Assembly (NCBI GenBank): GCA_902773435.1
Contig: CACYEN010000117.1
Span: 1 to 60,751, forward strand
Reading direction: 5' to 3'
Source of the DNA: an uncultured Lachnospiraceae bacterium
Lineage (GTDB): Bacteria; Bacillota; Clostridia; Lachnospirales; Lachnospiraceae
Length of the DNA stretch: 60,751 nt
The notes below the pieces were generated by a model. The model saw only the letters and a list, made by a program, of their open reading frames with translations. It was not told the DNA's origin and searched no databases. Positions 1-60,751 of the stretch are shown piece after piece (position 1 is the first letter of the stretch; each line of letters starts with the position of its first letter). Both the position numbers and the translations under genes were made by a program.

Positions 1-7
1 GGTCTGC

Positions 8-628
8 TCAGGCCGCGAGGTCCTCGATATACATATCCCCGAGATGGTAACCGGAATCACAGGCCGGGTCCTCCGAGAAGCCGAAGTTGAACCGCCCGAT
101 ATACCGGTCATCCTCAAAGTCGCTCACATAGTAGCGCTCCGCCGTCACGCGCGGGGACCGAGGATTCGAGTTGTCTATCCCATAGAGTCTGAGCTCGTAA
201 AATCCGCCGTCGCCGGAAGCGGCGGGCACTCCGTAATATCCTTCGCTGAGGACGAGACTGTGCCCGTAATAATCCAGTTCCCCGGCATCGACGACACCGA
301 ACACATTGGTGAGTACCCGGTCGATCTCGTCCTTGCTGAACCAGAAATAATTGTCGTTTATCGTACTTTCAAATTTCCTGTGATAGATATAGTCCTCAAC
401 AAATGTGGCGAGCACATCCGCCTCGAGCATCGGCCAGACTCTCATGACGTCCTGGTACTCAGGGGTGAAGAAGTCGAGGAAGCAGTCGAGCGAAATCTTA
501 AGATCCTCGAAATCGTCTTCCGTAAAGGAACCCGCGCCCGCGCTGACCGGCGATGACACCATAAACATCGCGAGGACGAGCGCTGCGGCGATCAGCCTTC
601 TGAGATGAAGAAGTCTGCTTCCGTTCAT
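8..628 (-). CDS. Secreted protein of unknown function
   Basis: I do not recognise the family. The 206-residue product starts with a basic stretch and a hydrophobic segment (about residues 10-28) ending in SPVSAGAG, a typical signal peptidase I site with no cysteine. The mature part is acidic and rich in aromatic residues (Tyr, Phe, Trp), with no known motif seen. The start is supported by an AAGGAGGAGAG ribosome site just upstream. It lies 36 bases after the deoR-type gene on the same strand, so it is probably the last gene of the sugar operon. Its function cannot be stated; a surface or cell-wall role is only a guess from the signal peptide. Confidence 0.72.
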   Translation of the reverse strand: MNGSRLLHLRRLIAAALVLAMFMVSSPVSAGAGSFTEDDFEDLKISLDCFLDFFTPEYQDVMRVWPMLEADVLATFVEDYIYHRKFESTINDNYFWFSKDEIDRVLTNVFGVVDAGELDYYGHSLVLSEGYYGVPAASGDGGFYELRLYGIDNSNPRSPRVTAERYYVSDFEDDRYIGRFNFGFSEDPACDSGYHLGDMYIEDLAA

Positions 629-664
629 TTTTCTCTCCTCCTTAAAATAAAAAAGTGGTCATTA

Positions 665-1504
665 TCATAAACCCGGCTTCAGCGGTTCTATTATGACTTC
701 CGTGCCGGCTTCCCTGCACTTCTCCAGGATCGCCATTTTATCCGGACAGGCGAGCACCCCGCTGTCCGTTATGATCGTGCCTGCTTCACGGACGTCGCAC
801 ACGCCGAACGGCGCGCAGCGGTTGATCTTCGTGTGGTCCAGCAGGATGAAGAGCTCCTGCGACCGGCTGATCAGCCTCCTCTTGGCGTCCGCCTCCTCCA
901 TCGTCATGTCCGTCAGCCCCTGCCCGAAGGTAAAGGCGTGGGAGGAGAGGAAGCACTTGCTGATATTGATCTGCTGGAGCGTATTGCTGATCGGATGCCC
1001 CACCATCGAGAGGGCGCTCTTCCGCACGAGCCCCCCGCACATGATGAGGTCCACGGTCTCGGAGCTCGCGAACTGGAGCACCACGCTGATGCTCGTCGTC
1101 ACGACCGTGATGTGCCTGTCGAGGAGGCAGGCGCACATGTGGAGCGTCGTCGTGCTCGGGTCGATCGCGATGACGTCGCCGTCCTTCACATATTCAGCAG
1201 CCCTCGCCGCGATCACTCTCTTGGCGTCGAGCTCCCGGTAGAACCGCTCCTCGATCGTGGAGTCCCCGTAGGGGGGAAGCTTCATCGCCGTGTCGTCTTT
1301 TCTCGAGGCTTTAACGCCCCCGTACACGCGCTCCACTTCCCCGGTCTTCTCCAGCTGCAGGATATCCCTGTAGATCGTCATCGAGGAAACGTTGAGCTGT
1401 TTCGCGAGCTGGTCGATCTTCATGCATTCGTTCTGGTCGAGCTGGTCAAGCTGCTCCAGAATCTTCTGCTGCCTGGAGTAAGGCAGCTCTTTCATTTCCC
1501 TCAT
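665..1504 (-). CDS. DeoR-family transcriptional regulator of the sugar operon
   Basis: A 279-residue regulator of the DeoR/GlpR type. Residues about 5-60 form the winged helix-turn-helix (QQKILEQL, then MTIYRDILQLE followed by the VYGGV turn typical of this family). The rest is the DeoR sensor domain, which in known members binds a phosphorylated sugar and releases DNA. The reading frame is open to 1627, but that would overlap the aldolase gene. The ATG at 1504 is preceded by CGGAG at good distance, so I chose it. The gene is the seventh of the operon, behind the aldolase, and is expected to repress it and respond to its phosphorylated intermediate. That role is inferred from family and position. 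Confidence 0.9.
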   Translation of the reverse strand: MREMKELPYSRQQKILEQLDQLDQNECMKIDQLAKQLNVSSMTIYRDILQLEKTGEVERVYGGVKASRKDDTAMKLPPYGDSTIEERFYRELDAKRVIAARAAEYVKDGDVIAIDPSTTTLHMCACLLDRHITVVTTSISVVLQFASSETVDLIMCGGLVRKSALSMVGHPISNTLQQINISKCFLSSHAFTFGQGLTDMTMEEADAKRRLISRSQELFILLDHTKINRCAPFGVCDVREAGTIITDSGVLACPDKMAILEKCREAGTEVIIEPLKPGL

Positions 1505-1598
1505 ATCGATTCTCCGTGAGTGCCACTGCCTGTATATCCTGAAAATGTCTTCTCCGCACGCAGAAACCGCCCTGACAGACACCGGGGATGAGCCCGTT

Positions 1599-2237
1599 TC
1601 ACTTCTGTCCGTACTGGTTCGCGACAAAATCCGCCATGAAGGCGACTTTCTCGTCGTCGATCGGCACCGGCTTGCCGATGCAGAGCGCCTTGAAGTAGAT
1701 CTTCGAGGTCATCTCGAGGACGGTGCCGGCCTTGAACGCCGCGTCGATGTTGGAACCGACACAGACCGCGCCGTGGTTCGCCATGAGGCAGGCGACGCCG
1801 TTCCCGAGGGCTTTGACGACATTTTCAGCGAGTTCCGGGGTTCCGGGAAGCGCGTATTCCGCGCATTTCACGGTGCCGCAGAGCAGCTGGGCCGCCTCAT
1901 CGATGACGGGGGGGATGTCCATGTGGAGCAGGGCGAACACCTGGGAATCCACCGGATGGGTGTGGATGATCGCGTTGACGTCGGGGCGGGCGTTCATGAT
2001 CCCGACGTGCATCCCCGACTCGATGGTGGGTTTCCGGATGCCGTCCACGATATTGCACTCCGAGTCCAGGACGACGACGTCGTCCTCGTTGATGATGTCA
2101 TAGGGCATGCCGGACGGGGTCACATAGATGAGCCCGCTCTCCGGGTCGCGGAGGCTGATGTTGCCCCAGGTTTCCACGGTAAGTCCCGACTTCAGCATGC
2201 GGAGTCCGCTGTCCACGATCAGTTTCTTATAGTTCAT
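1599..2237 (-). CDS. Class II sugar-phosphate aldolase (FucA/RhaD type)
   Basis: A 212-residue class II aldolase/adducin-fold enzyme that splits a ketose 1-phosphate into dihydroxyacetone phosphate and an aldehyde using zinc. The key residues fall at the positions known from L-fuculose-1-phosphate aldolase: E73 (catalytic), H92 and H94 (in the IIHTHP motif) and H155 (in ANHGA). The TPSGMPY phosphate-binding segment is at about 40-46, and the length matches FucA. It follows the FGGY kinase in the operon, so kinase product to aldolase is a sensible sequence of steps. Whether the sugar is fuculose, rhamnulose or a ribulose cannot be decided from sequence alone. No matching isomerase gene is in the window. 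Confidence 0.92.
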   Translation of the reverse strand: MNYKKLIVDSGLRMLKSGLTVETWGNISLRDPESGLIYVTPSGMPYDIINEDDVVVLDSECNIVDGIRKPTIESGMHVGIMNARPDVNAIIHTHPVDSQVFALLHMDIPPVIDEAAQLLCGTVKCAEYALPGTPELAENVVKALGNGVACLMANHGAVCVGSNIDAAFKAGTVLEMTSKIYFKALCIGKPVPIDDEKVAFMADFVANQYGQK

Positions 2238-2368
2238 TTCACGTCCTTTCTGCAGACCCCGTTATGTCTGCCGGCTGCCTGGCCATAATTCCGCGATAAC
2301 CGCGTCGGCGGCCATGGCTGTTTATATGTTCTTCCCGCATTGTTTCCGGGTTATTCCCCCAGTCTTAC

Positions 2369-3799
2369 TCACGGGCTGTAGATCTTCGTCGTAAGCGAAC
2401 TGCATACGATCTTCCTCAGCTGCCCGTAGGTATACTCGGGATGGAAATAGGCGATCTGCGAGACCGCGTTTCCGACGGAGGAACACTCCATATCGCAGGC
2501 CGAGACCGGAAGCCCGGTCTTCTCCGCGCAGCGCTCGTTGATCATACGGTTGCGGGAGCCCCCGCCGACGATGTAGATCCGATCGTAGCTCTTCCCGGTG
2601 CAGCTCATCACGGTCGTGAGAACCTCCGCGAAGCTGTCCCCGAGGGAAATGTAAGTGGAGGCGAGAATCAGCGGCCACGGGCGCCGCGCCATATCCTCCG
2701 CCTTCCCGATGCCCGCGAGATCCATGATCTCGTCCGCCATACACTCAGGATTGAAGAGCCGCGCGTCGTTGACGTCGAAGTGGCGGGCCGAATCCCTGCA
2801 GGGATCCGCCAGGGCGGTGAAATCATTCCAGCTGATCTTTTCCCCGGTCTCCCTCTGGTATTCCTCCTTCAGCCGCTGGATGATGAACATCCCCGCGTTG
2901 TTGCGCAGCAGGGTCGTGTAGCCGAAGCCGCCGACCTCGTTGGTGAGATGCGCCTCGTACACCCGGTCGTCGACGATCGGCGACGCGCACTGGGCCCCGA
3001 CGAGCGCCCACGTCCCGGAGCTCACGAACAGGTACTCGTCCTCCATTGACGGGATCGCGAGGGCCGCGCAGGCGGTGTCGTGGGAGGGCACGCAGAGGAA
3101 GGGGATGTCATAGCCGATCCCGAGTTCGTCGAGGATCTCCCGCTTTATATTCCCTATGAGCTTTCCGTGCTTTCCGATCTCCCCGAAGATGTCCGCCTTC
3201 ACCCCGGCGTACTCGCAGATATCCTCACAGATCGTCATCGTGCGCACGTCCATCATCTGGGTGGTCGAGAGCTCGCAGGGCTCATTGATGACTTTCCCGG
3301 TGAAGAGCCACACGAAGATGTCCGGGACGAGAAGCATCTTCTCCGCCCGTTCGGTGATGTGGGGCAGACATTTTCCGATGCCCTTCAGCATGAAGACCGA
3401 GTTGATCCTGTCGCACAGGATGCCGGTGCGGTAGAACATCTCCTTCTGCTGCTCCGCGCTGAGCAGCGAAATCTCGCTCTCCCCGATCGGGTTGCGGTAG
3501 CAGAGGATCTCGTCGGTAAATCCGCCTTCGCGGTCGAGCATCTGGAAATCGACCCCCCACGTGCAGATCCCGACCGAGTCGATCCTGCCGGCCTTCTCGT
3601 GGGCCATCCCGAGGCCGCGCTTCAGGATCCCGAAGATCGCCGCCGTGTCCCAGTAGAGATAGCCGCCGCGCTCATGGATGCCGTTCGGTTCCTGCAGGAT
3701 GATCTCGCTTTCTATGGAAGTACCGTCAAAGCGGCAGAGGATGGTCCTGATACTGCTGTTGCCGCAGTCAAACGCGAGCAGGTTAAGTACGTCTCCCAT
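2369..3799 (-). CDS. FGGY-family carbohydrate kinase, rhamnulokinase-like
   Basis: A 476-residue ATP-dependent ketose kinase. The N-terminal domain opens with LLAFDCGNSSIR, the first phosphate motif of the FGGY/actin-like fold. The TWGVDFQML segment, and later FVSSGTWAL and IYIVGGGSRN, are characteristic of rhamnulokinases; catalytic Asp is expected in the SHDTACA segment. Start ATG has AAGGAGG upstream. It lies between the permease gene (25 bases) and the aldolase gene, and should phosphorylate the imported and isomerised sugar at O-1. L-rhamnulose is the best guess from kinase similarity, but L-fuculose or another deoxyketose is possible. Confidence 0.9.
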   Translation of the reverse strand: MGDVLNLLAFDCGNSSIRTILCRFDGTSIESEIILQEPNGIHERGGYLYWDTAAIFGILKRGLGMAHEKAGRIDSVGICTWGVDFQMLDREGGFTDEILCYRNPIGESEISLLSAEQQKEMFYRTGILCDRINSVFMLKGIGKCLPHITERAEKMLLVPDIFVWLFTGKVINEPCELSTTQMMDVRTMTICEDICEYAGVKADIFGEIGKHGKLIGNIKREILDELGIGYDIPFLCVPSHDTACAALAIPSMEDEYLFVSSGTWALVGAQCASPIVDDRVYEAHLTNEVGGFGYTTLLRNNAGMFIIQRLKEEYQRETGEKISWNDFTALADPCRDSARHFDVNDARLFNPECMADEIMDLAGIGKAEDMARRPWPLILASTYISLGDSFAEVLTTVMSCTGKSYDRIYIVGGGSRNRMINERCAEKTGLPVSACDMECSSVGNAVSQIAYFHPEYTYGQLRKIVCSSLTTKIYSP

Positions 3800-3824
3800 T
3801 TCTTTTCCCGCCTCCTTCCGTTCT

Positions 3825-4793
3825 TTAAGCAGCTCTTCTGGTTCTCACAAAGACGGAGAGCAGAAGGATGACCCCGTAGAGGGCGATCACGATATAGGAA
3901 TTGACCCGGAGCAGGTTGAGCCCCGTCGCGAGGCACTGGAACAGGATCAGCGCCCAGATGATGCCCCACACCCTCCCCTTGCCGCCGTTCGGGTCGACGC
4001 CGCCGAGGACGGCGATCAGGATCGCCCTCATCAGGTAGTTGGCACCTGCCCCCGCAGAAGCGGACGTGAGCCTCGAGGTCATGACGACCGCGGCGATAGC
4101 GACGTAGACCCCGGAGAGCATGTGCGTCCGGATAAGAAGGGATATATCGTCGATTCCCGAGAACTTCGTCGCGACCGCGTTTGAGCCGTACATGCGGAGC
4201 TTGATCCCGAAGGACGTCTTCTGCATGATGACGAGCAGCGCCGCGGCGGCGATGACGAACAGGATGAACTGGTTCGGGATGCCAAGGAACGCGTTGTTGC
4301 CGATCCCCGTAAATGACTCCGGATACCCCGACAGCGTCCCGCCCCTCGTGATGCCGAGGGCAATTCCGGTGGTCACCATCTGCATGCCGAGCGTGACGAG
4401 CATCGCGGGTATACGGAAGACCGCGACGATCAGGCCGTTCAGGAACCCGACGAAGATGCAGACGGCGGCGCAGATGAGGATGGACACGATGACGGCGGGG
4501 ACATTTTCACCGCCTTTCTCGATGTGGGAGTTCATGTACATCGTCATGAGGATCGAGCCGAGATTCGCGGAAGCGATGACCGAGAGGTCGATGCCGCCGA
4601 CCATCATCGGGATCATCATCGCCAGGGTAAAGAGCCCGATCTCGGGGATCTGGCGCGCGATGGACGAGAAGTTGCCCGGGCTGAAGAAAGAGGGCTTCAT
4701 GGCGGTAAAGAAGATCACGCAGCCGACGATCAGGACGATCAGCATGAGGTCTTCGCTTCCGGAGAGGATATTTTTCCCTGTCTTCTCTTTCAT
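3825..4793 (-). CDS. CUT2 sugar ABC transporter permease (second)
   Basis: A 322-residue membrane protein of the RbsC/RhaP/LsrC permease family with about eight to ten hydrophobic segments. The conserved GGIDLSV loop near residue 70 and the GGVDPNGGKG region that contacts the ATPase are present. The frame is open to 4844, but the ATG at 4793 follows GGAGGG at a good distance and gives an ATGA overlap with the stop of the other permease, so it is the better start. The protein should pair with the permease at 4790-5773 to form the membrane channel. The sugar is unknown; a rhamnose-type substrate is inferred from the kinase and aldolase downstream. Confidence 0.93.
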   Translation of the reverse strand: MKEKTGKNILSGSEDLMLIVLIVGCVIFFTAMKPSFFSPGNFSSIARQIPEIGLFTLAMMIPMMVGGIDLSVIASANLGSILMTMYMNSHIEKGGENVPAVIVSILICAAVCIFVGFLNGLIVAVFRIPAMLVTLGMQMVTTGIALGITRGGTLSGYPESFTGIGNNAFLGIPNQFILFVIAAAALLVIMQKTSFGIKLRMYGSNAVATKFSGIDDISLLIRTHMLSGVYVAIAAVVMTSRLTSASAGAGANYLMRAILIAVLGGVDPNGGKGRVWGIIWALILFQCLATGLNLLRVNSYIVIALYGVILLLSVFVRTRRAA

Positions 4794-5773
4794 TCTGCCT
4801 GCCCTCCTTTCTTTTCCTTCTTCGCGGCGGAGATCACCCTCCATCCGGTGATGCAGAAACTGATCAGGATGACCGCGCCGATGACCAGGTCCTTCCAGTA
4901 GCTGGAGACCCCGACGAGCGTCATGCCGTTGCTCAGGATCGCGATCAGGATGATGCCGAGGAGGGTCCCGAAGACGGAGCCCTTGCCGCCGGAGAGAGAG
5001 ACGCCGCCGAGGACGACCATGGCGAGGACGTCCATCTCATCGCCGTAGAGCGCCTCGATGGAGGCCTGCTGGGTCAGGTAGCACTTGATGAGGGCGCCGA
5101 GTCCCGCTGCCGCGCCGGCGAAGCCGTAGACGAAGAGCTGGACCCTGAGGATGCTGATGCCGCTCCGCTTCGCGGCCTCCATGCTCCCGCCGATCGCGTA
5201 GATCTTGCGCCCGACCTTGGTCCTCCTCAGGATGTACCATCCGATGAGAAGCATCACCGCGAGGGTGCCGACGGCGAGGACGAAGACGGAGGTCTTCGTC
5301 TTCTGGGAGAACCATGTCGGGAACCCGTGCAGGCGCTTTCCGCCGCTGGCCCTCATCATGATCCCGTAGATGATGTTCATCGTCCCGATCGTGATGATCA
5401 TGGTGGGGACCTTCAGCCTGTTGACGAGTATCGCGTTGCCGAAGCCGAGCACCATTCCGACAGCCGCGGAGATGATGTAGATCAGCACGAAGTTCCCCCC
5501 GTACTTCAGCATGAAGAGCGCCATAACGTACTGGGCCACCGCGGCGACGGCCATGAAGGAGATGTCGATTCCGCCCGAGATGATGACGACAAGGCTCCCG
5601 ACCGCGATCACGCCGTAGGCGGAGTAGCTCGTCAGGAGGTCCTGGATGTTGTCGGGGCGGATCGATTTTCCCTTCGTGATGACCGCAAGCACGGCGATGA
5701 GGGCGGCGACGACGAGAAGGAGCATGAATTCATAGCTTTTTACGAATTTTCCTGCGGTCCTGCTGTTGTTCAT
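4790..5773 (-). CDS. CUT2 sugar ABC transporter permease (first)
   Basis: A 327-residue multi-pass permease homologous to RbsC/RhaQ/LsrD. It has the SGGIDISF motif in the first third and the VLGGVSLSGGKGS motif near the C-terminus, both standard for CUT2 permeases. Its start codon overlaps the ATPase stop (ATGA), and its stop overlaps the start of the next permease in the same way, so the three membrane-complex genes are translationally coupled. This fits a fixed-stoichiometry complex in the cytoplasmic membrane. Confidence 0.93.
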   Translation of the reverse strand: MNNSRTAGKFVKSYEFMLLLVVAALIAVLAVITKGKSIRPDNIQDLLTSYSAYGVIAVGSLVVIISGGIDISFMAVAAVAQYVMALFMLKYGGNFVLIYIISAAVGMVLGFGNAILVNRLKVPTMIITIGTMNIIYGIMMRASGGKRLHGFPTWFSQKTKTSVFVLAVGTLAVMLLIGWYILRRTKVGRKIYAIGGSMEAAKRSGISILRVQLFVYGFAGAAAGLGALIKCYLTQQASIEALYGDEMDVLAMVVLGGVSLSGGKGSVFGTLLGIILIAILSNGMTLVGVSSYWKDLVIGAVILISFCITGWRVISAAKKEKKGGQAE

Positions 5774-7350
5774 ACCGCACCTCCTTCCGAATTCCCCGGT
5801 TCATTCGGCGACCGGCTGTCCCCGGCCGGCGGGCCTTCCGTCCCTCCGGTCCCGCTCTCGGGAGTAAAGTCCGTCTCGCGGCTGAACTCGCTCTCCGAGA
5901 CGGCTCTGCAGTCAATCTCCTTGATGATCCGGCCTCTGTGCATGAGAAGGGCTTTCGGACAGTTGTAGTAGATCTCCGGGACCTCGTCCGAGATCAGGAT
6001 GATGCTCATGCCCTTCCCCGCCAGCTCCCGAATCAGGTCGTAGATCGTGCTCTTCGCCGCGACGTCGATGCCGTTCGTGGGCTGGTCGAGGATGAGGACT
6101 CTCGGGTTCGTGGAGAGCCATTTTGCGATGACGATCTTCTGCTGGTTTCCCCCGGACATCGCGGAGGCGGGAATTTCGGGCTTCGCGCTCCGGATGCTGA
6201 GTTCGCTGATCCAGTCGTCGGTCATCCGGCGGCATTTTCCGCTGTTGATGAGGCCGAGGGCGCCCTTCAGCCTGTTGAGCACGGAAATGACCACATTGTT
6301 CTGTATGTTCTGGTTGAGAACCAGCCCCTGCAGCAGCCTGTCCTCGGGAACGTAGGCGATCCCCGCGGCGATCGCGTCCCGGTTGCTCCGGAGGTTCAGC
6401 TCCTTTCCGTCCAGTATGACCTGGCCGGAGTCCTGCGGATTCATGCCGAAGATCGTGGTGGCGAGCTCCGTCCGGCCGGAACCGAGAAGGCCGATGATGC
6501 CGAGGATCTCCCCCTCGTGGAGCTTGAAGGAGATGTCCCTGTACTCGCTCCCGCGGCTTAAGTCCCGCACCTCCAGCACGACTTTATCGCCGGACGCCGG
6601 AAAATCCTGGTGGTAGAAGATCGCCTGGCCGCTGATCATGCGGGCGAGCTCCGCCTCGTCGACGCTGCTGTTGTCGATGGTGCTGATGATCCTGCCGTCC
6701 CGCATCACGGTGATGCGCTCCGCGATCTCTATGATCTCGTCGAGCTTGTGGCTGACGAACATGATCGTGAGGCCCTTCTCGCGGAGGTCTTTCACGATCG
6801 AGAAGAGGACGTTGACTTCCTTTCTGGTCAGGGACGAGGTGGGCTCGTCCATGATCAGGATCCTGGCGTTCGTCGCGAGGGCCCTCGCGATCGCGACCAG
6901 CTGGCGGTCGGCGATCGACAGCTCCTCCACGAGGCTCTCGGGATCGATGGAGACGCGCATCATCTCCATGACATCGGCCGCCTTCTTCCGGATCGCGGGC
7001 CAGCTGACGCCCCTCACGGAGCTGTCGGTGTGGCGGTCAAAAGCGATATTTTCGGCAACGGTCAGGTTCGGGAAGAGGCTCAGGTCCTGGTAGATGACCC
7101 GGACCCCGCTGTTCATCGCGAACGCGGCGCTGACCCGGTGGACCGGGGTGCCGTCGAAGAAGACCTCGCTTCCGGGGTCGACGTCGATGATCCCGGAGAT
7201 GACCTTGATCATCGTGGATTTTCCGCACCCGTTCTGGCCGATCAGGCAGTGGATCTCCCCCTGCCGGAGCTCGAAATCCACGTCGCGCAGGGCGTGGACC
7301 CCGCCGTAGTGTTTGTTCACATGTCTCAGTTCAACTATTTTTTCACCCAT
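5770..7350 (-). CDS. CUT2 sugar ABC transporter ATP-binding protein (two NBDs)
   Basis: A 526-residue fused double ATPase of the RbsA/RhaT/LsrA type. The first nucleotide domain has a full Walker A (GQNGCGKST), the LSIADRQ signature and Walker B ILIMDEPTSSL. The second has the reduced Walker A GLLGSGRTE usual in this family, the MSGGNQQK signature and VLILDQPTNGID. So one site is likely the main hydrolysis site, as in relatives. The frame is open to 7485, but the ATG at 7350 begins the conserved N-terminus and the upstream part is coded by an intercistronic inverted repeat. It powers the two permeases encoded directly after it. Confidence 0.95.
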   Translation of the reverse strand: MGEKIVELRHVNKHYGGVHALRDVDFELRQGEIHCLIGQNGCGKSTMIKVISGIIDVDPGSEVFFDGTPVHRVSAAFAMNSGVRVIYQDLSLFPNLTVAENIAFDRHTDSSVRGVSWPAIRKKAADVMEMMRVSIDPESLVEELSIADRQLVAIARALATNARILIMDEPTSSLTRKEVNVLFSIVKDLREKGLTIMFVSHKLDEIIEIAERITVMRDGRIISTIDNSSVDEAELARMISGQAIFYHQDFPASGDKVVLEVRDLSRGSEYRDISFKLHEGEILGIIGLLGSGRTELATTIFGMNPQDSGQVILDGKELNLRSNRDAIAAGIAYVPEDRLLQGLVLNQNIQNNVVISVLNRLKGALGLINSGKCRRMTDDWISELSIRSAKPEIPASAMSGGNQQKIVIAKWLSTNPRVLILDQPTNGIDVAAKSTIYDLIRELAGKGMSIILISDEVPEIYYNCPKALLMHRGRIIKEIDCRAVSESEFSRETDFTPESGTGGTEGPPAGDSRSPNEPGNSEGGAV

Positions 7351-7413
7351 ACGCTCTTCCTGCCTGTTGAGATGCCGTCGCCCGGACCTTTTGATTCCGT
7401 CGTCCGGACAATA

Positions 7414-7482
7414 CACGGGCTGCCGCGGGGCGGCTCGGGAATCTAAGTCTAAATCCCAAATTCGCCGGCGCGGCAGCCCGTG
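7414..7482 (-). promoter_or_regulatory. Intercistronic inverted repeat after the binding-protein gene
   Basis: A perfect 13-bp inverted repeat (CACGGGCTGCCGC at 7414-7426 against GCGGCAGCCCGTG at 7470-7482) with a 43-base loop lies between the binding-protein stop (7528) and the ATPase start (7350). No U-run follows it on the minus strand, so it looks like an mRNA-stabilising or processing stem-loop rather than a full terminator. Such a stem would help keep the binding-protein transcript more abundant than the transporter transcript. Confidence 0.7.
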
Positions 7483-7527
7483 CATGTTCAGATTCTAAAG
7501 TTCAGCCGGAGAGTCTGTGAAAGGGCA

Positions 7528-8514
7528 TCAGAATCCGAAGCTCTCCCAGTTCTCAGCTGTGATGGTGATCGGGTTGTCGATCCAGAGCGTCTTGTCGTCA
7601 AGAGCGATGTCGCCCATATCCGGGATGACATAGTTCTCGTCGATCGTCTCGCCGTTGAGGACGGACTGGGCGATGTAGCAGGACGCGTAGCCGGAATCGG
7701 CCGGATTCCAGAGATAGCCGGAGGTGATGGCACCGGACTCAAGGTAGGCGGATCCTTCGCTCGGGATGATGTTGCCGAGGACCGCGATCTCGCCGATCTT
7801 GTTCTCTTCGGTGACAGCTTCCGCCGCGCCGATCGGGCCCTGGCTGCCGAAGCCGATGATGCAGTTGAGGTCCTCATAGGTCTTCATGAGGTCGAGGGTC
7901 GTCTCACGGGCAAGGGCGGAGTCTTCGCCGCAGGCGATTCTGTCGGTGCAGAGCTTCATGTCCGGATACTTCTCCGCGAGATATTCCTGAAGATGATCAG
8001 CCCACGCGTTGTGAAGCGGAACTGTCAGGCTGCCGACATAGAGGGCATATGTGCCGGATCCGCCGCAGGCCTTCGCAGCGTCTTCCGCTACGAGTTCAGC
8101 GAACGCGTCGTTGATGATCAGCTCGACGTCATAGTCCGCGCCGACCTGGGCCGGAGACTCTGTGGTGACGACGACAATCCCCTTCTCCTGTGCCTTTTTG
8201 AGGACACTCTCAAGGACTGTCGCGTCGTTCGGGACAACGCAGATCGCGTCTACCCCCGAATTGATCAGGTCTTCGATGATGTTGACCTGCTCCGCCGCGT
8301 CTGCCGTCGACGGGCCGAGGACATAGGCGTTGACGTTGTGGTCTTCGGCGAACTGCTTGACGCCGTCCTCAAAAACCCTGAAGTAATCGATGCCTACGAC
8401 CTTGACGACGACCGCGATTTCATACTGATCGTCATCCGCATAAGCAGTGTGGCCGAAAACCATCATTGAAGCGAGCATGGTCATGAGAATGAGAATGGAA
8501 ATTCTTTTTTTCAC
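7528..8514 (-). CDS. CUT2 sugar ABC transporter substrate-binding protein
   Basis: A 328-residue periplasmic-binding-protein-like protein of the LacI/ribose-binding fold (RhaS/RbsB/LsrB type). An N-terminal signal (hydrophobic about residues 5-21) ends at TAYADDD with no lipobox cysteine. The mature protein alternates Rossmann-like halves (for example DAICVVPND and GIVVVTTES). The track-like ATG further upstream lacks a ribosome site; the GTG at 8514 follows GAAGG by seven bases and begins VKKRISIL, so I chose it. It captures the sugar outside the cell and delivers it to the permeases. Its gene is first in the operon, followed by an inverted repeat. Confidence 0.92.
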   Translation of the reverse strand: MKKRISILILMTMLASMMVFGHTAYADDDQYEIAVVVKVVGIDYFRVFEDGVKQFAEDHNVNAYVLGPSTADAAEQVNIIEDLINSGVDAICVVPNDATVLESVLKKAQEKGIVVVTTESPAQVGADYDVELIINDAFAELVAEDAAKACGGSGTYALYVGSLTVPLHNAWADHLQEYLAEKYPDMKLCTDRIACGEDSALARETTLDLMKTYEDLNCIIGFGSQGPIGAAEAVTEENKIGEIAVLGNIIPSEGSAYLESGAITSGYLWNPADSGYASCYIAQSVLNGETIDENYVIPDMGDIALDDKTLWIDNPITITAENWESFGF

Positions 8515-8567
8515 AATAGCACCTTCTTTCGTGATGTGATGAGTTGTTGGCTGCTGCATAGACTGAT

Positions 8568-8594
8568 TTTATAACATTTTTTAACAAATCTCAA
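8568..8594 (-). promoter_or_regulatory. Candidate promoter of the sugar operon
   Basis: On the minus strand TTGAGA (8589-8594) is followed after 15 bases by TATAAA (8568-8573), preceded by TG to give an extended -10 element (TGTTATAAA). It lies about 55 bases upstream of the GTG start of the binding-protein gene in AT-rich DNA (8515-8700) that contrasts with the GC-rich genes. The spacing is short for a standard promoter, which the extended -10 may offset. No operator is proved, though the DeoR protein of the operon is the likely regulator. Confidence 0.5.
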
Positions 8595-8712
8595 CACGAA
8601 AGCGGGGGTATTTCGTAATAATGTCTGTTTTTGACAAATCCTCCGCCAAATTCTTATGCAATATTTATGATATGAGATGTTAATTTCTGGAATGTCCGCC
8701 AGCCCTAATCCC

Positions 8713-9258
8713 CTAATCAAACATGATCCCCGGGTAACGTTCCGCCGGACTTTTCCACCTGATTCCGAACTTCTCCCGGAGGATCCTCTTCTTGGCCTCC
8801 CAGTACACGTGGCAGTACCCGAGGTAATCCCCCTCGCCCGTCTCCTCCCTTATGAGGCGCTCAAGCTCCGGCTCGATCAGGAGATACCGGTCGGTATATT
8901 CGACGGGATCCTCCCCGGCGCTCCCCGTTTTCCGGTAATCCTCGATCGCCTCCGTGAACGTCCGTCCGCGGTACAGCATCTCCCCGCAGTCCTTGAGCCC
9001 CTTCCAGAACGCGAGCTTTCTCGCGTCTCCGTCTTCCTCCGAGTCGGTGTAGGCCCTGCACGTCTCGGGAAACATGGTCACGGCGACCTTCTCCAGGACC
9101 TCGTCTCCCTGAAACCGCATGTCGTGGGAACCGAAGTACTCCTCCGCCCGCCTGCAGACCTCCTCCGCGCTGAGTTCCCCATACTTGTAGCCGTTGACCA
9201 GCCCCTCCAGGAACTCCCTGATCCTGTCTTTTCCGACCGTTTTCCGGATTGTTTCCAT
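8713..9258 (-). CDS. Acidic helical protein of unknown function beside the PTP-TIR gene
   Basis: The 181-residue product has no signal peptide or membrane segment and is predicted by eye to be mostly helical and acidic, with many Glu, Arg and Tyr. The C-terminal third (LGYCHVYWEAKKRIL followed by GIRWKSP) looks like a compact conserved module, but I cannot assign a family or activity. It lies 102 bases after the PTP-TIR gene on the same strand, with no terminator seen in between, so it is likely co-transcribed with it and with the SpoIIE-type phosphatase. A role as partner or substrate of that pair is only an inference from position. Confidence 0.7.
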   Translation of the reverse strand: METIRKTVGKDRIREFLEGLVNGYKYGELSAEEVCRRAEEYFGSHDMRFQGDEVLEKVAVTMFPETCRAYTDSEEDGDARKLAFWKGLKDCGEMLYRGRTFTEAIEDYRKTGSAGEDPVEYTDRYLLIEPELERLIREETGEGDYLGYCHVYWEAKKRILREKFGIRWKSPAERYPGIMFD

Positions 9259-9301
9259 CTTCGTCCCCCTTCACACCGCGCTCATCCGCGGTCTCTTCCG
9301 G

Positions 9302-9349
9302 GCCGCTCCCGGCTGATTTTGTCCGGCTGCTCCCGGCCGGTTTCGTCCG
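9302..9349. repeat. Tandem 24-bp repeat between the PTP-TIR and 181-residue genes
   Basis: Two adjacent 24-base units (9302-9325 and 9326-9349) agree at 20 of 24 positions. They lie in the 102-base spacer directly after the stop of the PTP-TIR gene. The units are GC-rich and share the TCCCGGC core. They may simply be slippage, or they could affect expression of the downstream gene. Confidence 0.6.
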
Positions 9350-9360
9350 GGCCGGGCGGC

Positions 9361-10701
9361 TCAGTCGTCGTAATGAGAATCGATGTACTCAAACTCATCC
9401 ATGTAGGGGTAGCTGCTCCAGTAGTCGTCGATCCTCTTCTTCACCTTCTCGTACTCTTCTTTGATCTCCGGGACCGGTTTGCCCCCCAGCGTGCACAGCG
9501 TGCGCCTGAATTCCCTGTCCCTGCTGTCCGGGAAGTAGTCCATCTCACGGCTCCTTGTAAAGAGGTCGAAGCGGATGCATTTCCAGCAGACCGCCCTGTA
9601 GATTTCCTCGTCCGACGCCTTTTCAAGCGGTTCCCTGCGCGAATTCCACGTCTCCCGGGTGCGCAGGTTGCTGTTTATGTGCAGGTCGTTCCTGTATCCC
9701 CTCCGGTCGTCCCCGTAGTTCTCATAATAAGTGACGCCGAGATCCCATTCGCGCTCTTTTTTCTTCTTTCTGAACGAGCCGGCCCTGCTGCCGGCTCCCC
9801 CGCCCGAAGCGGGCTTTTCGGGCGCCGGCACGAGGCCTTTCATCGCGAAAGCTTTCAGGCATTTTTCGGCAAAGTCCGGCTCCGACGGCATGGTCCCTAT
9901 CAGGTCCCCGTCGTCATCGCAGTACTCCCACATCTTTTCGTCCGTCTCGATCGTAACGATCGGTTTTTCGAGGAGTTCCGCAAATTCGCACCCCGAAATG
10001 CCGATGCAGGAGTAGCGTTCACACGGGCTGCGCATCGTGACGAACAGGCTGCAGTCCTCGATCGCGTCGGACCTGTCGCCGCTCCACAGCTTCCCCTCGA
10101 GGATCGTGCGGTCATAGGCGACGTTGAATCCGAGTTCGTTCAATATCCTGACGGTCCCGGCGGCCAGGTCGGCGTCCCATTCGCTGAAGTTGAGAAAGAT
10201 GTACGGTTCGTCCCCCCGGTATGTCCGGTACTCGAAGAAATTCTCGCCGAGACCCTCCGTCCGGATCTGTTCGGCGCGGAGCCCTCTCAGGTAGCTCAGG
10301 ACTTCGTTCCTCTGCTGCTCTGTCTCGACGGCCTCCTTCGAGTACTCTCTCCTCAGGAATCCGATCGGATCCCGGATGCCGTGCCTCGCGAGCACGCAGG
10401 CGGCGACGTAGCCGGTCCTGCCGTGTCCCCCCGCGCAGAAGATCCCGACTTTCATGCCTTTCCCGAGCCGCTCGCAGATCCTGTCGACGAGTTCACACAG
10501 CACGTCGCCTGGCAGCACGTTTCTGTCCTCTATCGGATAGTAGAGGATTTCTCCGCGGAACCCGGTCTTCCACACGCTTCCGTCGAGGGACGCGAGCGGG
10601 ACAAGGACGTCGGCCCCCTCCCGGACGATCCGCTCCGCATCCGCGGCGCTGCCGAGCAGGAGTCCCGGTATGATTTCACACATTTCACTGAATATGGCCA
10701 T
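9361..10701 (-). CDS. Fusion of a tyrosine/dual-specificity phosphatase domain with a TIR-like domain
   Basis: A 446-residue cytoplasmic protein. Residues about 5-145 form a DSP/PTP-like domain: the general-acid loop YPIEDRNVLP has D59, and the P-loop C89-AGGHG-R95-TG is the CX5R signature with Cys nucleophile and Arg. Residues about 166-255 resemble a TIR domain: IFLNFSEWDAD strand, GFNVAYD, an I-x-x-G-x-x-W box, then CSLFVTMRS and a helix carrying E239 (CEFAELLEKPI), in the place of the NADase glutamate. A Lys/Arg-rich linker (near 300) joins a C-terminal domain of unknown type. The gene starts two bases after the SpoIIE-type phosphatase stop, so the two are coupled. TIR assignment is by pattern reading only and is less sure than the phosphatase. 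Confidence 0.8.
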   Translation of the reverse strand: MAIFSEMCEIIPGLLLGSAADAERIVREGADVLVPLASLDGSVWKTGFRGEILYYPIEDRNVLPGDVLCELVDRICERLGKGMKVGIFCAGGHGRTGYVAACVLARHGIRDPIGFLRREYSKEAVETEQQRNEVLSYLRGLRAEQIRTEGLGENFFEYRTYRGDEPYIFLNFSEWDADLAAGTVRILNELGFNVAYDRTILEGKLWSGDRSDAIEDCSLFVTMRSPCERYSCIGISGCEFAELLEKPIVTIETDEKMWEYCDDDGDLIGTMPSEPDFAEKCLKAFAMKGLVPAPEKPASGGGAGSRAGSFRKKKKEREWDLGVTYYENYGDDRRGYRNDLHINSNLRTRETWNSRREPLEKASDEEIYRAVCWKCIRFDLFTRSREMDYFPDSRDREFRRTLCTLGGKPVPEIKEEYEKVKKRIDDYWSSYPYMDEFEYIDSHYDD

Positions 10702-10703
10702 CC

Positions 10704-12557
10704 TTAAGCTCCCGTCTGTCCCGCTGTGCGCCCCTCATCCGCTTCCTCACGCGGAGCGTCGGCCGCGGCGGGCACTCCCTTGTATTCCAGGCAGAGCATC
10801 GTCATGTCGTCGAACTGTTCGGCGTCCCTGACAAAGTCGTCGATGGACGAGCGGACGTCGCGAAGTATCCCCTCCGGGGTGGAGGACGTGCTGGCGCGGA
10901 GCGCGTCCATCAGACGCCCCATACCGAAAAACCCGCCGCTGCTGTTCGTCGCCTCGGGTATGCCGTCCGTGTAGAGGAAGAGCCTGTCTCCGGAAAGGAG
11001 CTTAAGCCCGTATTCCCTGTATTTCACATCCGCCAGGCCGCCGATGACAAAGTCGTGTTTGTCCCTGACCAGCTCTATTTCACCGCCCCCGTGTATGATG
11101 ACGGGGTACTCATGCCCGGCGTTGGACGCTGTGACCGCGCCCGTGGCGATGTCCAGGATCCCGAACCAGATCGTGACGAACATCTCCTCGCGGTTGCTCT
11201 TGCATATCTGTTCGTTGACGGACCTGAACACCTCTGCCGGGCTCAGCCCGGTCATCGCGTAGTTCTGGACCATCAGCCTGGACACCATCATGAACAGCGC
11301 GGCGGGGACGCCCTTGCCGGAGACATCAGCTATAATGATACCGAGATGGTCCGCGTCGATGAAGAAGAAGTCGTAGAAGTCGCCCCCGACCTCCTTTGCC
11401 GGGGACATCGTCGCGAAAATGTCAATCTCGGGCCTGTCGGGGAAAGCGGGAAAGCTGTTCGGCAGCATGTTCGCCTGTATGCGGGCGCCCAGCGCGAGCT
11501 CCGTGCCGATCCTCTCCTTCTCGGCGGCGATAGTCTGGATTCTCTCCGTATAGCTGTCGATCTCCAGCGCCAGGCCCACGACGTCCTCGGACAGCTGTCC
11601 GATCTCATTGGACGGATCGATATCCTTGAGATCCTCCCGGACCGCCCGGCTGTCCTTGTTCTTCTTGTAATTCCGGATGCTCTTCTGGACCTTCCTGAGG
11701 GGCCGCAGCACGAACACCGAGATCAGGGACAGGCACATGATCGAGAGGACGGCCTGCAGGATCAGCCCGGAGATCGTGCTCTTCACCGCCTCGTCGTGCA
11801 TGTCCGAGTGCAGGTTCCCGAGGAAGTACGTCATCCCGATCAGGACCGGCATGTCGCCGGCTTTTCCAAGGGAGTAATAGCAGTCCACGTACTCCCCGGC
11901 ATCCGCGATGGCCTCCTGCTTCTCCAGGGCCCTCATCATGGCCCTGCTCTGGCTCTCGTTGACCTGGTCCACTACCTTCCCCAGGGTATACACATCCTCG
12001 TAATTGGTCCCGCGCACGGCGCCCGGGTCGGCGGCGCTCAGCAGGAAGAACTGGCTCTTGCAGGCCGGATCCGTCGAGACGCAGAAAAGAAAATCCGCGC
12101 CAAATGAGCGCTTGATCTCATTGAGCCTCGTGATCAGCCAGGAGTAGATGATCTCGGCATAGAGCTTCTGCGCCTCCTCCGGTATTGTGCCGAGCTCCTG
12201 CTCCGTGACATAGTTGAGCTGCAGATCGGGGTACCCGGCGGCAAACTGCCGGCATTTTTCGGCGGTTCTCGTCTCCCGGCTGAAGTCCACGTCATATTCG
12301 ATATCCATTTCGTCCGCGTGGTCATGCCAGTACCGGAGGAGCCATTCCCATGCCGGGTATTCCATGATGCTCTTCGCGACATCGGTGTAGACCTGCGAGG
12401 ACATCTTCTCCATCTGCGTCGTCACGCTCTTGTTGGCCAGATAATTAAATGAAACGTAGGAAAGGATCCCGGTTGCCAGTCCCCCGATCAGGAACAGCGC
12501 GGCGACCAGGAAGATAATCCCGCCTCTGTAGGTTTTGTTATTCTCTGAAGTATCCAT
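10704..12557 (-). CDS. Membrane-bound SpoIIE/RsbU-type PP2C phosphatase with extracytoplasmic sensor
   Basis: A 617-residue Ser/Thr phosphatase. Transmembrane segments at about 14-37 and 262-284 enclose an extracytoplasmic domain of roughly 220 residues with no family I recognise. A HAMP-like linker and short coiled coil (about 285-370) lead to the PP2C_SIG catalytic domain (about 375-590), with metal-binding motifs GGDFYDF and ADVSGKG and a further FLYTDG motif. Relatives such as RsbU dephosphorylate anti-anti-sigma proteins, but no STAS or anti-sigma gene lies nearby. It is the first gene of the unit and is coupled to the PTP-TIR gene, so its target could instead lie in that pathway. Confidence 0.9.
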   Translation of the reverse strand: MDTSENNKTYRGGIIFLVAALFLIGGLATGILSYVSFNYLANKSVTTQMEKMSSQVYTDVAKSIMEYPAWEWLLRYWHDHADEMDIEYDVDFSRETRTAEKCRQFAAGYPDLQLNYVTEQELGTIPEEAQKLYAEIIYSWLITRLNEIKRSFGADFLFCVSTDPACKSQFFLLSAADPGAVRGTNYEDVYTLGKVVDQVNESQSRAMMRALEKQEAIADAGEYVDCYYSLGKAGDMPVLIGMTYFLGNLHSDMHDEAVKSTISGLILQAVLSIMCLSLISVFVLRPLRKVQKSIRNYKKNKDSRAVREDLKDIDPSNEIGQLSEDVVGLALEIDSYTERIQTIAAEKERIGTELALGARIQANMLPNSFPAFPDRPEIDIFATMSPAKEVGGDFYDFFFIDADHLGIIIADVSGKGVPAALFMMVSRLMVQNYAMTGLSPAEVFRSVNEQICKSNREEMFVTIWFGILDIATGAVTASNAGHEYPVIIHGGGEIELVRDKHDFVIGGLADVKYREYGLKLLSGDRLFLYTDGIPEATNSSGGFFGMGRLMDALRASTSSTPEGILRDVRSSIDDFVRDAEQFDDMTMLCLEYKGVPAAADAPREEADEGRTAGQTGA

Positions 12558-12620
12558 CTCAACCAGTTCTTTTCCCCGCGGAGCGGCCGGATTTCACATT
12601 CCTCACAAAGGATCAGTAAA

Positions 12621-12634
12621 ATTATACCATTATA
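12621..12634 (-). promoter_or_regulatory. Candidate promoter region of the PP2C / PTP-TIR unit
   Basis: Two overlapping-phase TATAAT boxes on the minus strand (12621-12626 and 12629-12634) lie in AT-rich DNA about 65 bases upstream of the phosphatase start. No good -35 hexamer was found for either, so only the -10 elements are supported. An AGGTTTTT / AAAAATCC-rich stretch follows upstream to 12680. Confidence 0.4.
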
Positions 12635-12756
12635 TCAACGGATATAAAAACCTCTCTTTTGAGGAAAAATCCCTGCCGCGTGAGAGAACCCGCGGATCCG
12701 ACGGAGCAGCGGGAAATGTCATGGCCACCGCCCCGGAATAGGGATATCCGACGGAA

Positions 12757-12793
12757 AGAAGGCAGCTGACCGCACATGCGTCAGCTGCCTTCT
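12757..12793 (-). terminator. Stem-loop after the YhcH-family gene, in a 327-base gene-free gap
   Basis: The gap 12558-12884 holds the promoter boxes of the upstream-reading phosphatase unit and this hairpin. A 13-bp perfect stem (12757-12769 with 12781-12793) has a further three pairs in its loop. On the minus strand it is followed by TCTTTCC, only weakly U-rich. It lies about 90 bases after the YhcH-family stop and probably ends the acid-sugar transport operon. I see no gene in the rest of the gap. Confidence 0.6.
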
Positions 12794-12884
12794 CCAATAT
12801 ACCCGCATTCTGTAATCCGGTGTCCCGGAACTTTTTTCACCGCGCTCCGCGGTCCGGTGCTCCGAAACCTCTTTCGCCGGCGCC

Positions 12885-13337
12885 TCAGGCGACCGGCAGC
12901 TTCATGACCACCTTTTTATAGGCGGCCGGAGCTTCCGCTTCCATGTGGCGGCAGGCCTTGTGCCCGTCCTGCGGGAACGCGGCCCAGAACATGCCCTCCC
13001 CGATGGTGTTGCACTGCGCGGGCTCGCCCGCGTACATCACCTTGTCCTTGTCGTCGAGATAGGGGACGGATTCTGTCAGGCAGCGGATGTCGGACCAGGC
13101 GACGGTCTCCCGCCCCTTCAGAATGATCTGGACGTCGATGTACTTCCGGTGCGCCTCGAAGTCCCCGTCCGGGATGTCCCTCGTGGTGCCCTCCTGGATC
13201 ATGAAGTAGCCGCCGTCAAACTCATACCGTCCGACCTGCGGATCCCCGCCGAGGGCCCGCACGGCGGCAAGGCCTTCGTCGATCCCCCTGAGTACGGGCC
13301 TGTAGGTGTCGATCCTGTCAAGCGTATCTATGATCAT
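12885..13337 (-). CDS. YhcH/YjgK/YiaL family protein
   Basis: A 150-residue cupin-fold protein of the YhcH/YjgK/YiaL (EbgC-like) family, a single-domain protein of normal length. The family hallmark is the AHRKYIDVQ segment with metal-ligand His and Tyr, followed by a conserved FFP-like core (here FWAAFPQDGHKAC). Members occur next to sialic-acid, gulonate and other sugar-acid genes and are thought to bind or isomerise sugar anomers or acids. It is the last gene of the TAXI-TRAP operon (31 bases after the permease), supporting a role with the transported acid sugar. The precise reaction is not known from sequence. Confidence 0.9.
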   Translation of the reverse strand: MIIDTLDRIDTYRPVLRGIDEGLAAVRALGGDPQVGRYEFDGGYFMIQEGTTRDIPDGDFEAHRKYIDVQIILKGRETVAWSDIRCLTESVPYLDDKDKVMYAGEPAQCNTIGEGMFWAAFPQDGHKACRHMEAEAPAAYKKVVMKLPVA

Positions 13338-13368
13338 ACTTGCTTTCCTCCCGTCATTTGCGCGTCAT

Positions 13369-15360
13369 TTACGCGGTCTGCGGTTTTCCCTTTCCGGCCT
13401 TCCCCATGATGAAGCAGTAGGCGATCAGGAGGACCGCGGCGACGATTCCGATGATGTCGGTCATGCCGATCGGGAGAATGAAGAGCAGGGCGACCACAAG
13501 GAACGCGGCCCGCTCAAAGGGGTTCAGGTTCTTGAACATATAGCCGGCGACCGCGGAGGCGATGCAGAGCGTCGCCAGGAAGAGCATGGCGGCGGAGACG
13601 AAGATGTCCCCCTTGCTTCCCTCCAGGATCAGGGCCGGGCGGTACACAAACATGAACGGGGCTATGAAGGCGACCGTCGCGAACGTGAACGCCTTCCAGC
13701 CTGTCTTCCAGGCATTCGCCCCCGCTATTCCCGCGGCCGTATACGAGGCCAGGCAGACCGGCGGTGTAATCTGGGCGATGACGCCGAAGTAGAAGATGAA
13801 CATGTTGCCGACCAGGGCAACGTTGACCGTTTCCGGCATCTGCGCGTTCAGAAGTCCCGTGATCGCGGAGATGAACAGCGTGTTCGCGATCAGGTAGGCC
13901 GCGACGGTCGGAAGCGCCATGCCGAGCAGGATACAGCCGAGCGCGGCGATGAGAAGCGCCAGGAACAGCGAGTTGTTGCCGGTCTTGTCGATCAGCTTCG
14001 CGATCTTGACGGCGATGCCGGAGCGGACCACGATACCGATCATGATGCCGCAGGCAGCCGTCGGAATGGCGATGTTGGCAGCCTGGCGGATGCCGTCCAT
14101 CAGCGTGTAGAGGAACTTCTTCGGCGTCATGCGGGTTTCCTTCACGATCATGCTGATCCCGATGGAGACAACCGTACAGATCAGGGCCGAGCGCGGGATG
14201 GACGTCCCGCGGATAATCAGGACCACAAGGAGCACGATCGGGAACAGGCGGTAAATGCGCGGGAGCACCGGGTTCGTCTCTGCGGCGACATTTCCGACAC
14301 GGCCGATCTTTCTCTTTCTCGCGATCAGGTGGACCAGGATGTAGGCGGAGCCGAAGTAGGCGATCGCCGGGATCACCGCCGAGGCGGCGATTCTGATGTA
14401 CTGGAGACCGATCATCTCAGCCATGATGAACGCGCCGGCGCCCATGATCGGCGGCATGATCTGTCCGCCCGTGGAGGCGACCGATTCGATGGCGCCCGCT
14501 TCTTCGGGGGCGTAGCCGGTCTTCTTCATCAGCGGAATAGTGAACACGCCGGTACTGGAGACGTTCGCCACCGCGGAGCCGGAGATCATTCCCATGAGAC
14601 CGGAGGAGAGAACTGCCGCTTTCGCGGGGCCGCCCACCGTCTTATTGGAGAGCTTCAGGCCGGCATCGATCAGCACTGCGCCGCCGCCGCAGTTCGCGAA
14701 GAAGGAGCCGAACAGCAGGAAGTAGAACAGCGTGTTCAGGGACGTCCCGAGGGGAGATCCGAAGATCCCGTTGGTCCCGAGCATCAGCGTCTCGCAGAAG
14801 CGGTCGAAGGAGATGCCCTGGTAGTGCATGACGCCGGGGACGAACTGTCCGAACCACGCGTACGCCATGAAGAAGAGGATCACGCCGAAAAGCGCCACGC
14901 TGACGACGCGGCGGACGGCCTCCAGGATGGTGATCATCAGGAAGACCGCGACGACCATCTCATGGACTGTCACGGGTGAGACCGAGTACATGCGGTTGTT
15001 CAGGTATTCGGCGTGCGTCACGAAGTAGTGAAGGATCACGCCCGTCATCACGAGAAGCGCGCCGTCCACGATCCAGAGCCAGGTCTTTTTGTATTTTTCC
15101 GCGAGCGGGTTCATCAGGAACACGACGAACAGCGCCAGGCACAGGTGCAGCGGCAGCTGGAACCACGGCTCAAAGGGCTTGTAGAGCTTGATTCTCAGCT
15201 GGAACACAAGCCAGAACAGCGCGACCGCGGCCAGTACGATGAATCTCCACTTCGGCATCGCACGGATCATCTTGGCTATTTTGGTATCCTCGTCTTCCTC
15301 GTTCGCAAGCTTCTGAGCAAGCTCATCAAGATTGCCGGCGGAAGTCTTTTTCTTTTCCAT
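13369..15360 (-). CDS. TRAP transporter fused permease (TAXI type, 4TM/12TM fusion)
   Basis: A 663-residue membrane protein joining the small (DctQ-like, N-terminal about 200 residues with four segments) and large (DctM-like) TRAP subunits, the usual architecture of TAXI-TRAP transporters. Conserved M-subunit segments such as GMISGSAVANVSSTG, GQIMPPIMGAGAFIM and ITPPVCLASY are present. The frame opens at 15375, but a GGAGGAG ribosome site lies just inside and directs the ATG at 15360. It imports a carboxylated substrate using an ion gradient with the TAXI binding protein encoded upstream. The downstream YhcH gene follows closely. Confidence 0.95.
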   Translation of the reverse strand: MEKKKTSAGNLDELAQKLANEEDEDTKIAKMIRAMPKWRFIVLAAVALFWLVFQLRIKLYKPFEPWFQLPLHLCLALFVVFLMNPLAEKYKKTWLWIVDGALLVMTGVILHYFVTHAEYLNNRMYSVSPVTVHEMVVAVFLMITILEAVRRVVSVALFGVILFFMAYAWFGQFVPGVMHYQGISFDRFCETLMLGTNGIFGSPLGTSLNTLFYFLLFGSFFANCGGGAVLIDAGLKLSNKTVGGPAKAAVLSSGLMGMISGSAVANVSSTGVFTIPLMKKTGYAPEEAGAIESVASTGGQIMPPIMGAGAFIMAEMIGLQYIRIAASAVIPAIAYFGSAYILVHLIARKRKIGRVGNVAAETNPVLPRIYRLFPIVLLVVLIIRGTSIPRSALICTVVSIGISMIVKETRMTPKKFLYTLMDGIRQAANIAIPTAACGIMIGIVVRSGIAVKIAKLIDKTGNNSLFLALLIAALGCILLGMALPTVAAYLIANTLFISAITGLLNAQMPETVNVALVGNMFIFYFGVIAQITPPVCLASYTAAGIAGANAWKTGWKAFTFATVAFIAPFMFVYRPALILEGSKGDIFVSAAMLFLATLCIASAVAGYMFKNLNPFERAAFLVVALLFILPIGMTDIIGIVAAVLLIAYCFIMGKAGKGKPQTA

Positions 15361-15407
15361 GGTTCTCTCCTCCATTGATGCTTTTTTCGATCCCTGATCT
15401 CACCGTC

Positions 15408-15450
15408 TGCCCGGAGAGATGTCCTTCGCGCAAGGGCGTCTCTCCGGGCA
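15408..15450 (-). promoter_or_regulatory. Second intercistronic hairpin between TAXI protein and TRAP permease
   Basis: A perfect 12-bp stem (TGCCCGGAGAGA at 15408-15419 with TCTCTCCGGGCA at 15439-15450) with a 19-base loop lies about 50 bases before the permease start. Together with the hairpin at 15481-15530 it makes a two-stem leader between the genes. It may set permease level by attenuation or RNA processing. Confidence 0.6.
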
Positions 15451-15480
15451 GGCCGTAAAGACCTTATACAGAACCAAAAA

Positions 15481-15530
15481 GGGCCGCCGCACCTATCAGC
15501 TCACTCATCCGTCAGTCTGTGCGGCAGCCC
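15481..15530 (-). terminator. Terminator-like hairpin directly after the TAXI binding-protein gene
   Basis: Arms GGGCCGCCGCAC (15481-15492) and GTGCGGCAGCCC (15519-15530) pair at 11 of 12 positions. On the minus strand the stem is followed by TTTTTGG, so it has terminator form, yet the TRAP permease gene lies just beyond. It is best read as a partial terminator that lowers permease expression relative to the binding protein. Confidence 0.65.
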
Positions 15531-15551
15531 ACTTTTTATTCAGTTATCTGT

Positions 15552-16583
15552 TTACTGGATGTAGCCAACCTCTTTGTAATATCTCTCAGCACCCGGATGA
15601 AGCTCAAGTCCGGCGATCTTCTCGGGCTCCCAGCAGGTTGCCGGATCCCATCCGGACAGGGACGCGAACTGCTCTACGAGATAGTCACGGTTCTCGTTGA
15701 GGATCTTGGTGACCATGTAGACAGTATCCTCATCCAGCTCGGTGTTGGCGAACAGGCAGTCCGGAGATCCCGGAAGGTGCAGGTCCTCGGTCTGGCCGCT
15801 GAAGGAGTTGGCCGGGATGGTGATGAGGTCAAATCCGAGCGTATCCTGGAACCACTTGCACATCTCATCGCTCCACTGAAGGAATGTCACGTCGACGGTC
15901 GAAGCGATCTGGGCCATCGTGGAAGAAGCGGATGACGTATGGTCGATGTAGAAGTCGATCTGTCCGTCAGCAAGAGCGTCCGCGTTCTGGTCGCCGCCCT
16001 GGTTCGTGATGGAGCCGCCCCAGCTCTCGAGATCTTCCTCGGTCACGCCGAAGTACTCAAGAATACGATAAGCGCCCTCAGCGTCCATGGAGCCCTTCGC
16101 GGAGCAGCCGATTCTCAGCGGGAGCTTCTGCTCGAAGATCTCTTCCAGAGAGGAGACGCCGTACTTCTCAAGGAACTTGTTGGAGATGCAGTTTACGTAG
16201 CAGACCTGGGTAAGGCCGCCGATGACTGCCGCATATCCGTCCGTCGGAGGATTGCCGAGGGTTCCTTCTTCCATAGCCCACTTGGCCGGAGCCGCGTTCG
16301 CGAAGGAGAGGTCAACGCCGTTTGCCTTGAAGATGTAGGGAGCGCCCATGCCGCCCGGATAGGACGGATCGACGTTGACGGTGCCGAAGCCGCCGTTCTC
16401 AAGGACCTTGCTCATCTCAACGATGATGTTGTAGGTTCCGGAACCGACAGCGTCTGACCAGAAGTTGAGTTCCACACCGCTTACGTCCGGTGTCTCTGCC
16501 GCCATCGCCGCAGTGCCCGTGCAGGCGAGCATCGCTGTCGCGATAACCATAGCCGCTGCCTTCTTGATAAAGCTCTTTTTCAT
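15552..16583 (-). CDS. TAXI-family TRAP transporter solute-binding protein
   Basis: A 343-residue TAXI-type binding protein. The signal sequence (MKKSFIKKAAAMV onward) ends at AAMAAETP; a cysteine at MLAC does not make a good lipobox. The mature protein starts with a strand-glycine-rich segment (GVELNFWSDAVGSGTYNIIVEMSK, shortened here) that in this family binds substrate, and ends with the TYMVTKIL-like helix region typical of TAXI proteins. The ATG at 16583 has AAAGGAGG upstream; an upstream in-frame ATG at 16646 lies inside the operator. The transported acid is unknown but should be the substrate of the DUF1537/PdxA pathway encoded upstream. Confidence 0.93.
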   Translation of the reverse strand: MKKSFIKKAAAMVIATAMLACTGTAAMAAETPDVSGVELNFWSDAVGSGTYNIIVEMSKVLENGGFGTVNVDPSYPGGMGAPYIFKANGVDLSFANAAPAKWAMEEGTLGNPPTDGYAAVIGGLTQVCYVNCISNKFLEKYGVSSLEEIFEQKLPLRIGCSAKGSMDAEGAYRILEYFGVTEEDLESWGGSITNQGGDQNADALADGQIDFYIDHTSSASSTMAQIASTVDVTFLQWSDEMCKWFQDTLGFDLITIPANSFSGQTEDLHLPGSPDCLFANTELDEDTVYMVTKILNENRDYLVEQFASLSGWDPATCWEPEKIAGLELHPGAERYYKEVGYIQ

Positions 16584-16623
16584 AGTTTCCTCCTTTGGTG
16601 ATAAATGTATGTATCCCCATGGT

Positions 16624-16659
16624 GAACGACTTTCAAATAGTTTCATTTTGAAATCGTTC
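16624..16659. promoter_or_regulatory. Operator palindrome downstream of the TAXI promoter
   Basis: A 36-base imperfect palindrome: GAACGACTTTCAAA against TTTGAAATCGTTC, one base short on the second arm. Its core GTTTC-ATTTT-GAAAT (16640-16654) matches the motif GTTTC-GTTTT-GAAAC at 21439-21453 at 13 of 15 positions. It is centred about 20 bases downstream of the expected start of transcription. It is a likely binding site for the PrpR-like regulator. Confidence 0.65.
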
Positions 16660-16675
16660 CGGCTTTGTGATCTTA

Positions 16676-16703
16676 ATTATAACAGATCGGTACCGGCTTA
16701 CAA
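16676..16703 (-). promoter_or_regulatory. Promoter of the TAXI-TRAP operon
   Basis: On the minus strand TTGTAA (16698-16703), 16-base spacer, then TATAAT (16676-16681) with an upstream TG (extended -10). It lies about 93 bases upstream of the TAXI start. Operator-like sites flank it at 16640-16654 and 16725-16739. Confidence 0.72.
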
Positions 16704-16724
16704 TCCCATGGCCGGTTGATTTTT

Positions 16725-16739
16725 GTATTATTTTGAAAC
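16725..16739. promoter_or_regulatory. Third copy of the GTTTC-N5-GAAAC operator motif
   Basis: GTATT-ATTTT-GAAAC at 16725-16739 keeps one perfect half-site (GAAAC) and the same ATTTT spacer as the core at 16640. It is centred about 63 bases upstream of the expected start of TAXI transcription and about 55 bases after the DapA-like gene stop, a place suited to an activator. Confidence 0.5.
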
Positions 16740-16792
16740 ATTCACAGAGGACGTTCCGAGGGAATCTGCGGAGCCCCCGGAGACCCGCCGTA

Positions 16793-17692
16793 TCAGCGGA
16801 GTCCCTTCGCCCTGTTCTCCTCGAGCACCTGCTTCAAAGCCGCCATCCCCTCTTCGGACAGCTGGTTGAATGGCGCGCGGCAGGGGCCGACCGGATAGCC
16901 GAGCAGGTTCGCCGCCATCTTGATGATCGTGTTGGGATTGCCGTACTTCAGGACTGCGCCGAAGGATTCGACGCTCGCCTGGTAGCGCTCCGCGGCTTCC
17001 AGATCGCCGGCGACGAAGCAGTTGTAGATGCTCGCCATGGTGTGCGGATAGACGTTGGCGCGCCCGGCGATGCCGCCTGCGCCGCCCGCCTTCAGACACT
17101 TCAGGATGAGGCCGTCGTTGCCTGCCAGCACCGCAAAATCCTTACCTTTCGTCAGATCGATGTAGGCCTTCAGGTTGTCGAAATTCCCGGAGGAATCCTT
17201 CGCGCCCACGATGTTGTCGATCTCGGCGAGCCTCGCGACAGTCTCCGGCTCCAGCGCGTTCCCGGTGCGCATCGGGATGTTGTAGAGGACGATGGGCAGG
17301 TCCACGGCTTTCGCGACCGCCTCGTAGTGCGTGTAGAGCTCGTTCTGGCTCGCCTTCGCGAACGAGGGCGTGATGATGCTGAGCACATCCGCACCGGCCG
17401 CCTCGGCCATCTTGCTCTGCTCGATCGTCTCCTTCGTGGAGATGCAGCCCGTCCCGGCGTAGACCGGGACGCGGCCCGCCGTCTGGTCGATGACGGTCTT
17501 GAGGACCAGCTCCTTCTCCGCCCCGTTCAGGATGTAGCCCTCGCCGTTGGTGCCGAAGCAGAACAGCGCGTGCACCCCGTTCTCGATCTGCCTGTCGACC
17601 TGTCTGCGCAGCTCCTCCGTGTTGATGCTCTCGTCCTCGTACATCGGGGTGACGATCGGGGGGATAATTCCCCTGATTTCCGTCTTTTTCAT
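16793..17692 (-). CDS. DapA/NanA-family (dihydrodipicolinate synthase-like) aldolase
   Basis: A 299-residue class I aldolase with a TIM barrel. The Schiff-base lysine is in GAKDSSGNF, the catalytic tyrosine in VLYNIPMRTG and the pyruvate carboxylate loop in CFGTNGEGY (N where DapA has T, common in non-DapA members). Length is normal for the family. The ATG at 17692 is preceded by AAGGAAG, while the earlier in-frame codon at 17710 lies upstream of that site. It is the fourth gene of the acid-sugar operon. Family members condense or cleave pyruvate-type aldols (DapA, NanA, KDG and related); a catabolic retro-aldol step is inferred here because true DapA is rarely in such a cluster. Confidence 0.92.
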   Translation of the reverse strand: MKKTEIRGIIPPIVTPMYEDESINTEELRRQVDRQIENGVHALFCFGTNGEGYILNGAEKELVLKTVIDQTAGRVPVYAGTGCISTKETIEQSKMAEAAGADVLSIITPSFAKASQNELYTHYEAVAKAVDLPIVLYNIPMRTGNALEPETVARLAEIDNIVGAKDSSGNFDNLKAYIDLTKGKDFAVLAGNDGLILKCLKAGGAGGIAGRANVYPHTMASIYNCFVAGDLEAAERYQASVESFGAVLKYGNPNTIIKMAANLLGYPVGPCRAPFNQLSEEGMAALKQVLEENRAKGLR

Positions 17693-17778
17693 ACGTATCT
17701 TCCTTTCCACTGCAATATTTTACCGGTTGATCTTGCCATCGGCCGGTCCGTTTCCCGGCCCGTCCGCATCCTGTATCC

Positions 17779-19026
17779 TCACTGTGCCTGCCTGTACGGC
17801 CGGTACCTGCCGCCGAGCTCCGTCAGCAGGTCCTCGCCGCCGAAGCCTCCGGACTTCGTCAGGACAAATCTCTCTCTCCCGCGGTAAACGAACGAGGACA
17901 GGATCACCCCGGGGCTCACCTCCGCGAGCGGCTTCAGCCGGGTGACGCCCATCCGGCTCATCGAGTGGAAGAGCACGTCCCCGCCCGTCAGGAGAAGCAT
18001 CCGGTCCGGGCTCTCATCCAGCAGGCGGCTCACGAGATACCCGAGGGAATCCGCGATCGCCGCGCCGACTTCCCTGATCTCCATGCCGTGTTCCGCGCCC
18101 CACCCGGCGGCGGTCTCTTCGCCCGGCAGGTCGTTCGTGTCGATGATGAAGCTGTCATTTTCCCGGATCCGGTCGACCAGGCCCGCGATCCGCGCGTCTC
18201 CCTCCGGCGTCTGCAGGAAGTCCGTCAGCTTATCCCTGATCGGCAGGTTTTCATACCCGAATCCCGCGCCGCGCGCCCGGGCAACCTGCCTTCTCGTCAC
18301 CTCGTTCACGCTGCCGCACACGACGAGGAGGCCCTTCCGGCAGTCCGGAAGCTCTCTCCTGCCGCCGGAGAACCTGAACCTGGCGCCAAGGGAGGCCGCC
18401 AGGCCGGCGCACCCCGCCAGGAGGACCGTCCGGCCCTCGAGATCCAGGGCTCCCGTGATCGCTCCGATCCCGTCGTCCGTCTCCGCGTTGTAGACTACAA
18501 TCCCGCGAGGGGCCGCCTCCGGCATGTCCGCCGTCACAACCGGTGTGTCGGTCTGGCGCGCCAGAATCTCCGACACCTCAGAGCATGTCACCGGCTCAAA
18601 CGGATCCTTTCCGAAGACGCTCTCCGCCACTGGCACCCCGTCGACGTAGAGGACCCCGCCGCGCACCACCCGGCGCATCGCCGGAAATGCGGGCACAAAG
18701 TGGACCACGTCCCCGCCCGACGCGCGGAGGAGGGCACCCAGCTCGGCCCCGACATTTCCGCGGAGCGCGGAATCCGTCTTCTTGTAGATAAATGTGACCC
18801 CGCTTCGGACCGCGCGGCTCACGATATCCGCGATCCTCTCTCCCGCGGCCTCCGGCGTCATGTGGCGCGTCTCGGTATCGATGACGAGCACGCGGGCGTC
18901 CGACCCGGAAAAATCGCTGTCCGGATCGGCGGTCACGCTTGTCTCAGCTCCATTTTTAGCGAACTGTATCCCGGTGTCCAGGGCGCCGGTAAAATCGTCC
19001 GCGAGAACAAGCATATCGATTTTCAT
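17779..19026 (-). CDS. Four-carbon acid sugar kinase family protein (DUF1537, OtnK/DtnK-like)
   Basis: A 415-residue ATP-dependent kinase of the DUF1537 family. It starts MKIDMLVLADDFTGALD, the family signature, followed by the TRHMTPEAA and IYKKTDSALRGN segments of the N-terminal substrate domain; the C-terminal nucleotide domain contains TGGDVLFHSM and a late SGGFGGED loop. Known members phosphorylate D-threonate, D-erythronate or related acid sugars before oxidation by PdxA-like dehydrogenases, which fits the gene next door. The ribosome site is weak (GGGGTGG), with an 18-base gap from the PdxA-like gene, hinting at coupled translation. Confidence 0.93.
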   Translation of the reverse strand: MKIDMLVLADDFTGALDTGIQFAKNGAETSVTADPDSDFSGSDARVLVIDTETRHMTPEAAGERIADIVSRAVRSGVTFIYKKTDSALRGNVGAELGALLRASGGDVVHFVPAFPAMRRVVRGGVLYVDGVPVAESVFGKDPFEPVTCSEVSEILARQTDTPVVTADMPEAAPRGIVVYNAETDDGIGAITGALDLEGRTVLLAGCAGLAASLGARFRFSGGRRELPDCRKGLLVVCGSVNEVTRRQVARARGAGFGYENLPIRDKLTDFLQTPEGDARIAGLVDRIRENDSFIIDTNDLPGEETAAGWGAEHGMEIREVGAAIADSLGYLVSRLLDESPDRMLLLTGGDVLFHSMSRMGVTRLKPLAEVSPGVILSSFVYRGRERFVLTKSGGFGGEDLLTELGGRYRPYRQAQ

Positions 19027-19044
19027 AAGGCCACCCCGCTTCTG

Positions 19045-20160
19045 TCAGTTCGCCGCCTCCGCCTTCGCGTTCGCGGCACGGATCGCGTAATCCATAGCGT
19101 TCACGAGACTGATATCGCTCGCGCTTCCGTCCCCGGCGCGGTCCTCTCCGGTCCCGTGGTCCACGGATGCGCGGATCACAGGAAGGCCGAGGGTCACGTT
19201 CACTCCGGAGACCGCGTCCCATTTCTTCAGCTCCTGGTTGTAGACAAAACCCTTCACCTTGAGGGGGATATGCCCCTGGTCGTGGTACATGGCCACCACG
19301 ATATCGTACCAGCCGCCGAGCGCCTTGGAAAAGATCGTGTCGGGCGGAGTCGGGGCCCTGTCAGGGATATTGATGCCCTCCGCGAGCGCTTCGTCGATCG
19401 CGGGCTGGATCTCGTCGATCTCCTCGCGGCCGAACATGCCGTTCTCGCCGCAGTGCGGGTTGAGGCCGGCCACGCCGATCTTCGGCTCCCTGATTCCCAG
19501 CGTCCTGCAGCCCTCGTTCGCGATGCGGATGCACTCCAGAACACGGGCCTTCTTCACGCGGTCACAGGCCTCCCTCAGGGAGACGTGCGTCGACACGTGC
19601 ACGACGCGCAGGTTCTCGTGCGCGAGCATCATGGTGTACTTCTTCGTGTGCGTGAAATCCGCGTAGATCTCGGTGTGGCCCGAATAGTGATGCCCGGCCA
19701 TGTTCATGTGGTTCTTGTTCAGGGCGTTCGTGACGGTCGCGTCGATCTCGCCGTCCATCGCCAGCTCGATGACCTTCTTCACGTACTGAAACGCGCAGTC
19801 GCCGCACATGATCATGCTCTCATCGTAGGCGTCTTCCAGCTCCTCCTTCGGCATGGTCTTCTCAAGCCCGGGCCTGTCCTTCAGGTAGAGCCGCTTGCTG
19901 ATGTCGATGAGGCCCATGTCGTACACGTCTATGGTGCCGTACTCGAAGAGGGCCTCACTCACTTCCTTAACGGGATGGATCGTGAGCCGTTCCGCGCCCG
20001 GCACGACCTTCTTCGCCTCCTCGAGACAGACGGCGTCGCCGACGATCAGGGGACGGCATTTTTCATAGATCTCCGGTCTCATCAGGGCTTTGACGGACAG
20101 CTCCGGCCCGTTTCCGGAGGGATCGCCCATCGTTATTCCGAGAATTGGTCTTAAACTCAT
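19045..20160 (-). CDS. PdxA-family 4-phospho-acid sugar dehydrogenase (PdxA2-like)
   Basis: A 371-residue NAD-dependent oxidative decarboxylase-like enzyme of the PdxA family. It opens with GITMGDPSGNGPEL, and carries HHYSGHTE (metal His), NPHCGENGMFGREE and MYHDQGHIPLK, all family hallmarks. In D-threonate catabolism the DUF1537 kinase product is oxidised by such a PdxA2 enzyme to a DHAP-like product and CO2. It is somewhat longer than classic PdxA (about 330), with the extra residues in the middle. Being next to DUF1537 and not in a pyridoxal pathway, it is catabolic rather than a vitamin B6 enzyme; this is an inference from context. Confidence 0.93.
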   Translation of the reverse strand: MSLRPILGITMGDPSGNGPELSVKALMRPEIYEKCRPLIVGDAVCLEEAKKVVPGAERLTIHPVKEVSEALFEYGTIDVYDMGLIDISKRLYLKDRPGLEKTMPKEELEDAYDESMIMCGDCAFQYVKKVIELAMDGEIDATVTNALNKNHMNMAGHHYSGHTEIYADFTHTKKYTMMLAHENLRVVHVSTHVSLREACDRVKKARVLECIRIANEGCRTLGIREPKIGVAGLNPHCGENGMFGREEIDEIQPAIDEALAEGINIPDRAPTPPDTIFSKALGGWYDIVVAMYHDQGHIPLKVKGFVYNQELKKWDAVSGVNVTLGLPVIRASVDHGTGEDRAGDGSASDISLVNAMDYAIRAANAKAEAAN

Positions 20161-20203
20161 CGCGTCTTCTCCTTTATCTGAATCTTTATTGATGACGTCT
20201 CTC

Positions 20204-21361
20204 CTACCTGAGAACCTTCAGGTAGATCTCCCGGATATCCTCCGCCGTCAGCTCCCGGCGGTTGTTGACGAGCAGGCGGGTCTGGGCGCTTCCGCTCGCG
20301 ACGAGGAAATCGAGGTCCTCCATCTTCACCCCGAAGGAGCTCAGATCCGTCGGAATGTCCGTCACCTTCACGATATCCGCGATCTGGTCGATGACGTAGC
20401 GGGCCTTCTCGAGTTCGCTCTTCCCGTAAAGCTCGGGGGCAATGGCGTCGCAGAGCCCGGCGAGCTGCGCCTTGCAGGCTTCCAGGTTGTACTCCATGAC
20501 ATGGGCAAAGAGAATGGCGTTGGAGACGCCGTGGGCGATGTGGTATTTCCCTCCGAGCGGGTAGGACAGCGCGTGCACCGCAGTGGTGCCGCTGCCGGTG
20601 ATCGCGACTCCCCCGTAGAAGGCGCCGAGCATCATGGCGCTCTTCGCCTCCCTGTCGTCCGGATTCTCATAGGCCCTGCGGATGTTCGCGAAGATGAGCT
20701 TTGCCCCGGCCAGCGCGTAGGTGTCGCTGAGCGGCGTCGCCTTCTTCGACGTATAGCACTCCACGACGTGGGCGAGCGCGTCCACGCCCGTCGCGGCCAC
20801 GATGTGTTTTGGAAGCGACGCGATCGTGCGCGGGTCGAGCAGCACGTAATCGGGGATCATGGCGTCGTTGACGATGCCCTTCTTGGTCTCCTCCTCCGGG
20901 ATCGCCACGATCGCGTTGCAGGTCGCCTCGGCGCCCGTCCCGCAGGTCGTGGGGATCATGGCAGTGCGTATGTATTTCCTCGCGAGGGAAGGATCCTTGA
21001 GGAGGTCCCTGATCGTGTAGGGGGCTCCTTTGAGAAGGGAGGCCAGTTTCGCGGCGTCCATCACGCTGCCGCCGCCCATGGCGACGATGAAATCGCCCTC
21101 GGCCTCCTCCGCCTCCGCGAGCACCTTCTCGACATCCGTGTACGCGGGCTCCGCCTTCAGGTCGTCGAAGACAGAGAAGCGGACCCCTGCCGCCGTGAGC
21201 TCGTCCGTGAGAAGCTTGAGAAGTCCCGTCGCGACGATCCCGCGGTCCGTGAAAACCAGGACGGACGAGGCATTTTCCTTTCGGATGATCTCACCGATCT
21301 TACCTATGCTTCCCTCCCCCGCGCTGACGCTGGGCGGGATCTTGATCTGACACACTGCCAT
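20204..21361 (-). CDS. Iron-containing alcohol dehydrogenase
   Basis: A 385-residue group III (Fe-dependent) dehydrogenase. The dinucleotide-binding GGGSVMDAAK motif is at about 93-102, and the metal ligands are in the DALAHVVECYTS and SNAILFAHVMEYN segments (Asp/His/His). The TTCGTGAEAT stretch is the usual Fe-ADH signature. A start ATG follows AAAGGAGG. It is the first gene of the acid-sugar operon behind promoter 21400-21428 and is likely to oxidise a hydroxy acid or reduce an aldehyde of the pathway. The substrate is not predictable. Confidence 0.93.
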   Translation of the reverse strand: MAVCQIKIPPSVSAGEGSIGKIGEIIRKENASSVLVFTDRGIVATGLLKLLTDELTAAGVRFSVFDDLKAEPAYTDVEKVLAEAEEAEGDFIVAMGGGSVMDAAKLASLLKGAPYTIRDLLKDPSLARKYIRTAMIPTTCGTGAEATCNAIVAIPEEETKKGIVNDAMIPDYVLLDPRTIASLPKHIVAATGVDALAHVVECYTSKKATPLSDTYALAGAKLIFANIRRAYENPDDREAKSAMMLGAFYGGVAITGSGTTAVHALSYPLGGKYHIAHGVSNAILFAHVMEYNLEACKAQLAGLCDAIAPELYGKSELEKARYVIDQIADIVKVTDIPTDLSSFGVKMEDLDFLVASGSAQTRLLVNNRRELTAEDIREIYLKVLR

Positions 21362-21399
21362 AGTCGGAGTCCTCCTTTATTGGTGTATGATGTAAGTTC

Positions 21400-21428
21400 A
21401 TAATAGAACCTGAAATTTCTTTTCGCAA
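21400..21428 (-). promoter_or_regulatory. Promoter of the ADH-PdxA-kinase-aldolase operon
   Basis: Minus-strand TTGCGA (21423-21428), 17-base spacer, TATTAT (21400-21405), about 40 bases before the ADH start. The operator at 21439-21453 sits just upstream of the -35 box, about 53 bases from the expected transcription start, which fits activation. Confidence 0.65.
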
Positions 21429-21438
21429 GGCAAGGTCT

Positions 21439-21453
21439 GTTTCGTTTTGAAAC
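21439..21453. promoter_or_regulatory. Operator GTTTC-GTTTT-GAAAC between ADH and the PrpR-like gene
   Basis: A perfect 5-bp inverted repeat with a five-base spacer. It matches the core at 16640-16654 (13/15) and partly that at 16725-16739. It lies in the shared divergent region of the operon and the regulator gene, where an autoregulatory site is expected. Confidence 0.65.
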
Positions 21454-21495
21454 TCGCAGGGCCGGATTTTCTCCCCGCTGCCCGTGAGAACTGTC

Positions 21496-21524
21496 TTGTT
21501 TTTCTGTGTCACATCGGTTATTCT
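21496..21524 (+). promoter_or_regulatory. Promoter of the PrpR-like regulator gene
   Basis: TTGTTT (21496-21501), 17-base spacer, TATTCT (21519-21524), about 30 bases upstream of the ATG at 21556, which has CAAGGAGG before it. It is divergent to the ADH promoter and about 70 bases from it. Confidence 0.55.
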
Positions 21525-21555
21525 GTTTTATATTAAAACACAAGGAGGCAGTTTT

Positions 21556-23361
21556 ATGAAAACCTCGCTTCTTTCAGAGATGGAGAACAGGAAGGTAAGA
21601 ATTCTGGGGATCGCCCCCTACAGCGGCATGAAATCGATCCTGGAACAGTTCGCCTCCCAGAGAGAAGACGTCGAACTGACCGTCTTCGTCGGCGACCTCG
21701 ACCAGGGCGTCAATATCGCAATGAGCAGCATCCAGAGCAACTACGACGTCCTCCTCTCGCGCGGGGGCACCGCCCAGATGCTGGAGCGCGAATCCTCCCT
21801 GCCCGTCGTGGAGGTGGAGATCTCGATCTACGACATCCTGCGCGCGATCAAGCTCGCCGAAAACTACTCCGAGCACTGGGCGATCGTCGGCTTCCCCAAC
21901 ATCACCGCCGGCGTGCACTCGCTGTGCGAGCTCATGCAGTACAGCCCTGAGGTCTATACCATCCACAACCGGGCGGAGGCCTCAGAGACGCTCGCGCACC
22001 TCAAGGAGGATGGCGTCTCGATGGTGCTCTGCGACATGGTCACCTACACCACCGCCCAGACCATGGAAATGAACGCCATCCTGATCACCTCCGGCATGGA
22101 GAGCGTCTCCGCCGCGCTCGACGAAGCCGTGAGACTGTACCGGACGTGCAGCAGCATGATGGCGGAGAGGCGGTTCTATCAGGACATCCTGCGCGAATCC
22201 GACCTGCAGATCCTCGTCATGAAGGAGAACGGCGAGGTGATCTTCACCACCGTGGACGACAGCCGCCGGGACGAGCTCATCGCCCTGCTCTCCCCGGAGA
22301 TACCGGACGTCATACGGCGCAGCGTGACCAAGTTCTTCAAGAACGTCGACGGCACGCTCTACGCCTGCGTCTGCCGCAGCCTCACCTTCGACGGCAGAAG
22401 CTGTGCCGTCTTCTACCTGACCAGCAGCTCCGTGCCCATCATTTCCGGAAAATACGGGATCCAGTACTCCTCCCAGAAGGAGACGGAGGATGTGTTCTTC
22501 AACAACATCTACAACGTGACCAATATCGATACGGACAAGCTCAACGAGGTGTCCTTCCCCGTGCTCCTCGCGGGCGAGCCGGGCACCGGAAAGGAGCAGG
22601 CGGCGCGGATGATCTATTCCAGGAGCCTCCTGAAGGACCATCCCCTCATCACGATCAGCTGCCACCTGCTCAACGAGCGCAGCTGGAATTTCCTCATCAA
22701 CCACTACAACTCGCCGTTCAACGACAACGACAACACGATCTTCCTGAAAAATGTCACCGCGCTGTCGACGGAGCGCTTCCAGCACCTTCTCTCCACCATC
22801 GTGGATACCAGCCTGTGCAAGCGCAACCGCGTGATCTTCTCCTGCGACTGTCTCCCGGGGGAGACGATCCCGAGGGAGGCGGTCCCGCTCGTCAACCTGC
22901 TCTCCTGCGTCACCTACTACCTGAAGCCGACGAGGGAGCGGTCGGACGACCTCCAGACCCTCTGCGCCCTGTACCTGAATTCGCTCAACCAGTCCATGGC
23001 GAACCAGATCATCGGGCTCGAGCCGGACGCGCTCCGGCAGCTCCAGGAGTACGACTGGCCGTACAACTACATGCAGTTCAAGCGGATTTTAAGCGAGCTC
23101 GCGCTCATCACCCGGACACCCTATATCCTCGCGGACGACGTGCAGGCGCTTCTTGAAAAAGAGCGCGGCCTCGCCGCCCCGGGCGGCGGCACCGCTGCCC
23201 GCTCATCGTCCGGCAGCGTCAGCCTGGACCTGATGAGGCCGCTCAGCGAAATCACCATGGACATCGTGCACATCGTCCTGGCGGAGAAAGGCGGCAACCA
23301 GAGCGCGGCGGCGAAGCAGCTCGGGATCGGGCGCTCCACGCTGTGGAGATACCTGAAGTGA
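21556..23361 (+). CDS. PrpR-like transcriptional regulator with a degenerate AAA+ domain
   Basis: A 601-residue protein built like a sigma-54 activator. Residues about 10-190 are a PrpR_N sensor domain (RILGIAPYSGM, LLSRGGTAQ, ILITSGMESV). A PAS-like spacer follows (about 205-315). The AAA+ region keeps a Walker A (GEPGTGKEQ, near 340), but the GAFTGA loop is absent and Walker B reads TIFLKNV instead of an acidic LFLDE. A Fis-type HTH closes the protein (GGNQSAAAKQLGIG, about 577-590). Without GAFTGA it cannot contact sigma-54 in the usual way, and its promoters look sigma-70-like. It is divergent to its presumed target operon. I chose the ATG at 21556 for its AGGAGG site. Confidence 0.88.
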   Translation: MKTSLLSEMENRKVRILGIAPYSGMKSILEQFASQREDVELTVFVGDLDQGVNIAMSSIQSNYDVLLSRGGTAQMLERESSLPVVEVEISIYDILRAIKLAENYSEHWAIVGFPNITAGVHSLCELMQYSPEVYTIHNRAEASETLAHLKEDGVSMVLCDMVTYTTAQTMEMNAILITSGMESVSAALDEAVRLYRTCSSMMAERRFYQDILRESDLQILVMKENGEVIFTTVDDSRRDELIALLSPEIPDVIRRSVTKFFKNVDGTLYACVCRSLTFDGRSCAVFYLTSSSVPIISGKYGIQYSSQKETEDVFFNNIYNVTNIDTDKLNEVSFPVLLAGEPGTGKEQAARMIYSRSLLKDHPLITISCHLLNERSWNFLINHYNSPFNDNDNTIFLKNVTALSTERFQHLLSTIVDTSLCKRNRVIFSCDCLPGETIPREAVPLVNLLSCVTYYLKPTRERSDDLQTLCALYLNSLNQSMANQIIGLEPDALRQLQEYDWPYNYMQFKRILSELALITRTPYILADDVQALLEKERGLAAPGGGTAARSSSGSVSLDLMRPLSEITMDIVHIVLAEKGGNQSAAAKQLGIGRSTLWRYLK

Positions 23362-23375
23362 CGGCTGCCGTCACT
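23357..23375. terminator. Short perfect hairpin holding both convergent stop codons
   Basis: AGTGACGG-CTG-CCGTCACT: an 8-bp perfect stem with three-base loop. The TGA stop of the PrpR-like gene (23359-23361) lies in one arm and the TGA of the response regulator (minus strand, 23371-23373) in the other. No U-run is present, so it is a hairpin rather than a strong intrinsic terminator. Confidence 0.55.
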
Positions 23376-24111
23376 CCTGATGTTCGGAAGGGGGATATCC
23401 GAAGGTCTTCTTGAAGGATTTGCTGAAATGAAACGGATCGGTATACCCGACCGCCTCCGCGACCGAGACGACGGTAGCGGAGGGGTTCTTCAGCAGCTGG
23501 CGGGCTATGTTCATCCGGTACTCCCGGATGTAGGTGGAGGGCGTGCAGCCCTCCACCTTGCTGAAGACCTTTGTCAGATAGGACGCCGAAAAGCCCAGAT
23601 TCGACGCGAGCAGATTGAGGGAGATATCCTTCGCGTAGTTGTTCCGGACATAGGTTTTAACAAGGGACGTGATCTCCTCGGCCGTGAGGGTTTCTTCCCT
23701 GCCGGAGGAGAGGGCGTCCCCGCCCTCCGCGACAGCCCGGAGTTCGATTCCGCGCAGCAGTTTCATCAGCTCCTCCGTGTCGACGGGTTTGAGCAGATAG
23801 TCCACCACGTCCGCCCGGAGAGCCGCCCGGGCAAAATCAAAATCCGCGTATCCCGTCAGGATGACGCAGCGGACGTCCGGTTCCGCCTCATGAATCCGGC
23901 TCACCAGCTCGATCCCGTCCATCAGGGGCATGGAGATGTCGGTAAATACCAGGTCCGGCGCATTTTTCGAGATATATTCCCAGGCGTCCTCCCCGTTGTA
24001 GAAGATCTCATCCACCTGAAACGCGGGATTCTCTTCGATGTGTTTCGCGATATTGCCCGCCAGTCTCTTCTCGTCTTCCACGACTACCGTATGAATCGTC
24101 ACCTTACTCAT
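23371..24111 (-). CDS. YesN-type response regulator with AraC output domain
   Basis: A 246-residue regulator. The receiver domain (about 1-120) has the acidic pocket near VVVEDEKR, the phosphoacceptor D58 in VFTDISMP and the late Lys in LLKPVD. The C-terminal AraC-type DNA-binding domain (about 145-245) contains two helix-turn-helix units (INLLASNLGFS-like and VAEAVGYTDPFHFSKSFKK). It overlaps the kinase gene by eight bases. In Firmicutes such pairs control nearby sugar transporters, here likely the CUT1 importer divergently transcribed from 26254. Confidence 0.95.
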   Translation of the reverse strand: MSKVTIHTVVVEDEKRLAGNIAKHIEENPAFQVDEIFYNGEDAWEYISKNAPDLVFTDISMPLMDGIELVSRIHEAEPDVRCVILTGYADFDFARAALRADVVDYLLKPVDTEELMKLLRGIELRAVAEGGDALSSGREETLTAEEITSLVKTYVRNNYAKDISLNLLASNLGFSASYLTKVFSKVEGCTPSTYIREYRMNIARQLLKNPSATVVSVAEAVGYTDPFHFSKSFKKTFGYPPSEHQE

Positions 24112-25978
24112 CCAGGTACCCTCCGATGATGATGAACGCGCCGCCCTCCTCGCGGTTCCCGATCCGGAAAATGTGCCTCCCCTTGTAAAACGTCCGGAAC
24201 CTTATATCGATATTCATGAGCCCCATTCCGTCGATCTCCAGGGACGGAAGGAGCTCTGTCTCGTCGATGTAGCGGATCTTCCCCTCCAGTTCCTCCAGTG
24301 CCTCATCCGTAAACCCGCTGCCGTTGTCCAGTGTGGCGATCTCCCACCGGTCCTCACAGAGACGGCCCTCAACCCGCACGATCCACGGGGGCCGCACGGA
24401 TTTCGTGGAGAATTTGATGGCATTTTCGATGATCATCTGCAGGCTCAGCTTCGGGATCCGGATCTCCATCATCTCCTCCGGAATATCGATCTCGTACTCC
24501 AGGTCCTCCTCGTAGCGCAACTTCATGCAGTCCAGGTAATCCCGGGCGTGGTCCGTCTCCCTCCGCACCGATACGAGCGGCTCCCTGTCCGAGGAGATAT
24601 AGCGGAGCAGCCTCGAGATCATCTGGCACATCTGCACGATGCCCTCGTAATTTTCTTCATCCGCCAGCGACTGCATCGTCGCCAGGGAATTAAACAGGAA
24701 ATGCGGGTTCATCTGCGACTGCAGCGCCAGCATGTGGGACTGCAGCTCCTGGTCGCGCATCCGGATCTCCCGCTCCATCGATTCCTGCACCCTCTCCTGC
24801 ATGTCGATCAGCGCCGTATTCATGGTGTCGAGCTCGATCAGGCTGCTCTCGACCCGCTCGACCTTCTTCTGCTCAAGGCCGTTGTCAGAGGGTTTGTAGA
24901 GGTCGACCAGCTGCGTGTACATGCGCGTCAGCGGGGTGGAGATGATCCTCGCCAGGAGGCGGCAGAGCAGGAACGTCAGCGCGATGGTGCAGAAGAAAAA
25001 GATCAGGCTGACGCGAAAGTACTGCCGGAGGGGCGCGAACAGGTCGCGGTCGGAAACCGCCGCCAGGGCTGTAAAGCCGGAATACGGCGATGTCACGGAA
25101 TACAGGTGGACCGCCCCTCTGTCGAGATGTACCGGAGACCCGTCTCCCCTGTCCGGCTGCGCGGAAGACCCGTCTTCTTTGTCAGACTGTGCCGCGGAAC
25201 CGCCCTCTTCCGCGCCTCCTGCCAGCATTTCGTAGTAGGAGAGCGCCTCACTTCCGTCCCCGGACGAATAGACCACCCGTCCCTCCGGGTCAAACAGATA
25301 CACGGACTCGTTGCAGACCTTGTGGTCAAGGCTCCTGAGCCTGCGCAGAAGAGAGCCGATCGACCGCTTGGTCTCAATCACTCCGATGGGCTGGTACAGG
25401 TTATTCTGGTACACCGAGCACAGCGTCAGGAACCGGGACCCTTCCTCGTAGGTATAGTACCGGGTCAGGCGCTCGTCTTTCTCGAGGAACATGATCTTGT
25501 TTCCGCTGCTTGAGAGCAGTTCGGGATACCACGGCTTGTCGCCTACGGACAGGTCGGAGAAGCTGTTGTCGAGCCCGATCCCGAACGCGCCCCTGTCCAG
25601 CGCGTAGAGATAGATCTGGTCCACGGGCCTGTTCGGCCCGATGATCGCCGTCAGCAGGTTCGTCAGCACCTTTGCGTTCTGCATGCTGCTGTAGTTTCCG
25701 TTCTCGGGGGATTCCGGCTGTTCAAGGTTCGCCAGGTAGTATTCTTTGACGAGGTTGGAGTAGGCGATGTTCTGCATGACCGTATCCATCGAGGTCAGCT
25801 CCGCGTCGACGGATGCCCGGATCGACAGGACCTGCTGGTCCAGCGAGTCGGAGACCTGGGTCGAGATTCTCGAGGATTCGTAATAGACGTAATAAGACGT
25901 GTAGATGATGAACACGAGCGTCATCATCGCGAACAGGGTTACCCACAGGATCGACCGGAAGCGGTACTTTCTCTTCAT
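24104..25978 (-). CDS. YesM-type sensor histidine kinase
   Basis: A 624-residue membrane kinase. Transmembrane segments at about 11-33 and 321-341 enclose an extracytoplasmic sensor of about 285 residues, followed by a HAMP linker. The His_kinase block MNPHFLFNSLATM (phosphoacceptor His near 429) and ATPase motifs (LQMIIENAIKFS, NGSGF, GMGLMNID) are intact. The sensor contains three tandem ten-residue acidic/serine units (about residues 262-291). The gene lies 275 bases from the divergent binding-protein gene, matching sugar-sensing pairs of this type. Start ATG follows CAGGAGA. Confidence 0.95.
   Translation of the reverse strand: MKRKYRFRSILWVTLFAMMTLVFIIYTSYYVYYESSRISTQVSDSLDQQVLSIRASVDAELTSMDTVMQNIAYSNLVKEYYLANLEQPESPENGNYSSMQNAKVLTNLLTAIIGPNRPVDQIYLYALDRGAFGIGLDNSFSDLSVGDKPWYPELLSSSGNKIMFLEKDERLTRYYTYEEGSRFLTLCSVYQNNLYQPIGVIETKRSIGSLLRRLRSLDHKVCNESVYLFDPEGRVVYSSGDGSEALSYYEMLAGGAEEGGSAAQSDKEDGSSAQPDRGDGSPVHLDRGAVHLYSVTSPYSGFTALAAVSDRDLFAPLRQYFRVSLIFFFCTIALTFLLCRLLARIISTPLTRMYTQLVDLYKPSDNGLEQKKVERVESSLIELDTMNTALIDMQERVQESMEREIRMRDQELQSHMLALQSQMNPHFLFNSLATMQSLADEENYEGIVQMCQMISRLLRYISSDREPLVSVRRETDHARDYLDCMKLRYEEDLEYEIDIPEEMMEIRIPKLSLQMIIENAIKFSTKSVRPPWIVRVEGRLCEDRWEIATLDNGSGFTDEALEELEGKIRYIDETELLPSLEIDGMGLMNIDIRFRTFYKGRHIFRIGNREEGGAFIIIGGYLDE
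25106..25195 (-). repeat. Three tandem 30-bp repeats inside the sensor kinase gene
   Basis: Units 25166-25195, 25136-25165 and 25106-25135 code AAQSDKEDGS, SAQPDRGDGS and PVHLDRGAVH in that order. The first two agree closely, the third is diverged in its second half. They insert an acidic loop into the extracytoplasmic domain and probably vary in number between strains. Confidence 0.65.
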
Positions 25979-26253
25979 GGCAGGATCTCCTGGTCTCTAC
26001 GGCGCTGCCGGCGCCCCGCCGTCTTCGTCCCGCCGCGGTCGGCTGGGGACAGGGGTTCCGCCGGTAAAAAACAGACATGCCTTATGAGCGGTTTTGACAT
26101 TCTAATCATACCTGGTTTTTTTATAATAAAAAACAGGAAAGCCTGTCAAGGCGAACACCGTAAATGTAACTTTATAACCCGCAGACAAAACAAGCCGCCC
26201 CGATGTTTTCCTCGAGCGAAGAGAAGGAAAAGAGGGAGAAAAGGAGGACCACG
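25979..26253. promoter_or_regulatory. Divergent control region between sensor kinase and binding protein
   Basis: This 275-base stretch is AT-rich in its middle (26090-26130). It holds TTGACA (26094-26099) and TATAAT (26122-26127) on the plus strand, but 22 bases apart, too far for one promoter; TATGAT on the minus strand (26105-26110) may serve the kinase. So -10-like elements for both directions are present without a clean pair. An operator for the YesN protein is likely here but I cannot point to it. Confidence 0.35.
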
Positions 26254-27546
26254 ATGCTTAAGAAACAATGGATGAGAGCGATCACCGTTTCCGCGCTGGC
26301 AGGCGCCATGGCCGCGGCACTTACCTTCACGGCAGCCGCGGATGAGGACATCACCCTCACCTTCATGGCGAGCCAGGACTGGATCCAGGACGCGGAGATG
26401 AAACTCGGCGAAAAGTTCACGGAGGAAACCGGCATCAAGGTCGACTATCAGATCGTTCCCTCTGACCAGTACGAGAACCTGCTGATGACCAAGCTCAACA
26501 ATGGAGAGTGCACGGACCTCTTCGGCGGCCAGAGCTCCCAGTTCAGCATCGTCAACCAGTTCCATGTGGACCAGAACGCCGTCGACCTGTCCGGCGAGGA
26601 GTGGGCGGCCAACGTGGAGCCGGCCGCGGCATTCGAACTCTCCGTGGACGGCAAGCTCTACGGCCAGCCGATCCAGGACGTCTCCGCGGTATGGGCCGTC
26701 GCCTACAACCGCCAGATCTTCGAGGATCTCGGCCTTGAGATCCCCACCGACTACGCCTCCTTCTGCGATGTGTGCGACAAGCTGCTCGAGGCGGACATCA
26801 TCCCGATCTATGAGTGCGTCTCCGACGGATGGCACCACGTGTGCTGGACCGAAAAGGCAATCGCCGCCACCGAGGCGGATCCCGAATATCCGGACAAGCT
26901 CAACAGAAATGAAGCCACCTTCGCCGGAAACGAGCAGCTGATCACGATGTTCAGCGAGCTGAAGGAAATGGTCGACAAGGGATACTTCGGGGACAACTAC
27001 ATGTCCAATGAGTATGCCGACGCCCCCGCGTCCATCGCCAGCGGCGAATACGCGATGGTTCTCTACAACCAGGGACTCGGCGTGGAAGTCAACGCCGCGG
27101 ATCCGGATTTCCCGGTCGACAACATCGGCTACTTCGTCAGTCCGCTCTGCGACAACCAGTCGCTGAACGTCAATTACTGCGGACCGTCGCGCTTCATCTT
27201 CTCCGGTTCCCCCAACATCGACGCGGCGAAGCAGTATCTCGCGTTCATGGCCTCCGACGAAAGTCTTGCCTACCTGACCGAAAATGTCGGCAAGTTCAAC
27301 CAGCTCCCGTACCTGAATGCCCCGTCCGCGTACTCCGACGTCATCCAGGAGTTCTATGACAGGTATCCGAACAAGGTCGCCGTCTTCCAGGCTTCCGTGA
27401 AGTACTACAATCCGGCGTGGATGGATATCGGCGCCGATATGTCCGCCATGTTCCTCGGCGAAATGACACCGGAAGAAGTTCTCGAGGATATCGACAAGCT
27501 TCGTTCGGAGCAGGCCGCGGCAGCCAAAGACGAGTACTGGAGCTGA
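26254..27546 (+). CDS. CUT1 sugar ABC transporter substrate-binding protein
   Basis: A 430-residue extracellular binding protein of family 1. Signal peptide MLKKQWMRAITVS onward ends at FTAAADED with no cysteine. The mature part has the expected ITLTFMASQDW start, the KFTEETGIKV helix and the LNNGECTDLF hinge. I used the ATG at 26254 because AAAAGGAGG lies just before it; the open frame to 26203 has none. It binds an oligosaccharide or sugar for the two permeases downstream. Regulation by the divergent YesM/YesN pair is likely. Confidence 0.93.
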   Translation: MLKKQWMRAITVSALAGAMAAALTFTAAADEDITLTFMASQDWIQDAEMKLGEKFTEETGIKVDYQIVPSDQYENLLMTKLNNGECTDLFGGQSSQFSIVNQFHVDQNAVDLSGEEWAANVEPAAAFELSVDGKLYGQPIQDVSAVWAVAYNRQIFEDLGLEIPTDYASFCDVCDKLLEADIIPIYECVSDGWHHVCWTEKAIAATEADPEYPDKLNRNEATFAGNEQLITMFSELKEMVDKGYFGDNYMSNEYADAPASIASGEYAMVLYNQGLGVEVNAADPDFPVDNIGYFVSPLCDNQSLNVNYCGPSRFIFSGSPNIDAAKQYLAFMASDESLAYLTENVGKFNQLPYLNAPSAYSDVIQEFYDRYPNKVAVFQASVKYYNPAWMDIGADMSAMFLGEMTPEEVLEDIDKLRSEQAAAAKDEYWS

Positions 27547-27604
27547 TCCCGCGGATCCGAGCCCGGCAATACATCCGGATCTTTTTATCCCTCCTGTAAC
27601 GAAG

Positions 27605-27635
27605 CAGCCGCGCAACAGGTCCTGCTGCGCGGCTG
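27605..27635 (+). terminator. Terminator-like hairpin after the CUT1 binding-protein gene
   Basis: A perfect 10-bp stem CAGCCGCGCA (27605-27614) with TGCGCGGCTG (27626-27635), followed by TTTCTGTTCTCTTTA. The next gene (permease) starts 70 bases on, so this acts as an attenuator between binding protein and permease rather than as an operon end. Confidence 0.75.
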
Positions 27636-27707
27636 TTTCTGTTCTCTTTAATGAGGGTCGGCGAATACTCCGGTCGAATACCACATCATCTTTTGGGGGA
27701 AACAGAT

Positions 27708-28586
27708 ATGAACAAGAATAAGATCTACCCCTGGTACTTTATGGCGGGCGCTCTCCTGGTTTACTTCATTCTCTTCTTTCTTCCCGGGCTGCTCGGCGTC
27801 GGCTACTCCTTCACCGACTGGTCCGCCTACTCGACGGAGCTGAACTTTGTCGGGCTCGATAACTTCCGGACCATCTTCTCCGCCAACGAGAACTACACGA
27901 AGATCATCTCCAATACGCTGGTTTTCACTCTCGTCACGACGGTCATCAAGAATGTCCTGGGCCTTGCGCTCGCCGTCCTGCTGACAAAATCCGTCCGCTT
28001 CCTGAACCTGCACAGGAGTATCGTGTTCATGCCCTCAGTGCTCTCCACCCTGATCATCGGCATGCTGTTCAAGTCGATCCTCGACGCGAAGAGCGGCCTC
28101 CTCAACACGGCGCTCCGGGCCTGCGGGCTCGGCTTCCTTGCCCAAAAATGGCTCGTCAGCACCGAGTACGCGTTCGGCTCCGTCATGGCCGTCGACATCT
28201 GGCGCGGTACCGGCTACATCATGACGATCCTGATCGCCGGAATTCTCTCCATCTCCACGGATTATTACGAGGCCGCCGAGATCGACGGGGCCGGCGGTAT
28301 CCAGAAATTCCGCTACATCACCCTCCCGCTGATCCTGCCAACGCTCGCCACCACCACCGTCCTCAACATCATCTACGGGCTGAAGGTCTTCGACATGGTG
28401 TACGCGCTCACCAACGGCGGCCCCGGGAAAGCGACCACCGAGGTTCTCTACACCGCGGTTTTCAAAAGGTTCGGAACCGGCCAGTACGCGGTCGGTACCG
28501 CCCTGTCCTCCGTGATGTTCGTCATCATGATCTTCGTCGGATACTTCATGATTCGTCTTATGACCAGAAATGAGGTGATCGAATGA
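27708..28586 (+). CDS. CUT1 sugar ABC transporter permease, MalF/UgpA type
   Basis: A 292-residue permease with six hydrophobic segments and the EAA loop YYEAAEIDGAGGIQKFRYITLP that docks the ATPase. The ATG at 27708 follows GGGGGAAACAG; the earlier frame opening at 27651 lacks a ribosome site and overlaps the hairpin region. The stop overlaps the next gene start (ATGA). No ATPase gene is near, so a shared MsmK-like ATPase elsewhere is needed. Confidence 0.94.
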   Translation: MNKNKIYPWYFMAGALLVYFILFFLPGLLGVGYSFTDWSAYSTELNFVGLDNFRTIFSANENYTKIISNTLVFTLVTTVIKNVLGLALAVLLTKSVRFLNLHRSIVFMPSVLSTLIIGMLFKSILDAKSGLLNTALRACGLGFLAQKWLVSTEYAFGSVMAVDIWRGTGYIMTILIAGILSISTDYYEAAEIDGAGGIQKFRYITLPLILPTLATTTVLNIIYGLKVFDMVYALTNGGPGKATTEVLYTAVFKRFGTGQYAVGTALSSVMFVIMIFVGYFMIRLMTRNEVIE

Positions 28587-29413
28587 AAAACCCGAAACGC
28601 TTTACGGAGCGCCTTCTCCGCAACCTGATCGCCGTCATGTTCTCGATTCCCTGCCTGATCCCGCTGCTGCTGATCGTCTTCAACTCCCTGAAGACGAAGC
28701 AGGCCGCGGCAGCCATGGACCTCAGCCTGCCCGCCCTCCCGATCCCCTGGGAGAATTTCAGCGTCGTCATCGAGAAGGGCAAGCTCGCCCAGTCTTTCCT
28801 CAACAGTCTCCTGTATTCCGCGGGAAGCGTATTCCTGTGCGTCTTCTTCGCGTCCGCGGCGGCCTATGTGATGTCGCGCAACCAGACCCGGATCAACAGG
28901 TTCCTCTACATGTTCCTCGTCCTCGGGATCACGCTCCCGATCAACTACGTCGCCCTGAGCAAGGTGCTCATCACGCTGAGGCTGAACAACACGCGCGGCG
29001 GCATCATCCTGCTCTATACCGCCATGCAGCTTCCGTTCATGACCTTCCTGATCCACGGCTTCGTCGCGAAGGTTCCGACGGAACTCGACGAGGCGGCCGT
29101 GATCGACGGCTGCGGACCGGTCAGGCTGTTCTTCCTGGTCGTCCTTCCGCTGCTGAAACCGGCGGTCATTACCGCGGGAGTGCTGACATTTCTCAACACC
29201 TGGAACGAATTTACCGCGCCTCTTTACTTTCTCAACAGCACGTCCAAATGGCCCATGACGCTGTCCGTCTACAACTTCTTCGGCATGTATTTCAAGGACT
29301 GGAACCTGGTCTGCGCGGACATCCTGCTGACCTCGCTCCCGGTGCTCCTCATCTACCTGCTTGGGCAGAAATACATCGTCTCGGGCATGACGACCGGCGC
29401 CGTAAAGGGATAA
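28583..29413 (+). CDS. CUT1 sugar ABC transporter permease, MalG/UgpE type
   Basis: A 276-residue permease with six hydrophobic segments, the EAA motif ELDEAAVIDGCGPVRLFF and the C-terminal LGQKYIVSGMTTGAVKG tail normal for MalG types. Its start is coupled (ATGA) to the MalF-type gene. It ends only five bases from the stop of the convergent esterase gene, so no separate terminator fits between them. Confidence 0.94.
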   Translation: MKNPKRFTERLLRNLIAVMFSIPCLIPLLLIVFNSLKTKQAAAAMDLSLPALPIPWENFSVVIEKGKLAQSFLNSLLYSAGSVFLCVFFASAAAYVMSRNQTRINRFLYMFLVLGITLPINYVALSKVLITLRLNNTRGGIILLYTAMQLPFMTFLIHGFVAKVPTELDEAAVIDGCGPVRLFFLVVLPLLKPAVITAGVLTFLNTWNEFTAPLYFLNSTSKWPMTLSVYNFFGMYFKDWNLVCADILLTSLPVLLIYLLGQKYIVSGMTTGAVKG

Positions 29414-29418
29414 CCGCC

Positions 29419-31644
29419 CTAAAGGGGACGTAAGCCGGAGAGGATGTACGCGAACCCTCTTCTGAGATACGGCAGATAGAAGGAAGAGCTGTGCTCCCCG
29501 CTGTCGATGTCAAGTACATGCGGGATCCCGGCCTCCGTCATCCGTCTTCCGAGCCGGATGTGGTCCAGGTCGAACCCGTACATGTCGTGCGTACCGCAGA
29601 TCAGGAAGTACTTCAGTTTCAGGTTCTTCAGCTCATCTTCCCCCATGTTCATGAACCTGGTCAGGGCGCCCGTGTAGCTCAGGGCGCCGTATATGTCGAA
29701 GACGCCTCCGTAGAGATCCGGGCGGTCGAGCGCGTTGAAGAAGGCGCCGCCTCCGCCCATCGACTCGCCGGCGAGGAAGCGGTAATCCCTGCTGTCCACC
29801 GTGCGGAGAGTGGCGTCTATCCTGGAAACCAGGTCCTCGTTCAGCATCCGCGCGTACGCGCCGACCCACCAGCTTGCCTTCTGCGGGTGAGTGTCGGTCG
29901 GAAAGATCACGATGCAGGGGGGAATCTCCCCGCAGGCGATGCCCTCGTCCAGAACCGCGGGGACGCCGGCAATCTCAAAGCTCTTTCCGGTCGAGCCGTA
30001 CCCGTGGAGCATATATACGACGGGGTATCTCAGGTCCGATTCGTAGTATCCCTCCGGCAGATAGACCCTGTACTCCACGTCGGTTCCTCCCAGCGCGTCA
30101 GAGGAAAATGAATCCACATAGAACCTCTGCCCCGCCTCCTCCGGATCCACCTCCTGCCGCGCCGCGCTGATCTCTATGGGACCGGCGTACCACCCGCCGC
30201 CCCCGGAGCGGTTGCACACGCGCACGAAGACCCGGTTCGTCCCCGCCTTCAGAAGGCCGTCCGGAATCGGGTACACCCTCTCCTCATCCCAGGGATTCGA
30301 GAGGTCGTAGGCGCCGCCCTCCTCCGGGATTCCGGTCTGTCCGACCCTCACGCCGTTGATGTAAACTTCATCCGCCTCATCCACCATCCCGGCCTCGATC
30401 TGAAGGTCCCTCAGGTCAAACTCCTCCGGCACTTCAAATTCCCGCGCGTACCAGGCGTAACCCGAGTAATACTGGTTCCCGTTGAGACACGGCGCGAAAT
30501 CCGCGGTCCACCAGTCAAGGCCGGGCTGCACGACGTCCCACGAGGTCCAGTCGGTCTTCATGACGCTCCCGATGCGCGAGGGGTCAAAACCTCCCGGCTT
30601 CCCGTCCCCGGGATCAGTCCCGGCCATCGCCGTCTCCGTGATAAAGTGCCAGTCCCCCATCAGGTCGATCATCCGGTCCTCGCCGGAGACGATCGTCTCG
30701 CGGACCCTGTATTCCACTCTGTCTTCCTCTTTCGGCTGCGCCTCCGGAATGCCGAATCTGCGGGCAAATCCAAGTAGGGAGCGGTCCAGGCGGTCCACGC
30801 CTCCGCGATAATCCGACGCGCCCCTCAGCGCGTACTCAAACACGGAATAATCCCATGCCGAGGGGCTGTGATGATTCGAAAAGTTGTCCATCCGGTAGAG
30901 CGATATGATATCCGCGGTCCCTCCCTGTTCCCAGGTCAGGGCGCTGTCCGAGCAGGCGTCCAGATACGTGTAGTAATTCCGGACCCACTCCGTCCCCTTC
31001 CCGTTCGGCACGTCCACCTCGCCGTTGAGCCCGTCATAGATGTCCGCGCAGCCGGAGACGGAGGGGTTCGCGTCGGAGGTGAAGTCGCCGTCGTGACTGG
31101 CGACGGCGCAGAACAGCTCCGGCACTCTGTCCACCTCGCCGTCCCCGAGCCCGTAACCGAGATGGAACGCGAGCCGTCCGCCGGCGTTCACGCCGATCAC
31201 GCCTCTCTTTGACGCGTCCGGTATCGAGGAATACGCCTCTTCCACCGCCTCGACCGCCTCCCGGACCTGGTCCTCCGGGTCGGCCCCGCCGGAAAGCCCC
31301 ACAAATACGCAGATCATCCCGGGAATTGTCCCGTCCCGCTCCATCCGGCGGATCCTGCCGGGAATCCCCTGCTCGAGGTACCACGACGGGTCGGCCCCGT
31401 CCCGCGGCATAAAGTAGACGCTGCAGTATTCGCGCCCCGGGTCATAGGTCTCCGGCAGCAGCACGTAGAGCTCCTGCCCGTCCCCGCAGTCCAGGCGCGC
31501 GCATTCCGCCTCCGCCGGCCCTGTCCCCGCGGGCGCCCCGGCGTATAAAGAAACCGCCGGAACGAAGATCAGTATCGCCGCTGCCGCGCACACGGCTCTC
31601 AGCACGCCTCTCTTTCCGGCTTTCATCCATCCGGTTCTGCTCAT
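29419..31644 (-). CDS. Large secreted protein with two esterase domains around a jelly-roll module
   Basis: A 741-residue exported protein. Signal peptide (residues about 1-36, ending SLYAGAP). An N-terminal esterase-D-like alpha/beta-hydrolase region (about 50-245) has a GxSxG-type elbow reading G-V-N153-A-G-G, so its Ser nucleophile is Asn. A galactose-binding-like jelly roll (about 330-500) resembles those in sialate-esterase and beta-galactosidase relatives. The C-terminal hydrolase (about 510-741) keeps GES628MGG, an acid in GTHD and His in GEHSSSFY. So the second domain should be active on acyl- or feruloyl-sugar esters outside the cell. It converges on the CUT1 permeases and may prepare their substrate. 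Confidence 0.85.
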   Translation of the reverse strand: MSRTGWMKAGKRGVLRAVCAAAAILIFVPAVSLYAGAPAGTGPAEAECARLDCGDGQELYVLLPETYDPGREYCSVYFMPRDGADPSWYLEQGIPGRIRRMERDGTIPGMICVFVGLSGGADPEDQVREAVEAVEEAYSSIPDASKRGVIGVNAGGRLAFHLGYGLGDGEVDRVPELFCAVASHDGDFTSDANPSVSGCADIYDGLNGEVDVPNGKGTEWVRNYYTYLDACSDSALTWEQGGTADIISLYRMDNFSNHHSPSAWDYSVFEYALRGASDYRGGVDRLDRSLLGFARRFGIPEAQPKEEDRVEYRVRETIVSGEDRMIDLMGDWHFITETAMAGTDPGDGKPGGFDPSRIGSVMKTDWTSWDVVQPGLDWWTADFAPCLNGNQYYSGYAWYAREFEVPEEFDLRDLQIEAGMVDEADEVYINGVRVGQTGIPEEGGAYDLSNPWDEERVYPIPDGLLKAGTNRVFVRVCNRSGGGGWYAGPIEISAARQEVDPEEAGQRFYVDSFSSDALGGTDVEYRVYLPEGYYESDLRYPVVYMLHGYGSTGKSFEIAGVPAVLDEGIACGEIPPCIVIFPTDTHPQKASWWVGAYARMLNEDLVSRIDATLRTVDSRDYRFLAGESMGGGGAFFNALDRPDLYGGVFDIYGALSYTGALTRFMNMGEDELKNLKLKYFLICGTHDMYGFDLDHIRLGRRMTEAGIPHVLDIDSGEHSSSFYLPYLRRGFAYILSGLRPL

Positions 31645-31768
31645 CTCCGCCCCCCTTCACGCTGGTTTTCGCAGCGCTTTTTCTTTCGCTGTCTCTTATC
31701 TGTACACGATGTTCCTACATACACGGTGTTCATGATCAGGATATCACAGATCCGGCCGCCTGGGATAT

Positions 31769-31797
31769 TTGTCATCCTCTTTTACTCATGTTATGAT
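31769..31797 (+). promoter_or_regulatory. Promoter of the Nudix-hotdog gene
   Basis: TTGTCA (31769-31774), 17-base spacer, TATGAT (31792-31797) with TG before it. The expected transcription start is near 31804, 50 bases before the AAAGGAG site and ATG at 31853. The spacer to the divergent esterase gene (31645-31768) may hold a promoter for that gene, but I saw no clear one. Confidence 0.75.
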
Positions 31798-31852
31798 GGC
31801 GGGAGCAGATAATAAGCGGACACAGCCGCCTGCGCGAAAGGAGACTTTTCCC

Positions 31853-32749
31853 ATGACTGACAGCAGTCCTTCAACCGTACATCTCTGGATCCGGAGAGGC
31901 GACGGAAGATTTCTTCTCGGGGCACCGCCCGCCGAGGGAAACTCTTCCCTCGTCTTCGCGGCCCCCTCTGCCCGGGTCGGCAGAAGCGACACGGAGCTCA
32001 TCACGGCGCTCCGCCTCTCCGCAGGGGAGACCGGTATCAATCTTCCCGCGGACCAGGGAAAATGTGTGCTGAGCCTTCCCTCTCCCCCGGGCGGCGGAAC
32101 CGGTCCGGCCTCGGTCTGGCTTTTCGAATACGACGGGGCTGCGGACGTCTCCGGGATGGAATGGCTCTCCGCCGGGGAGATCACCCGCCTCGCCGAGGAC
32201 GGGAAGCTGTCTCCCTCCCAGTCCTATTTCCCCGGGAAAATCGCCGGCCTGCAGCGCCTTGTCCCCGAGCGGAGAGGATTCCGGAACGTGGAATTCTCCC
32301 GCACGGAGGTGTCGCGCGGCGTCCGATATCCGGACATCAACGGCCAGGGCCGCCTCTTCGGCGGCAGGCTGCTCGAGTGGATCGACGAGATCGCCGGCAT
32401 CGCCTCCATGCGCCACGCCGGCCAGAACGTCTCGACGGTCTCGATCGAGCATCTCGAGTTCAAACGCGGCGCCTACGCCAATGACACGCTCGTCCTGATC
32501 GCGAACGTCACCCACGTCGGGAAGTCGTCGATCGAGGTGCGCGTCGACACCTGGATCGAGGACCTCGATACCGGCCGGCGCGAGGTGATCAACCGGGCGT
32601 TCCTCACGGAGGTCTGCATAGACAGCGACGGTCACTCGTGTACCTGCCCCTACGGCCTTCTTCTCGAGTCGGAGTCGGAGTATGCCCGGTGGGAGGGCGC
32701 CGAGAAGAGAATCGCCATCCGCAGGCAGGGGAACCGGGAGGGTTTCTGA
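31853..32749 (+). CDS. Degenerate Nudix domain fused to a hotdog acyl-CoA thioesterase-like domain
   Basis: A 298-residue two-domain protein. Residues about 5-115 look like a Nudix hydrolase fold: the box region reads ALRLSAGETGI where active enzymes have an RE-x2-EE-x-G pattern, so the catalytic glutamates are missing. Residues about 145-290 form a hotdog domain of the acyl-CoA hydrolase (YciA/Acot) type, with DINGQGRLFGGRLLEWIDEIAG, in which the catalytic Asp/Asn and GG segment are expected; I see the right helix pattern. Start ATG at 31853 follows AAAGGAG; the earlier frame opening overlaps the promoter. It has its own promoter and precedes an acyl-CoA synthetase gene, so a shared acyl-CoA role is likely. 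Confidence 0.82.
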   Translation: MTDSSPSTVHLWIRRGDGRFLLGAPPAEGNSSLVFAAPSARVGRSDTELITALRLSAGETGINLPADQGKCVLSLPSPPGGGTGPASVWLFEYDGAADVSGMEWLSAGEITRLAEDGKLSPSQSYFPGKIAGLQRLVPERRGFRNVEFSRTEVSRGVRYPDINGQGRLFGGRLLEWIDEIAGIASMRHAGQNVSTVSIEHLEFKRGAYANDTLVLIANVTHVGKSSIEVRVDTWIEDLDTGRREVINRAFLTEVCIDSDGHSCTCPYGLLLESESEYARWEGAEKRIAIRRQGNREGF

Positions 32750-32808
32750 GCGCCTCCTGTCCTTCGGGGCGGCGGAAATCCGCCGGCATATATTTCGGTG
32801 CCGCGGCA

Positions 32809-32837
32809 TTGCGAAAACCGGGCATTTCCGTTACAAT
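32809..32837 (+). promoter_or_regulatory. Promoter of the acyl-CoA synthetase operon
   Basis: TTGCGA (32809-32814), 17-base spacer, TACAAT (32832-32837), about 67 bases upstream of the ATG at 32905. A weak 6-bp GC hairpin (CGGCGG-AAAT-CCGCCG near 32770-32785) precedes it and may end the previous transcript. Confidence 0.6.
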
Positions 32838-32904
32838 TCAGGAGGACTCCTTCATCTGGCATTTCAGTGAAGTCCGAAAAACATGAAGGGAAGCCACCAT
32901 CCCG

Positions 32905-34581
32905 ATGACAGCATTTGATTACAGCAGAAAGCCGCACCGTCATCTCGTCTACCCCGATCTCACGATGTACCAGGCCGTCCGGCGGGCCGCGGATGAATTT
33001 CCGGACGAGCCCGCCTATGAATTCTACGACAGAAAGATCTCTTTTCACGACTTCATGGGCCGGATCGAGGCTGCCGCCGGAGGCCTGTCCCTGCTCGGCG
33101 CCGCCGAGGGCACCCGCGTGACGATCTGCCTGCCCAACATCCCCCAGGCTGTCGACGTGTTCTACGCCGTGAACCGTCTCGGCGCGACGGCCAATATGAT
33201 CCACCCTCTCTCCGCGGAGGGGGAGATCACATACTGTCTCACCCGCGCGAAGAGCCCGCTGATTATCACCGTCGACATGTTCTATGAGAAAGTGCGGCGG
33301 GCCGTTCTCAAGACGGAACACGACGTGAAGATTATCGTGGTCCGCATCCAGGACGAGCTGAAGCTCCCCCTGAAACTCCTCTACACCCTCCGCACGGGCC
33401 GTCCCTGGCTGAAATATCCGGAGGGGACGGATATCCTGTACCGGACAATGGTGAGAGAAGGCTCCTCGGTGACGCTCCCGGCGCCCCGGTACGACCCGGA
33501 CCGGACGGCGGTTATCCTCTACAGCGGCGGCACGACGGGGAAGCCGAAGGGCGTCTGCCTGACCGATCTCAATTTCAACGCCTGCGCCATGGAGGCGAGG
33601 GACAGCATTGAGACGCAGTTCGGGCCGGGCCTCTCGATCCTTGCCTGCATGCCGATGTTTCACGGGTTCGGGCTCGGCATCAACATTCACACCACCCTCA
33701 TGCACGGCGTGCGCTGCATACTGATGCCCTCTTTCAACGCGAAGAGCTACGCGCAGATGATCCTGAAGAAGAGGCCGAATTTCATCGCCGGAGTTCCGAC
33801 GATCTTTGACGCGCTTCTGCGCTCGGACCTGCTTAAAGACGCGGATCTGTCGCATCTCCTCGGCATGTTCTGCGGCGGGGACACTCTTCCGGTGGAGCTG
33901 AAGAGGAGGGTTGACATTTTTCTGAAAGAACACGGAGCCGGCATCCAGGTCCGGGAGGGATACGGCCTCACGGAGTGCGTGACGGCATCCTGTCTCACCC
34001 CGAAGGACACGTACCGGGAGCACTCCATCGGTCTGCCGTTTCCCGATATGGTCTATGACATCGTCGAGCCCGGGACGGACACGTCCGCGGCTGTCGGCGG
34101 GGAGGGGGAGATCGTCATGAAGGGCCCGCTCCTCATGCAGGGATACCTCGACGACCCCGAGGAAACCGCCGTCGCGCTCCGGAGAAGATATGACGGGGAC
34201 CTGTGGCTCTACACCGGCGATATCGGGCGCATGGACGGGGAAGGCTATGTCTACTTCTGCCGGCGGATCAAGCGGATGATCATCACGAACGGATACAACG
34301 TGTATCCGGATATTCTTGAAAATGTCTTAAATTCCCTCCCCGAAGTCGCAGCGTGCTGTGTGACCGGCGTGCCCGACGAGAGAAGAGGCCAGAGAATCCG
34401 GGCCTATGTCGTGCCGAAAGAGGGCGTCCCGGAGAACGACGGGACGAGGGAGAAGATCCTGGCCGCGCTCTCGCGGGAGATCGCGAAATACGCCCTGCCG
34501 CGCGAGATCGTGTTCCGGAAGGAGCTGCCGCGGACCCTTGTCGGAAAGGTCGCCTATCACGAGCTGGAGGAAGAAGACTGA
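32905..34581 (+). CDS. AMP-forming acyl-CoA synthetase/ligase
   Basis: A 558-residue ANL-superfamily enzyme that activates a carboxylic acid with ATP to acyl-AMP and CoA-thioester. Motifs in order: A3 ILYSGGTTGKPKGV (about 209-222), A5 REGYGLTE, A7 LYTGDIGRM, A8 KRMIITNGYN with arginine/lysine hinge, and A10 RTLVGKVAY with the catalytic lysine. A medium- or long-chain fatty acid substrate is likely, but specificity is not readable. It lies 15 bases before the E2-like gene and is separated from the Nudix-hotdog gene by its own promoter. Confidence 0.95.
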   Translation: MTAFDYSRKPHRHLVYPDLTMYQAVRRAADEFPDEPAYEFYDRKISFHDFMGRIEAAAGGLSLLGAAEGTRVTICLPNIPQAVDVFYAVNRLGATANMIHPLSAEGEITYCLTRAKSPLIITVDMFYEKVRRAVLKTEHDVKIIVVRIQDELKLPLKLLYTLRTGRPWLKYPEGTDILYRTMVREGSSVTLPAPRYDPDRTAVILYSGGTTGKPKGVCLTDLNFNACAMEARDSIETQFGPGLSILACMPMFHGFGLGINIHTTLMHGVRCILMPSFNAKSYAQMILKKRPNFIAGVPTIFDALLRSDLLKDADLSHLLGMFCGGDTLPVELKRRVDIFLKEHGAGIQVREGYGLTECVTASCLTPKDTYREHSIGLPFPDMVYDIVEPGTDTSAAVGGEGEIVMKGPLLMQGYLDDPEETAVALRRRYDGDLWLYTGDIGRMDGEGYVYFCRRIKRMIITNGYNVYPDILENVLNSLPEVAACCVTGVPDERRGQRIRAYVVPKEGVPENDGTREKILAALSREIAKYALPREIVFRKELPRTLVGKVAYHELEEED

Positions 34582-34596
34582 AGGAGGTAGACTGGA

Positions 34597-35481
34597 ATGG
34601 CTGAAGAGAAGAAGAGAAGGCGCGGAGACCGGAGAGACGGCCGGCGGGTGGACGCCCCGGGGCTCCAGACGGTGATGACGGCGCTTCTTCCGAAGAGGAC
34701 GGAGTGCGAGGTGTTTCTCCATGACACCATCGACGCGACGGCGCTGATGAAATATCTCGAAGAGAAAAATGCCGGCCGGACGGAAGGAAAAGTCACGATC
34801 TTTCACTGCGTGGTGACGGGACTTGCGAGAATGCTGAGGGAGAGGCCGCTGATGAACCGGTTTATCCAGGGCTACCGCATCTACGAGAGAAATGAGATCT
34901 CCCTCTCCTTCGTCGCCAAGCGGCGGTTCGCGGACGGCGCGGAAGAGGCGCTAATGTACCTGGTTCCCGGGGATGACGATTCGATCAGCGAAATCTCCGC
35001 GAAGATCATCGGCGACGTGAAAGAGATGAGGAAGAGCGAACACGCGACCGGCGGGGTCGACGAGCTTCTAGACAAGTTCGCCGCGCTTCCGCGCCTGCTT
35101 CTGGCCGGATCCGTGCGCCTGATCCGTTATCTCGATTTCTGGGGGCTCAACCCCTCCTTCATCACGGATGGCGACCCGAACTACTCTTCTATTCTTATCT
35201 CGAATCTCGGAAGCATCCGCTGCCCGGCCGTCTATCATCACCTGAACAATTACGGGACGAACTCGATCATGGTCACAATCGGAACGCTCCACAAGGAGGA
35301 GATCCTGATGGAGGACGGGCACCGGGAGATCCGTGATGTCATCGATATCGGGGCAACGCTGGACGAGCGCATCGCGGACGGGTTCTACTTTGCGAGGAGC
35401 CTCCGGCTCATCCATCACATCTTCGAGAATCCGGAACTGCTCGAGAGGCCCTTAAGTGAGCCGAGCGGGTTTTCTTACTGA
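34597..35481 (+). CDS. E2-type acyltransferase-like protein with altered active-site motif
   Basis: A 294-residue protein with the chloramphenicol-acetyltransferase/2-oxoacid-dehydrogenase-E2 catalytic fold: PLMNRF (about 86-91), LFWGLNP-like centre and the final motif DERIADGFYFARSL. In E2 enzymes this last motif is DHRxxDG with the catalytic His; here position 257 is Glu (E257), while D261 and G262 remain. No lipoyl or E1/E3-binding domain precedes it. A basic N-terminus (KKRRRGDRRDGRR) may bind membrane or nucleic acid. It follows the acyl-CoA synthetase by 15 bases, so a role in acyl transfer or binding of the CoA-thioester is inferred. It ends at the bidirectional terminator 35547-35595. 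Confidence 0.82.
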   Translation: MAEEKKRRRGDRRDGRRVDAPGLQTVMTALLPKRTECEVFLHDTIDATALMKYLEEKNAGRTEGKVTIFHCVVTGLARMLRERPLMNRFIQGYRIYERNEISLSFVAKRRFADGAEEALMYLVPGDDDSISEISAKIIGDVKEMRKSEHATGGVDELLDKFAALPRLLLAGSVRLIRYLDFWGLNPSFITDGDPNYSSILISNLGSIRCPAVYHHLNNYGTNSIMVTIGTLHKEEILMEDGHREIRDVIDIGATLDERIADGFYFARSLRLIHHIFENPELLERPLSEPSGFSY

Positions 35482-35546
35482 TGATGTCTGCCTGAACCGC
35501 GGGCCGCTTTGATTAACGCCGGAGATCCCGGATTATTCCCGCACGT

Positions 35547-35595
35547 AAAAAGGACAGGAAATGCGGAGGCTCTCCGTCTTCTTCCTGTCCTTTTT
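35547..35595. terminator. Bidirectional intrinsic terminator
   Basis: A perfect 14-bp stem AAAAAGGACAGGAA (35547-35560) with TTCCTGTCCTTTTT (35582-35595), with smaller pairing within the loop. A-rich on one side and U-rich on the other, it can stop transcription in both directions between the E2-like gene and the convergent PepSY gene. Confidence 0.9.
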
Positions 35596-35628
35596 AATGT
35601 TATATATAATCCGGTTCGATTTTCCGCG

Positions 35629-36030
35629 TTACCTGATGGTTTCAAGCAGCTTCAGGGCTTCCGCCTTCGCCATGTTCTCCATCCTGTCCTCGGCATCCAT
35701 GAAATCCCTGTCTCTCTCCATGATCATGCCGGTCGAGGCGTCAAGCTCGTAGCTGAACTCCATATCTCCGCTGAAGAACTTCACTTCCTGGATCAGGAAT
35801 CCGTCATCAAAATCCTGGTCAAGGTCAAAGAAGACAACGTCCTTCTCGTTCATGCCCGCGTCTCCCAGGGCGATCTCTTTCGCTTCCCCGATGGAAATCT
35901 GTCCGGCGGCTGCCGTCTGTGCCGCTGCCGGCGCCGTCTGCGCCATAACCGGGAGCGTGCTGCCGATCAGAATACCGCATGCCATAATTCCTGCCATTGC
36001 CTTCACGATTGTGTTCTTAAAGTTCTTCAT
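35629..36030 (-). CDS. Secreted PepSY-domain protein
   Basis: A 133-residue exported protein. Signal peptide about 1-30 ends at PVMAQTA. After an Ala-rich stretch, one PepSY domain (about 45-120) begins with ISIGEAKEIALGDAGM and contains the D-K-DV-FFDLDQD strand pattern that ends in YSYELDASTGMI. Such domains regulate peptidases or bind small molecules outside the cell. The ATG at 36030 has AAAAGGTG upstream, so I placed the start there though the frame is open further. It stands alone between two transcription units. Confidence 0.88.
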   Translation of the reverse strand: MKNFKNTIVKAMAGIMACGILIGSTLPVMAQTAPAAAQTAAAGQISIGEAKEIALGDAGMNEKDVVFFDLDQDFDDGFLIQEVKFFSGDMEFSYELDASTGMIMERDRDFMDAEDRMENMAKAEALKLLETIR

Positions 36031-36149
36031 TCTATTCACCTTTTTATACCCTTCTGCCGTTTTCTCCGGCTGTGATTTTGTTTTCGGGCCTCTCTTTCGC
36101 CCTGACATCTGTATATACGACGCATTCTGACAGAGGGTTAGTCGAACAG

Positions 36150-36172
36150 AAAAAAAATTTCAAGAGAGCTTG
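36150..36172 (-). terminator. Possible weak terminator after the ARH-PARG gene
   Basis: On the minus strand a short CAAGCTCTCTTG hairpin (36161-36172) is followed by a U-rich run (eight A in the plus strand, 36150-36157). The stem is only four base pairs, so termination may be weak. It lies 13 bases after the ARH-PARG stop. Confidence 0.4.
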
Positions 36173-36184
36173 TGCGGCCGAGGA

Positions 36185-38041
36185 TCATCCCGTCAAATCC
36201 CGGAACGCTTCAGAAAAAGCATTATAATTCGCGGTTTCATAATCCGCGCAGAAAACGGCAAATTCCACCGTCTCAAATCGATGTATATAGTCATCCGTGA
36301 CCTTCCGGAACGCTTCTGCCACTGTCGCTGGCGGATTGCGGAACGCCCCGCAGCCGAACGCGCCGAGAATCAGCACTTCATTTTCCTCATAGGCCGCGAT
36401 CTCATAGATCCGCCGCACGCGTTTCTCTATCAGCTCCCGCAGGTCCTCTGCACTGAGGCTCCCGGAGCCGCCGCCTTTGCCGGAAACTGTATCGCGGATA
36501 TCATAATCCCTCAGGTTTGGAGCGGCGCAGGTCAGGACATCCACGCTGTACCACTTCTCCTCCGGCAGCATCTCGGGGAAATCCGTGTCACTCTTGAAAA
36601 CGGTGATCCCCGGCGTGTAGATAATGTCGTCATTATAGAGCGTGTCCTTCGCCTCGCGGTGCGGAAGGTAAAAATCCGTCATCATCCTCGGTGTGTCCAG
36701 TGTGAAATACAGGGTGCTGCACCGGCAGAGGCTTTCTTCCTGCGCGGAAGATCCGTTCTTTACCCCTCCTCCGGGATTTACGGAAGACGCGAAATTGAGA
36801 ACGCAGGTTTTCTTTCCGATGTAATTCCCCGCGGCTTCAAGCGAACGTTTTCGCGAGACAACGATTTTCGCGGGATTCCCGCGATTCTTTCCTGCTCCGG
36901 GTTTCTCCGGCAGCACTTCCTTTTCCGGATACAGCTTTCTTCCCCTTGTCGACGCCAGGATCGAATCCGAGAGCAGCGGGATATCCCTGCATTTTCGGGA
37001 GGTATCCTTAAAGATCTCGACGTTCTTTGCCCGCCGCTCGTATCTCCCTATTCCCGCCGCCGCTTTCTCTTTCCCGCTGCCGATGCAGAGGGTTTCGATC
37101 CATTCCCGCCTCCGGATTACCGCGAGCCAGTCAGCCGGAATATTCTCATATCCGTAGTAGAGCCCTGCCAGTCCGCCGCAGACCGCGCCGACCGTATCGG
37201 TATCCTCTCCGAGGTTTACCGCGGAGAGCAGCGCGTCCCTGAACGTATTGGTCTTTATCAGGGACCAGACCGCCGCCTCCAGTGTATCCACAACATATCC
37301 GGAACTCCTGATCCCGGACGCGGGGAGATCGCGGAGCGCGTAGAGATCATGCAGACGACCGTAGTAAGAGAGCTCCGTCAGCACCTGCAGATCCTGCCTG
37401 TAAAACGCGAATCCCCTGTCGATCCCCCTCTGCAGCAAAACGATCAGTTCTTTGTCGGTGACCGGAACATCCGCCCCCAGAATCTCCCTGGCCATAAAAT
37501 AGTACAGGCCGCATGCAATCTTTGCGCGCATGTGGTTGTGCGTCAGCCCGGACACCCGGTGGATCAGGTCGACCGCCTCTTCATCGCTGAACTTTCCGGC
37601 TTCCTGCTGTTCCCGGCAATACAGGCACACCGGCAGGATCCTCATCAGGGATCCGTTTCCGTTATCTCCCTCACCGGTTCCTCCGCAGGTCGCGGTATCC
37701 CGGTATTTCATATATCGGAAGATCGCGTCCGTCGTGCAGCCGCCGTTATCAAATGCTTCCCCGAACGGCGTATACTCGCCCTTCGTCAGCCACAGGGCAA
37801 AGCGGTACATGATATCCGCGAGGTTGATCCCGTGATTCTCCTGTATGCTGATCATGGTTGCCAGCGTCATACTGCTGTCATCCGTCCAGGTGCCGACAGG
37901 CATATCATACGTGCCGTGCCCGGTCATGGTCGTGACCGGCTTTTCAGCGATGATTTCTCTCCTCAAAAACTGTACCGGGCATCCGAGCGCATCGCCCGTG
38001 ACGACACCCATAATTCCATCAAGCCAGCTCCTGCTGTTCAT
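36185..38041 (-). CDS. Fusion of an ADP-ribosylglycohydrolase (ARH) and a bacterial PARG domain
   Basis: A 618-residue protein of two ADP-ribose hydrolase modules. Residues about 5-315 are an ARH/DraG-type domain: the metal motif T53-D54-D55 (GTWTDDSS) and a second Asp pair in the NLGEDTDTVGAV segment. Residues about 385-610 are a TIGR02452/PARG domain: VLNFASSVNPGGG followed by QEE, with GGG at 424-426 and the QEE glutamates at 435-436, the PARG signature. So it can likely remove mono-ADP-ribose and poly- or linear ADP-ribose chains, though linkage specificity is not readable. The ATG at 38041 follows GGAGG. It is 53 bases after the VWA gene, in one operon with it. Confidence 0.93.
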   Translation of the reverse strand: MNSRSWLDGIMGVVTGDALGCPVQFLRREIIAEKPVTTMTGHGTYDMPVGTWTDDSSMTLATMISIQENHGINLADIMYRFALWLTKGEYTPFGEAFDNGGCTTDAIFRYMKYRDTATCGGTGEGDNGNGSLMRILPVCLYCREQQEAGKFSDEEAVDLIHRVSGLTHNHMRAKIACGLYYFMAREILGADVPVTDKELIVLLQRGIDRGFAFYRQDLQVLTELSYYGRLHDLYALRDLPASGIRSSGYVVDTLEAAVWSLIKTNTFRDALLSAVNLGEDTDTVGAVCGGLAGLYYGYENIPADWLAVIRRREWIETLCIGSGKEKAAAGIGRYERRAKNVEIFKDTSRKCRDIPLLSDSILASTRGRKLYPEKEVLPEKPGAGKNRGNPAKIVVSRKRSLEAAGNYIGKKTCVLNFASSVNPGGGVKNGSSAQEESLCRCSTLYFTLDTPRMMTDFYLPHREAKDTLYNDDIIYTPGITVFKSDTDFPEMLPEEKWYSVDVLTCAAPNLRDYDIRDTVSGKGGGSGSLSAEDLRELIEKRVRRIYEIAAYEENEVLILGAFGCGAFRNPPATVAEAFRKVTDDYIHRFETVEFAVFCADYETANYNAFSEAFRDLTG

Positions 38042-38094
38042 TTCGGCACCTCCATTCATCTCCGGCAGCCGCAGTCTTCCCGTCCCATGATCCT

Positions 38095-38769
38095 TCAATC
38101 CCGGTGCCTCTTCTTATAATCCCGGCGGATGGGTTCCAGAAGCGCCTCTTCATCCAGCGCTTCCGACATCTGCTTAGCGGACGGGGCACATCTCGCAAAG
38201 CTTACCGCCTTCTCCATCACCTCGAAATTCAGCTGGGTGCCGGCGCTGTCATGCTCATACCGGACCGAACGGTTTGCCCGGATCCCGAAGCGCTCCGCCT
38301 CGGATACAGCGTCGATATTCGCTCCGAGGAAGAGAAACTCCCAGTGGTACTTCTCCTTCTGGTGTTCGATCATCCGGCGCACCCTGTCATAGCTGTAGGC
38401 GCGGCTGGCATTCTCCATACCGTCCGTCGTGATGATAAACAGCGTCTTCTCCGGCACGTCCTCCTCCCTGGCGTACTTGTGGACATTTCCGATATGGTGG
38501 ATCGCGCCTCCGACGGCATCCAGAAGCGCCGTGCAGCCGCGCACGTAATACTGGCTGTCATTCATCGGCTCCACCTTCCGGATATCCGCCCTGTCGTAGA
38601 TCACGTCCGTCCGGTCGTCGAACAGTACGACCGAGACGCAGGCTTCCCCTTCTTCCTTCTTCTGCTTCGCGATCAGGCTGTTGAACCCCCCGATTGTATC
38701 GGCCTCCAGCCCCGACATGGATCCGCTCCTGTCGAGAATAAATACCAGTTCCGTCAAACCTTTCTTCAT
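38095..38769 (-). CDS. VWA-domain protein, TerY-like
   Basis: A 224-residue cytoplasmic von Willebrand factor A protein. The MIDAS site is complete: DRSGSMSG (D13, S15, S17), a Thr in the CTALLDAVG segment and Asp in TTDGMEN. The GGFNSLI and FLGANIDAV segments are typical of TerY-like stand-alone VWA proteins, which in other bacteria scaffold phosphatases, kinases and ADP-ribose enzymes. It starts behind its own promoter (-10 at 38822) and precedes the ARH-PARG gene, so a scaffold for ADP-ribose removal is the natural inference. Start has GAGGAAG upstream. Confidence 0.92.
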   Translation of the reverse strand: MKKGLTELVFILDRSGSMSGLEADTIGGFNSLIAKQKKEEGEACVSVVLFDDRTDVIYDRADIRKVEPMNDSQYYVRGCTALLDAVGGAIHHIGNVHKYAREEDVPEKTLFIITTDGMENASRAYSYDRVRRMIEHQKEKYHWEFLFLGANIDAVSEAERFGIRANRSVRYEHDSAGTQLNFEVMEKAVSFARCAPSAKQMSEALDEEALLEPIRRDYKKRHRD

Positions 38770-38821
38770 ACTTACTTCCTCACTTTCCGCTGCCGCCGCA
38801 GCTCTTTTTTACTGTGAGGCC

Positions 38822-38827
38822 AGTATA
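38822..38827 (-). promoter_or_regulatory. Promoter -10 of the VWA-ARH/PARG unit
   Basis: On the minus strand TGC-TATACT (an extended -10, 38822-38827) about 52 bases before the VWA start. The place for a -35 falls in the U-run of the macrodomain-gene terminator, with only a weak match. So the VWA unit restarts transcription just where the previous operon stops. Confidence 0.5.
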
Positions 38828-38840
38828 GCAGGCCGGAACG

Positions 38841-38868
38841 AAAAAACGGTCGCCCGTGAGGCGACCGT
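38841..38868 (-). terminator. Intrinsic terminator of the glycan-macrodomain operon
   Basis: Stem ACGGTCGCC (38846-38854) with GGCGACCGT (38860-38868), loop of five, then a run of six U on the minus strand (38841-38846). It lies right after the macrodomain gene stop and separates the operon from the VWA unit. Confidence 0.88.
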
Positions 38869-38873
38869 CTTTC

Positions 38874-40067
38874 CTATTCGATTATACAGGGGAGGCCGTG
38901 CTCCTCCAGCTGGATATCCAGCTCGATCATGTCGTAAATCTGGTGCTCTATAAAGAAAGAGAAGATGATGTCTGTCTTGTCACAGGGAGACAGGGCGTAA
39001 CCGGCTCTCGCGAGAAGGTCCCGCGTCTCATCCATGTTCAGTTTCGCGCCGATGCAGAGACAGAGCGCCGTCAGCTTCTGCGGGTGGTATTCCGGATTGT
39101 TCTTGATCTTGGAAAAAACCTTCTTATCCACGATCGCTCTTTTATAGACTTCCGTATTATCCAGCCCCTTCTTGTCGATCAGGTAGAACAGGTACTGCGG
39201 AAAGGTATCGGACAGATGTTCCATCCGCTCCGCCAGCTCCCGCTGCATATCCGGAATGGCAGTCTCTTCTTCATCGTACAGGTCCCCGGGCGCGAAAAGC
39301 GCCGCTTCCTGAACATACCCGGACTCCTCAATATCCCGGTCCGGTTCTTCCCGCCGGCTTGCGGAAACGGGCATCTGGAAATCCGGCATCTTCGGCTTCG
39401 GGCGTCCCTGCCGTGCGCGTCTCCTCTGTTCTTCCAGGAACCGCCGTGAATACGCTTCCGGAACCTCCCCGGACTCTTCACGGCTCTTCCGTTCGGCGTA
39501 ATCAGGTCCCCCGTACTCCTCCTCCCGCCTCTCCTGTACATAATTCCGATCGATGTAGGCTTCCAGCCCCGGGTAAAGGTTCCTGCCCATCCGGGTCGCC
39601 TTCTCATCAAATACCACCAGATAGATCTGCATATCCGATCTCAGGAGGAAGGCATGGATCTCATCAACCGCGATCCGCATTCCTTCTTCCTTCGGATACC
39701 CGAATCCGCCCGTTGAGATCAGGGGAAACGCGATGGACCTGATGCCGGTCTCGGCAGCCAGGGTGAGGCTCTTCCGATAGCACGCCCTCAGCAGTTCTTC
39801 CTCTCCCCGCCTGCCATCGATATACAGGGGACTGACGGCATGGATAATATATTTTGCCGGCAGGTCAAACCCCGGCGTGATAAAAACACCGCCTTCCTCC
39901 ACGGTGCCGATGTGTTCCCTGCGGTAAGCCAGGAGCTTTTCACAGCCGGCAGCCTGGTAGACGGCGTGGTCACACCCGGTTCCGACCACGGGCTGTTCAT
40001 TCGCCGTATTGACGATGGCTTCCGTATGCATCCTGGTGATGTCATTGCGAACAATCTTAAACGGCAT
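38874..40067 (-). CDS. Macrodomain protein with C-terminal HTH-like domain
   Basis: A 397-residue protein. Residues about 1-170 form a macrodomain (AIVNTANE near 18-25, the GTGCDHAVYQAAG loop, and a STGGFGYP loop) of the ADP-ribose/O-acetyl-ADP-ribose binding type. A charged, low-complexity linker (about 175-280) leads to a C-terminal domain (about 285-397): FYLIDKKGLDNTEVYKRAIVDKK then ALCLCIGAKLNMDETRDLL, which looks like the XRE-like HTH module joined to many Firmicute macrodomains. So it may bind DNA or RNA in response to an ADP-ribose ligand. I moved the start to the ATG at 40067, behind GAGGAG. It is the last gene of the glycan operon. Confidence 0.9.
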   Translation of the reverse strand: MPFKIVRNDITRMHTEAIVNTANEQPVVGTGCDHAVYQAAGCEKLLAYRREHIGTVEEGGVFITPGFDLPAKYIIHAVSPLYIDGRRGEEELLRACYRKSLTLAAETGIRSIAFPLISTGGFGYPKEEGMRIAVDEIHAFLLRSDMQIYLVVFDEKATRMGRNLYPGLEAYIDRNYVQERREEEYGGPDYAERKSREESGEVPEAYSRRFLEEQRRRARQGRPKPKMPDFQMPVSASRREEPDRDIEESGYVQEAALFAPGDLYDEEETAIPDMQRELAERMEHLSDTFPQYLFYLIDKKGLDNTEVYKRAIVDKKVFSKIKNNPEYHPQKLTALCLCIGAKLNMDETRDLLARAGYALSPCDKTDIIFSFFIEHQIYDMIELDIQLEEHGLPCIIE

Positions 40068-40077
40068 TGTTATCACT

Positions 40078-40110
40078 CCTCACTGCTGCCTCATTGCTGT
40101 CTCACTGCTG
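40078..40110. repeat. Three tandem 11-bp repeats over the phosphomutase stop
   Basis: Three adjacent 11-base units (40078-40088, 40089-40099, 40100-40110) based on CCTCACTGCTG. On the minus strand they read CAGCAGTGAGG-like, so each carries a TGA in a different frame; one is the phosphomutase stop. The last unit also supplies the GAGG ribosome site of the macrodomain gene. Gain or loss of a unit would shift the end of the protein. Confidence 0.6.
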
Positions 40111-41520
40111 CAGGTCAAGAAATTTCTCAAAGATCCCGCACACCTCTTTTGCCTCATGGCGCGACGGCATCTCGCAGAATATCCGGAGGAGCGGTTCCGT
40201 TCCGGAGAATCGCGCGACGACCCAGCCGCCGTTCTTGAAGTAGATCTTTACGCCATCCATATAGGACACCCGCTCCGTCTCAAACGGCAGGTCGGGAACT
40301 GCCTTCTGTTCAAACAGGATCGCCCGTATGTCTTCCTTCTTCTCCCGGGTGAAGCGGTAATCCCTCTGCTCCATGACGCTCTTTCCGAACTCTGCTTCGA
40401 TCTCCCGAAAGATTTCAGAGATATTCTTCCCGGTCACCGCGATCATTTCGATCAGCAGCATGGAAGCATAGATACCGTCCTTGCCGTTGATGTGTCCCCT
40501 CACCGTCAGGCCGCCCGAGGACTCTCCGCCGATCAGCGCATTCGTCTCCCTCATCTTCGATGAGATATACTTGAAGCCGACCGGAACCTCATAGCACTGC
40601 TCCCCATACCTCCCGGCGACCCTGTCGAGCAGATGCGTCGTCGCGACATTCCGCACGATGGCGCCGTGCAGCCCCTTGTACCGGATCATATAATAGTACA
40701 GCAGCACCAGCACATCATTCGCGTGAAGATAGCGGCCGGTGTCGTCGATCACGCCCACGCGGTCAGCGTCGCCGTCCGTCGCGATACCGACGTTGAACCC
40801 GTTGTCGATCACACAGGTGGCCAGCTGCCGGAGGGCGCCTGCGCTCGGCGCGGGCATCCTTCCGCCAAACAGCGTGTCATGGTTGTCGTGGATCGTCTCG
40901 ACGTCACAGCGCGCCGTCATCAGAAGCGTCTTCAGCGACAGCTCTGAAACACCGTACATCGGATCCAGGGCAACCCGGAGCTGCGCCTTCCTGATCGCCT
41001 CCATGTCTATCTTTTCCATGATGTCGTCGATATATTCGTTCAGCGGATAGATCTCTTCGATCAGTCCGGCGGACACGGCGGCATCATAATCGACCGCATG
41101 AATATCCTCCGGCAGGATCGTCTCACAGATGCGCTCAATCTCGTCCGTCACTTCTTTGGAGGCGTCGCGGCCTCCGTCCGTGAACACCTTGATCCCGTTG
41201 TAGATTGCCGGATTATGGCTGGCCGTGACCATCATCCCGCAGGGCAGGGCATGCTTCATGACGTAAAACATGATCAGCGGGGTCGGAGACGACCGGTTCA
41301 CCAGTTTCGCGTGGATTCCCTCGGCAGCGAAAACTTCCCCGCTCCACCGCATGGCTTCCTTGGACAGGAATCTCCTGTCATAACCCAGGACGACTCCCTG
41401 CCGCTCCTTTCCCTCGGCCTTCAGCATGATGCAAAGCGCCTTTGTCAGAAGCCGGATATTGCTCTTGGTAAACTCATCTCCGATTACCGCCCGCCATCCG
41501 CCTGTCCCGAATTTTATCAT
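40102..41520 (-). CDS. Phosphoglucomutase/phosphomannomutase family enzyme
   Basis: A 472-residue alpha-D-phosphohexomutase. Four domains are seen: the phosphoserine loop MVTASHNPAIYNG (about 98-110), the metal site ATDGDADRVGV (Asp triad), the sugar-binding GGESSGG and the C-terminal phosphate-binding RFSGTEPLLR. It interconverts hexose 1- and 6-phosphates, probably glucose or mannose, or N-acetylhexosamine forms. It follows the Gfo/Idh gene by 37 bases and is followed by the macrodomain gene. In the operon it could take the 1-phosphate made by the NahK-like kinase into glycolysis. Confidence 0.93.
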   Translation of the reverse strand: MIKFGTGGWRAVIGDEFTKSNIRLLTKALCIMLKAEGKERQGVVLGYDRRFLSKEAMRWSGEVFAAEGIHAKLVNRSSPTPLIMFYVMKHALPCGMMVTASHNPAIYNGIKVFTDGGRDASKEVTDEIERICETILPEDIHAVDYDAAVSAGLIEEIYPLNEYIDDIMEKIDMEAIRKAQLRVALDPMYGVSELSLKTLLMTARCDVETIHDNHDTLFGGRMPAPSAGALRQLATCVIDNGFNVGIATDGDADRVGVIDDTGRYLHANDVLVLLYYYMIRYKGLHGAIVRNVATTHLLDRVAGRYGEQCYEVPVGFKYISSKMRETNALIGGESSGGLTVRGHINGKDGIYASMLLIEMIAVTGKNISEIFREIEAEFGKSVMEQRDYRFTREKKEDIRAILFEQKAVPDLPFETERVSYMDGVKIYFKNGGWVVARFSGTEPLLRIFCEMPSRHEAKEVCGIFEKFLDLQQ

Positions 41521-41557
41521 AATCTGTCTCTCCTCGTTCCGTTCATCCCCCGCTCTT

Positions 41558-42772
41558 TCAGGATACCGGTTCCCATCTCTTTCTCGTGATCCAGGCCCCG
41601 TTCGTAAAGTCCGGAATGCCGACCGGCATTCCGCCCGAGCAGATGCTCTGCTCCGAGAGAGGCGTGACCACCATCATGGCGGCGGTATCATAGACATCGA
41701 TCGGGGTCTCCGTCCTGTTCCTCACCGCGTCGAAGAACGCTTTGAATACCAGCCAGTCTATTCCGTCATGGGATCCCCTGACGCCCGCTTTCAGGTATTC
41801 TTTCCAGACCGGATGGTCATACTGTCCGTAATAGCCGGACGCGTTGTCCCAGTTCTTTTTCCATTCGAACTCGTCCGCGTTATCTCTGCCGTCCATGAAA
41901 ATGCTGTGATTATCCTCCACATACATCGCCTTCGTTCCATGGACCTGGAAACCCCGGGAATAGTACCTGGGCAGGGTCGTGTCCAGCGTGATCGAGATTG
42001 TTTCTCCGTGGGCGCAGGTGATCACCGTGTTCACGACGTCGCCCTGGATAAAGCGCAGGTCTGCCGCGTCCGGGAACCGGTCCCGCCTGCTCAGCATATA
42101 CTCGCGAAGCCCGGCCGCCTTCGAAGAGACGGACACAAGGGACACCATCCTGTTCCCGTGTCCGATATCCAGGACATTGCAGATCGGTCCGAGTTCATGG
42201 GTCGGATAATTCTCGCAGTTCCGGTTCAGGTAGTTGCGGAAGCGGTAATGCCTTTTCTCCCGCCCCGTCGAAACCTCTTCCCTTAAGTCATGCCGGTATC
42301 CGCCCTCGCAGTGAACGATCTCGCCGAACAGGCCCTGCCGGACCATGTTCAGCACCATCAGCTCGTCGCGCCCGTAGCAGCAGTTCTCCAGCATCATGCA
42401 GGGAGCCCCGGTCTGCTCATAGACGCGGACCAGCTTCCAGCAGTCGTCGGCAGAATAGGCGCCGCCGACCTCGAACCCGGCGTATTTGCCCGCTTTCATG
42501 GCCTCGCACGCGATCGGTATGTGCGTCTCCCATGCGGCCGTGATGATGACCGCGTCTATGTCCGGCATCTCCAGGACCTTCCTGTAGTCCTCCGTCTTCA
42601 GCGGCGCCTTCTGCCCCGCCTCCGCGATGAGCTTCGCGGCGTCCTCCCTTCTGTCCTCATAGCTGTCGCAGACCGCCGCGACACATACCTTCTGCGGAAG
42701 GATGACCTGCTCAAGAAGCGAAATGCCGCGACCGCCCAGTCCGATCACGCCGATCCTGATTTCTCTGCTCAT
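41558..42772 (-). CDS. Gfo/Idh/MocA-family oxidoreductase
   Basis: A 404-residue NAD(P)-dependent oxidoreductase. The N-terminal Rossmann domain starts with IGVIGLGGRGISLL and has the VVIITAAWETHIPIACEAM and KYAGFEVGGAY (catalytic Lys region here reads GKYAGFEV) segments of the family. The C-terminal domain is the usual open sheet with HELGPICNVLDIG (His ligand) in the middle. Relatives act on inositols, amino sugars or as glycosidases such as GH109. Its place in the operon supports a sugar-linked reaction. Start ATG is 55 bases past the MalG stop. Confidence 0.9.
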   Translation of the reverse strand: MSREIRIGVIGLGGRGISLLEQVILPQKVCVAAVCDSYEDRREDAAKLIAEAGQKAPLKTEDYRKVLEMPDIDAVIITAAWETHIPIACEAMKAGKYAGFEVGGAYSADDCWKLVRVYEQTGAPCMMLENCCYGRDELMVLNMVRQGLFGEIVHCEGGYRHDLREEVSTGREKRHYRFRNYLNRNCENYPTHELGPICNVLDIGHGNRMVSLVSVSSKAAGLREYMLSRRDRFPDAADLRFIQGDVVNTVITCAHGETISITLDTTLPRYYSRGFQVHGTKAMYVEDNHSIFMDGRDNADEFEWKKNWDNASGYYGQYDHPVWKEYLKAGVRGSHDGIDWLVFKAFFDAVRNRTETPIDVYDTAAMMVVTPLSEQSICSGGMPVGIPDFTNGAWITRKRWEPVS

Positions 42773-42827
42773 ATTTATCTCCCCGGTTTTAATGTGTTTT
42801 TCCGTTTCTTCCCTGCTTATTCCGCGT

Positions 42828-43664
42828 TTATCCCTTGATGCCCGTCAGCGCTATGCCCTCTATGAACTGTTTCTGGAAGACGGCAAACAGGATCAGCAGC
42901 GGAATTATCGCCATCATGGCTCCCGCCATCATCTCCGGGTAATTCGTGTGGTACTGCCCCTGCATGTAGGCAAGTCCCGCCGTCAGCGTCATCTTCTCTC
43001 TCGACGTATTGACGATCAGCGGCCACATCAGGTCATTCCAGGCAAAGCGGAGAGTCAGGATTCCGAGCGAGACCAGGCCCGGCTTCGCCAGCGGCAGCAT
43101 AATCCGCCAGTAAGTCATAAAGGGGCTACAGCCGTCCAGGGCTGCCGCGTCCTCCAGTTCGGACGGCAGCGACATGAAAAACTGCCGCAGGAGGAATGTC
43201 CCGAACGCGCTGAAGAGATTTGGTATGAACAGCGCCGGGATCGTATTCAGGAGTCTCATCTTCTGGATAATCAGGTACTGCGGCAGGATGAAGAATGAGG
43301 ACGGCACCATCAGCACGGCCAGCAGGGTCATAAAGATGATGTCGCGGCCGGGAAACTCCAGTTTCGCAAAAGCGTACGCGGCCATCGAACACAGGAGAAG
43401 CTGTGCCGCGACCGTTACGACCGCCGAAATGATCGTATTGAGGTACATCCTCCCGAACGGTACGTCCCTGAACACATCCGTGTAGTTGGAGAGCACCGGC
43501 TTCGCGGGGAAGATCACGGGGGGCACGCGGATCGCTTCGGACTGAGTCTTCAGCGACGTGAGCAGCATCCAGATAAACGGCAGAAGTGTGATCAGCACGC
43601 CGGAGAAGAGGACGATATATATGATTATATGGCCTTTATTTCTCTTTTTCGCTTTACTATTCAT
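42828..43664 (-). CDS. CUT1 sugar ABC transporter permease, MalG type (second importer)
   Basis: A 278-residue permease with six hydrophobic segments and the EAA loop ELEDAAALDGCSPFMTYWRIMLP for the ATPase. The C-terminus QKQFIEGIALTGIKG is the usual MalG tail. It is 13 bases downstream of the MalF-type gene. With the binding protein at 44699 it forms the second CUT1 importer of the operon. Confidence 0.95.
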   Translation of the reverse strand: MNSKAKKRNKGHIIIYIVLFSGVLITLLPFIWMLLTSLKTQSEAIRVPPVIFPAKPVLSNYTDVFRDVPFGRMYLNTIISAVVTVAAQLLLCSMAAYAFAKLEFPGRDIIFMTLLAVLMVPSSFFILPQYLIIQKMRLLNTIPALFIPNLFSAFGTFLLRQFFMSLPSELEDAAALDGCSPFMTYWRIMLPLAKPGLVSLGILTLRFAWNDLMWPLIVNTSREKMTLTAGLAYMQGQYHTNYPEMMAGAMMAIIPLLILFAVFQKQFIEGIALTGIKG

Positions 43665-43677
43665 ACCCGTCCCCCCG

Positions 43678-44580
43678 TCACTGGTCGTAATTGACCCATT
43701 TATTCTGTACTTTCATCTGGAAAGCCGTGATCACCATGATGATCACGAACAGGAAGATCGCGATCGCCGAAGCATAGCCCTTCTTCGAGTATTCAAAAGC
43801 ATTGCGGTAGAAATAGAGAACGATGCTCTGCGAAGCTTCTTTCGCCAGGCTCTTGGAATTGATCATCATGTAGATGACGTCGAAGATCTGGAACGTGGAG
43901 ATCAGCGTCGTAATCAGGACAAAGAAGATCGTCGGCGTCAGAAGCGGCAGGGTAATCCCGAAAAACTGCTGGAATCTCCCCGCTCCGTCCAGTGAGGCAG
44001 ATTCGTAATAACTCCGGGAGATCCCCTGCATCCCCGCGAGAAGGATGATCATCTGGTACCCGACGTTCATCCACACGGCGACGATGGAAATCGTGATCCA
44101 GGCGGTTTTCGGATCGCTCAGCCACAGCACATTCCGTATGCCGAGCTTTGAAAGGAAGAAGTTGAGGATCCCGAAGTCACTGTTAAAGATCCATCGCCAG
44201 ATCATGGAGATCGCCGTACTCATGGTGATCGCGGGAATAAAGTAGATGACCCTGAACACGGAACGTCCCTTAATATCCGTATTCAGCAGCGCGGCGAGGA
44301 GGATCGACAGCGCCAGTGTAAACGGGACGATCACGAGGACATATCTCAGTGTGTTCCAGAGAGTAGACCACATTACGGGGTCTTTGAACATTGTCACATA
44401 GTTGGACAGGCCGGCCCATGATGTCTTATTAAAAGCGCCCACCACATGAAAGCTGTCATAAAATACCTTGAAGAAGGGATAGAAATAAAATATCCCCAGC
44501 CCGGCAGTCAGCGGGGCAATCATGAGATAGCCATACAGGATATGGCTTCTTTTTCTGCGGCTCATCTGTTTCTTTTTCAT
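43678..44580 (-). CDS. CUT1 sugar ABC transporter permease, MalF type (second importer)
   Basis: A 300-residue permease with six transmembrane segments (HILYGYLMIAPLT first) and the EAA motif YYESASLDGAGRFQQFFGITLP. The ATG at 44580 is preceded by GGGAG; the earlier frame opening at 44598 overlaps it. An inverted repeat lies in the 118 bases between the binding protein gene and this gene. Confidence 0.94.
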   Translation of the reverse strand: MKKKQMSRRKRSHILYGYLMIAPLTAGLGIFYFYPFFKVFYDSFHVVGAFNKTSWAGLSNYVTMFKDPVMWSTLWNTLRYVLVIVPFTLALSILLAALLNTDIKGRSVFRVIYFIPAITMSTAISMIWRWIFNSDFGILNFFLSKLGIRNVLWLSDPKTAWITISIVAVWMNVGYQMIILLAGMQGISRSYYESASLDGAGRFQQFFGITLPLLTPTIFFVLITTLISTFQIFDVIYMMINSKSLAKEASQSIVLYFYRNAFEYSKKGYASAIAIFLFVIIMVITAFQMKVQNKWVNYDQ

Positions 44581-44636
44581 GTAACACGCTCCCTGCATGA
44601 CGGAAAATCAACAAAACAAACGGCAATACTCTGATA

Positions 44637-44667
44637 ATCCCGCGGCGCCTTCGGGGCACCGCGGGAT
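44637..44667 (-). promoter_or_regulatory. Intercistronic stem-loop with UUCG-like loop
   Basis: ATCCCGCGG (44637-44645) pairs with CCGCGGGAT (44659-44667); the inner part forms GCC-TTCG-GGG. No U-run follows on the minus strand. It is between the binding-protein stop (44699) and the MalF start (44580). Confidence 0.7.
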
Positions 44668-44698
44668 AAGGCATCAGCCAGTGAAATGATTTCCCGTA

Positions 44699-45967
44699 TT
44701 ATTCTGCAGCAAGAACGCCGTTCATCTGTCCGGCCAGATCCGCGCACGCGTCCGCGACCGGAACCTCCAGGCTGAACGCCTTCTTCAGGCAGTCGGCCTC
44801 ATAGGTCTGCCATTCCGCCGTGTTGGCGCTTGCCGGATACGGATAGGAGTATTCCTCGGAAGAAGTGATGAAGCTCTTCAGGTTCACCTCCGGGGTACCT
44901 TCCACCCACGCCGCCGCCGTGCCGGCCAGGGCCGGGATCGCGGCTCCGGTCTCCGCGGAGATCAGGTTGGCGGTTTCGCCCGCAAGGAAGGCAACCCATG
45001 CCTTTGCGGCATCCGGAGACTTTGTTCCTTCATAGATGCAGTTGCCGAGGCCGTGAATGACAGTCGCCTTCTTTCCTCCGATCGAAGGAAGCTCGACAAC
45101 GTCAATAGAATCCATGATATCGGAAGTCTTCACCGCGCCGAGGAACCAGGAGCCGCCCCAGTACATCGCAAGACGCCCGGACAGGAACTGGGCGTCTGCC
45201 GTGGTCTCCTCCAGAGAAGCTTCTGACGGGCTCACGCCTGCTTCCATGAGATCGATCCAGCACTGGACGCCTGCCTGTGTCTCCTCCAGGTCGTAGCCCG
45301 AAGACTTCTTGTCCTCGGAGATCACATATCCTCCGCAGGCATAGATCGTGTTGTAGATTCCGCACTGGGTATCAAACCCCGCGCCGATCCCGTAAACCGA
45401 GCCGTCTTCTTTGGTCATCCTGGCCGCTAAATCCGCCATGTCTTCCCAGGTCCAGTCGTCGGTCGGGTATTCCACTCCCGCCTCGTCAAAGAGCGCCTTG
45501 TTATACCACACGCCAATGGTGTCGAAGTCCTTCGGAAGCGCGTACTGCGCGCCGTCGATATTATAGAGGGACACCAGGCCGGCCGGATAGTTCGCGGTGT
45601 CGATCCCCTGCTCCTCAATCATGTCGTCGATCGGCATGAGGATTCCGCCATTTGCGTACTTGGTAATATTCGGGCCGTTCATCCAGAAGACGTCCGCGAT
45701 GCTTCCGCCCGTCGCCGCGGCTTCCAGCTTTGTCCAGTATTCATCCCAGGTGTTCGGCTCCAGGGTGACCTTTACGTTGGGATATATTTTGTTGAATTCC
45801 TCGATGCACTTTTCGATATACGGCGTCTGATTGTCATCCCAGTATGCGTAGCGCACTTCGCCTGAGATATCCGCACCTGCCTCATCCGCGAAGACCGCCG
45901 CGCTCAGCATGCTTCCCGCCAGAACCGCCGCAAGACCCAGGGCTGCCCATTTCCTCTTTCCTTTCAT
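44699..45967 (-). CDS. CUT1 sugar ABC transporter substrate-binding protein (second importer)
   Basis: A 422-residue family-1 extracellular binding protein. Signal peptide MKGKRKWAALGLA ends at SAAVFADEAG; no lipobox. The mature part starts with ISGEVRYAYWDDNQTP, and PYIEKCIEEFNKIYPNVKV is the standard first helix. WFLGAVKTS and the YWGGSW loop are typical of glycan binders. The start is at 45967 (AAAGGAAAGAGAGGAG precedes it); the frame opens at 46111, inside the preceding kinase gene. Substrate is unknown. Confidence 0.93.
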   Translation of the reverse strand: MKGKRKWAALGLAAVLAGSMLSAAVFADEAGADISGEVRYAYWDDNQTPYIEKCIEEFNKIYPNVKVTLEPNTWDEYWTKLEAAATGGSIADVFWMNGPNITKYANGGILMPIDDMIEEQGIDTANYPAGLVSLYNIDGAQYALPKDFDTIGVWYNKALFDEAGVEYPTDDWTWEDMADLAARMTKEDGSVYGIGAGFDTQCGIYNTIYACGGYVISEDKKSSGYDLEETQAGVQCWIDLMEAGVSPSEASLEETTADAQFLSGRLAMYWGGSWFLGAVKTSDIMDSIDVVELPSIGGKKATVIHGLGNCIYEGTKSPDAAKAWVAFLAGETANLISAETGAAIPALAGTAAAWVEGTPEVNLKSFITSSEEYSYPYPASANTAEWQTYEADCLKKAFSLEVPVADACADLAGQMNGVLAAE

Positions 45968-46043
45968 AGTGCTCCTCTCTTTCCTTTTTGCAGACCGTCC
46001 GCTTTTCCGACGCTGCGTGTGATGGTTGCCGTGCTGCTCTTTT

Positions 46044-47219
46044 TTAAAATGCCGCTCCCTGATACCACGAAGATTTTCGGATCGTTTCAAGGATGCCGAG
46101 CATTTCTCCAAACTGTTCTTCCATCCCGCGGAGGAGTTTGATCTGCACTCTGGCGCGGTCGAGATTCTTCCCCCTGCGGTCTGTGTGATAGTAGCAGTCT
46201 CCCTCCAGATAATCCGTCAGGAACCGGATCGCCTGTTCCAGTGTGATGACCCTGGCGCCCCAGGCCAGGGACTGCAGCTCTCTTTCTCCGAAGATCGCTC
46301 CGGAACCTCTGAGGAATCCCTCCGCGTAGACCTCATACAGGCGGAGATCGAATTCCACCTTGTCGAGATCCCGCTCATCCTCCAGGTTATGGTTGGCGCC
46401 GAACCGGATGGAATCCCCGAAATCATATGCCGCCAGTCCGGGCATGACCGTATCCAGATCGATCACGCAGAGCGGGCGGCCTGTCTCTCTGTCAAACAGG
46501 ACATTGTTCAGCTTGGTGTCATTGTGCGCGACACACCGCCGAAGCTCCCCGCCCGCGATCTGATCCGTCAATATGCCGCAGACGGAACTCCTCTTCCTGA
46601 TCTCTTCGATCTCCGCGGGAATCTCCCCCGCCCTTCCGGCCGCATCCCTCATGACCGCTTCTTCAAAGCGCTGATAGCGTTTTGGCGTATTATGGAAATC
46701 GGGGATGGTCTCGGCAAGGCCGGAGACGTCAAAATCCCGCAGAAGGTACTGAAAATGGCCGAAGGCTTCCCCGGATGCCGCAAAAAGCTCCGGCGTATCG
46801 GCAGTCTCATAGCTCATGGACCCGCGGATGAACAGCACGAGCCTCCAGATCTCGCCGTATCTGTCGCGCACATAGGGCTTTCCGTCCTTTGCCGGAAACA
46901 CGGTCATGCTCTCCCTCAGGGGATCCCCGCCCTCATTCACGACCGCCTGGTGCAGGTACCGCGAGATCAGAAGGACATTTTCCGCGACCTGTTCCGGGTG
47001 GGCAAAGACGCCGCGGTTGATCCGCTGCAGGATATAGGACGGAGACTGTCCGCCCGCTCCGGCGGCGCCGTCTTCCCTCTCCAGCAGGAACGTGTCATTG
47101 ATGTGGCCGTTTCCGTACTCGCGGACGCTCTCATATCCGGAAAGATTAAAAGCGGAGATGACTTCCCGGATTTCATCCTTCAGATTGTCCCGCTTCTCCG
47201 TTTCCTCGTTGGGTTGCAT
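46044..47219 (-). CDS. N-acetylhexosamine 1-kinase-like phosphotransferase (NahK-like)
   Basis: A 391-residue APH-fold kinase resembling bifidobacterial NahK. The nucleotide part holds YGNGHINDTFLL (about 35-46). The catalytic loop is CVAHNDTKLNNVLFD and the metal motif CVIDLDTVMPG, both close to NahK and choline-kinase-like types. NahK adds phosphate at O-1 of N-acetylhexosamines or related sugars, here probably feeding the phosphohexomutase at 40102. It lies six bases after the MalG gene and before the second binding-protein gene, so it is central in the operon. Acting on another sugar is possible. Confidence 0.88.
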   Translation of the reverse strand: MQPNEETEKRDNLKDEIREVISAFNLSGYESVREYGNGHINDTFLLEREDGAAGAGGQSPSYILQRINRGVFAHPEQVAENVLLISRYLHQAVVNEGGDPLRESMTVFPAKDGKPYVRDRYGEIWRLVLFIRGSMSYETADTPELFAASGEAFGHFQYLLRDFDVSGLAETIPDFHNTPKRYQRFEEAVMRDAAGRAGEIPAEIEEIRKRSSVCGILTDQIAGGELRRCVAHNDTKLNNVLFDRETGRPLCVIDLDTVMPGLAAYDFGDSIRFGANHNLEDERDLDKVEFDLRLYEVYAEGFLRGSGAIFGERELQSLAWGARVITLEQAIRFLTDYLEGDCYYHTDRRGKNLDRARVQIKLLRGMEEQFGEMLGILETIRKSSWYQGAAF

Positions 47220-47224
47220 AGCAG

Positions 47225-48079
47225 TCAGCCTTTCATTCCCGTCATCGCGATGCCCTTGATGAACTGTTTCTGGAACACGATGAACACGATCGACGTCGGA
47301 ATCATAATCAGTGCGGAGGCCGCCATGGTCGCCGACAGGTCCGTCTGATGCTGTGAGGAGAAGAAGGAGAGCGCCAGGGGAAGCGTCTGCTTGCCGGTAG
47401 ACGACAGGTAGAGCAGAGGATTGAGGTAATCGTTCCAGATCTCCAGGAAGGTAAAGATGGCCAATGAACCGATCGCCGGGCGGATCTGCGGGATCACGAT
47501 ATGGAAATATATCTGGAAATTGCCCGCGCCGTCAATCCTGGCACTCTCCAGGAGTTCCCTCGGGATCTCATCGCAGTACTGTTTGCACAGGTAGACGCCG
47601 AACGCGCTGACTACGGCGGGGATGATCAGCGCCAGCAGGTTGTCATACAGCCCGATCCTGTCGATCAGGATAAACTTCGTGATCATCGTGACCTGGGCCG
47701 GCACCATCATTGTGAACAGCAGCATCATGAACAGGAACCGCCTGCCCCTGAACTCGAACCTGGAGAACAGGTAGCCGAGGATCGTGCTCGTGAAGAGGAT
47801 GATCAGCGTATCCGACACCGTGATGATCAGCGAATTGCGAAGCCAGCTGAAGAACGGGGAGTCGAAAAGCACCTTCCGGTAGCCGTCGAGGGTAGGGTTC
47901 TTCGGCAGCAGGTGCGAGGCATCCACAAGCGTCTCCTTCGTCGGCTTGAACGAATTGGAGAGCATCCAGACATACGGGATCACGATGATCAGCGAAACAA
48001 TGACCATCACAAGAAACAGGATCAGCCGCACCCGGAAGCCCTCTCTCTGATAGAATTTTTTCTTTGCTTTCACATCCAT
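47225..48079 (-). CDS. CUT1 sugar ABC transporter permease, MalG type (first importer)
   Basis: A 284-residue permease: six segments, EAA loop ELLESARIDGAGNFQIYFHIVIP and the MalG tail KQFIKGIAMTGMKG. It starts one base after the MalF-type stop and ends six bases before the kinase gene, so the whole set is tightly packed. Confidence 0.95.
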   Translation of the reverse strand: MDVKAKKKFYQREGFRVRLILFLVMVIVSLIIVIPYVWMLSNSFKPTKETLVDASHLLPKNPTLDGYRKVLFDSPFFSWLRNSLIITVSDTLIILFTSTILGYLFSRFEFRGRRFLFMMLLFTMMVPAQVTMITKFILIDRIGLYDNLLALIIPAVVSAFGVYLCKQYCDEIPRELLESARIDGAGNFQIYFHIVIPQIRPAIGSLAIFTFLEIWNDYLNPLLYLSSTGKQTLPLALSFFSSQHQTDLSATMAASALIMIPTSIVFIVFQKQFIKGIAMTGMKG

Positions 48080-48080
48080 A

Positions 48081-48962
48081 TCAATATTCCCAGTCCACCC
48101 TGCCGAGCCTCTGCTGCACGGCGGAAACGATCAGGATCACCACAAAAAGCGCCATGGAGATCGCGGCCGCGTAGCCCATCTCCTTGACGACAAATGCCTG
48201 TTTATAGATATATCCGGTCATGACCAGACCGGACTGCTGCGGGCCTTCTTTCGGGGCAAAGATCTGGAACTGCGCAAACATCTGGAAATAGGACGTCAGC
48301 GTCATCAGGAGAATGAACGTGGTCGTCCGTCCGAGAAGCGGAAGCGTGATATTCCTGAACAGCTGCCACCGCCCGGCGCCGTCCAGCTTCGCGGAATCGT
48401 ACAGGTCCCCGGGGATCCCGTCGATCCCGGCGGAGAACAGGATCACGTTGTAGCCGATATCCGCCCACAGCGTAAAGATGATGACGGAGATCATCAGGTA
48501 GCGGGCATCCCCCACCCAGGAGATTCCTTCCAGTCCGAAAGCCCTGCGGAGCGCGTTGAACATGCCGCCGCGCGGCTCGTACAGCGACCTGAGCCACACC
48601 ACTGCCGATGCAACCATCGGCGCGATGCACGGCAGGAACACCATCATGCGGAAGAAGCTTCTCGTCCGGTTCGACTCGAACTGGCTGATGGCCGTCGCCA
48701 TCGCCAGCGCGAGCACGATGTTGATTGCCACCGCGCAGAACGTGAACAGGAGCGTATTGCCCATCGCCTTGAAAAACGACCTGTCCTGAAGCATCCGGGC
48801 ATAGTTGCTGAGCCCTACGAATGTATTTTCATTGCGCAGGGGGTTGTATTCCATAAAGGATATCAGGAAGGTCCCTATGATCGGCAGTACCAGGAATATG
48901 AATACCGCCGAAAAACACGGAACCAGCACCAGAAGCAGAAATCTGTGTTTATCCCTCTTCAT
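48081..48962 (-). CDS. CUT1 sugar ABC transporter permease, MalF type (first importer)
   Basis: A 293-residue permease with six transmembrane segments (FLLLVLVPCFSAVFIFLVLP first) and EAA motif LYDSAKLDGAGRWQLFRNITLP. It is placed behind the inverted repeat 48993-49021 and couples directly to the MalG gene. Confidence 0.95.
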   Translation of the reverse strand: MKRDKHRFLLLVLVPCFSAVFIFLVLPIIGTFLISFMEYNPLRNENTFVGLSNYARMLQDRSFFKAMGNTLLFTFCAVAINIVLALAMATAISQFESNRTRSFFRMMVFLPCIAPMVASAVVWLRSLYEPRGGMFNALRRAFGLEGISWVGDARYLMISVIIFTLWADIGYNVILFSAGIDGIPGDLYDSAKLDGAGRWQLFRNITLPLLGRTTTFILLMTLTSYFQMFAQFQIFAPKEGPQQSGLVMTGYIYKQAFVVKEMGYAAAISMALFVVILIVSAVQQRLGRVDWEY

Positions 48963-48992
48963 GCGAACCTTCTTCCGCTCTCTTCGTTCCCG

Positions 48993-49021
48993 CGGGACCC
49001 CGCTTATGCGGCAGGGTCCCG
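48993..49021 (-). promoter_or_regulatory. Intercistronic stem-loop after the first binding-protein gene
   Basis: Outer stem CGGGACCC (48993-49000) with GGGTCCCG (49014-49021) and an inner CGC/GCG stem closing a TTAT loop, with a three-base bulge. No U-run follows in the direction of transcription. It is between binding-protein stop (49066) and MalF start (48962). Confidence 0.7.
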
Positions 49022-49065
49022 TTCTCTTTTACGTATAGCGGTTTTTCTCCCGGGAGCCGTCCTCT

Positions 49066-50325
49066 TTACAGAATCCCGTTCAGTTTTTCCTCCATGTCCG
49101 CGAGGGCGGCGTCGGAAGACTCATAGATGCCAGAGCAGTAATCCACGAACGTATTGTCGATCACTTCCTTAAACCGGTCCGTATTGAAGAAGCCGATGAA
49201 TGTAGATTTCTCGAGGATATCCACCAGCGGTTTCGCGTACGGGAATTTCTCAAGGTACTCCTCACTCGTCGCGACGCTCTTCTTCGACGGGATCTGTCCG
49301 CAGGCAACATTGTTCTCCATCAGGACTTCATCAGAGAACAGGTAGTCCAGGAACCGGTTTGCCGCTTCCTTGTTCTTGCTCGCGGCATTGATGGAGAAGC
49401 ACCATCCGGTCTCCGCCGGGAACGCGATCTCATCGCCGAACCACGGGAGGGCGACATAGTCGAAGTCCGTTCCGTATTCAAGGCCGAACGTGGTGAGGCC
49501 GTCCGCGATGACCCACGGTCCGTGCGGGACAAACAGCGCCTGGTCCGCATACAGTTTCTGGAAATTCTCCAGGGCGCCCGCCGTCGTCAGGCCCTCGAGA
49601 TCGGTGACGGGCTCTTCCCCGATAACCAGGTCCGCCAGCGCCTCGAACGCCTTCTTCGCCTCCGGGGAAGTGACATTGAACGTTCCGTCCTCGTTAAAAT
49701 AGCTCGCGCCCTGCGACATGAGCATCGCGGCAAAGGTATAGGCGACACCGTCCCAGCCCACGAAGTCAAATCCTCTCACGTCGAATTCGGAACCGTTGCG
49801 CACCGTCCCTTTCTTCGCGGTTTCCACCAGCTCATCCCAGGTCGTCGGGATGGGGTTATCGCCGAGCAGGTGAAGGTTGACCACAAGGCCGCCGCACTCA
49901 ATATTGAATTCAAGCGGGAGCGCGTAGATCTTTCCGTCGTACTCCATCGCGCCGTAGGTCGACGGGAACGCTTCCGCGCGGATCTCCTCCGCCACCTCAT
50001 CCGCGATCGGGTCAAGGCAGCCCGTCGGCGCGTAGTCGATGCCCCAGCCGCCCCACATCTCATAGATGTCGCAGTCGCTGTTCTCTGAAATCAGGGATGT
50101 CTGGACCTTTGCCTCAAAATCATCGTACGGGAAGAATTCGAAGCTGATCTCGATGTCCGGATTCTCCGCCATGAAATCATCCGCTATTTTTTGGTAGTTG
50201 TCATTCCACACTTCCTCCTGGTGTCCCCAGATCACCAGCCTGGTTTCCGCCGCGGAGACGGGGACCGCACTGAGCAGCGCCGCGCACAGGATCAGCGCAA
50301 GTATACGGGATACGTTTTTCTTCAT
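49066..50325 (-). CDS. CUT1 sugar ABC transporter substrate-binding protein (first importer)
   Basis: A 419-residue family-1 binding protein. Signal peptide MKKNVSRILALIL ends at VPVSAAETR; a Cys inside the hydrophobic core does not make a lipobox. The mature start TRLVIWGHQEEVW and the FMAENPDIEISFEFFPYDDF helix are characteristic of maltodextrin-type binders. ATG at 50325 follows AAGGAGGA. It is the second gene of the operon after the GH4 gene. An oligosaccharide with alpha-linked galactose or glucose is possible given GH4. Confidence 0.93.
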   Translation of the reverse strand: MKKNVSRILALILCAALLSAVPVSAAETRLVIWGHQEEVWNDNYQKIADDFMAENPDIEISFEFFPYDDFEAKVQTSLISENSDCDIYEMWGGWGIDYAPTGCLDPIADEVAEEIRAEAFPSTYGAMEYDGKIYALPLEFNIECGGLVVNLHLLGDNPIPTTWDELVETAKKGTVRNGSEFDVRGFDFVGWDGVAYTFAAMLMSQGASYFNEDGTFNVTSPEAKKAFEALADLVIGEEPVTDLEGLTTAGALENFQKLYADQALFVPHGPWVIADGLTTFGLEYGTDFDYVALPWFGDEIAFPAETGWCFSINAASKNKEAANRFLDYLFSDEVLMENNVACGQIPSKKSVATSEEYLEKFPYAKPLVDILEKSTFIGFFNTDRFKEVIDNTFVDYCSGIYESSDAALADMEEKLNGIL

Positions 50326-50373
50326 CTCGGACTCCTCCTTTTTTTGAATGTGTTTTGCCAAAGACTCCATCTT

Positions 50374-51699
50374 TCAGATCTTCAGTGTCTTGAAATATGT
50401 GAGATACCCGGCATTCCTGTCCAGCATCTCCTGCACCATGCGGTGAATCTCGTCCATGCTGCACACCGCCGACGTCAGCGGATCAAACAGGCAGGCGGCA
50501 AAGATCTTCCCGGGATCTCCCTCGATTGCCCCCTGTACCGCAAGCTCCTCGATCTTCGCGGAATTGTTCACCAGCACGGACAGATGCTGCGGGAGGGTAT
50601 GGATATCGAGCGTATGGATCCCGGTCCTGTCCGCGAGCACGGGCACTTCGACACAGGCATCCCTGTCGATGTTCGTCACATACCCCTTGTTGCGCAGATT
50701 GGCATTGAACGGATACGGGGTGTGGTCACCGAAGATCGCGTTGAAAATGTTGGACGCGTATTCCTCTCCCCTCTCCAGCTCGACCTCGCCGTTCTCCAGC
50801 CAGTCTGTGTATTCCTTCTCCCACGTATCCTCCCTTCCCAGGTACTCATTGAGGATGTACGCATGTGCACCGGGATTCCATCCTGTCCCGTGGGTACAGT
50901 ATTTCTCGATCAGGTCGGGCCTCTTCCTGAACCAGGCCATATACTCGGAATTGTGGCCGGAGGACTCCGTGATAAAATACCCGAGATGCCGGAACACCTC
51001 GATCCGGACCGGCTCTTCAGCCGCCACCTCCGGCCTCTTTACGGCCTCTCTCAGTGCGGGGTACATATCTGTCCCGTCGTGCGTAAGCTTCAGGTAGAAC
51101 GCCTGATGATTGATGCCGACACACGTATAGTCCAGCTCTTCGTCTTTCAGGCCGAGCCACCCGGCCAGCATCTGGGCAGTCCCCTGTACGCTGTGGCACA
51201 GGCCGGTGATCTGGATGTCCGTATTGCGCTGCAGATAGCTTACGAGCATCGCCATGGGGTTCGTGTAATTGAGCACAACCGCTCCCGGGCACACTTCCTC
51301 GATATCCCTGATGATATCCAGCATGACCGGGGCCGTGCGGAGGAACCGGAAGATGCCCGCGGGCCCTCTCGTGTCGCCGACGCAGTAGTCGACCCCGTAT
51401 TTCATCGGGATCTCTATGTCATGGCGCCACACGTCGACACCGCCCTGCAGGATGGTGATCAGTACGCCGTCCGCATCCTTCAGCGCCTCGCGCCTGTCGG
51501 TCGTGGCCTTTACGACGGCATGGTGCCCTCCCGCCCCGACGATCCGTTCCACACCCCTCTTCGAGTATTGAAGCCGCTTCTCATCGATATCCATCAGCAT
51601 GAGTTCGCAGTCATCGAACGCGGGAAATGTCATCAGGTCCCTTACCAGATCCCTGGTAAACTCCAGCGATCCTGCTCCGATAAACGTAAATTTCTTCAA
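50374..51699 (-). CDS. Glycoside hydrolase family 4, MelA-like alpha-galactosidase/alpha-glucosidase
   Basis: A 441-residue NAD- and Mn-dependent glycosidase. The N-terminal Rossmann motif is FTFIGAGSLEF, the NYTNPMAML segment contacts the sugar, GLCHSVQGT holds the metal Cys and GINHQAFYL the metal His. GHNSEYMAWF and the absence of a phosphate-binding pocket motif that I can read favour MelA over a 6-phospho form, but this is not sure. The start I chose is TTG at 51699, after AAGGAGGG; the frame opens to 51732 with ATG lacking a ribosome site. It heads the eleven-gene operon. Confidence 0.9.
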   Translation of the reverse strand: MKKFTFIGAGSLEFTRDLVRDLMTFPAFDDCELMLMDIDEKRLQYSKRGVERIVGAGGHHAVVKATTDRREALKDADGVLITILQGGVDVWRHDIEIPMKYGVDYCVGDTRGPAGIFRFLRTAPVMLDIIRDIEEVCPGAVVLNYTNPMAMLVSYLQRNTDIQITGLCHSVQGTAQMLAGWLGLKDEELDYTCVGINHQAFYLKLTHDGTDMYPALREAVKRPEVAAEEPVRIEVFRHLGYFITESSGHNSEYMAWFRKRPDLIEKYCTHGTGWNPGAHAYILNEYLGREDTWEKEYTDWLENGEVELERGEEYASNIFNAIFGDHTPYPFNANLRNKGYVTNIDRDACVEVPVLADRTGIHTLDIHTLPQHLSVLVNNSAKIEELAVQGAIEGDPGKIFAACLFDPLTSAVCSMDEIHRMVQEMLDRNAGYLTYFKTLKI

Positions 51700-51760
51700 T
51701 ACAGCATTCCCTCCTTGTTCTTCAACAGACATTTGTAAAATACAGGGTGCTTATTTATGT

Positions 51761-51789
51761 AATATATCCAACAAAATAGACTTTGTAAA
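51761..51789 (-). promoter_or_regulatory. Promoter of the GH4 glycan operon
   Basis: Minus-strand TTTACA (51784-51789), 17-base spacer, TATATT (51761-51766), about 62 bases upstream of the GH4 start. It is in an AT-rich tract (51720-51860) that contrasts with the GC-rich genes. No operator palindrome is obvious. Confidence 0.68.
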
Positions 51790-51864
51790 GGTATTCTCTG
51801 GGTATATTATCTATTGTATAAGAAAAACAGGTTCTTTTGAATGGATAATATAACCAAACGGACA

Positions 51865-51888
51865 AAATCCGGCCCGGGGGCCGGATTT
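51865..51888. terminator. Terminator-like palindrome between two divergent promoters
   Basis: AAATCCGGCC (51865-51874), loop CGGG, GGCCGGATTT (51879-51888): a perfect 10-bp stem flanked by A and T. It sits in the 325-base gap 51700-52024 between the GH4 operon and the divergent truncated nucleotidase, where no terminator is needed. It may insulate the promoters, or be the relic of a lost gene. Confidence 0.65.
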
Positions 51889-51911
51889 ATGGCGGACTGA
51901 TCCGGCGCCTG

Positions 51912-51941
51912 CTGACAGGAGCCGCCCGCAGGGGATATAAT
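51912..51941 (+). promoter_or_regulatory. Promoter of the truncated nucleotidase gene
   Basis: CTGACA (51912-51917), 18-base spacer, TATAAT (51936-51941) upstream of the ATG at 52025. It is a good sigma-70-type match although its gene is broken. Confidence 0.6.
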
Positions 51942-52024
51942 TGTTTATCAGGGCTGAATTGTCCGGCACTGTGACATTGATCGAAAACACCCGGAAAAAG
52001 AAAAGAAAAAGGGCAGGCATTGAT

Positions 52025-52489
52025 ATGAAGAAATTTCTTGTACTGGCTTCCTTCCTGCTGCTCACGGCGTCAGCCTTCCCGGTCCGGGCTGAGGAGGAGA
52101 CCCGGACGCTTCGGATTATCGCCACCAGCGACCTCCACGGCAAATTCATGCCCTGGGATTACGCGCTCAACGCCGAGAGTCCCTCCGGCAGCATGGTGCA
52201 GCTGTCTTCGGCCATCTCCGAGTACCGCGACGACAGCACCCTGCTGGTGGATGCCGGGGACACCATCCAGGAGAATTCCGCGGAAATATTCCTGGACAGC
52301 GAAGACCCGCACCCCATGACACAGGCCATCAACGCGCTGAACTATGACGTCTGGGTGACCGGGAACCACGAATACAACTACAGCATGGACGTCGTCAGGA
52401 AGACGATCAGCGACATGAAATGCAAGGTTCTCACCGGCAATGTATACGGCGGGAACAACGAACCCATCGCGGACGGCAGCACCATGTGA
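52025..52489 (+). pseudogene. Truncated secreted 5'-nucleotidase/2',3'-cyclic phosphodiesterase
   Basis: The 154-residue frame has a signal peptide (about 1-22, ending PVRAEE) and the first half of a calcineurin-like metallophosphoesterase of the 5'-nucleotidase family: ATSDLHGKF (metal Asp/His), VDAGDTIQ (metal Asp) and GNHEYNY (Asn/His). It ends after ADGSTM, before the later His motifs and the C-terminal substrate domain. Family members are 500 residues or more, so over two thirds is missing. The stop is followed after some 20 bases by a terminator. The fragment likely folds poorly or lacks activity; expression as a small metal-site remnant cannot be excluded. Confidence 0.75.
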
Positions 52490-52512
52490 GGCCGATCACG
52501 GAAGAGGACGTT

Positions 52513-52537
52513 AAAAAGGCGGGATAATCCCGCCTTT
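52513..52537 (-). terminator. Intrinsic terminator between nucleotidase fragment and MscS operon
   Basis: AAAGGCGGGA (52515-52524), loop TAA, TCCCGCCTTT (52528-52537), with an A-run (52513-52517) that becomes five U on the minus strand. It ends the MscS operon (minus) and probably also the fragment on the plus strand (CTTTCAT after the stem). Confidence 0.85.
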
Positions 52538-52578
52538 CATAATCTCTGTCCGGTTTTTCAGGCCCCGGATCACGCGCA

Positions 52579-55497
52579 TCAGATATTCAGGCCGTGATCC
52601 CGGAAGATCCGCTGCAGGGCGACGTTCAGCCGGTCTCTTACGTAGGAATAATCGTCTTCCCGGCATTCTGCGCTGACAGACAGCGTCATGGTCCCGTTTC
52701 CGATCAGGGTAATCCCGTTGTAGACGGGACCGTTCAGGATCCGCCTGTCATTCCGGCCGATCCCGGGAAGCTCCTCATTCAGTATCCGCTCCACTTCGTC
52801 CGCGGAGAGCGCGGAAGATACGACCATCTCACAGATCACGAGGGAGTTCTGCTGCGTACTGTTCTTTATCGTCCTGATATCCCTGTTGTTGCAGGTAATG
52901 ATGTCGCCTTCGCGGGTCAGCAGCTTGACGCAGCGGATCCCGATCTCCACTATCCTTCCTTTACAGAGAGGGCTCCCGTATATTGCCATCTCCACGTTGT
53001 CTCCGATATGGACGGTCCCCTCAAACACATAGGTCAGTCCCGCGAAGATATCCGCTACAAAATTCTGTGCGCCCAGGGATACGGCCAGCGCCAGGGATCC
53101 CATGGCGGCCGCGATCGCCGTCGGGCTGAACCCCAGCAGTTCGAATGCCTTCGCCAGGAAAAAGATCAGCCCTACATACAGCATAACGTTCGCGATAAGG
53201 TGCAGGATTGTTTTTCCCCTGGGACCGGAAAACATACCGCAGACTGTCGTAATGAACCTGATGGTGATCAGGATCAGGACAATCCTGGTAAACAGGAGCA
53301 GGATCGCGGCAGCGGCATACAGATTGAATCCTTTCTCCCAGTCTCCGGCATAAACATAAGAATAAACTGTCTCTCTGGCGGAAGACGAACCCGAGTTCAC
53401 AATGGGGAGCATCTGCAGTATGAAAAACGCCGTAGTGATCTCCAATGCGGCGGCGCCCTTCCTCAGGGGAGTGGCCTCGGCAATTGCCCTGCGGAGCGGC
53501 CCCAGTTTTTTCTTCGGGTCGTCGTTCCCTTTCTTTTTTTTATAGGTATTGAAAAAGTCCTCCGTATAACCGGAAAAAGTCAGCCACGCGATGACACTGT
53601 AGATCAGGCAGAACAGGAGACAGCCGGTGAGCACCAGGGAGAGCGTCCCGGAGAGGACGGGGGTTTTCGGACTCCTGCAGCAGGCAATGACACCTTCAGG
53701 TGCCCCTGTCCACTCAAGGATACCGGATGATTCCACGGGAACGGACGTGATACGGAATCCGCTCTCTTCCGTGCCCGGCGTCTTCGTAAGGACATCTGCC
53801 AGGTCCATCTCTGACAGGCCGGGGCTGACACTGTCCGTTCCCTCAAGATCTTCTTTCCCGGAAACCAGGATCCTGCCGGTTTCCGCGTCCGCGATCCAGA
53901 GCGTCGTCCTGTCGTCAGAGAAAGTGCGGAGGATCTGCCGGACGGTTTTTTCGGGATCCAGATCATCGTTTGCCATTGCCGCAGTGTCGATATTGAGCAG
54001 CATCACCCCGTACAGGTCCCGAGACCTGTCATCGCGGATCCTGATCCCCAGCCTCATCTCGGTCAGCCCTGTCGTCTCGTCAGTTTCCGGATCGTGGATG
54101 ATATACGGAACCCCGTTCAGGTTCCGCCTGAAGTCATAGGTTGAGGAATCCGGCTGCTCACCGAGCTTAAGTCCGATCCACGGGCCGCTGCTCACCGTTT
54201 CACGGCCGCTCGAATCATACAGGGTGATAGAAGACGCGGAAATGCTTTCCGCCAGTGTCTTCAGCACCTCGGTATCCCGCAGCTCCGGATAGGCATCCAG
54301 AAATTCAGCGATCTGGCTGCCGTAATCCAGGTAGATATCCCGAAAAGCCTGTGTGTTCTCGCTGTACCGCTCTGTATGGATCGCGATACTGTCCGCCATC
54401 ATGTCAAGGAGTTCCCTGCCCCTGACCGTATCGTCATGCATCCTCTCCAGCGCATAGCCGAAAAAGCCGCAGAGCGCGATCATGATGAGCCCGAAAATTC
54501 CGTAGAGGCACACGCTCGACCTGACGCGGGAAGGCTGAAAGGCGGTTTCTTCATCCGGAGTAAAAATATTGTTGTAAACGTAGGGATAAAGGGAAAAGCC
54601 GGCGACAAGCAGCGTGGCCAGGAGGATGATAATGGCCGCAATCATATATCCTTCCTGAACAAACGCCTTCGAATACAGATTCGGTATCGGCTGAAGAAGG
54701 AGCACATACCCGGCCGGCATTGCGGAAGTACCCGAGAGATAAGAGAACCTTTTATCATCATACTCCAGGGTCCCGGAACCTTTCGCGTCCCCGTCCTCCA
54801 GGTCCTCCCGGGTAAGGCCCAGATCCCCAAGGCTTTCGCAGTCCGAAAAATAATGATCGTTTTTGTAAAGGATGCCGGAGGGTTCCCCGCTGTCCGGATC
54901 AAGGGAAACAAATATCGTCGGCACATTATATGTGATCTCTGTCCATTTCAGGATGCCGGGAATATCGATGGTTTCCCCCACGATATCGTCTACTACGGTT
55001 TCTTCATGCCATTTGACGATATAACTGTCGGTCTGTCCGATCCTGCTGTATACCACATAGGTTGACGGCTGATCCGGCGCGGTAAACGAGCCTTTTCTTC
55101 CCTGGAACAGGGACGCCTCCAGGCCGAGCTTTCTGACCGCCGGATCGTCCGGGAACAGTTCACCGCCCCGTACGCTGACCACGATACCGTTCTCCGGGGA
55201 TTCTTCCGACACGGTCCCGCCGTCAGCGACGTTTTGAAGGGCAAGAGAAGCGAAGACCGCCTCCACCTCATACCTGTTTATGATCCTTTTCTCATAATCG
55301 GTCCACGCTTTGGACAGGTTGCGCAGGGTATAACTGACGGCATCCAGGGTCAGCGGTTTTTCCTTCGCCGCTTCCCGGGAAAGCCTCCCGTAATTCTGCC
55401 AGGCGGCAATCCAGCTGAATGCAACGACCAGACCGGCTGCAAGAAGTGTCGTTAACAGGACTCTTCGGCGAAAGTACTTCAACTCTTCCCTCCTCAC
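52579..55497 (-). CDS. Large MscS-family mechanosensitive channel with extracytoplasmic sensor domains
   Basis: A 972-residue membrane protein. TM1 about 15-33; a first extracytoplasmic domain up to about 280; two segments (about 282-299, 322-339); a second extracytoplasmic domain (about 350-610); more segments (about 616-636 and several around 690-800). The MscS core is at about 780-970: TM3 pore helix with GSLALAVSLGAQNFVADIFAG, then the beta-domain motif VHIGDNVEM and the C-terminal alpha/beta domain (VERILNEELPG). So it is a tension-gated channel with a large ligand- or redox-sensing extension, unlike the small MscS of about 290 residues. Its start overlaps the UbiB-like stop (ATGA), so the two are coupled. 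Confidence 0.88.
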   Translation of the reverse strand: MRREELKYFRRRVLLTTLLAAGLVVAFSWIAAWQNYGRLSREAAKEKPLTLDAVSYTLRNLSKAWTDYEKRIINRYEVEAVFASLALQNVADGGTVSEESPENGIVVSVRGGELFPDDPAVRKLGLEASLFQGRKGSFTAPDQPSTYVVYSRIGQTDSYIVKWHEETVVDDIVGETIDIPGILKWTEITYNVPTIFVSLDPDSGEPSGILYKNDHYFSDCESLGDLGLTREDLEDGDAKGSGTLEYDDKRFSYLSGTSAMPAGYVLLLQPIPNLYSKAFVQEGYMIAAIIILLATLLVAGFSLYPYVYNNIFTPDEETAFQPSRVRSSVCLYGIFGLIMIALCGFFGYALERMHDDTVRGRELLDMMADSIAIHTERYSENTQAFRDIYLDYGSQIAEFLDAYPELRDTEVLKTLAESISASSITLYDSSGRETVSSGPWIGLKLGEQPDSSTYDFRRNLNGVPYIIHDPETDETTGLTEMRLGIRIRDDRSRDLYGVMLLNIDTAAMANDDLDPEKTVRQILRTFSDDRTTLWIADAETGRILVSGKEDLEGTDSVSPGLSEMDLADVLTKTPGTEESGFRITSVPVESSGILEWTGAPEGVIACCRSPKTPVLSGTLSLVLTGCLLFCLIYSVIAWLTFSGYTEDFFNTYKKKKGNDDPKKKLGPLRRAIAEATPLRKGAAALEITTAFFILQMLPIVNSGSSSARETVYSYVYAGDWEKGFNLYAAAAILLLFTRIVLILITIRFITTVCGMFSGPRGKTILHLIANVMLYVGLIFFLAKAFELLGFSPTAIAAAMGSLALAVSLGAQNFVADIFAGLTYVFEGTVHIGDNVEMAIYGSPLCKGRIVEIGIRCVKLLTREGDIITCNNRDIRTIKNSTQQNSLVICEMVVSSALSADEVERILNEELPGIGRNDRRILNGPVYNGITLIGNGTMTLSVSAECREDDYSYVRDRLNVALQRIFRDHGLNI

Positions 55498-57116
55498 TTA
55501 CCCGCTGCTTTTATCAGCTTCTTCACGGAGTAGACGGCCAGCGCGATGGACAGCGCGAATCCCACCAGTGAAAACAGCGGCACGCCATCGACCATCGGCG
55601 GCACCTGGGCGCTGTAGAGGCTGCAGGAGCCGCTGAACAGGACACAGGCAAATATGGCGATTACCACATTTTTGATCACAACGATCAGTTTATGGAGCGG
55701 TTCTTCATATCCCGTCAGTTCAAAGCTGACCTTCGTCCTGCCCTTCACGAGATTCCTCAGCGCGTCCGTAGCAAGGCCCGGCAGCTTCGCGGTCCGCATC
55801 GCGCTCACGGCAAGAGATTCCGCGGAGGAAGCCAGCTTTTCTTTTACGTCAATGTTTTCTTTTGCCCTGGAAAGCAGTTTTTCCTGCAGGAAGCCGAACA
55901 GGTCAAGCTCCGGGCAGAGCACTTCCAGTACGCCTTCCATGGTGACCAGGCTCCGGACCATCATCGTATACTCCGCGGAAACGGCAATATGATGCTCATT
56001 CAGGAGGTTCGTCAGTTCGACCATCAGGTTGCCGACGTCCATATCCTGCAGGCTTGTCGCAGACATATACCTGGAGCTGATGCTCTCCAGGTCGTCCATC
56101 AGGCGGGGTTTGTTGAGCTTCCCTTTCACCGTGCCCATCGCGAGCGCCGCGTTGGTCAGCGCCTCCACATCCTCCTGTACCAGCGCGAAGATCAGGTTCT
56201 GGATCGCGGTGATATTTCCCTCGCTGAGCCTTCCCACCATTCCGAAGTCGATCCAGCACGGCACTCCGCCGCTGACCATGATATTTCCCTGATGCGGATC
56301 GCCGTGGAACAGCCCCGCGTCCAGCACCTGGTGCAGATAGTTGTTCGCGAGCGCTTTCCCGATTTCCATGCAGTCATAGCCGTCCTGCACCAGCCGTTCT
56401 TTGTTCGACAGGGAATACCCGTCAACATAGGTCATCGTGAGGATGCGCTCCGTTGTGAGCTCATCTATGATCTTCGGGCAGGTGACCACTGTGTCATCTT
56501 CGATGCACTGCTCATGAAACGCTCTGGTATTATTCGCTTCTACCCTGAAGTCCAGCTCTTCCCAGGTAACCTTCTCCAGCTCCTCCAGGATCGCCTTCAG
56601 ATCGATCGATTCCGCTTCATCATCGTCTTCCGCCGACATGTTCACCATCCCGGCAAGCTTCTTCAGAAGGACAAAGTCCTCCCGCATCATATCGGCGATC
56701 CCCGGCCTCTGTACCTTTGTGACGACCCTTGTCCCATCCTTCAGCACGCCGTAGTGCGCCTGCGCGATGGACGCGGAACCCAGCGGTTCATCCCTGAATT
56801 CACGGTAGAGTTCATCGATGGTCTTTCCGCTCTCCTCTTCGATCACCGCCCGCGCCAGTTCCGCCGGGAGCGGTTTGACGTTGCTGCGCAGCTTTTCAAG
56901 CTCTTCGCAGTACTGTTTCGGGAGCATATCCGTCCGGCTGGACATGATCTGTCCGATCTTGACGTAAGTCGGGCCGAGATCTTCCAGTGTTGTCCGGAGC
57001 TCCTCCGGCGTAAAGCCGTTGCTGTAAAAATTGTGCTTCGCAAATACGCCGAATATCGCGGCGGCACGTTTTTTATTTGTCTTTTTACCCTTTTCGGGCG
57101 TCCGCTTTTCTGTCAT
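55494..57116 (-). CDS. ABC1/UbiB-family atypical kinase
   Basis: A 540-residue protein of the UbiB/COQ8/AarF family. The KxGQ-type N-terminal motif is YVKIGQIMSSR; the Ala-rich phosphate loop is SIAQAHYGVL, the catalytic loop HGDPHQGNIMV and the DFG-type metal loop IDFGMVGRL. Two C-terminal hydrophobic segments (about 485-537) anchor it to the membrane. Known members support lipid or quinone handling via ATPase activity. As anaerobic clostridia lack ubiquinone, a lipid or membrane-stress role is more likely. Operon place: after the DUF308 gene, before MscS with an overlapping stop. Confidence 0.93.
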   Translation of the reverse strand: MTEKRTPEKGKKTNKKRAAAIFGVFAKHNFYSNGFTPEELRTTLEDLGPTYVKIGQIMSSRTDMLPKQYCEELEKLRSNVKPLPAELARAVIEEESGKTIDELYREFRDEPLGSASIAQAHYGVLKDGTRVVTKVQRPGIADMMREDFVLLKKLAGMVNMSAEDDDEAESIDLKAILEELEKVTWEELDFRVEANNTRAFHEQCIEDDTVVTCPKIIDELTTERILTMTYVDGYSLSNKERLVQDGYDCMEIGKALANNYLHQVLDAGLFHGDPHQGNIMVSGGVPCWIDFGMVGRLSEGNITAIQNLIFALVQEDVEALTNAALAMGTVKGKLNKPRLMDDLESISSRYMSATSLQDMDVGNLMVELTNLLNEHHIAVSAEYTMMVRSLVTMEGVLEVLCPELDLFGFLQEKLLSRAKENIDVKEKLASSAESLAVSAMRTAKLPGLATDALRNLVKGRTKVSFELTGYEEPLHKLIVVIKNVVIAIFACVLFSGSCSLYSAQVPPMVDGVPLFSLVGFALSIALAVYSVKKLIKAAGK

Positions 57117-57164
57117 TTTTTATCACCCCTCTGAGATGGTCGCCAGGCTCCGGATCGGTCCGTT

Positions 57165-57719
57165 CTATTCTTTCTGCTGCCGGAACGGCCAGATCAGGAG
57201 CAGGCAGATCATATATACCACCGCAGAGTAGAAGAGTGTTCCTCCGATCACCTGCAGGACGGCGCGCGGATCATACGCCCACGGATTAATAAAGACGATG
57301 GTGCCGAACAGAAGAAGCAGGCAGTTCAGAATGATGAGCGCCCACCAGCCCTTTCGTCCGGAACGTCGCGCATGGGTCAGGGCATGATAAAGACCCACAA
57401 GCCCAAGCAGGATCGGCAGTGTGCCGGTAAGCCAGTTAAGCAGTGTAAAGAACAGGCCGTCGACCGCAAAAAGAAGGATCCCGAAGAAGCCGACAAGAAG
57501 TCCCAGAGTCAGCCCGATATAATTGGCCAGGGCCTTTTTGCTGCTTATAAAGTCCAGTATCCTGAGGATCGAAAAGATCACGAAGAAAAACCCGAGAGCC
57601 TTTCCCAGTATAGGGATATAGGATACCGGGATGACGAACATCGTGAGTCCCGCAAACAGAAGAAAGATGATCATCATGACCATCGTTCTTTTTAACTTGT
57701 CCAGACTGTTGAACAGCAT
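57165..57719 (-). CDS. DUF308/HdeD-type membrane protein
   Basis: A 184-residue protein with about six hydrophobic segments, in the pattern of HdeD/DUF308 proteins (three paired helices with GW and short charged loops, e.g. RRSGRKGWWALI). The ATG at 57719 follows GAAGGAGGGAG; the longer frame to 57776 lies in the previous gene. Members are linked to acid or envelope stress but the activity is unknown. It sits between the secreted-protein and UbiB-like genes. Confidence 0.88.
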   Translation of the reverse strand: MLFNSLDKLKRTMVMMIIFLLFAGLTMFVIPVSYIPILGKALGFFFVIFSILRILDFISSKKALANYIGLTLGLLVGFFGILLFAVDGLFFTLLNWLTGTLPILLGLVGLYHALTHARRSGRKGWWALIILNCLLLLFGTIVFINPWAYDPRAVLQVIGGTLFYSAVVYMICLLLIWPFRQQKE

Positions 57720-57735
57720 CCTTGTTCTCCCTCCT

Positions 57736-58713
57736 TCAGATTTCGGGCACTTCGAAGGAAACGTTATCCGTCTCAAATGTCCTGCAGAAGAAATTCATCT
57801 CTTCGCCGCCGATCCTGTAATCGCCGATATCGATCCGGATGGTATCTTCTTCCGTTACATTAAATACCGCTCCCTTCAGAAGCTCGTCAGCCGTATAGCA
57901 GAGACAGATCCCGGTCTCATCGTCGATGACCATGTCACATTTATACGTGAAGGTGATGGTACCCGGCTCGGCGTGATAAAGACCGCAGGACCGCCCGAGA
58001 TATTCTGTATCGTCCGTGCGGTCGACGCCAAGCCATTTGATAAACGTCTGGTCCGCGCAGTCCCAGAATGGAGAGGTCTTATCACGAACGCTTCTCGCGC
58101 TCAGCAGCACACCGTCCCATTCGCCGAAACCGGACCCGTCCGCCGGGACGGGATACATGCGGAATCCCTTGTCCGTCCTGACAAACACCATCTCGTTCTC
58201 CCCGTCACGGTAGTGGATGTTCCCATCCGCATCCCTCTCAAGGAGCGTGATGATCTCGTTTTTCTTTTTGTCGCGGCGATGGTAGGTGACGGAATACGTG
58301 TCAGGCATCCTGACCGGATCCGGAAGCTTCATGACAAAGTCAACCTTCCCCTTTTTCTCGGAGTCGCTCTCTCTTGAGATCCCGTCCGCTCCGGTCCCGA
58401 AAAGAGAATCCCAGAAATCCTCCGAAAACTGGTCGGGGCTTTTCACAAGCTTTTTAACCTGATCCATGATCCACGCCTTGTTGCTTTGCGGGTCGTTCCC
58501 GTTCAGCCCGATTATGATCGGCAGCATTTCTTTGACATGCTCGAGCAGCTTCTGTTTCAGCGTCACTTCATCCTCCTCCCTGTCCCGTTCCACCGCTTCG
58601 GTTTCCTTCGGAGCTTCAGCTTCCGTACTCTCCTCTCCGGCAAAAGCCGCGCATGACAGCACGGCGGCTGTCATCAGAAGCGTAAGCATTAATCTGATTG
58701 TTCTCCTGACCAT
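57736..58713 (-). CDS. Secreted acidic protein of unknown function
   Basis: A 325-residue exported protein. Signal peptide about 1-24 ends at SCAAFAGEE (Cys not in a good lipobox). An acidic low-complexity stretch follows (about 25-55), then a mixed region and a beta-rich C-terminal half (VTYHRRDKKKNEIITLLE, HYRDGENEMVFVR, then TFTYKCDMVIDDETG). The repeating strands recall lipoprotein-carrier or LolA-like beta sheets, but I cannot name a family. It is the second gene of the TetR-led operon. Confidence 0.75.
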   Translation of the reverse strand: MVRRTIRLMLTLLMTAAVLSCAAFAGEESTEAEAPKETEAVERDREEDEVTLKQKLLEHVKEMLPIIIGLNGNDPQSNKAWIMDQVKKLVKSPDQFSEDFWDSLFGTGADGISRESDSEKKGKVDFVMKLPDPVRMPDTYSVTYHRRDKKKNEIITLLERDADGNIHYRDGENEMVFVRTDKGFRMYPVPADGSGFGEWDGVLLSARSVRDKTSPFWDCADQTFIKWLGVDRTDDTEYLGRSCGLYHAEPGTITFTYKCDMVIDDETGICLCYTADELLKGAVFNVTEEDTIRIDIGDYRIGGEEMNFFCRTFETDNVSFEVPEI

Positions 58714-58747
58714 ATCTCTTTCTCTCCCTTGAAAATGCAGTCCGGTA

Positions 58748-59371
58748 TCACTTTGGCTTCTTCATCCCCAATGCCGCGTGCCAGTTCACGAACCGGCTGA
58801 TCGTCTCAGCGTGCCGCTCGATCTCTTCCAGCGTGAACCCGAGGAAAAACGGCTCGTAATAGAGCGCCCATACACCATAGGTGAGGGTATGCAGCTCCTG
58901 CAGCGAAACCTCCCTCTCTACCAGACCGCGCCGTTTCGCTTCCCGGTAAAACTTATAGTCCAGGACGTTCATCTTCTCCGTCCAGTCCTGATGAAAACGC
59001 TCGTACCTGCTTCCCGAAGCGCAGCGGATCAGAAGCACAAAGCCTTCCCTGCGCTCATACAAAAACCTGAGCCACTTTCTGTTTGCTTCCGGATACAGGG
59101 CAAAGGAATCATACAGTTCCTGGTCCGAGCATTCCGCCAGATTCTTTCTGTCCATGCCCGACATATATTCTTCCATGTCCCGGATGGTATCCCTGACAAG
59201 CGCGGAGAACAGCTCCTCTTTTCCCCTGAACCGCTTGTACAGCGCCCCTGTCGTAACGCCTGCCGCCCCGCAGATATCGGCAAGCGAGGCCTTTTCATAG
59301 CCTTTTTTCAAAAACTCTTCCTTCGCCGCAGACAACAGCCGGGGCTCAATGCTCCTGTCCGGTACAGACAT
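58748..59371 (-). CDS. TetR/AcrR-family transcriptional regulator
   Basis: A 207-residue repressor. The N-terminal HTH (about 10-55) reads KASLADICGAAGVTTGALYKRFRGKEELF, the family consensus (shortened here). The C-terminal ligand domain is helical. It heads the operon of secreted protein, DUF308, UbiB-like and MscS genes, with a strong promoter and a palindromic operator overlapping the -10 box just upstream, so autorepression of the whole unit is likely. The ligand is unknown. Confidence 0.94.
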   Translation of the reverse strand: MSVPDRSIEPRLLSAAKEEFLKKGYEKASLADICGAAGVTTGALYKRFRGKEELFSALVRDTIRDMEEYMSGMDRKNLAECSDQELYDSFALYPEANRKWLRFLYERREGFVLLIRCASGSRYERFHQDWTEKMNVLDYKFYREAKRRGLVEREVSLQELHTLTYGVWALYYEPFFLGFTLEEIERHAETISRFVNWHAALGMKKPK

Positions 59372-59391
59372 AAAAAAGTCCCTCCATTCCT

Positions 59392-59412
59392 ACCGATAAT
59401 ACCATTATCAGT
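59392..59412. promoter_or_regulatory. Operator of the TetR regulator
   Basis: ACCGATAAT-ACC-ATTATCAGT: two nine-base arms (59392-59400 and 59404-59412) matching at 8 of 9 positions, about 20 bases upstream of the TetR start. It overlaps the end of the -10 box, the classic place for repression. Confidence 0.78.
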
Positions 59413-59438
59413 ATAATCCTTGCCGGGAGCGGATTCAA
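59410..59438 (-). promoter_or_regulatory. Promoter of the TetR-MscS operon
   Basis: Minus-strand TTGAAT (59433-59438), 17-base spacer, TATACT (59410-59415). It lies just past the stop of the AlkZ-related gene and reads into the TetR gene. The operator at 59392-59412 overlaps its -10. Confidence 0.8.
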
Positions 59439-59439
59439 G

Positions 59440-60751
59440 TCACAACCCCTGCCGGCCCGTCTGCATCCGCTCCTCCTCGGTCAGCTGCCGGAAAAATTTC
59501 TGATCCAGCTTCTTTTCGATATCATCCGCGCTCTTAGGCCCGATGCCGCGGATCGGCCTGTACCAGTCCGGGTCCTGCGCGGCGGAAATGAGGTCGAACA
59601 CAGTGTGAATCCCCGCAGCCATCAATCCGTCGAACTGCTTGAAGCTGATGCCGAGGCGAAGGCAGTAGTCCCTGCCGCTGACCTGTTCATTGCCGTCCCG
59701 GATAATTTCATCCGGATAAGCGATCCCGCGCTTCCGCAGATAATTCCGGATCGTTTTGTCATAGCCCTCCAGATACCAGGCGGCGATGTCCGGCCATTTC
59801 AGTTTGCCCATCGCCTTGGTGTGATAGGTGCCGACGGTTCCCGCAGCCCGGTTCATGGCTCCCCCGATCGCGTCATTCTTTAAGTGATCCCGGTACTTCA
59901 TAAGGATTGTCTTCTGCTGCTTATCCCGCAGCTGTCCGACGGCGACCTCGAGGCCTGCTTTCTGGTCGGAGGTCATTGTCTCCGCCGTCAGTCCTTCAAT
60001 ATGAAGCGCCCTGACCAGATTATCCGGATACGGCACGGTTTTCTTCTCTTCCGGATCGCCGATATTCCTGATGCCCAGCACTTTCCGCAGGTACCTGTCT
60101 TCCGCCTCCGGATACAGTTCCCTGACGCGCGCGAAAATCCGCAGGGCCGATTCCTTTGGATCCTCCCTGTAGAGGCAGGACACGTGATCATAGCCCCAGA
60201 TATGTTCCGGCGTGCAATAGACCGCGATGCCCCAGCCGTACTCATCTCCGCTTTTATTCTTTCTGCGCCTGAAATCCCGGATACACAGATACGTCTGCAT
60301 CTGCAGGTTCGTAACTTCCCCGTCGAAGTTCTTCTCCCCTGTCTTCCCGTATCCGGCCAGCTGCTTTGTCTCAAAGGAGTACAGTTCGCGGTCCGCGTTC
60401 TCTTCCGCGAACAGATCCATGATTTTCTTGCTTTTCCTGCTGGCGAGTTCATCATCCCAGCGGGCGTCAAAATCATAACCGTCCCGCCGGTAATTCGCGA
60501 AGGCCGGGAACCAGGCCTTTGAAATAAATCCGGCATTCCGGTTAAAAAACTTCCCATATGCCACGTTCCCCCGGGCAGCCAGGATTTTGCGCCACTCCCA
60601 TGGGTCGCGCGCGGGATCACCGGTCCACCAGCCGTCTGCGGCGGTATGTTCCTCGACCGAAAACCCGGGGATCTCACACCGGAAAAACGGCAGGAAGCCG
60701 GTCTCTTCAATAAACTTTTCCAGTTCTTCGACTGTCCGGATGCAGGCAGGA
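59440..60751 (-). CDS. AlkZ-related protein, 5' end cut by the window edge
   Basis: The frame is open from the stop at 59440 to the last base of the window without a stop, so the true start lies beyond it. A GTG at 60564 has been taken as start by simple ORF search, but coding continues upstream (EIPGFSVEEHTAADGWWTGD, then WEWRKILAARGNVAYG). I recognise the EIPGFS, WEW, AYGKFF and NYRRDGYDFDAR blocks as those of proteins named AlkZ-related, found in many Firmicutes; their activity is not established. The C-terminal about 60 residues contain a helix-hairpin-helix-like RPIRGIGPKSADDIEKKL, like the RNA polymerase alpha C-terminal domain. Partial: at least 436 residues are seen. Confidence 0.85.
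   Translation of the reverse strand, partial: PACIRTVEELEKFIEETGFLPFFRCEIPGFSVEEHTAADGWWTGDPARDPWEWRKILAARGNVAYGKFFNRNAGFISKAWFPAFANYRRDGYDFDARWDDELASRKSKKIMDLFAEENADRELYSFETKQLAGYGKTGEKNFDGEVTNLQMQTYLCIRDFRRRKNKSGDEYGWGIAVYCTPEHIWGYDHVSCLYREDPKESALRIFARVRELYPEAEDRYLRKVLGIRNIGDPEEKKTVPYPDNLVRALHIEGLTAETMTSDQKAGLEVAVGQLRDKQQKTILMKYRDHLKNDAIGGAMNRAAGTVGTYHTKAMGKLKWPDIAAWYLEGYDKTIRNYLRKRGIAYPDEIIRDGNEQVSGRDYCLRLGISFKQFDGLMAAGIHTVFDLISAAQDPDWYRPIRGIGPKSADDIEKKLDQKFFRQLTEEERMQTGRQGL

What the first reader, a model, noticed from the sequence alone, without database searches (positions are those of the whole stretch)
9361..12557. PP2C phosphatase coupled to a tyrosine-phosphatase/TIR fusion protein
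A membrane SpoIIE-type Ser/Thr phosphatase gene is followed after two bases by a gene joining a CX5R phosphatase (C89, R95, general-acid D59) to a TIR-like domain (about 166-255) with a possible catalytic Glu (E239). I know of no described system with this pair. TIR domains in bacteria often act as NADases or signal producers in defence, so one idea is a phosphorylation-controlled TIR response to an outside stimulus sensed by the PP2C protein. Seen: motifs, order and spacing. Inferred: function, defence role.
Basis: partly seen in the sequence, partly recalled or inferred. Interest (0 to 1): 0.75.

Follow-up and report, generated by a model that had tools for sequence, protein, structure and literature searches.

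The report
Phosphatase fused to altered TIR domain
A bacterial protein joins an intact-looking phosphatase to a TIR domain that lacks the amino acid needed to cut NAD, and the few relatives found join the same TIR module to other parts, so it looks more like a signal reader coupled to a phosphatase than an NAD-cutting defence enzyme.

Summary
A SpoIIE-type PP2C (617 aa) is followed after two bases by a 446-aa protein: a PTP/DSP phosphatase with C89/R95/D59, a divergent TIR domain, and an unassigned C-terminal domain. The TIR call holds (profile-profile 99.3%; top Foldseek hits mostly TIRs). The proposed catalytic Glu does not: E239 lies two residues past the NADase position, which is G237 here and C, A, A in the three relatives found. 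A Ser needed by AbTir is Asn in all four. Relatives keep TIR plus C-terminal domain but change the N-terminal part: NADAR-like (2) or HEAT repeats (1). Both NADAR-like domains differ at both catalytic-Glu positions. In one relative the PTP is a separate gene overlapping the NADAR-TIR gene by four bases, which supports a PTP-TIR partnership. PP2C is not a conserved partner: none was found in three relatives' neighbourhoods, and none of 11 other PP2C loci held a PTP-TIR match. Best reading: a probably non-NADase TIR module, perhaps a reader of NAD/ADP-ribose-type ligands, attached to a phosphatase. Ligand, substrate and inactivity are inferred. New variant of a known kind.

The parts
10704..12557 (-). 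SpoIIE-type PP2C phosphatase, 617 aa, N-terminal region between two hydrophobic stretches; neighbour, not a conserved partner
9361..10701 (-). 446-aa PTP - TIR - C-terminal-domain protein
10252..10701 (-). PTP/DSP phosphatase domain, residues 1-150; P-loop C89-X5-R95, general acid D59 (codons 10435-10437, 10417-10419, 10525-10527)
9916..10230 (-). divergent TIR domain, residues about 158-262, without the NADase Glu (G237, codon 9991-9993; E239 is 9985-9987); N171 in place of a needed Ser, D197 kept
9361..9759 (-). C-terminal domain of residues 315-446, no Pfam match at E up to 10, ends in the shared YPYMDEFEYID-type motif
8713..9258 (-). 181-aa ORF 102 bases downstream without a convincing family match; like the PTP-TIR gene it was found in 1 of 42 genomes of the genus, its own
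36185..40076 (-). context only: ARG-PARG fusion (36185-38098), weak vWA match (38095-38769), Macro-domain protein (38874-40076), about 25 kb away

Best explanation
The 446-aa protein is a PTP/DSP-type phosphatase with an intact active site, tethered to a TIR module that is probably not a NADase. The shared unit of the family is TIR plus a C-terminal domain. Its N-terminal partner varies (PTP, NADAR-like domain, HEAT repeats), and in G189 the PTP is a separate overlapping gene. I think it works as a reader-phosphatase: the TIR module (with, in two relatives, a NADAR-like domain that also differs at its catalytic-Glu positions) binds an NAD+/ADP-ribose-type ligand or an ADP-ribosylated target, or assembles on binding, and this positions or switches the PTP. 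Shown by sequence: domain identities, the changed residues, the PTP-TIR linkage in two genomes, no PP2C near the relatives. Inferred: no NADase activity, ligand class, PTP substrate. The PP2C is probably a lineage-specific neighbour.
For: TIR homology 99.3%, TIR-led Foldseek lists. NADase Glu column: Glu in 8 of 8 comparison TIRs, but G, C, A, A in window, L002, L003, L019; in a wider set of 45 distinct rows 38 have Glu. HMM alignments place that column on the Glu of solved AbTir and Cat1 TIRs; AbTir E208A is NADase-inactive (PMC11374754, passages). AbTir S140, whose change inhibits activity there, corresponds to Asn in 4 of 4. PTP-TIR link: fused in the window; separate 148-aa PTP, 51% identical, overlapping the NADAR-TIR ORF by four bases in G189; the PTP profile (E 1e-10 or better) and the C-terminal profile (E 0.001 or better) each hit the same 2 of 397 family genomes. 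NADAR in L019 and L003: Pfam E 1e-23 and 2.3e-33; positions E43 and E125 (PMC11543638 section 12) are H and Y in L019, T and Y in L003, while another NADAR of G189 has Glu at both. Precedent: inactive members of the TIR/DrHyd/SLOG class are said to bind nucleotides as sensors (PMC9503650, passages).
Against: No ligand or activity was tested. A changed Glu position is not proof of inactivity; E242 is invariant in the four and could serve another chemistry. [quoted passage not shown] A protein scaffold fits about as well: in L002 a kinase gene lies in a same-strand run with the HEAT-TIR gene. The genomes of L003 and L002 gave no hit to the PTP profile (0 of 2). Both co-occurrence profiles were built from members that include the two genomes that they hit. 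Four members were found, two of them from records titled MAG. Models are of low confidence (46.6 and 66.7 mean pLDDT).
Confidence: 0.42

Rival explanations
1. TIR as protein-protein scaffold: the TIR plus C-terminal module is an assembly or docking domain without any nucleotide ligand, bringing the PTP to phosphoproteins in a kinase/phosphatase signalling network.
For: NADase residues changed; best solved-structure hit of the combined TIR profile is an animal TLR TIR, with MyD88 also listed; in L002 a Ser/Thr kinase (Pkinase E 3.1e-21) is the fourth ORF after the HEAT-TIR ORF, all on one strand with gaps of 12 to 78 bases, so one operon is possible; HEAT repeats, generally a protein-binding module (recalled), replace the PTP there.
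Against: Two of three relatives carry a NADAR-like domain, a fold tied to ADP-ribose derivatives.
Confidence: 0.33
2. Active NADase or cyclase TIR under phosphatase control, with E239 or E242 as catalyst and the PP2C as outside-stimulus sensor.
For: E239 is Glu in 3 of 4 and E242 in 4 of 4; D197, matching AbTir D167, is kept in 4 of 4.
Against: HHalign and MAFFT agree on the register: the Glu column is G/C/A/A; E239 is Arg in L019; the Ser is Asn in 4 of 4; no PP2C near the relatives.
Confidence: 0.08
3. ADP-ribose-metabolite phosphatase: the PTP acts on a small molecule such as ADP-ribose 1''-phosphate, and the TIR/NADAR-like folds only hold that substrate.
For: Rhodanese-phosphatase superfamily enzymes are reported coupled to ADP-ribosylglycohydrolase genes and proposed to process released ADPr (PMC9503650 section 3.8); the PTP matches PTP-SAK and, below cut-off, Tc-R-P; the window has an ARG-PARG and Macro set.
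Against: The ARG set is about 25 kb away. The solved structures matched by the PTP include protein phosphatases such as the Thermococcus PTP and DUSP23 (the organism of the best hit is recalled).
Confidence: 0.12

Closest known systems
TIR domain proteins of the same taxonomic family (e.g. L010, L005, L016; Pfam TIR_2)
   Same: TIR domain with the same start, YD motif and spacing
   Different: 8 of 8 compared have the Glu and 7 of 8 the Ser (L016 has Cys); the three scanned with Pfam show LRRs or a DUF4841 match below cut-off, no PTP or NADAR
AbTir, SARM1, Cat1 and ThsB TIRs (NADases or signal makers)
   Same: Fold; equivalent of AbTir D167 kept
   Different: Positions of the catalytic Glu and Ser changed in 4 of 4
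NADAR/YbiA ADP-ribose N-glycosidases (DarT1-NADAR antitoxins)
   Same: The N-terminal domain of relatives L019 and L003 is NADAR by Pfam
   Different: E43 and E125 positions are H/Y and T/Y; no search for DarT was made; the window protein has no NADAR match
ARG-centred ADP-ribose-processing systems with rhodanese-phosphatase partner (PMC9503650 section 3.8)
   Same: Theme of a Cys phosphatase together with NAD/ADPr folds; an ARG-PARG and Macro set lies in the same window
   Different: PTP-TIR is not next to the ARG; a TIR-phosphatase fusion is not in the passages or the section that I read
Thermococcus PTP/DUSP23-like and PTP-SAK phosphatases
   Same: C-X5-R loop and general acid Asp, aligned over residues 40-138
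   Different: Fusion to TIR and the C-terminal domain

Membership tests
TIR domain | TIR profile/fold match | tested here: met
   HHalign 99.3% with eight TIRs; relatives L019 and L003 hit Pfam TIR_2 at E 0.0014 and 0.0058, below the curated cut-off, window protein no Pfam TIR hit; Foldseek TIR-led lists, none at E 0.001 or better; family-only profile against PDB sequences not significant
TIR NADase / signal synthase | catalytic Glu on helix C | tested here: not met
   G237; family G/C/A/A against Glu in 8 of 8 comparison TIRs
TIR NADase / signal synthase | Ser (AbTir S140) and Asp (AbTir D167) | tested here: inconclusive
   Ser position is Asn in 4 of 4, Asp kept in 4 of 4
Thoeris | ThsB-type TIR plus ThsA partner | tested here: not met
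   ThsB model E 0.038 only; no Thoeris model among the hits of the five flanking window proteins scanned at E 0.01
PTP/DSP (PTP-SAK) | C-X5-R loop and general acid Asp | tested here: met
   PF22784 above cut-off; C89, R95, D59 conserved in G189
PTP/DSP (PTP-SAK) | phosphatase activity | not testable with these tools
   none
SpoIIE-type PP2C | SpoIIE domain with Asp motifs | tested here: met
   PF07228 E 2.2e-50; motifs
conserved PP2C plus PTP-TIR two-gene system | the pair recurs in relatives | tested here: not met
   no PP2C match in 3 of 3 relatives' held neighbourhoods; PTP-TIR match in 0 of 11 other PP2C loci
NADAR enzyme (relatives' N-terminal domain) | catalytic residues at E43/E125 positions | tested here: not met
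   T/Y in L003, H/Y in L019; an Asp two residues after the Tyr leaves activity open
ARG-centred ADPr-processing system | PTP coupled to an ARG gene | tested here: not met
   ARG gene is about 25 kb away in the window; no family scan was run on G189's neighbours

The most novel reading that the evidence does not exclude
A rare, undescribed reader-phosphatase family: a pseudo-TIR with a new C-terminal domain, sometimes doubled with a pseudo-NADAR, senses an NAD+/ADP-ribose-derived signal and switches a PTP, so that former NAD-cutting and ADP-ribose-cutting folds serve as receptors that convert a nucleotide signal into dephosphorylation.
Probability: 0.25. Interest if true: 0.75.

Novelty: new variant of a known kind. 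Interest (0 to 1): 0.5.

Why it matters
Bacterial TIR domains are mostly studied for what they make or destroy. A small family in which the TIR, and in two relatives also the NADAR-like domain, have changed catalytic positions while an attached or adjacent phosphatase keeps its site would be a test case for TIRs as receptors, and for a direct wire from NAD/ADP-ribose chemistry to dephosphorylation. It also corrects a natural misreading: a Glu near the right place is not the catalytic Glu.

Tried and rejected
Active TIR with E239: rejected on alignment register. PP2C as conserved partner: rejected. Defence island: flanking genes scanned are transport-type or DUF386; the PADLOC hits of the flanking ABC ATPase look like generic ATPase matches. 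PADLOC PDC-M42C hits of the NADAR parts look generic, since an ordinary NADAR of G189 hits the same model better.

Led nowhere: viral-contig scans with A2, the PTP part, a comparison TIR and A4 gave no confirmed relative. Plasmid and phage tblastn gave only PTP-region matches, in 1 and 4 records; PHROGs gave one PTP-region family labelled thymidylate synthase; NCBIfam gave nothing for the 446-aa protein. The 181-aa ORF has no plasmid match. The DctM neighbour was found in 2 of 42 genus genomes, the other one at 36% identity, so no empty site could be shown. A NADAR-like stretch in the own genome (L071) is below cut-off and lies in a different kind of ORF. An alignment that put NADAR over PTP (A5) was not used. 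The first structure model was poor (pLDDT 46.6). Literature searches in which no listing, abstract or passage that I saw describes a TIR-PTP or TIR-NADAR fusion: (open-licence papers only; most listed papers were not opened).

Dropped from counts: 58 aligned rows collapse to 45 distinct; 38 have Glu; the other seven are the four family members (L003 truncated there), two other divergent ORFs (in L005 and L021, with A and Q) and one truncated row (L037). That profile was built from Glu-bearing TIRs, which favours Glu rows. One search's G072 match has two stops inside and was not used.

Full report
What is there. On the minus strand, a 617-aa SpoIIE-type PP2C (12557-10704) is followed after two bases by a 446-aa ORF (10701-9361), then after 102 bases by a 181-aa ORF (9258-8713). 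The PP2C has its SpoIIE domain at 402-592 (E 2.2e-50), two hydrophobic stretches, and GGDF, DVSGKG and DDMTM motifs. The 446-aa protein starts with a PTP/DSP domain (PTP-SAK, E 2.9e-8, above cut-off; solved PTPs, best E 3e-6). The alignment with the best solved PTP pairs the same Cys, Arg and Asp.

The TIR domain is divergent. Pfam gives no TIR hit for this protein at E up to 10, PADLOC only a ThsB hint at 0.038, and a profile of the four family TIRs alone finds no significant solved structure (best E 0.1, a Cas9; TIRs at 0.35 to 0.57). Compared as a profile with eight TIRs of the same taxonomic family it scores 99.3%, E 1.2e-20; three of those eight were scanned with Pfam and all three are TIR_2. 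Models are of modest quality: mean pLDDT 46.6 for residues 148-446 and 66.7 for the TIR alone, each from three sequences. Foldseek lists are led by TIRs. With the better model, 18 of the top 20 rows are TIR proteins or complexes that contain one, one is a nucleoside deoxyribosyltransferase and one is unrelated; the best E is 1.9e-3 and none reaches 0.001.

The catalytic Glu is missing from its place. In the alignment of 12 TIRs the Glu column is Glu in 8 of 8 comparison TIRs and G237, Cys, Ala, Ala in window, L002, L003 and L019. HHalign gives the same register. The comparison profile aligns this column to the Glu of solved AbTir and Cat1 TIRs. In AbTir, E208A is NADase-inactive, and changes of S140 and D167 inhibit (PMC11374754, passages). 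The S140 equivalent is Asn in 4 of 4 family members; the D167 equivalent is Asp in 4 of 4. In a wider set of 45 distinct TIR rows from my loci 38 have Glu; that profile favours Glu rows, and two further non-Glu rows (in the L005 and L021 loci) show that loss occurs elsewhere. I read this as a TIR that is probably not a NADase, an inference from sequence.

The family. The window protein as query found two loci in genome contigs: L002 (Solobacterium MAG), HEAT repeats-TIR-C-terminal domain, 744 aa in an ORF open at the contig end; and L003 (Lachnospiraceae MAG), NADAR-TIR-C-terminal domain. Among 299 genomes of the window's family it matched 16 at E 0.001; of these only the own genome and G189 matched beyond the TIR part, G189 with two hits. 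In G189 a 148-aa PTP and a 501-aa NADAR-TIR-C-terminal protein are adjacent ORFs that overlap by four bases. Domain calls: NADAR E 1e-23 (L019) and 2.3e-33 (L003), HEAT E 6.5e-9 (L002). The family is rare in what I sampled: the C-terminal profile hit 2 of 397 family genomes (window's own and G189) and 1 of 338 phylum genomes (own). The TIR plus C-terminal profile matched over its whole length only in the own genome among 391 class genomes and among 42 genus genomes; the other matches, in 9 and 6 genomes, reach at most model position 168 of 310. The PTP profile hit the same 2 of 397. These profiles were built from the same few members, and the samples overlap.

PTP and TIR belong together. Fusion in the window and a four-base gene overlap in G189, at 51% PTP identity, are two arrangements of one partnership. 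PTP is not universal: the genomes of L002 and L003 gave no hit to its profile (0 of 2; that call held no genome known to match, though the same profile finds both known members).

The NADAR-like domains are changed too. In the structure paper, E43 and E125 of the Phytophthora NADAR contact the distal ribose, and the matching residues E88 and D171 of E. coli C7 NADAR matter for toxin rescue, D171 and K95 also for hydrolysis in vitro; [quoted passage not shown] Chain 8bau fits this numbering with an offset of two, which I inferred from spacing. Aligned to it, L003 has Thr and Tyr at these places; by alignment L019 has His and Tyr. The K50 position is Arg in L003 and Lys in L019. Another NADAR in G189 has E, K, E, D, W at the five places. 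Both altered domains have an Asp two residues after the Tyr, so loss of activity is likely but open.

The PP2C is probably a bystander. 31 of 42 genomes of the genus, the own included, have relatives of it at E 1e-20, up to 10 in one genome. None of 11 other PP2C loci matched the PTP-TIR protein within the held flanks of 1.5 kb or less; of the eight closest, L041 and L042 end just after the PP2C, so six are informative downstream. No PP2C match was found at E up to 10 in the held neighbourhoods of G189 (19.9 kb), L003 (16.9 kb) or L002 (6.1 kb). The 181-aa ORF was found in 1 of 42 genus genomes, the own one. A role of the PP2C in this one operon remains possible.

How it most likely works. The domain with an intact site is the PTP. 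Inactive members of this Rossmannoid class are described as nucleotide sensors (PMC9503650, passages), and Cys phosphatases of the rhodanese-phosphatase superfamily as coupled to ADP-ribose-processing genes (section 3.8, read in full). The window has an ARG-PARG fusion, a weak vWA match and a Macro protein about 25 kb away, so ADP-ribose chemistry is present in this genome, without proof of a link. For a scaffold role speaks that in L002 a protein kinase is the fourth ORF after the HEAT-TIR ORF, all on one strand with gaps of 12 to 78 bases. I put 0.42 on a reader-phosphatase with an NAD/ADPr-type ligand or target, 0.33 on a pure protein scaffold, 0.12 on a metabolite phosphatase, 0.08 on an active TIR.

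Novelty. In searches of the open-licence library no listing, abstract or passage that I saw describes a TIR-PTP or TIR-NADAR fusion. I read passages of PMC9503650, PMC13092281, PMC11125620, PMC11543638 and PMC11374754, one section each of PMC9503650 and PMC11543638, and only listings of the rest. The parts are known kinds; the combination, the changed residues and the C-terminal domain are new to me. Interest 0.5.

Noticed in passing
36185-40076 (-): ARG-PARG fusion (E 9.1e-67 and 2.5e-34), an ORF overlapping it with a weak vWA match (below cut-off), and a Macro-domain protein (E 2.2e-31): resembles the ADP-ribose-removing gene sets of PMC9503650 section 3.8.
   Followed up: partly
L005 and L021 (genome G211): Two places where a divergent TIR-like ORF without the Glu (Ala or Gln) lies upstream of a TIR ORF with Glu (LRR-bearing in L005); possible inactive/active TIR pairs.
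   Followed up: no
8713-9258 (-): 181-aa ORF without a convincing family match, found in 1 of 42 genomes of the genus, its own.
   Followed up: partly
L002:2316-6095: Same-strand run of ORFs after the HEAT-TIR gene that ends, cut by the contig end, in a Ser/Thr kinase (Pkinase E 3.1e-21).
   Followed up: no
L070 (genome G189): A second NADAR with Glu at both catalytic places, followed by a long Ala/Pro/Glu-rich tail, in the genome that has the altered NADAR-TIR protein.
   Followed up: partly
52579-58713 (-): Mechanosensitive-channel-type protein with a weak Cache match (972 aa) and an ABC1-type kinase, then a small and a secreted-looking ORF; similar-looking ORFs flank a PP2C of the same family in G715 (L047).
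   Followed up: no
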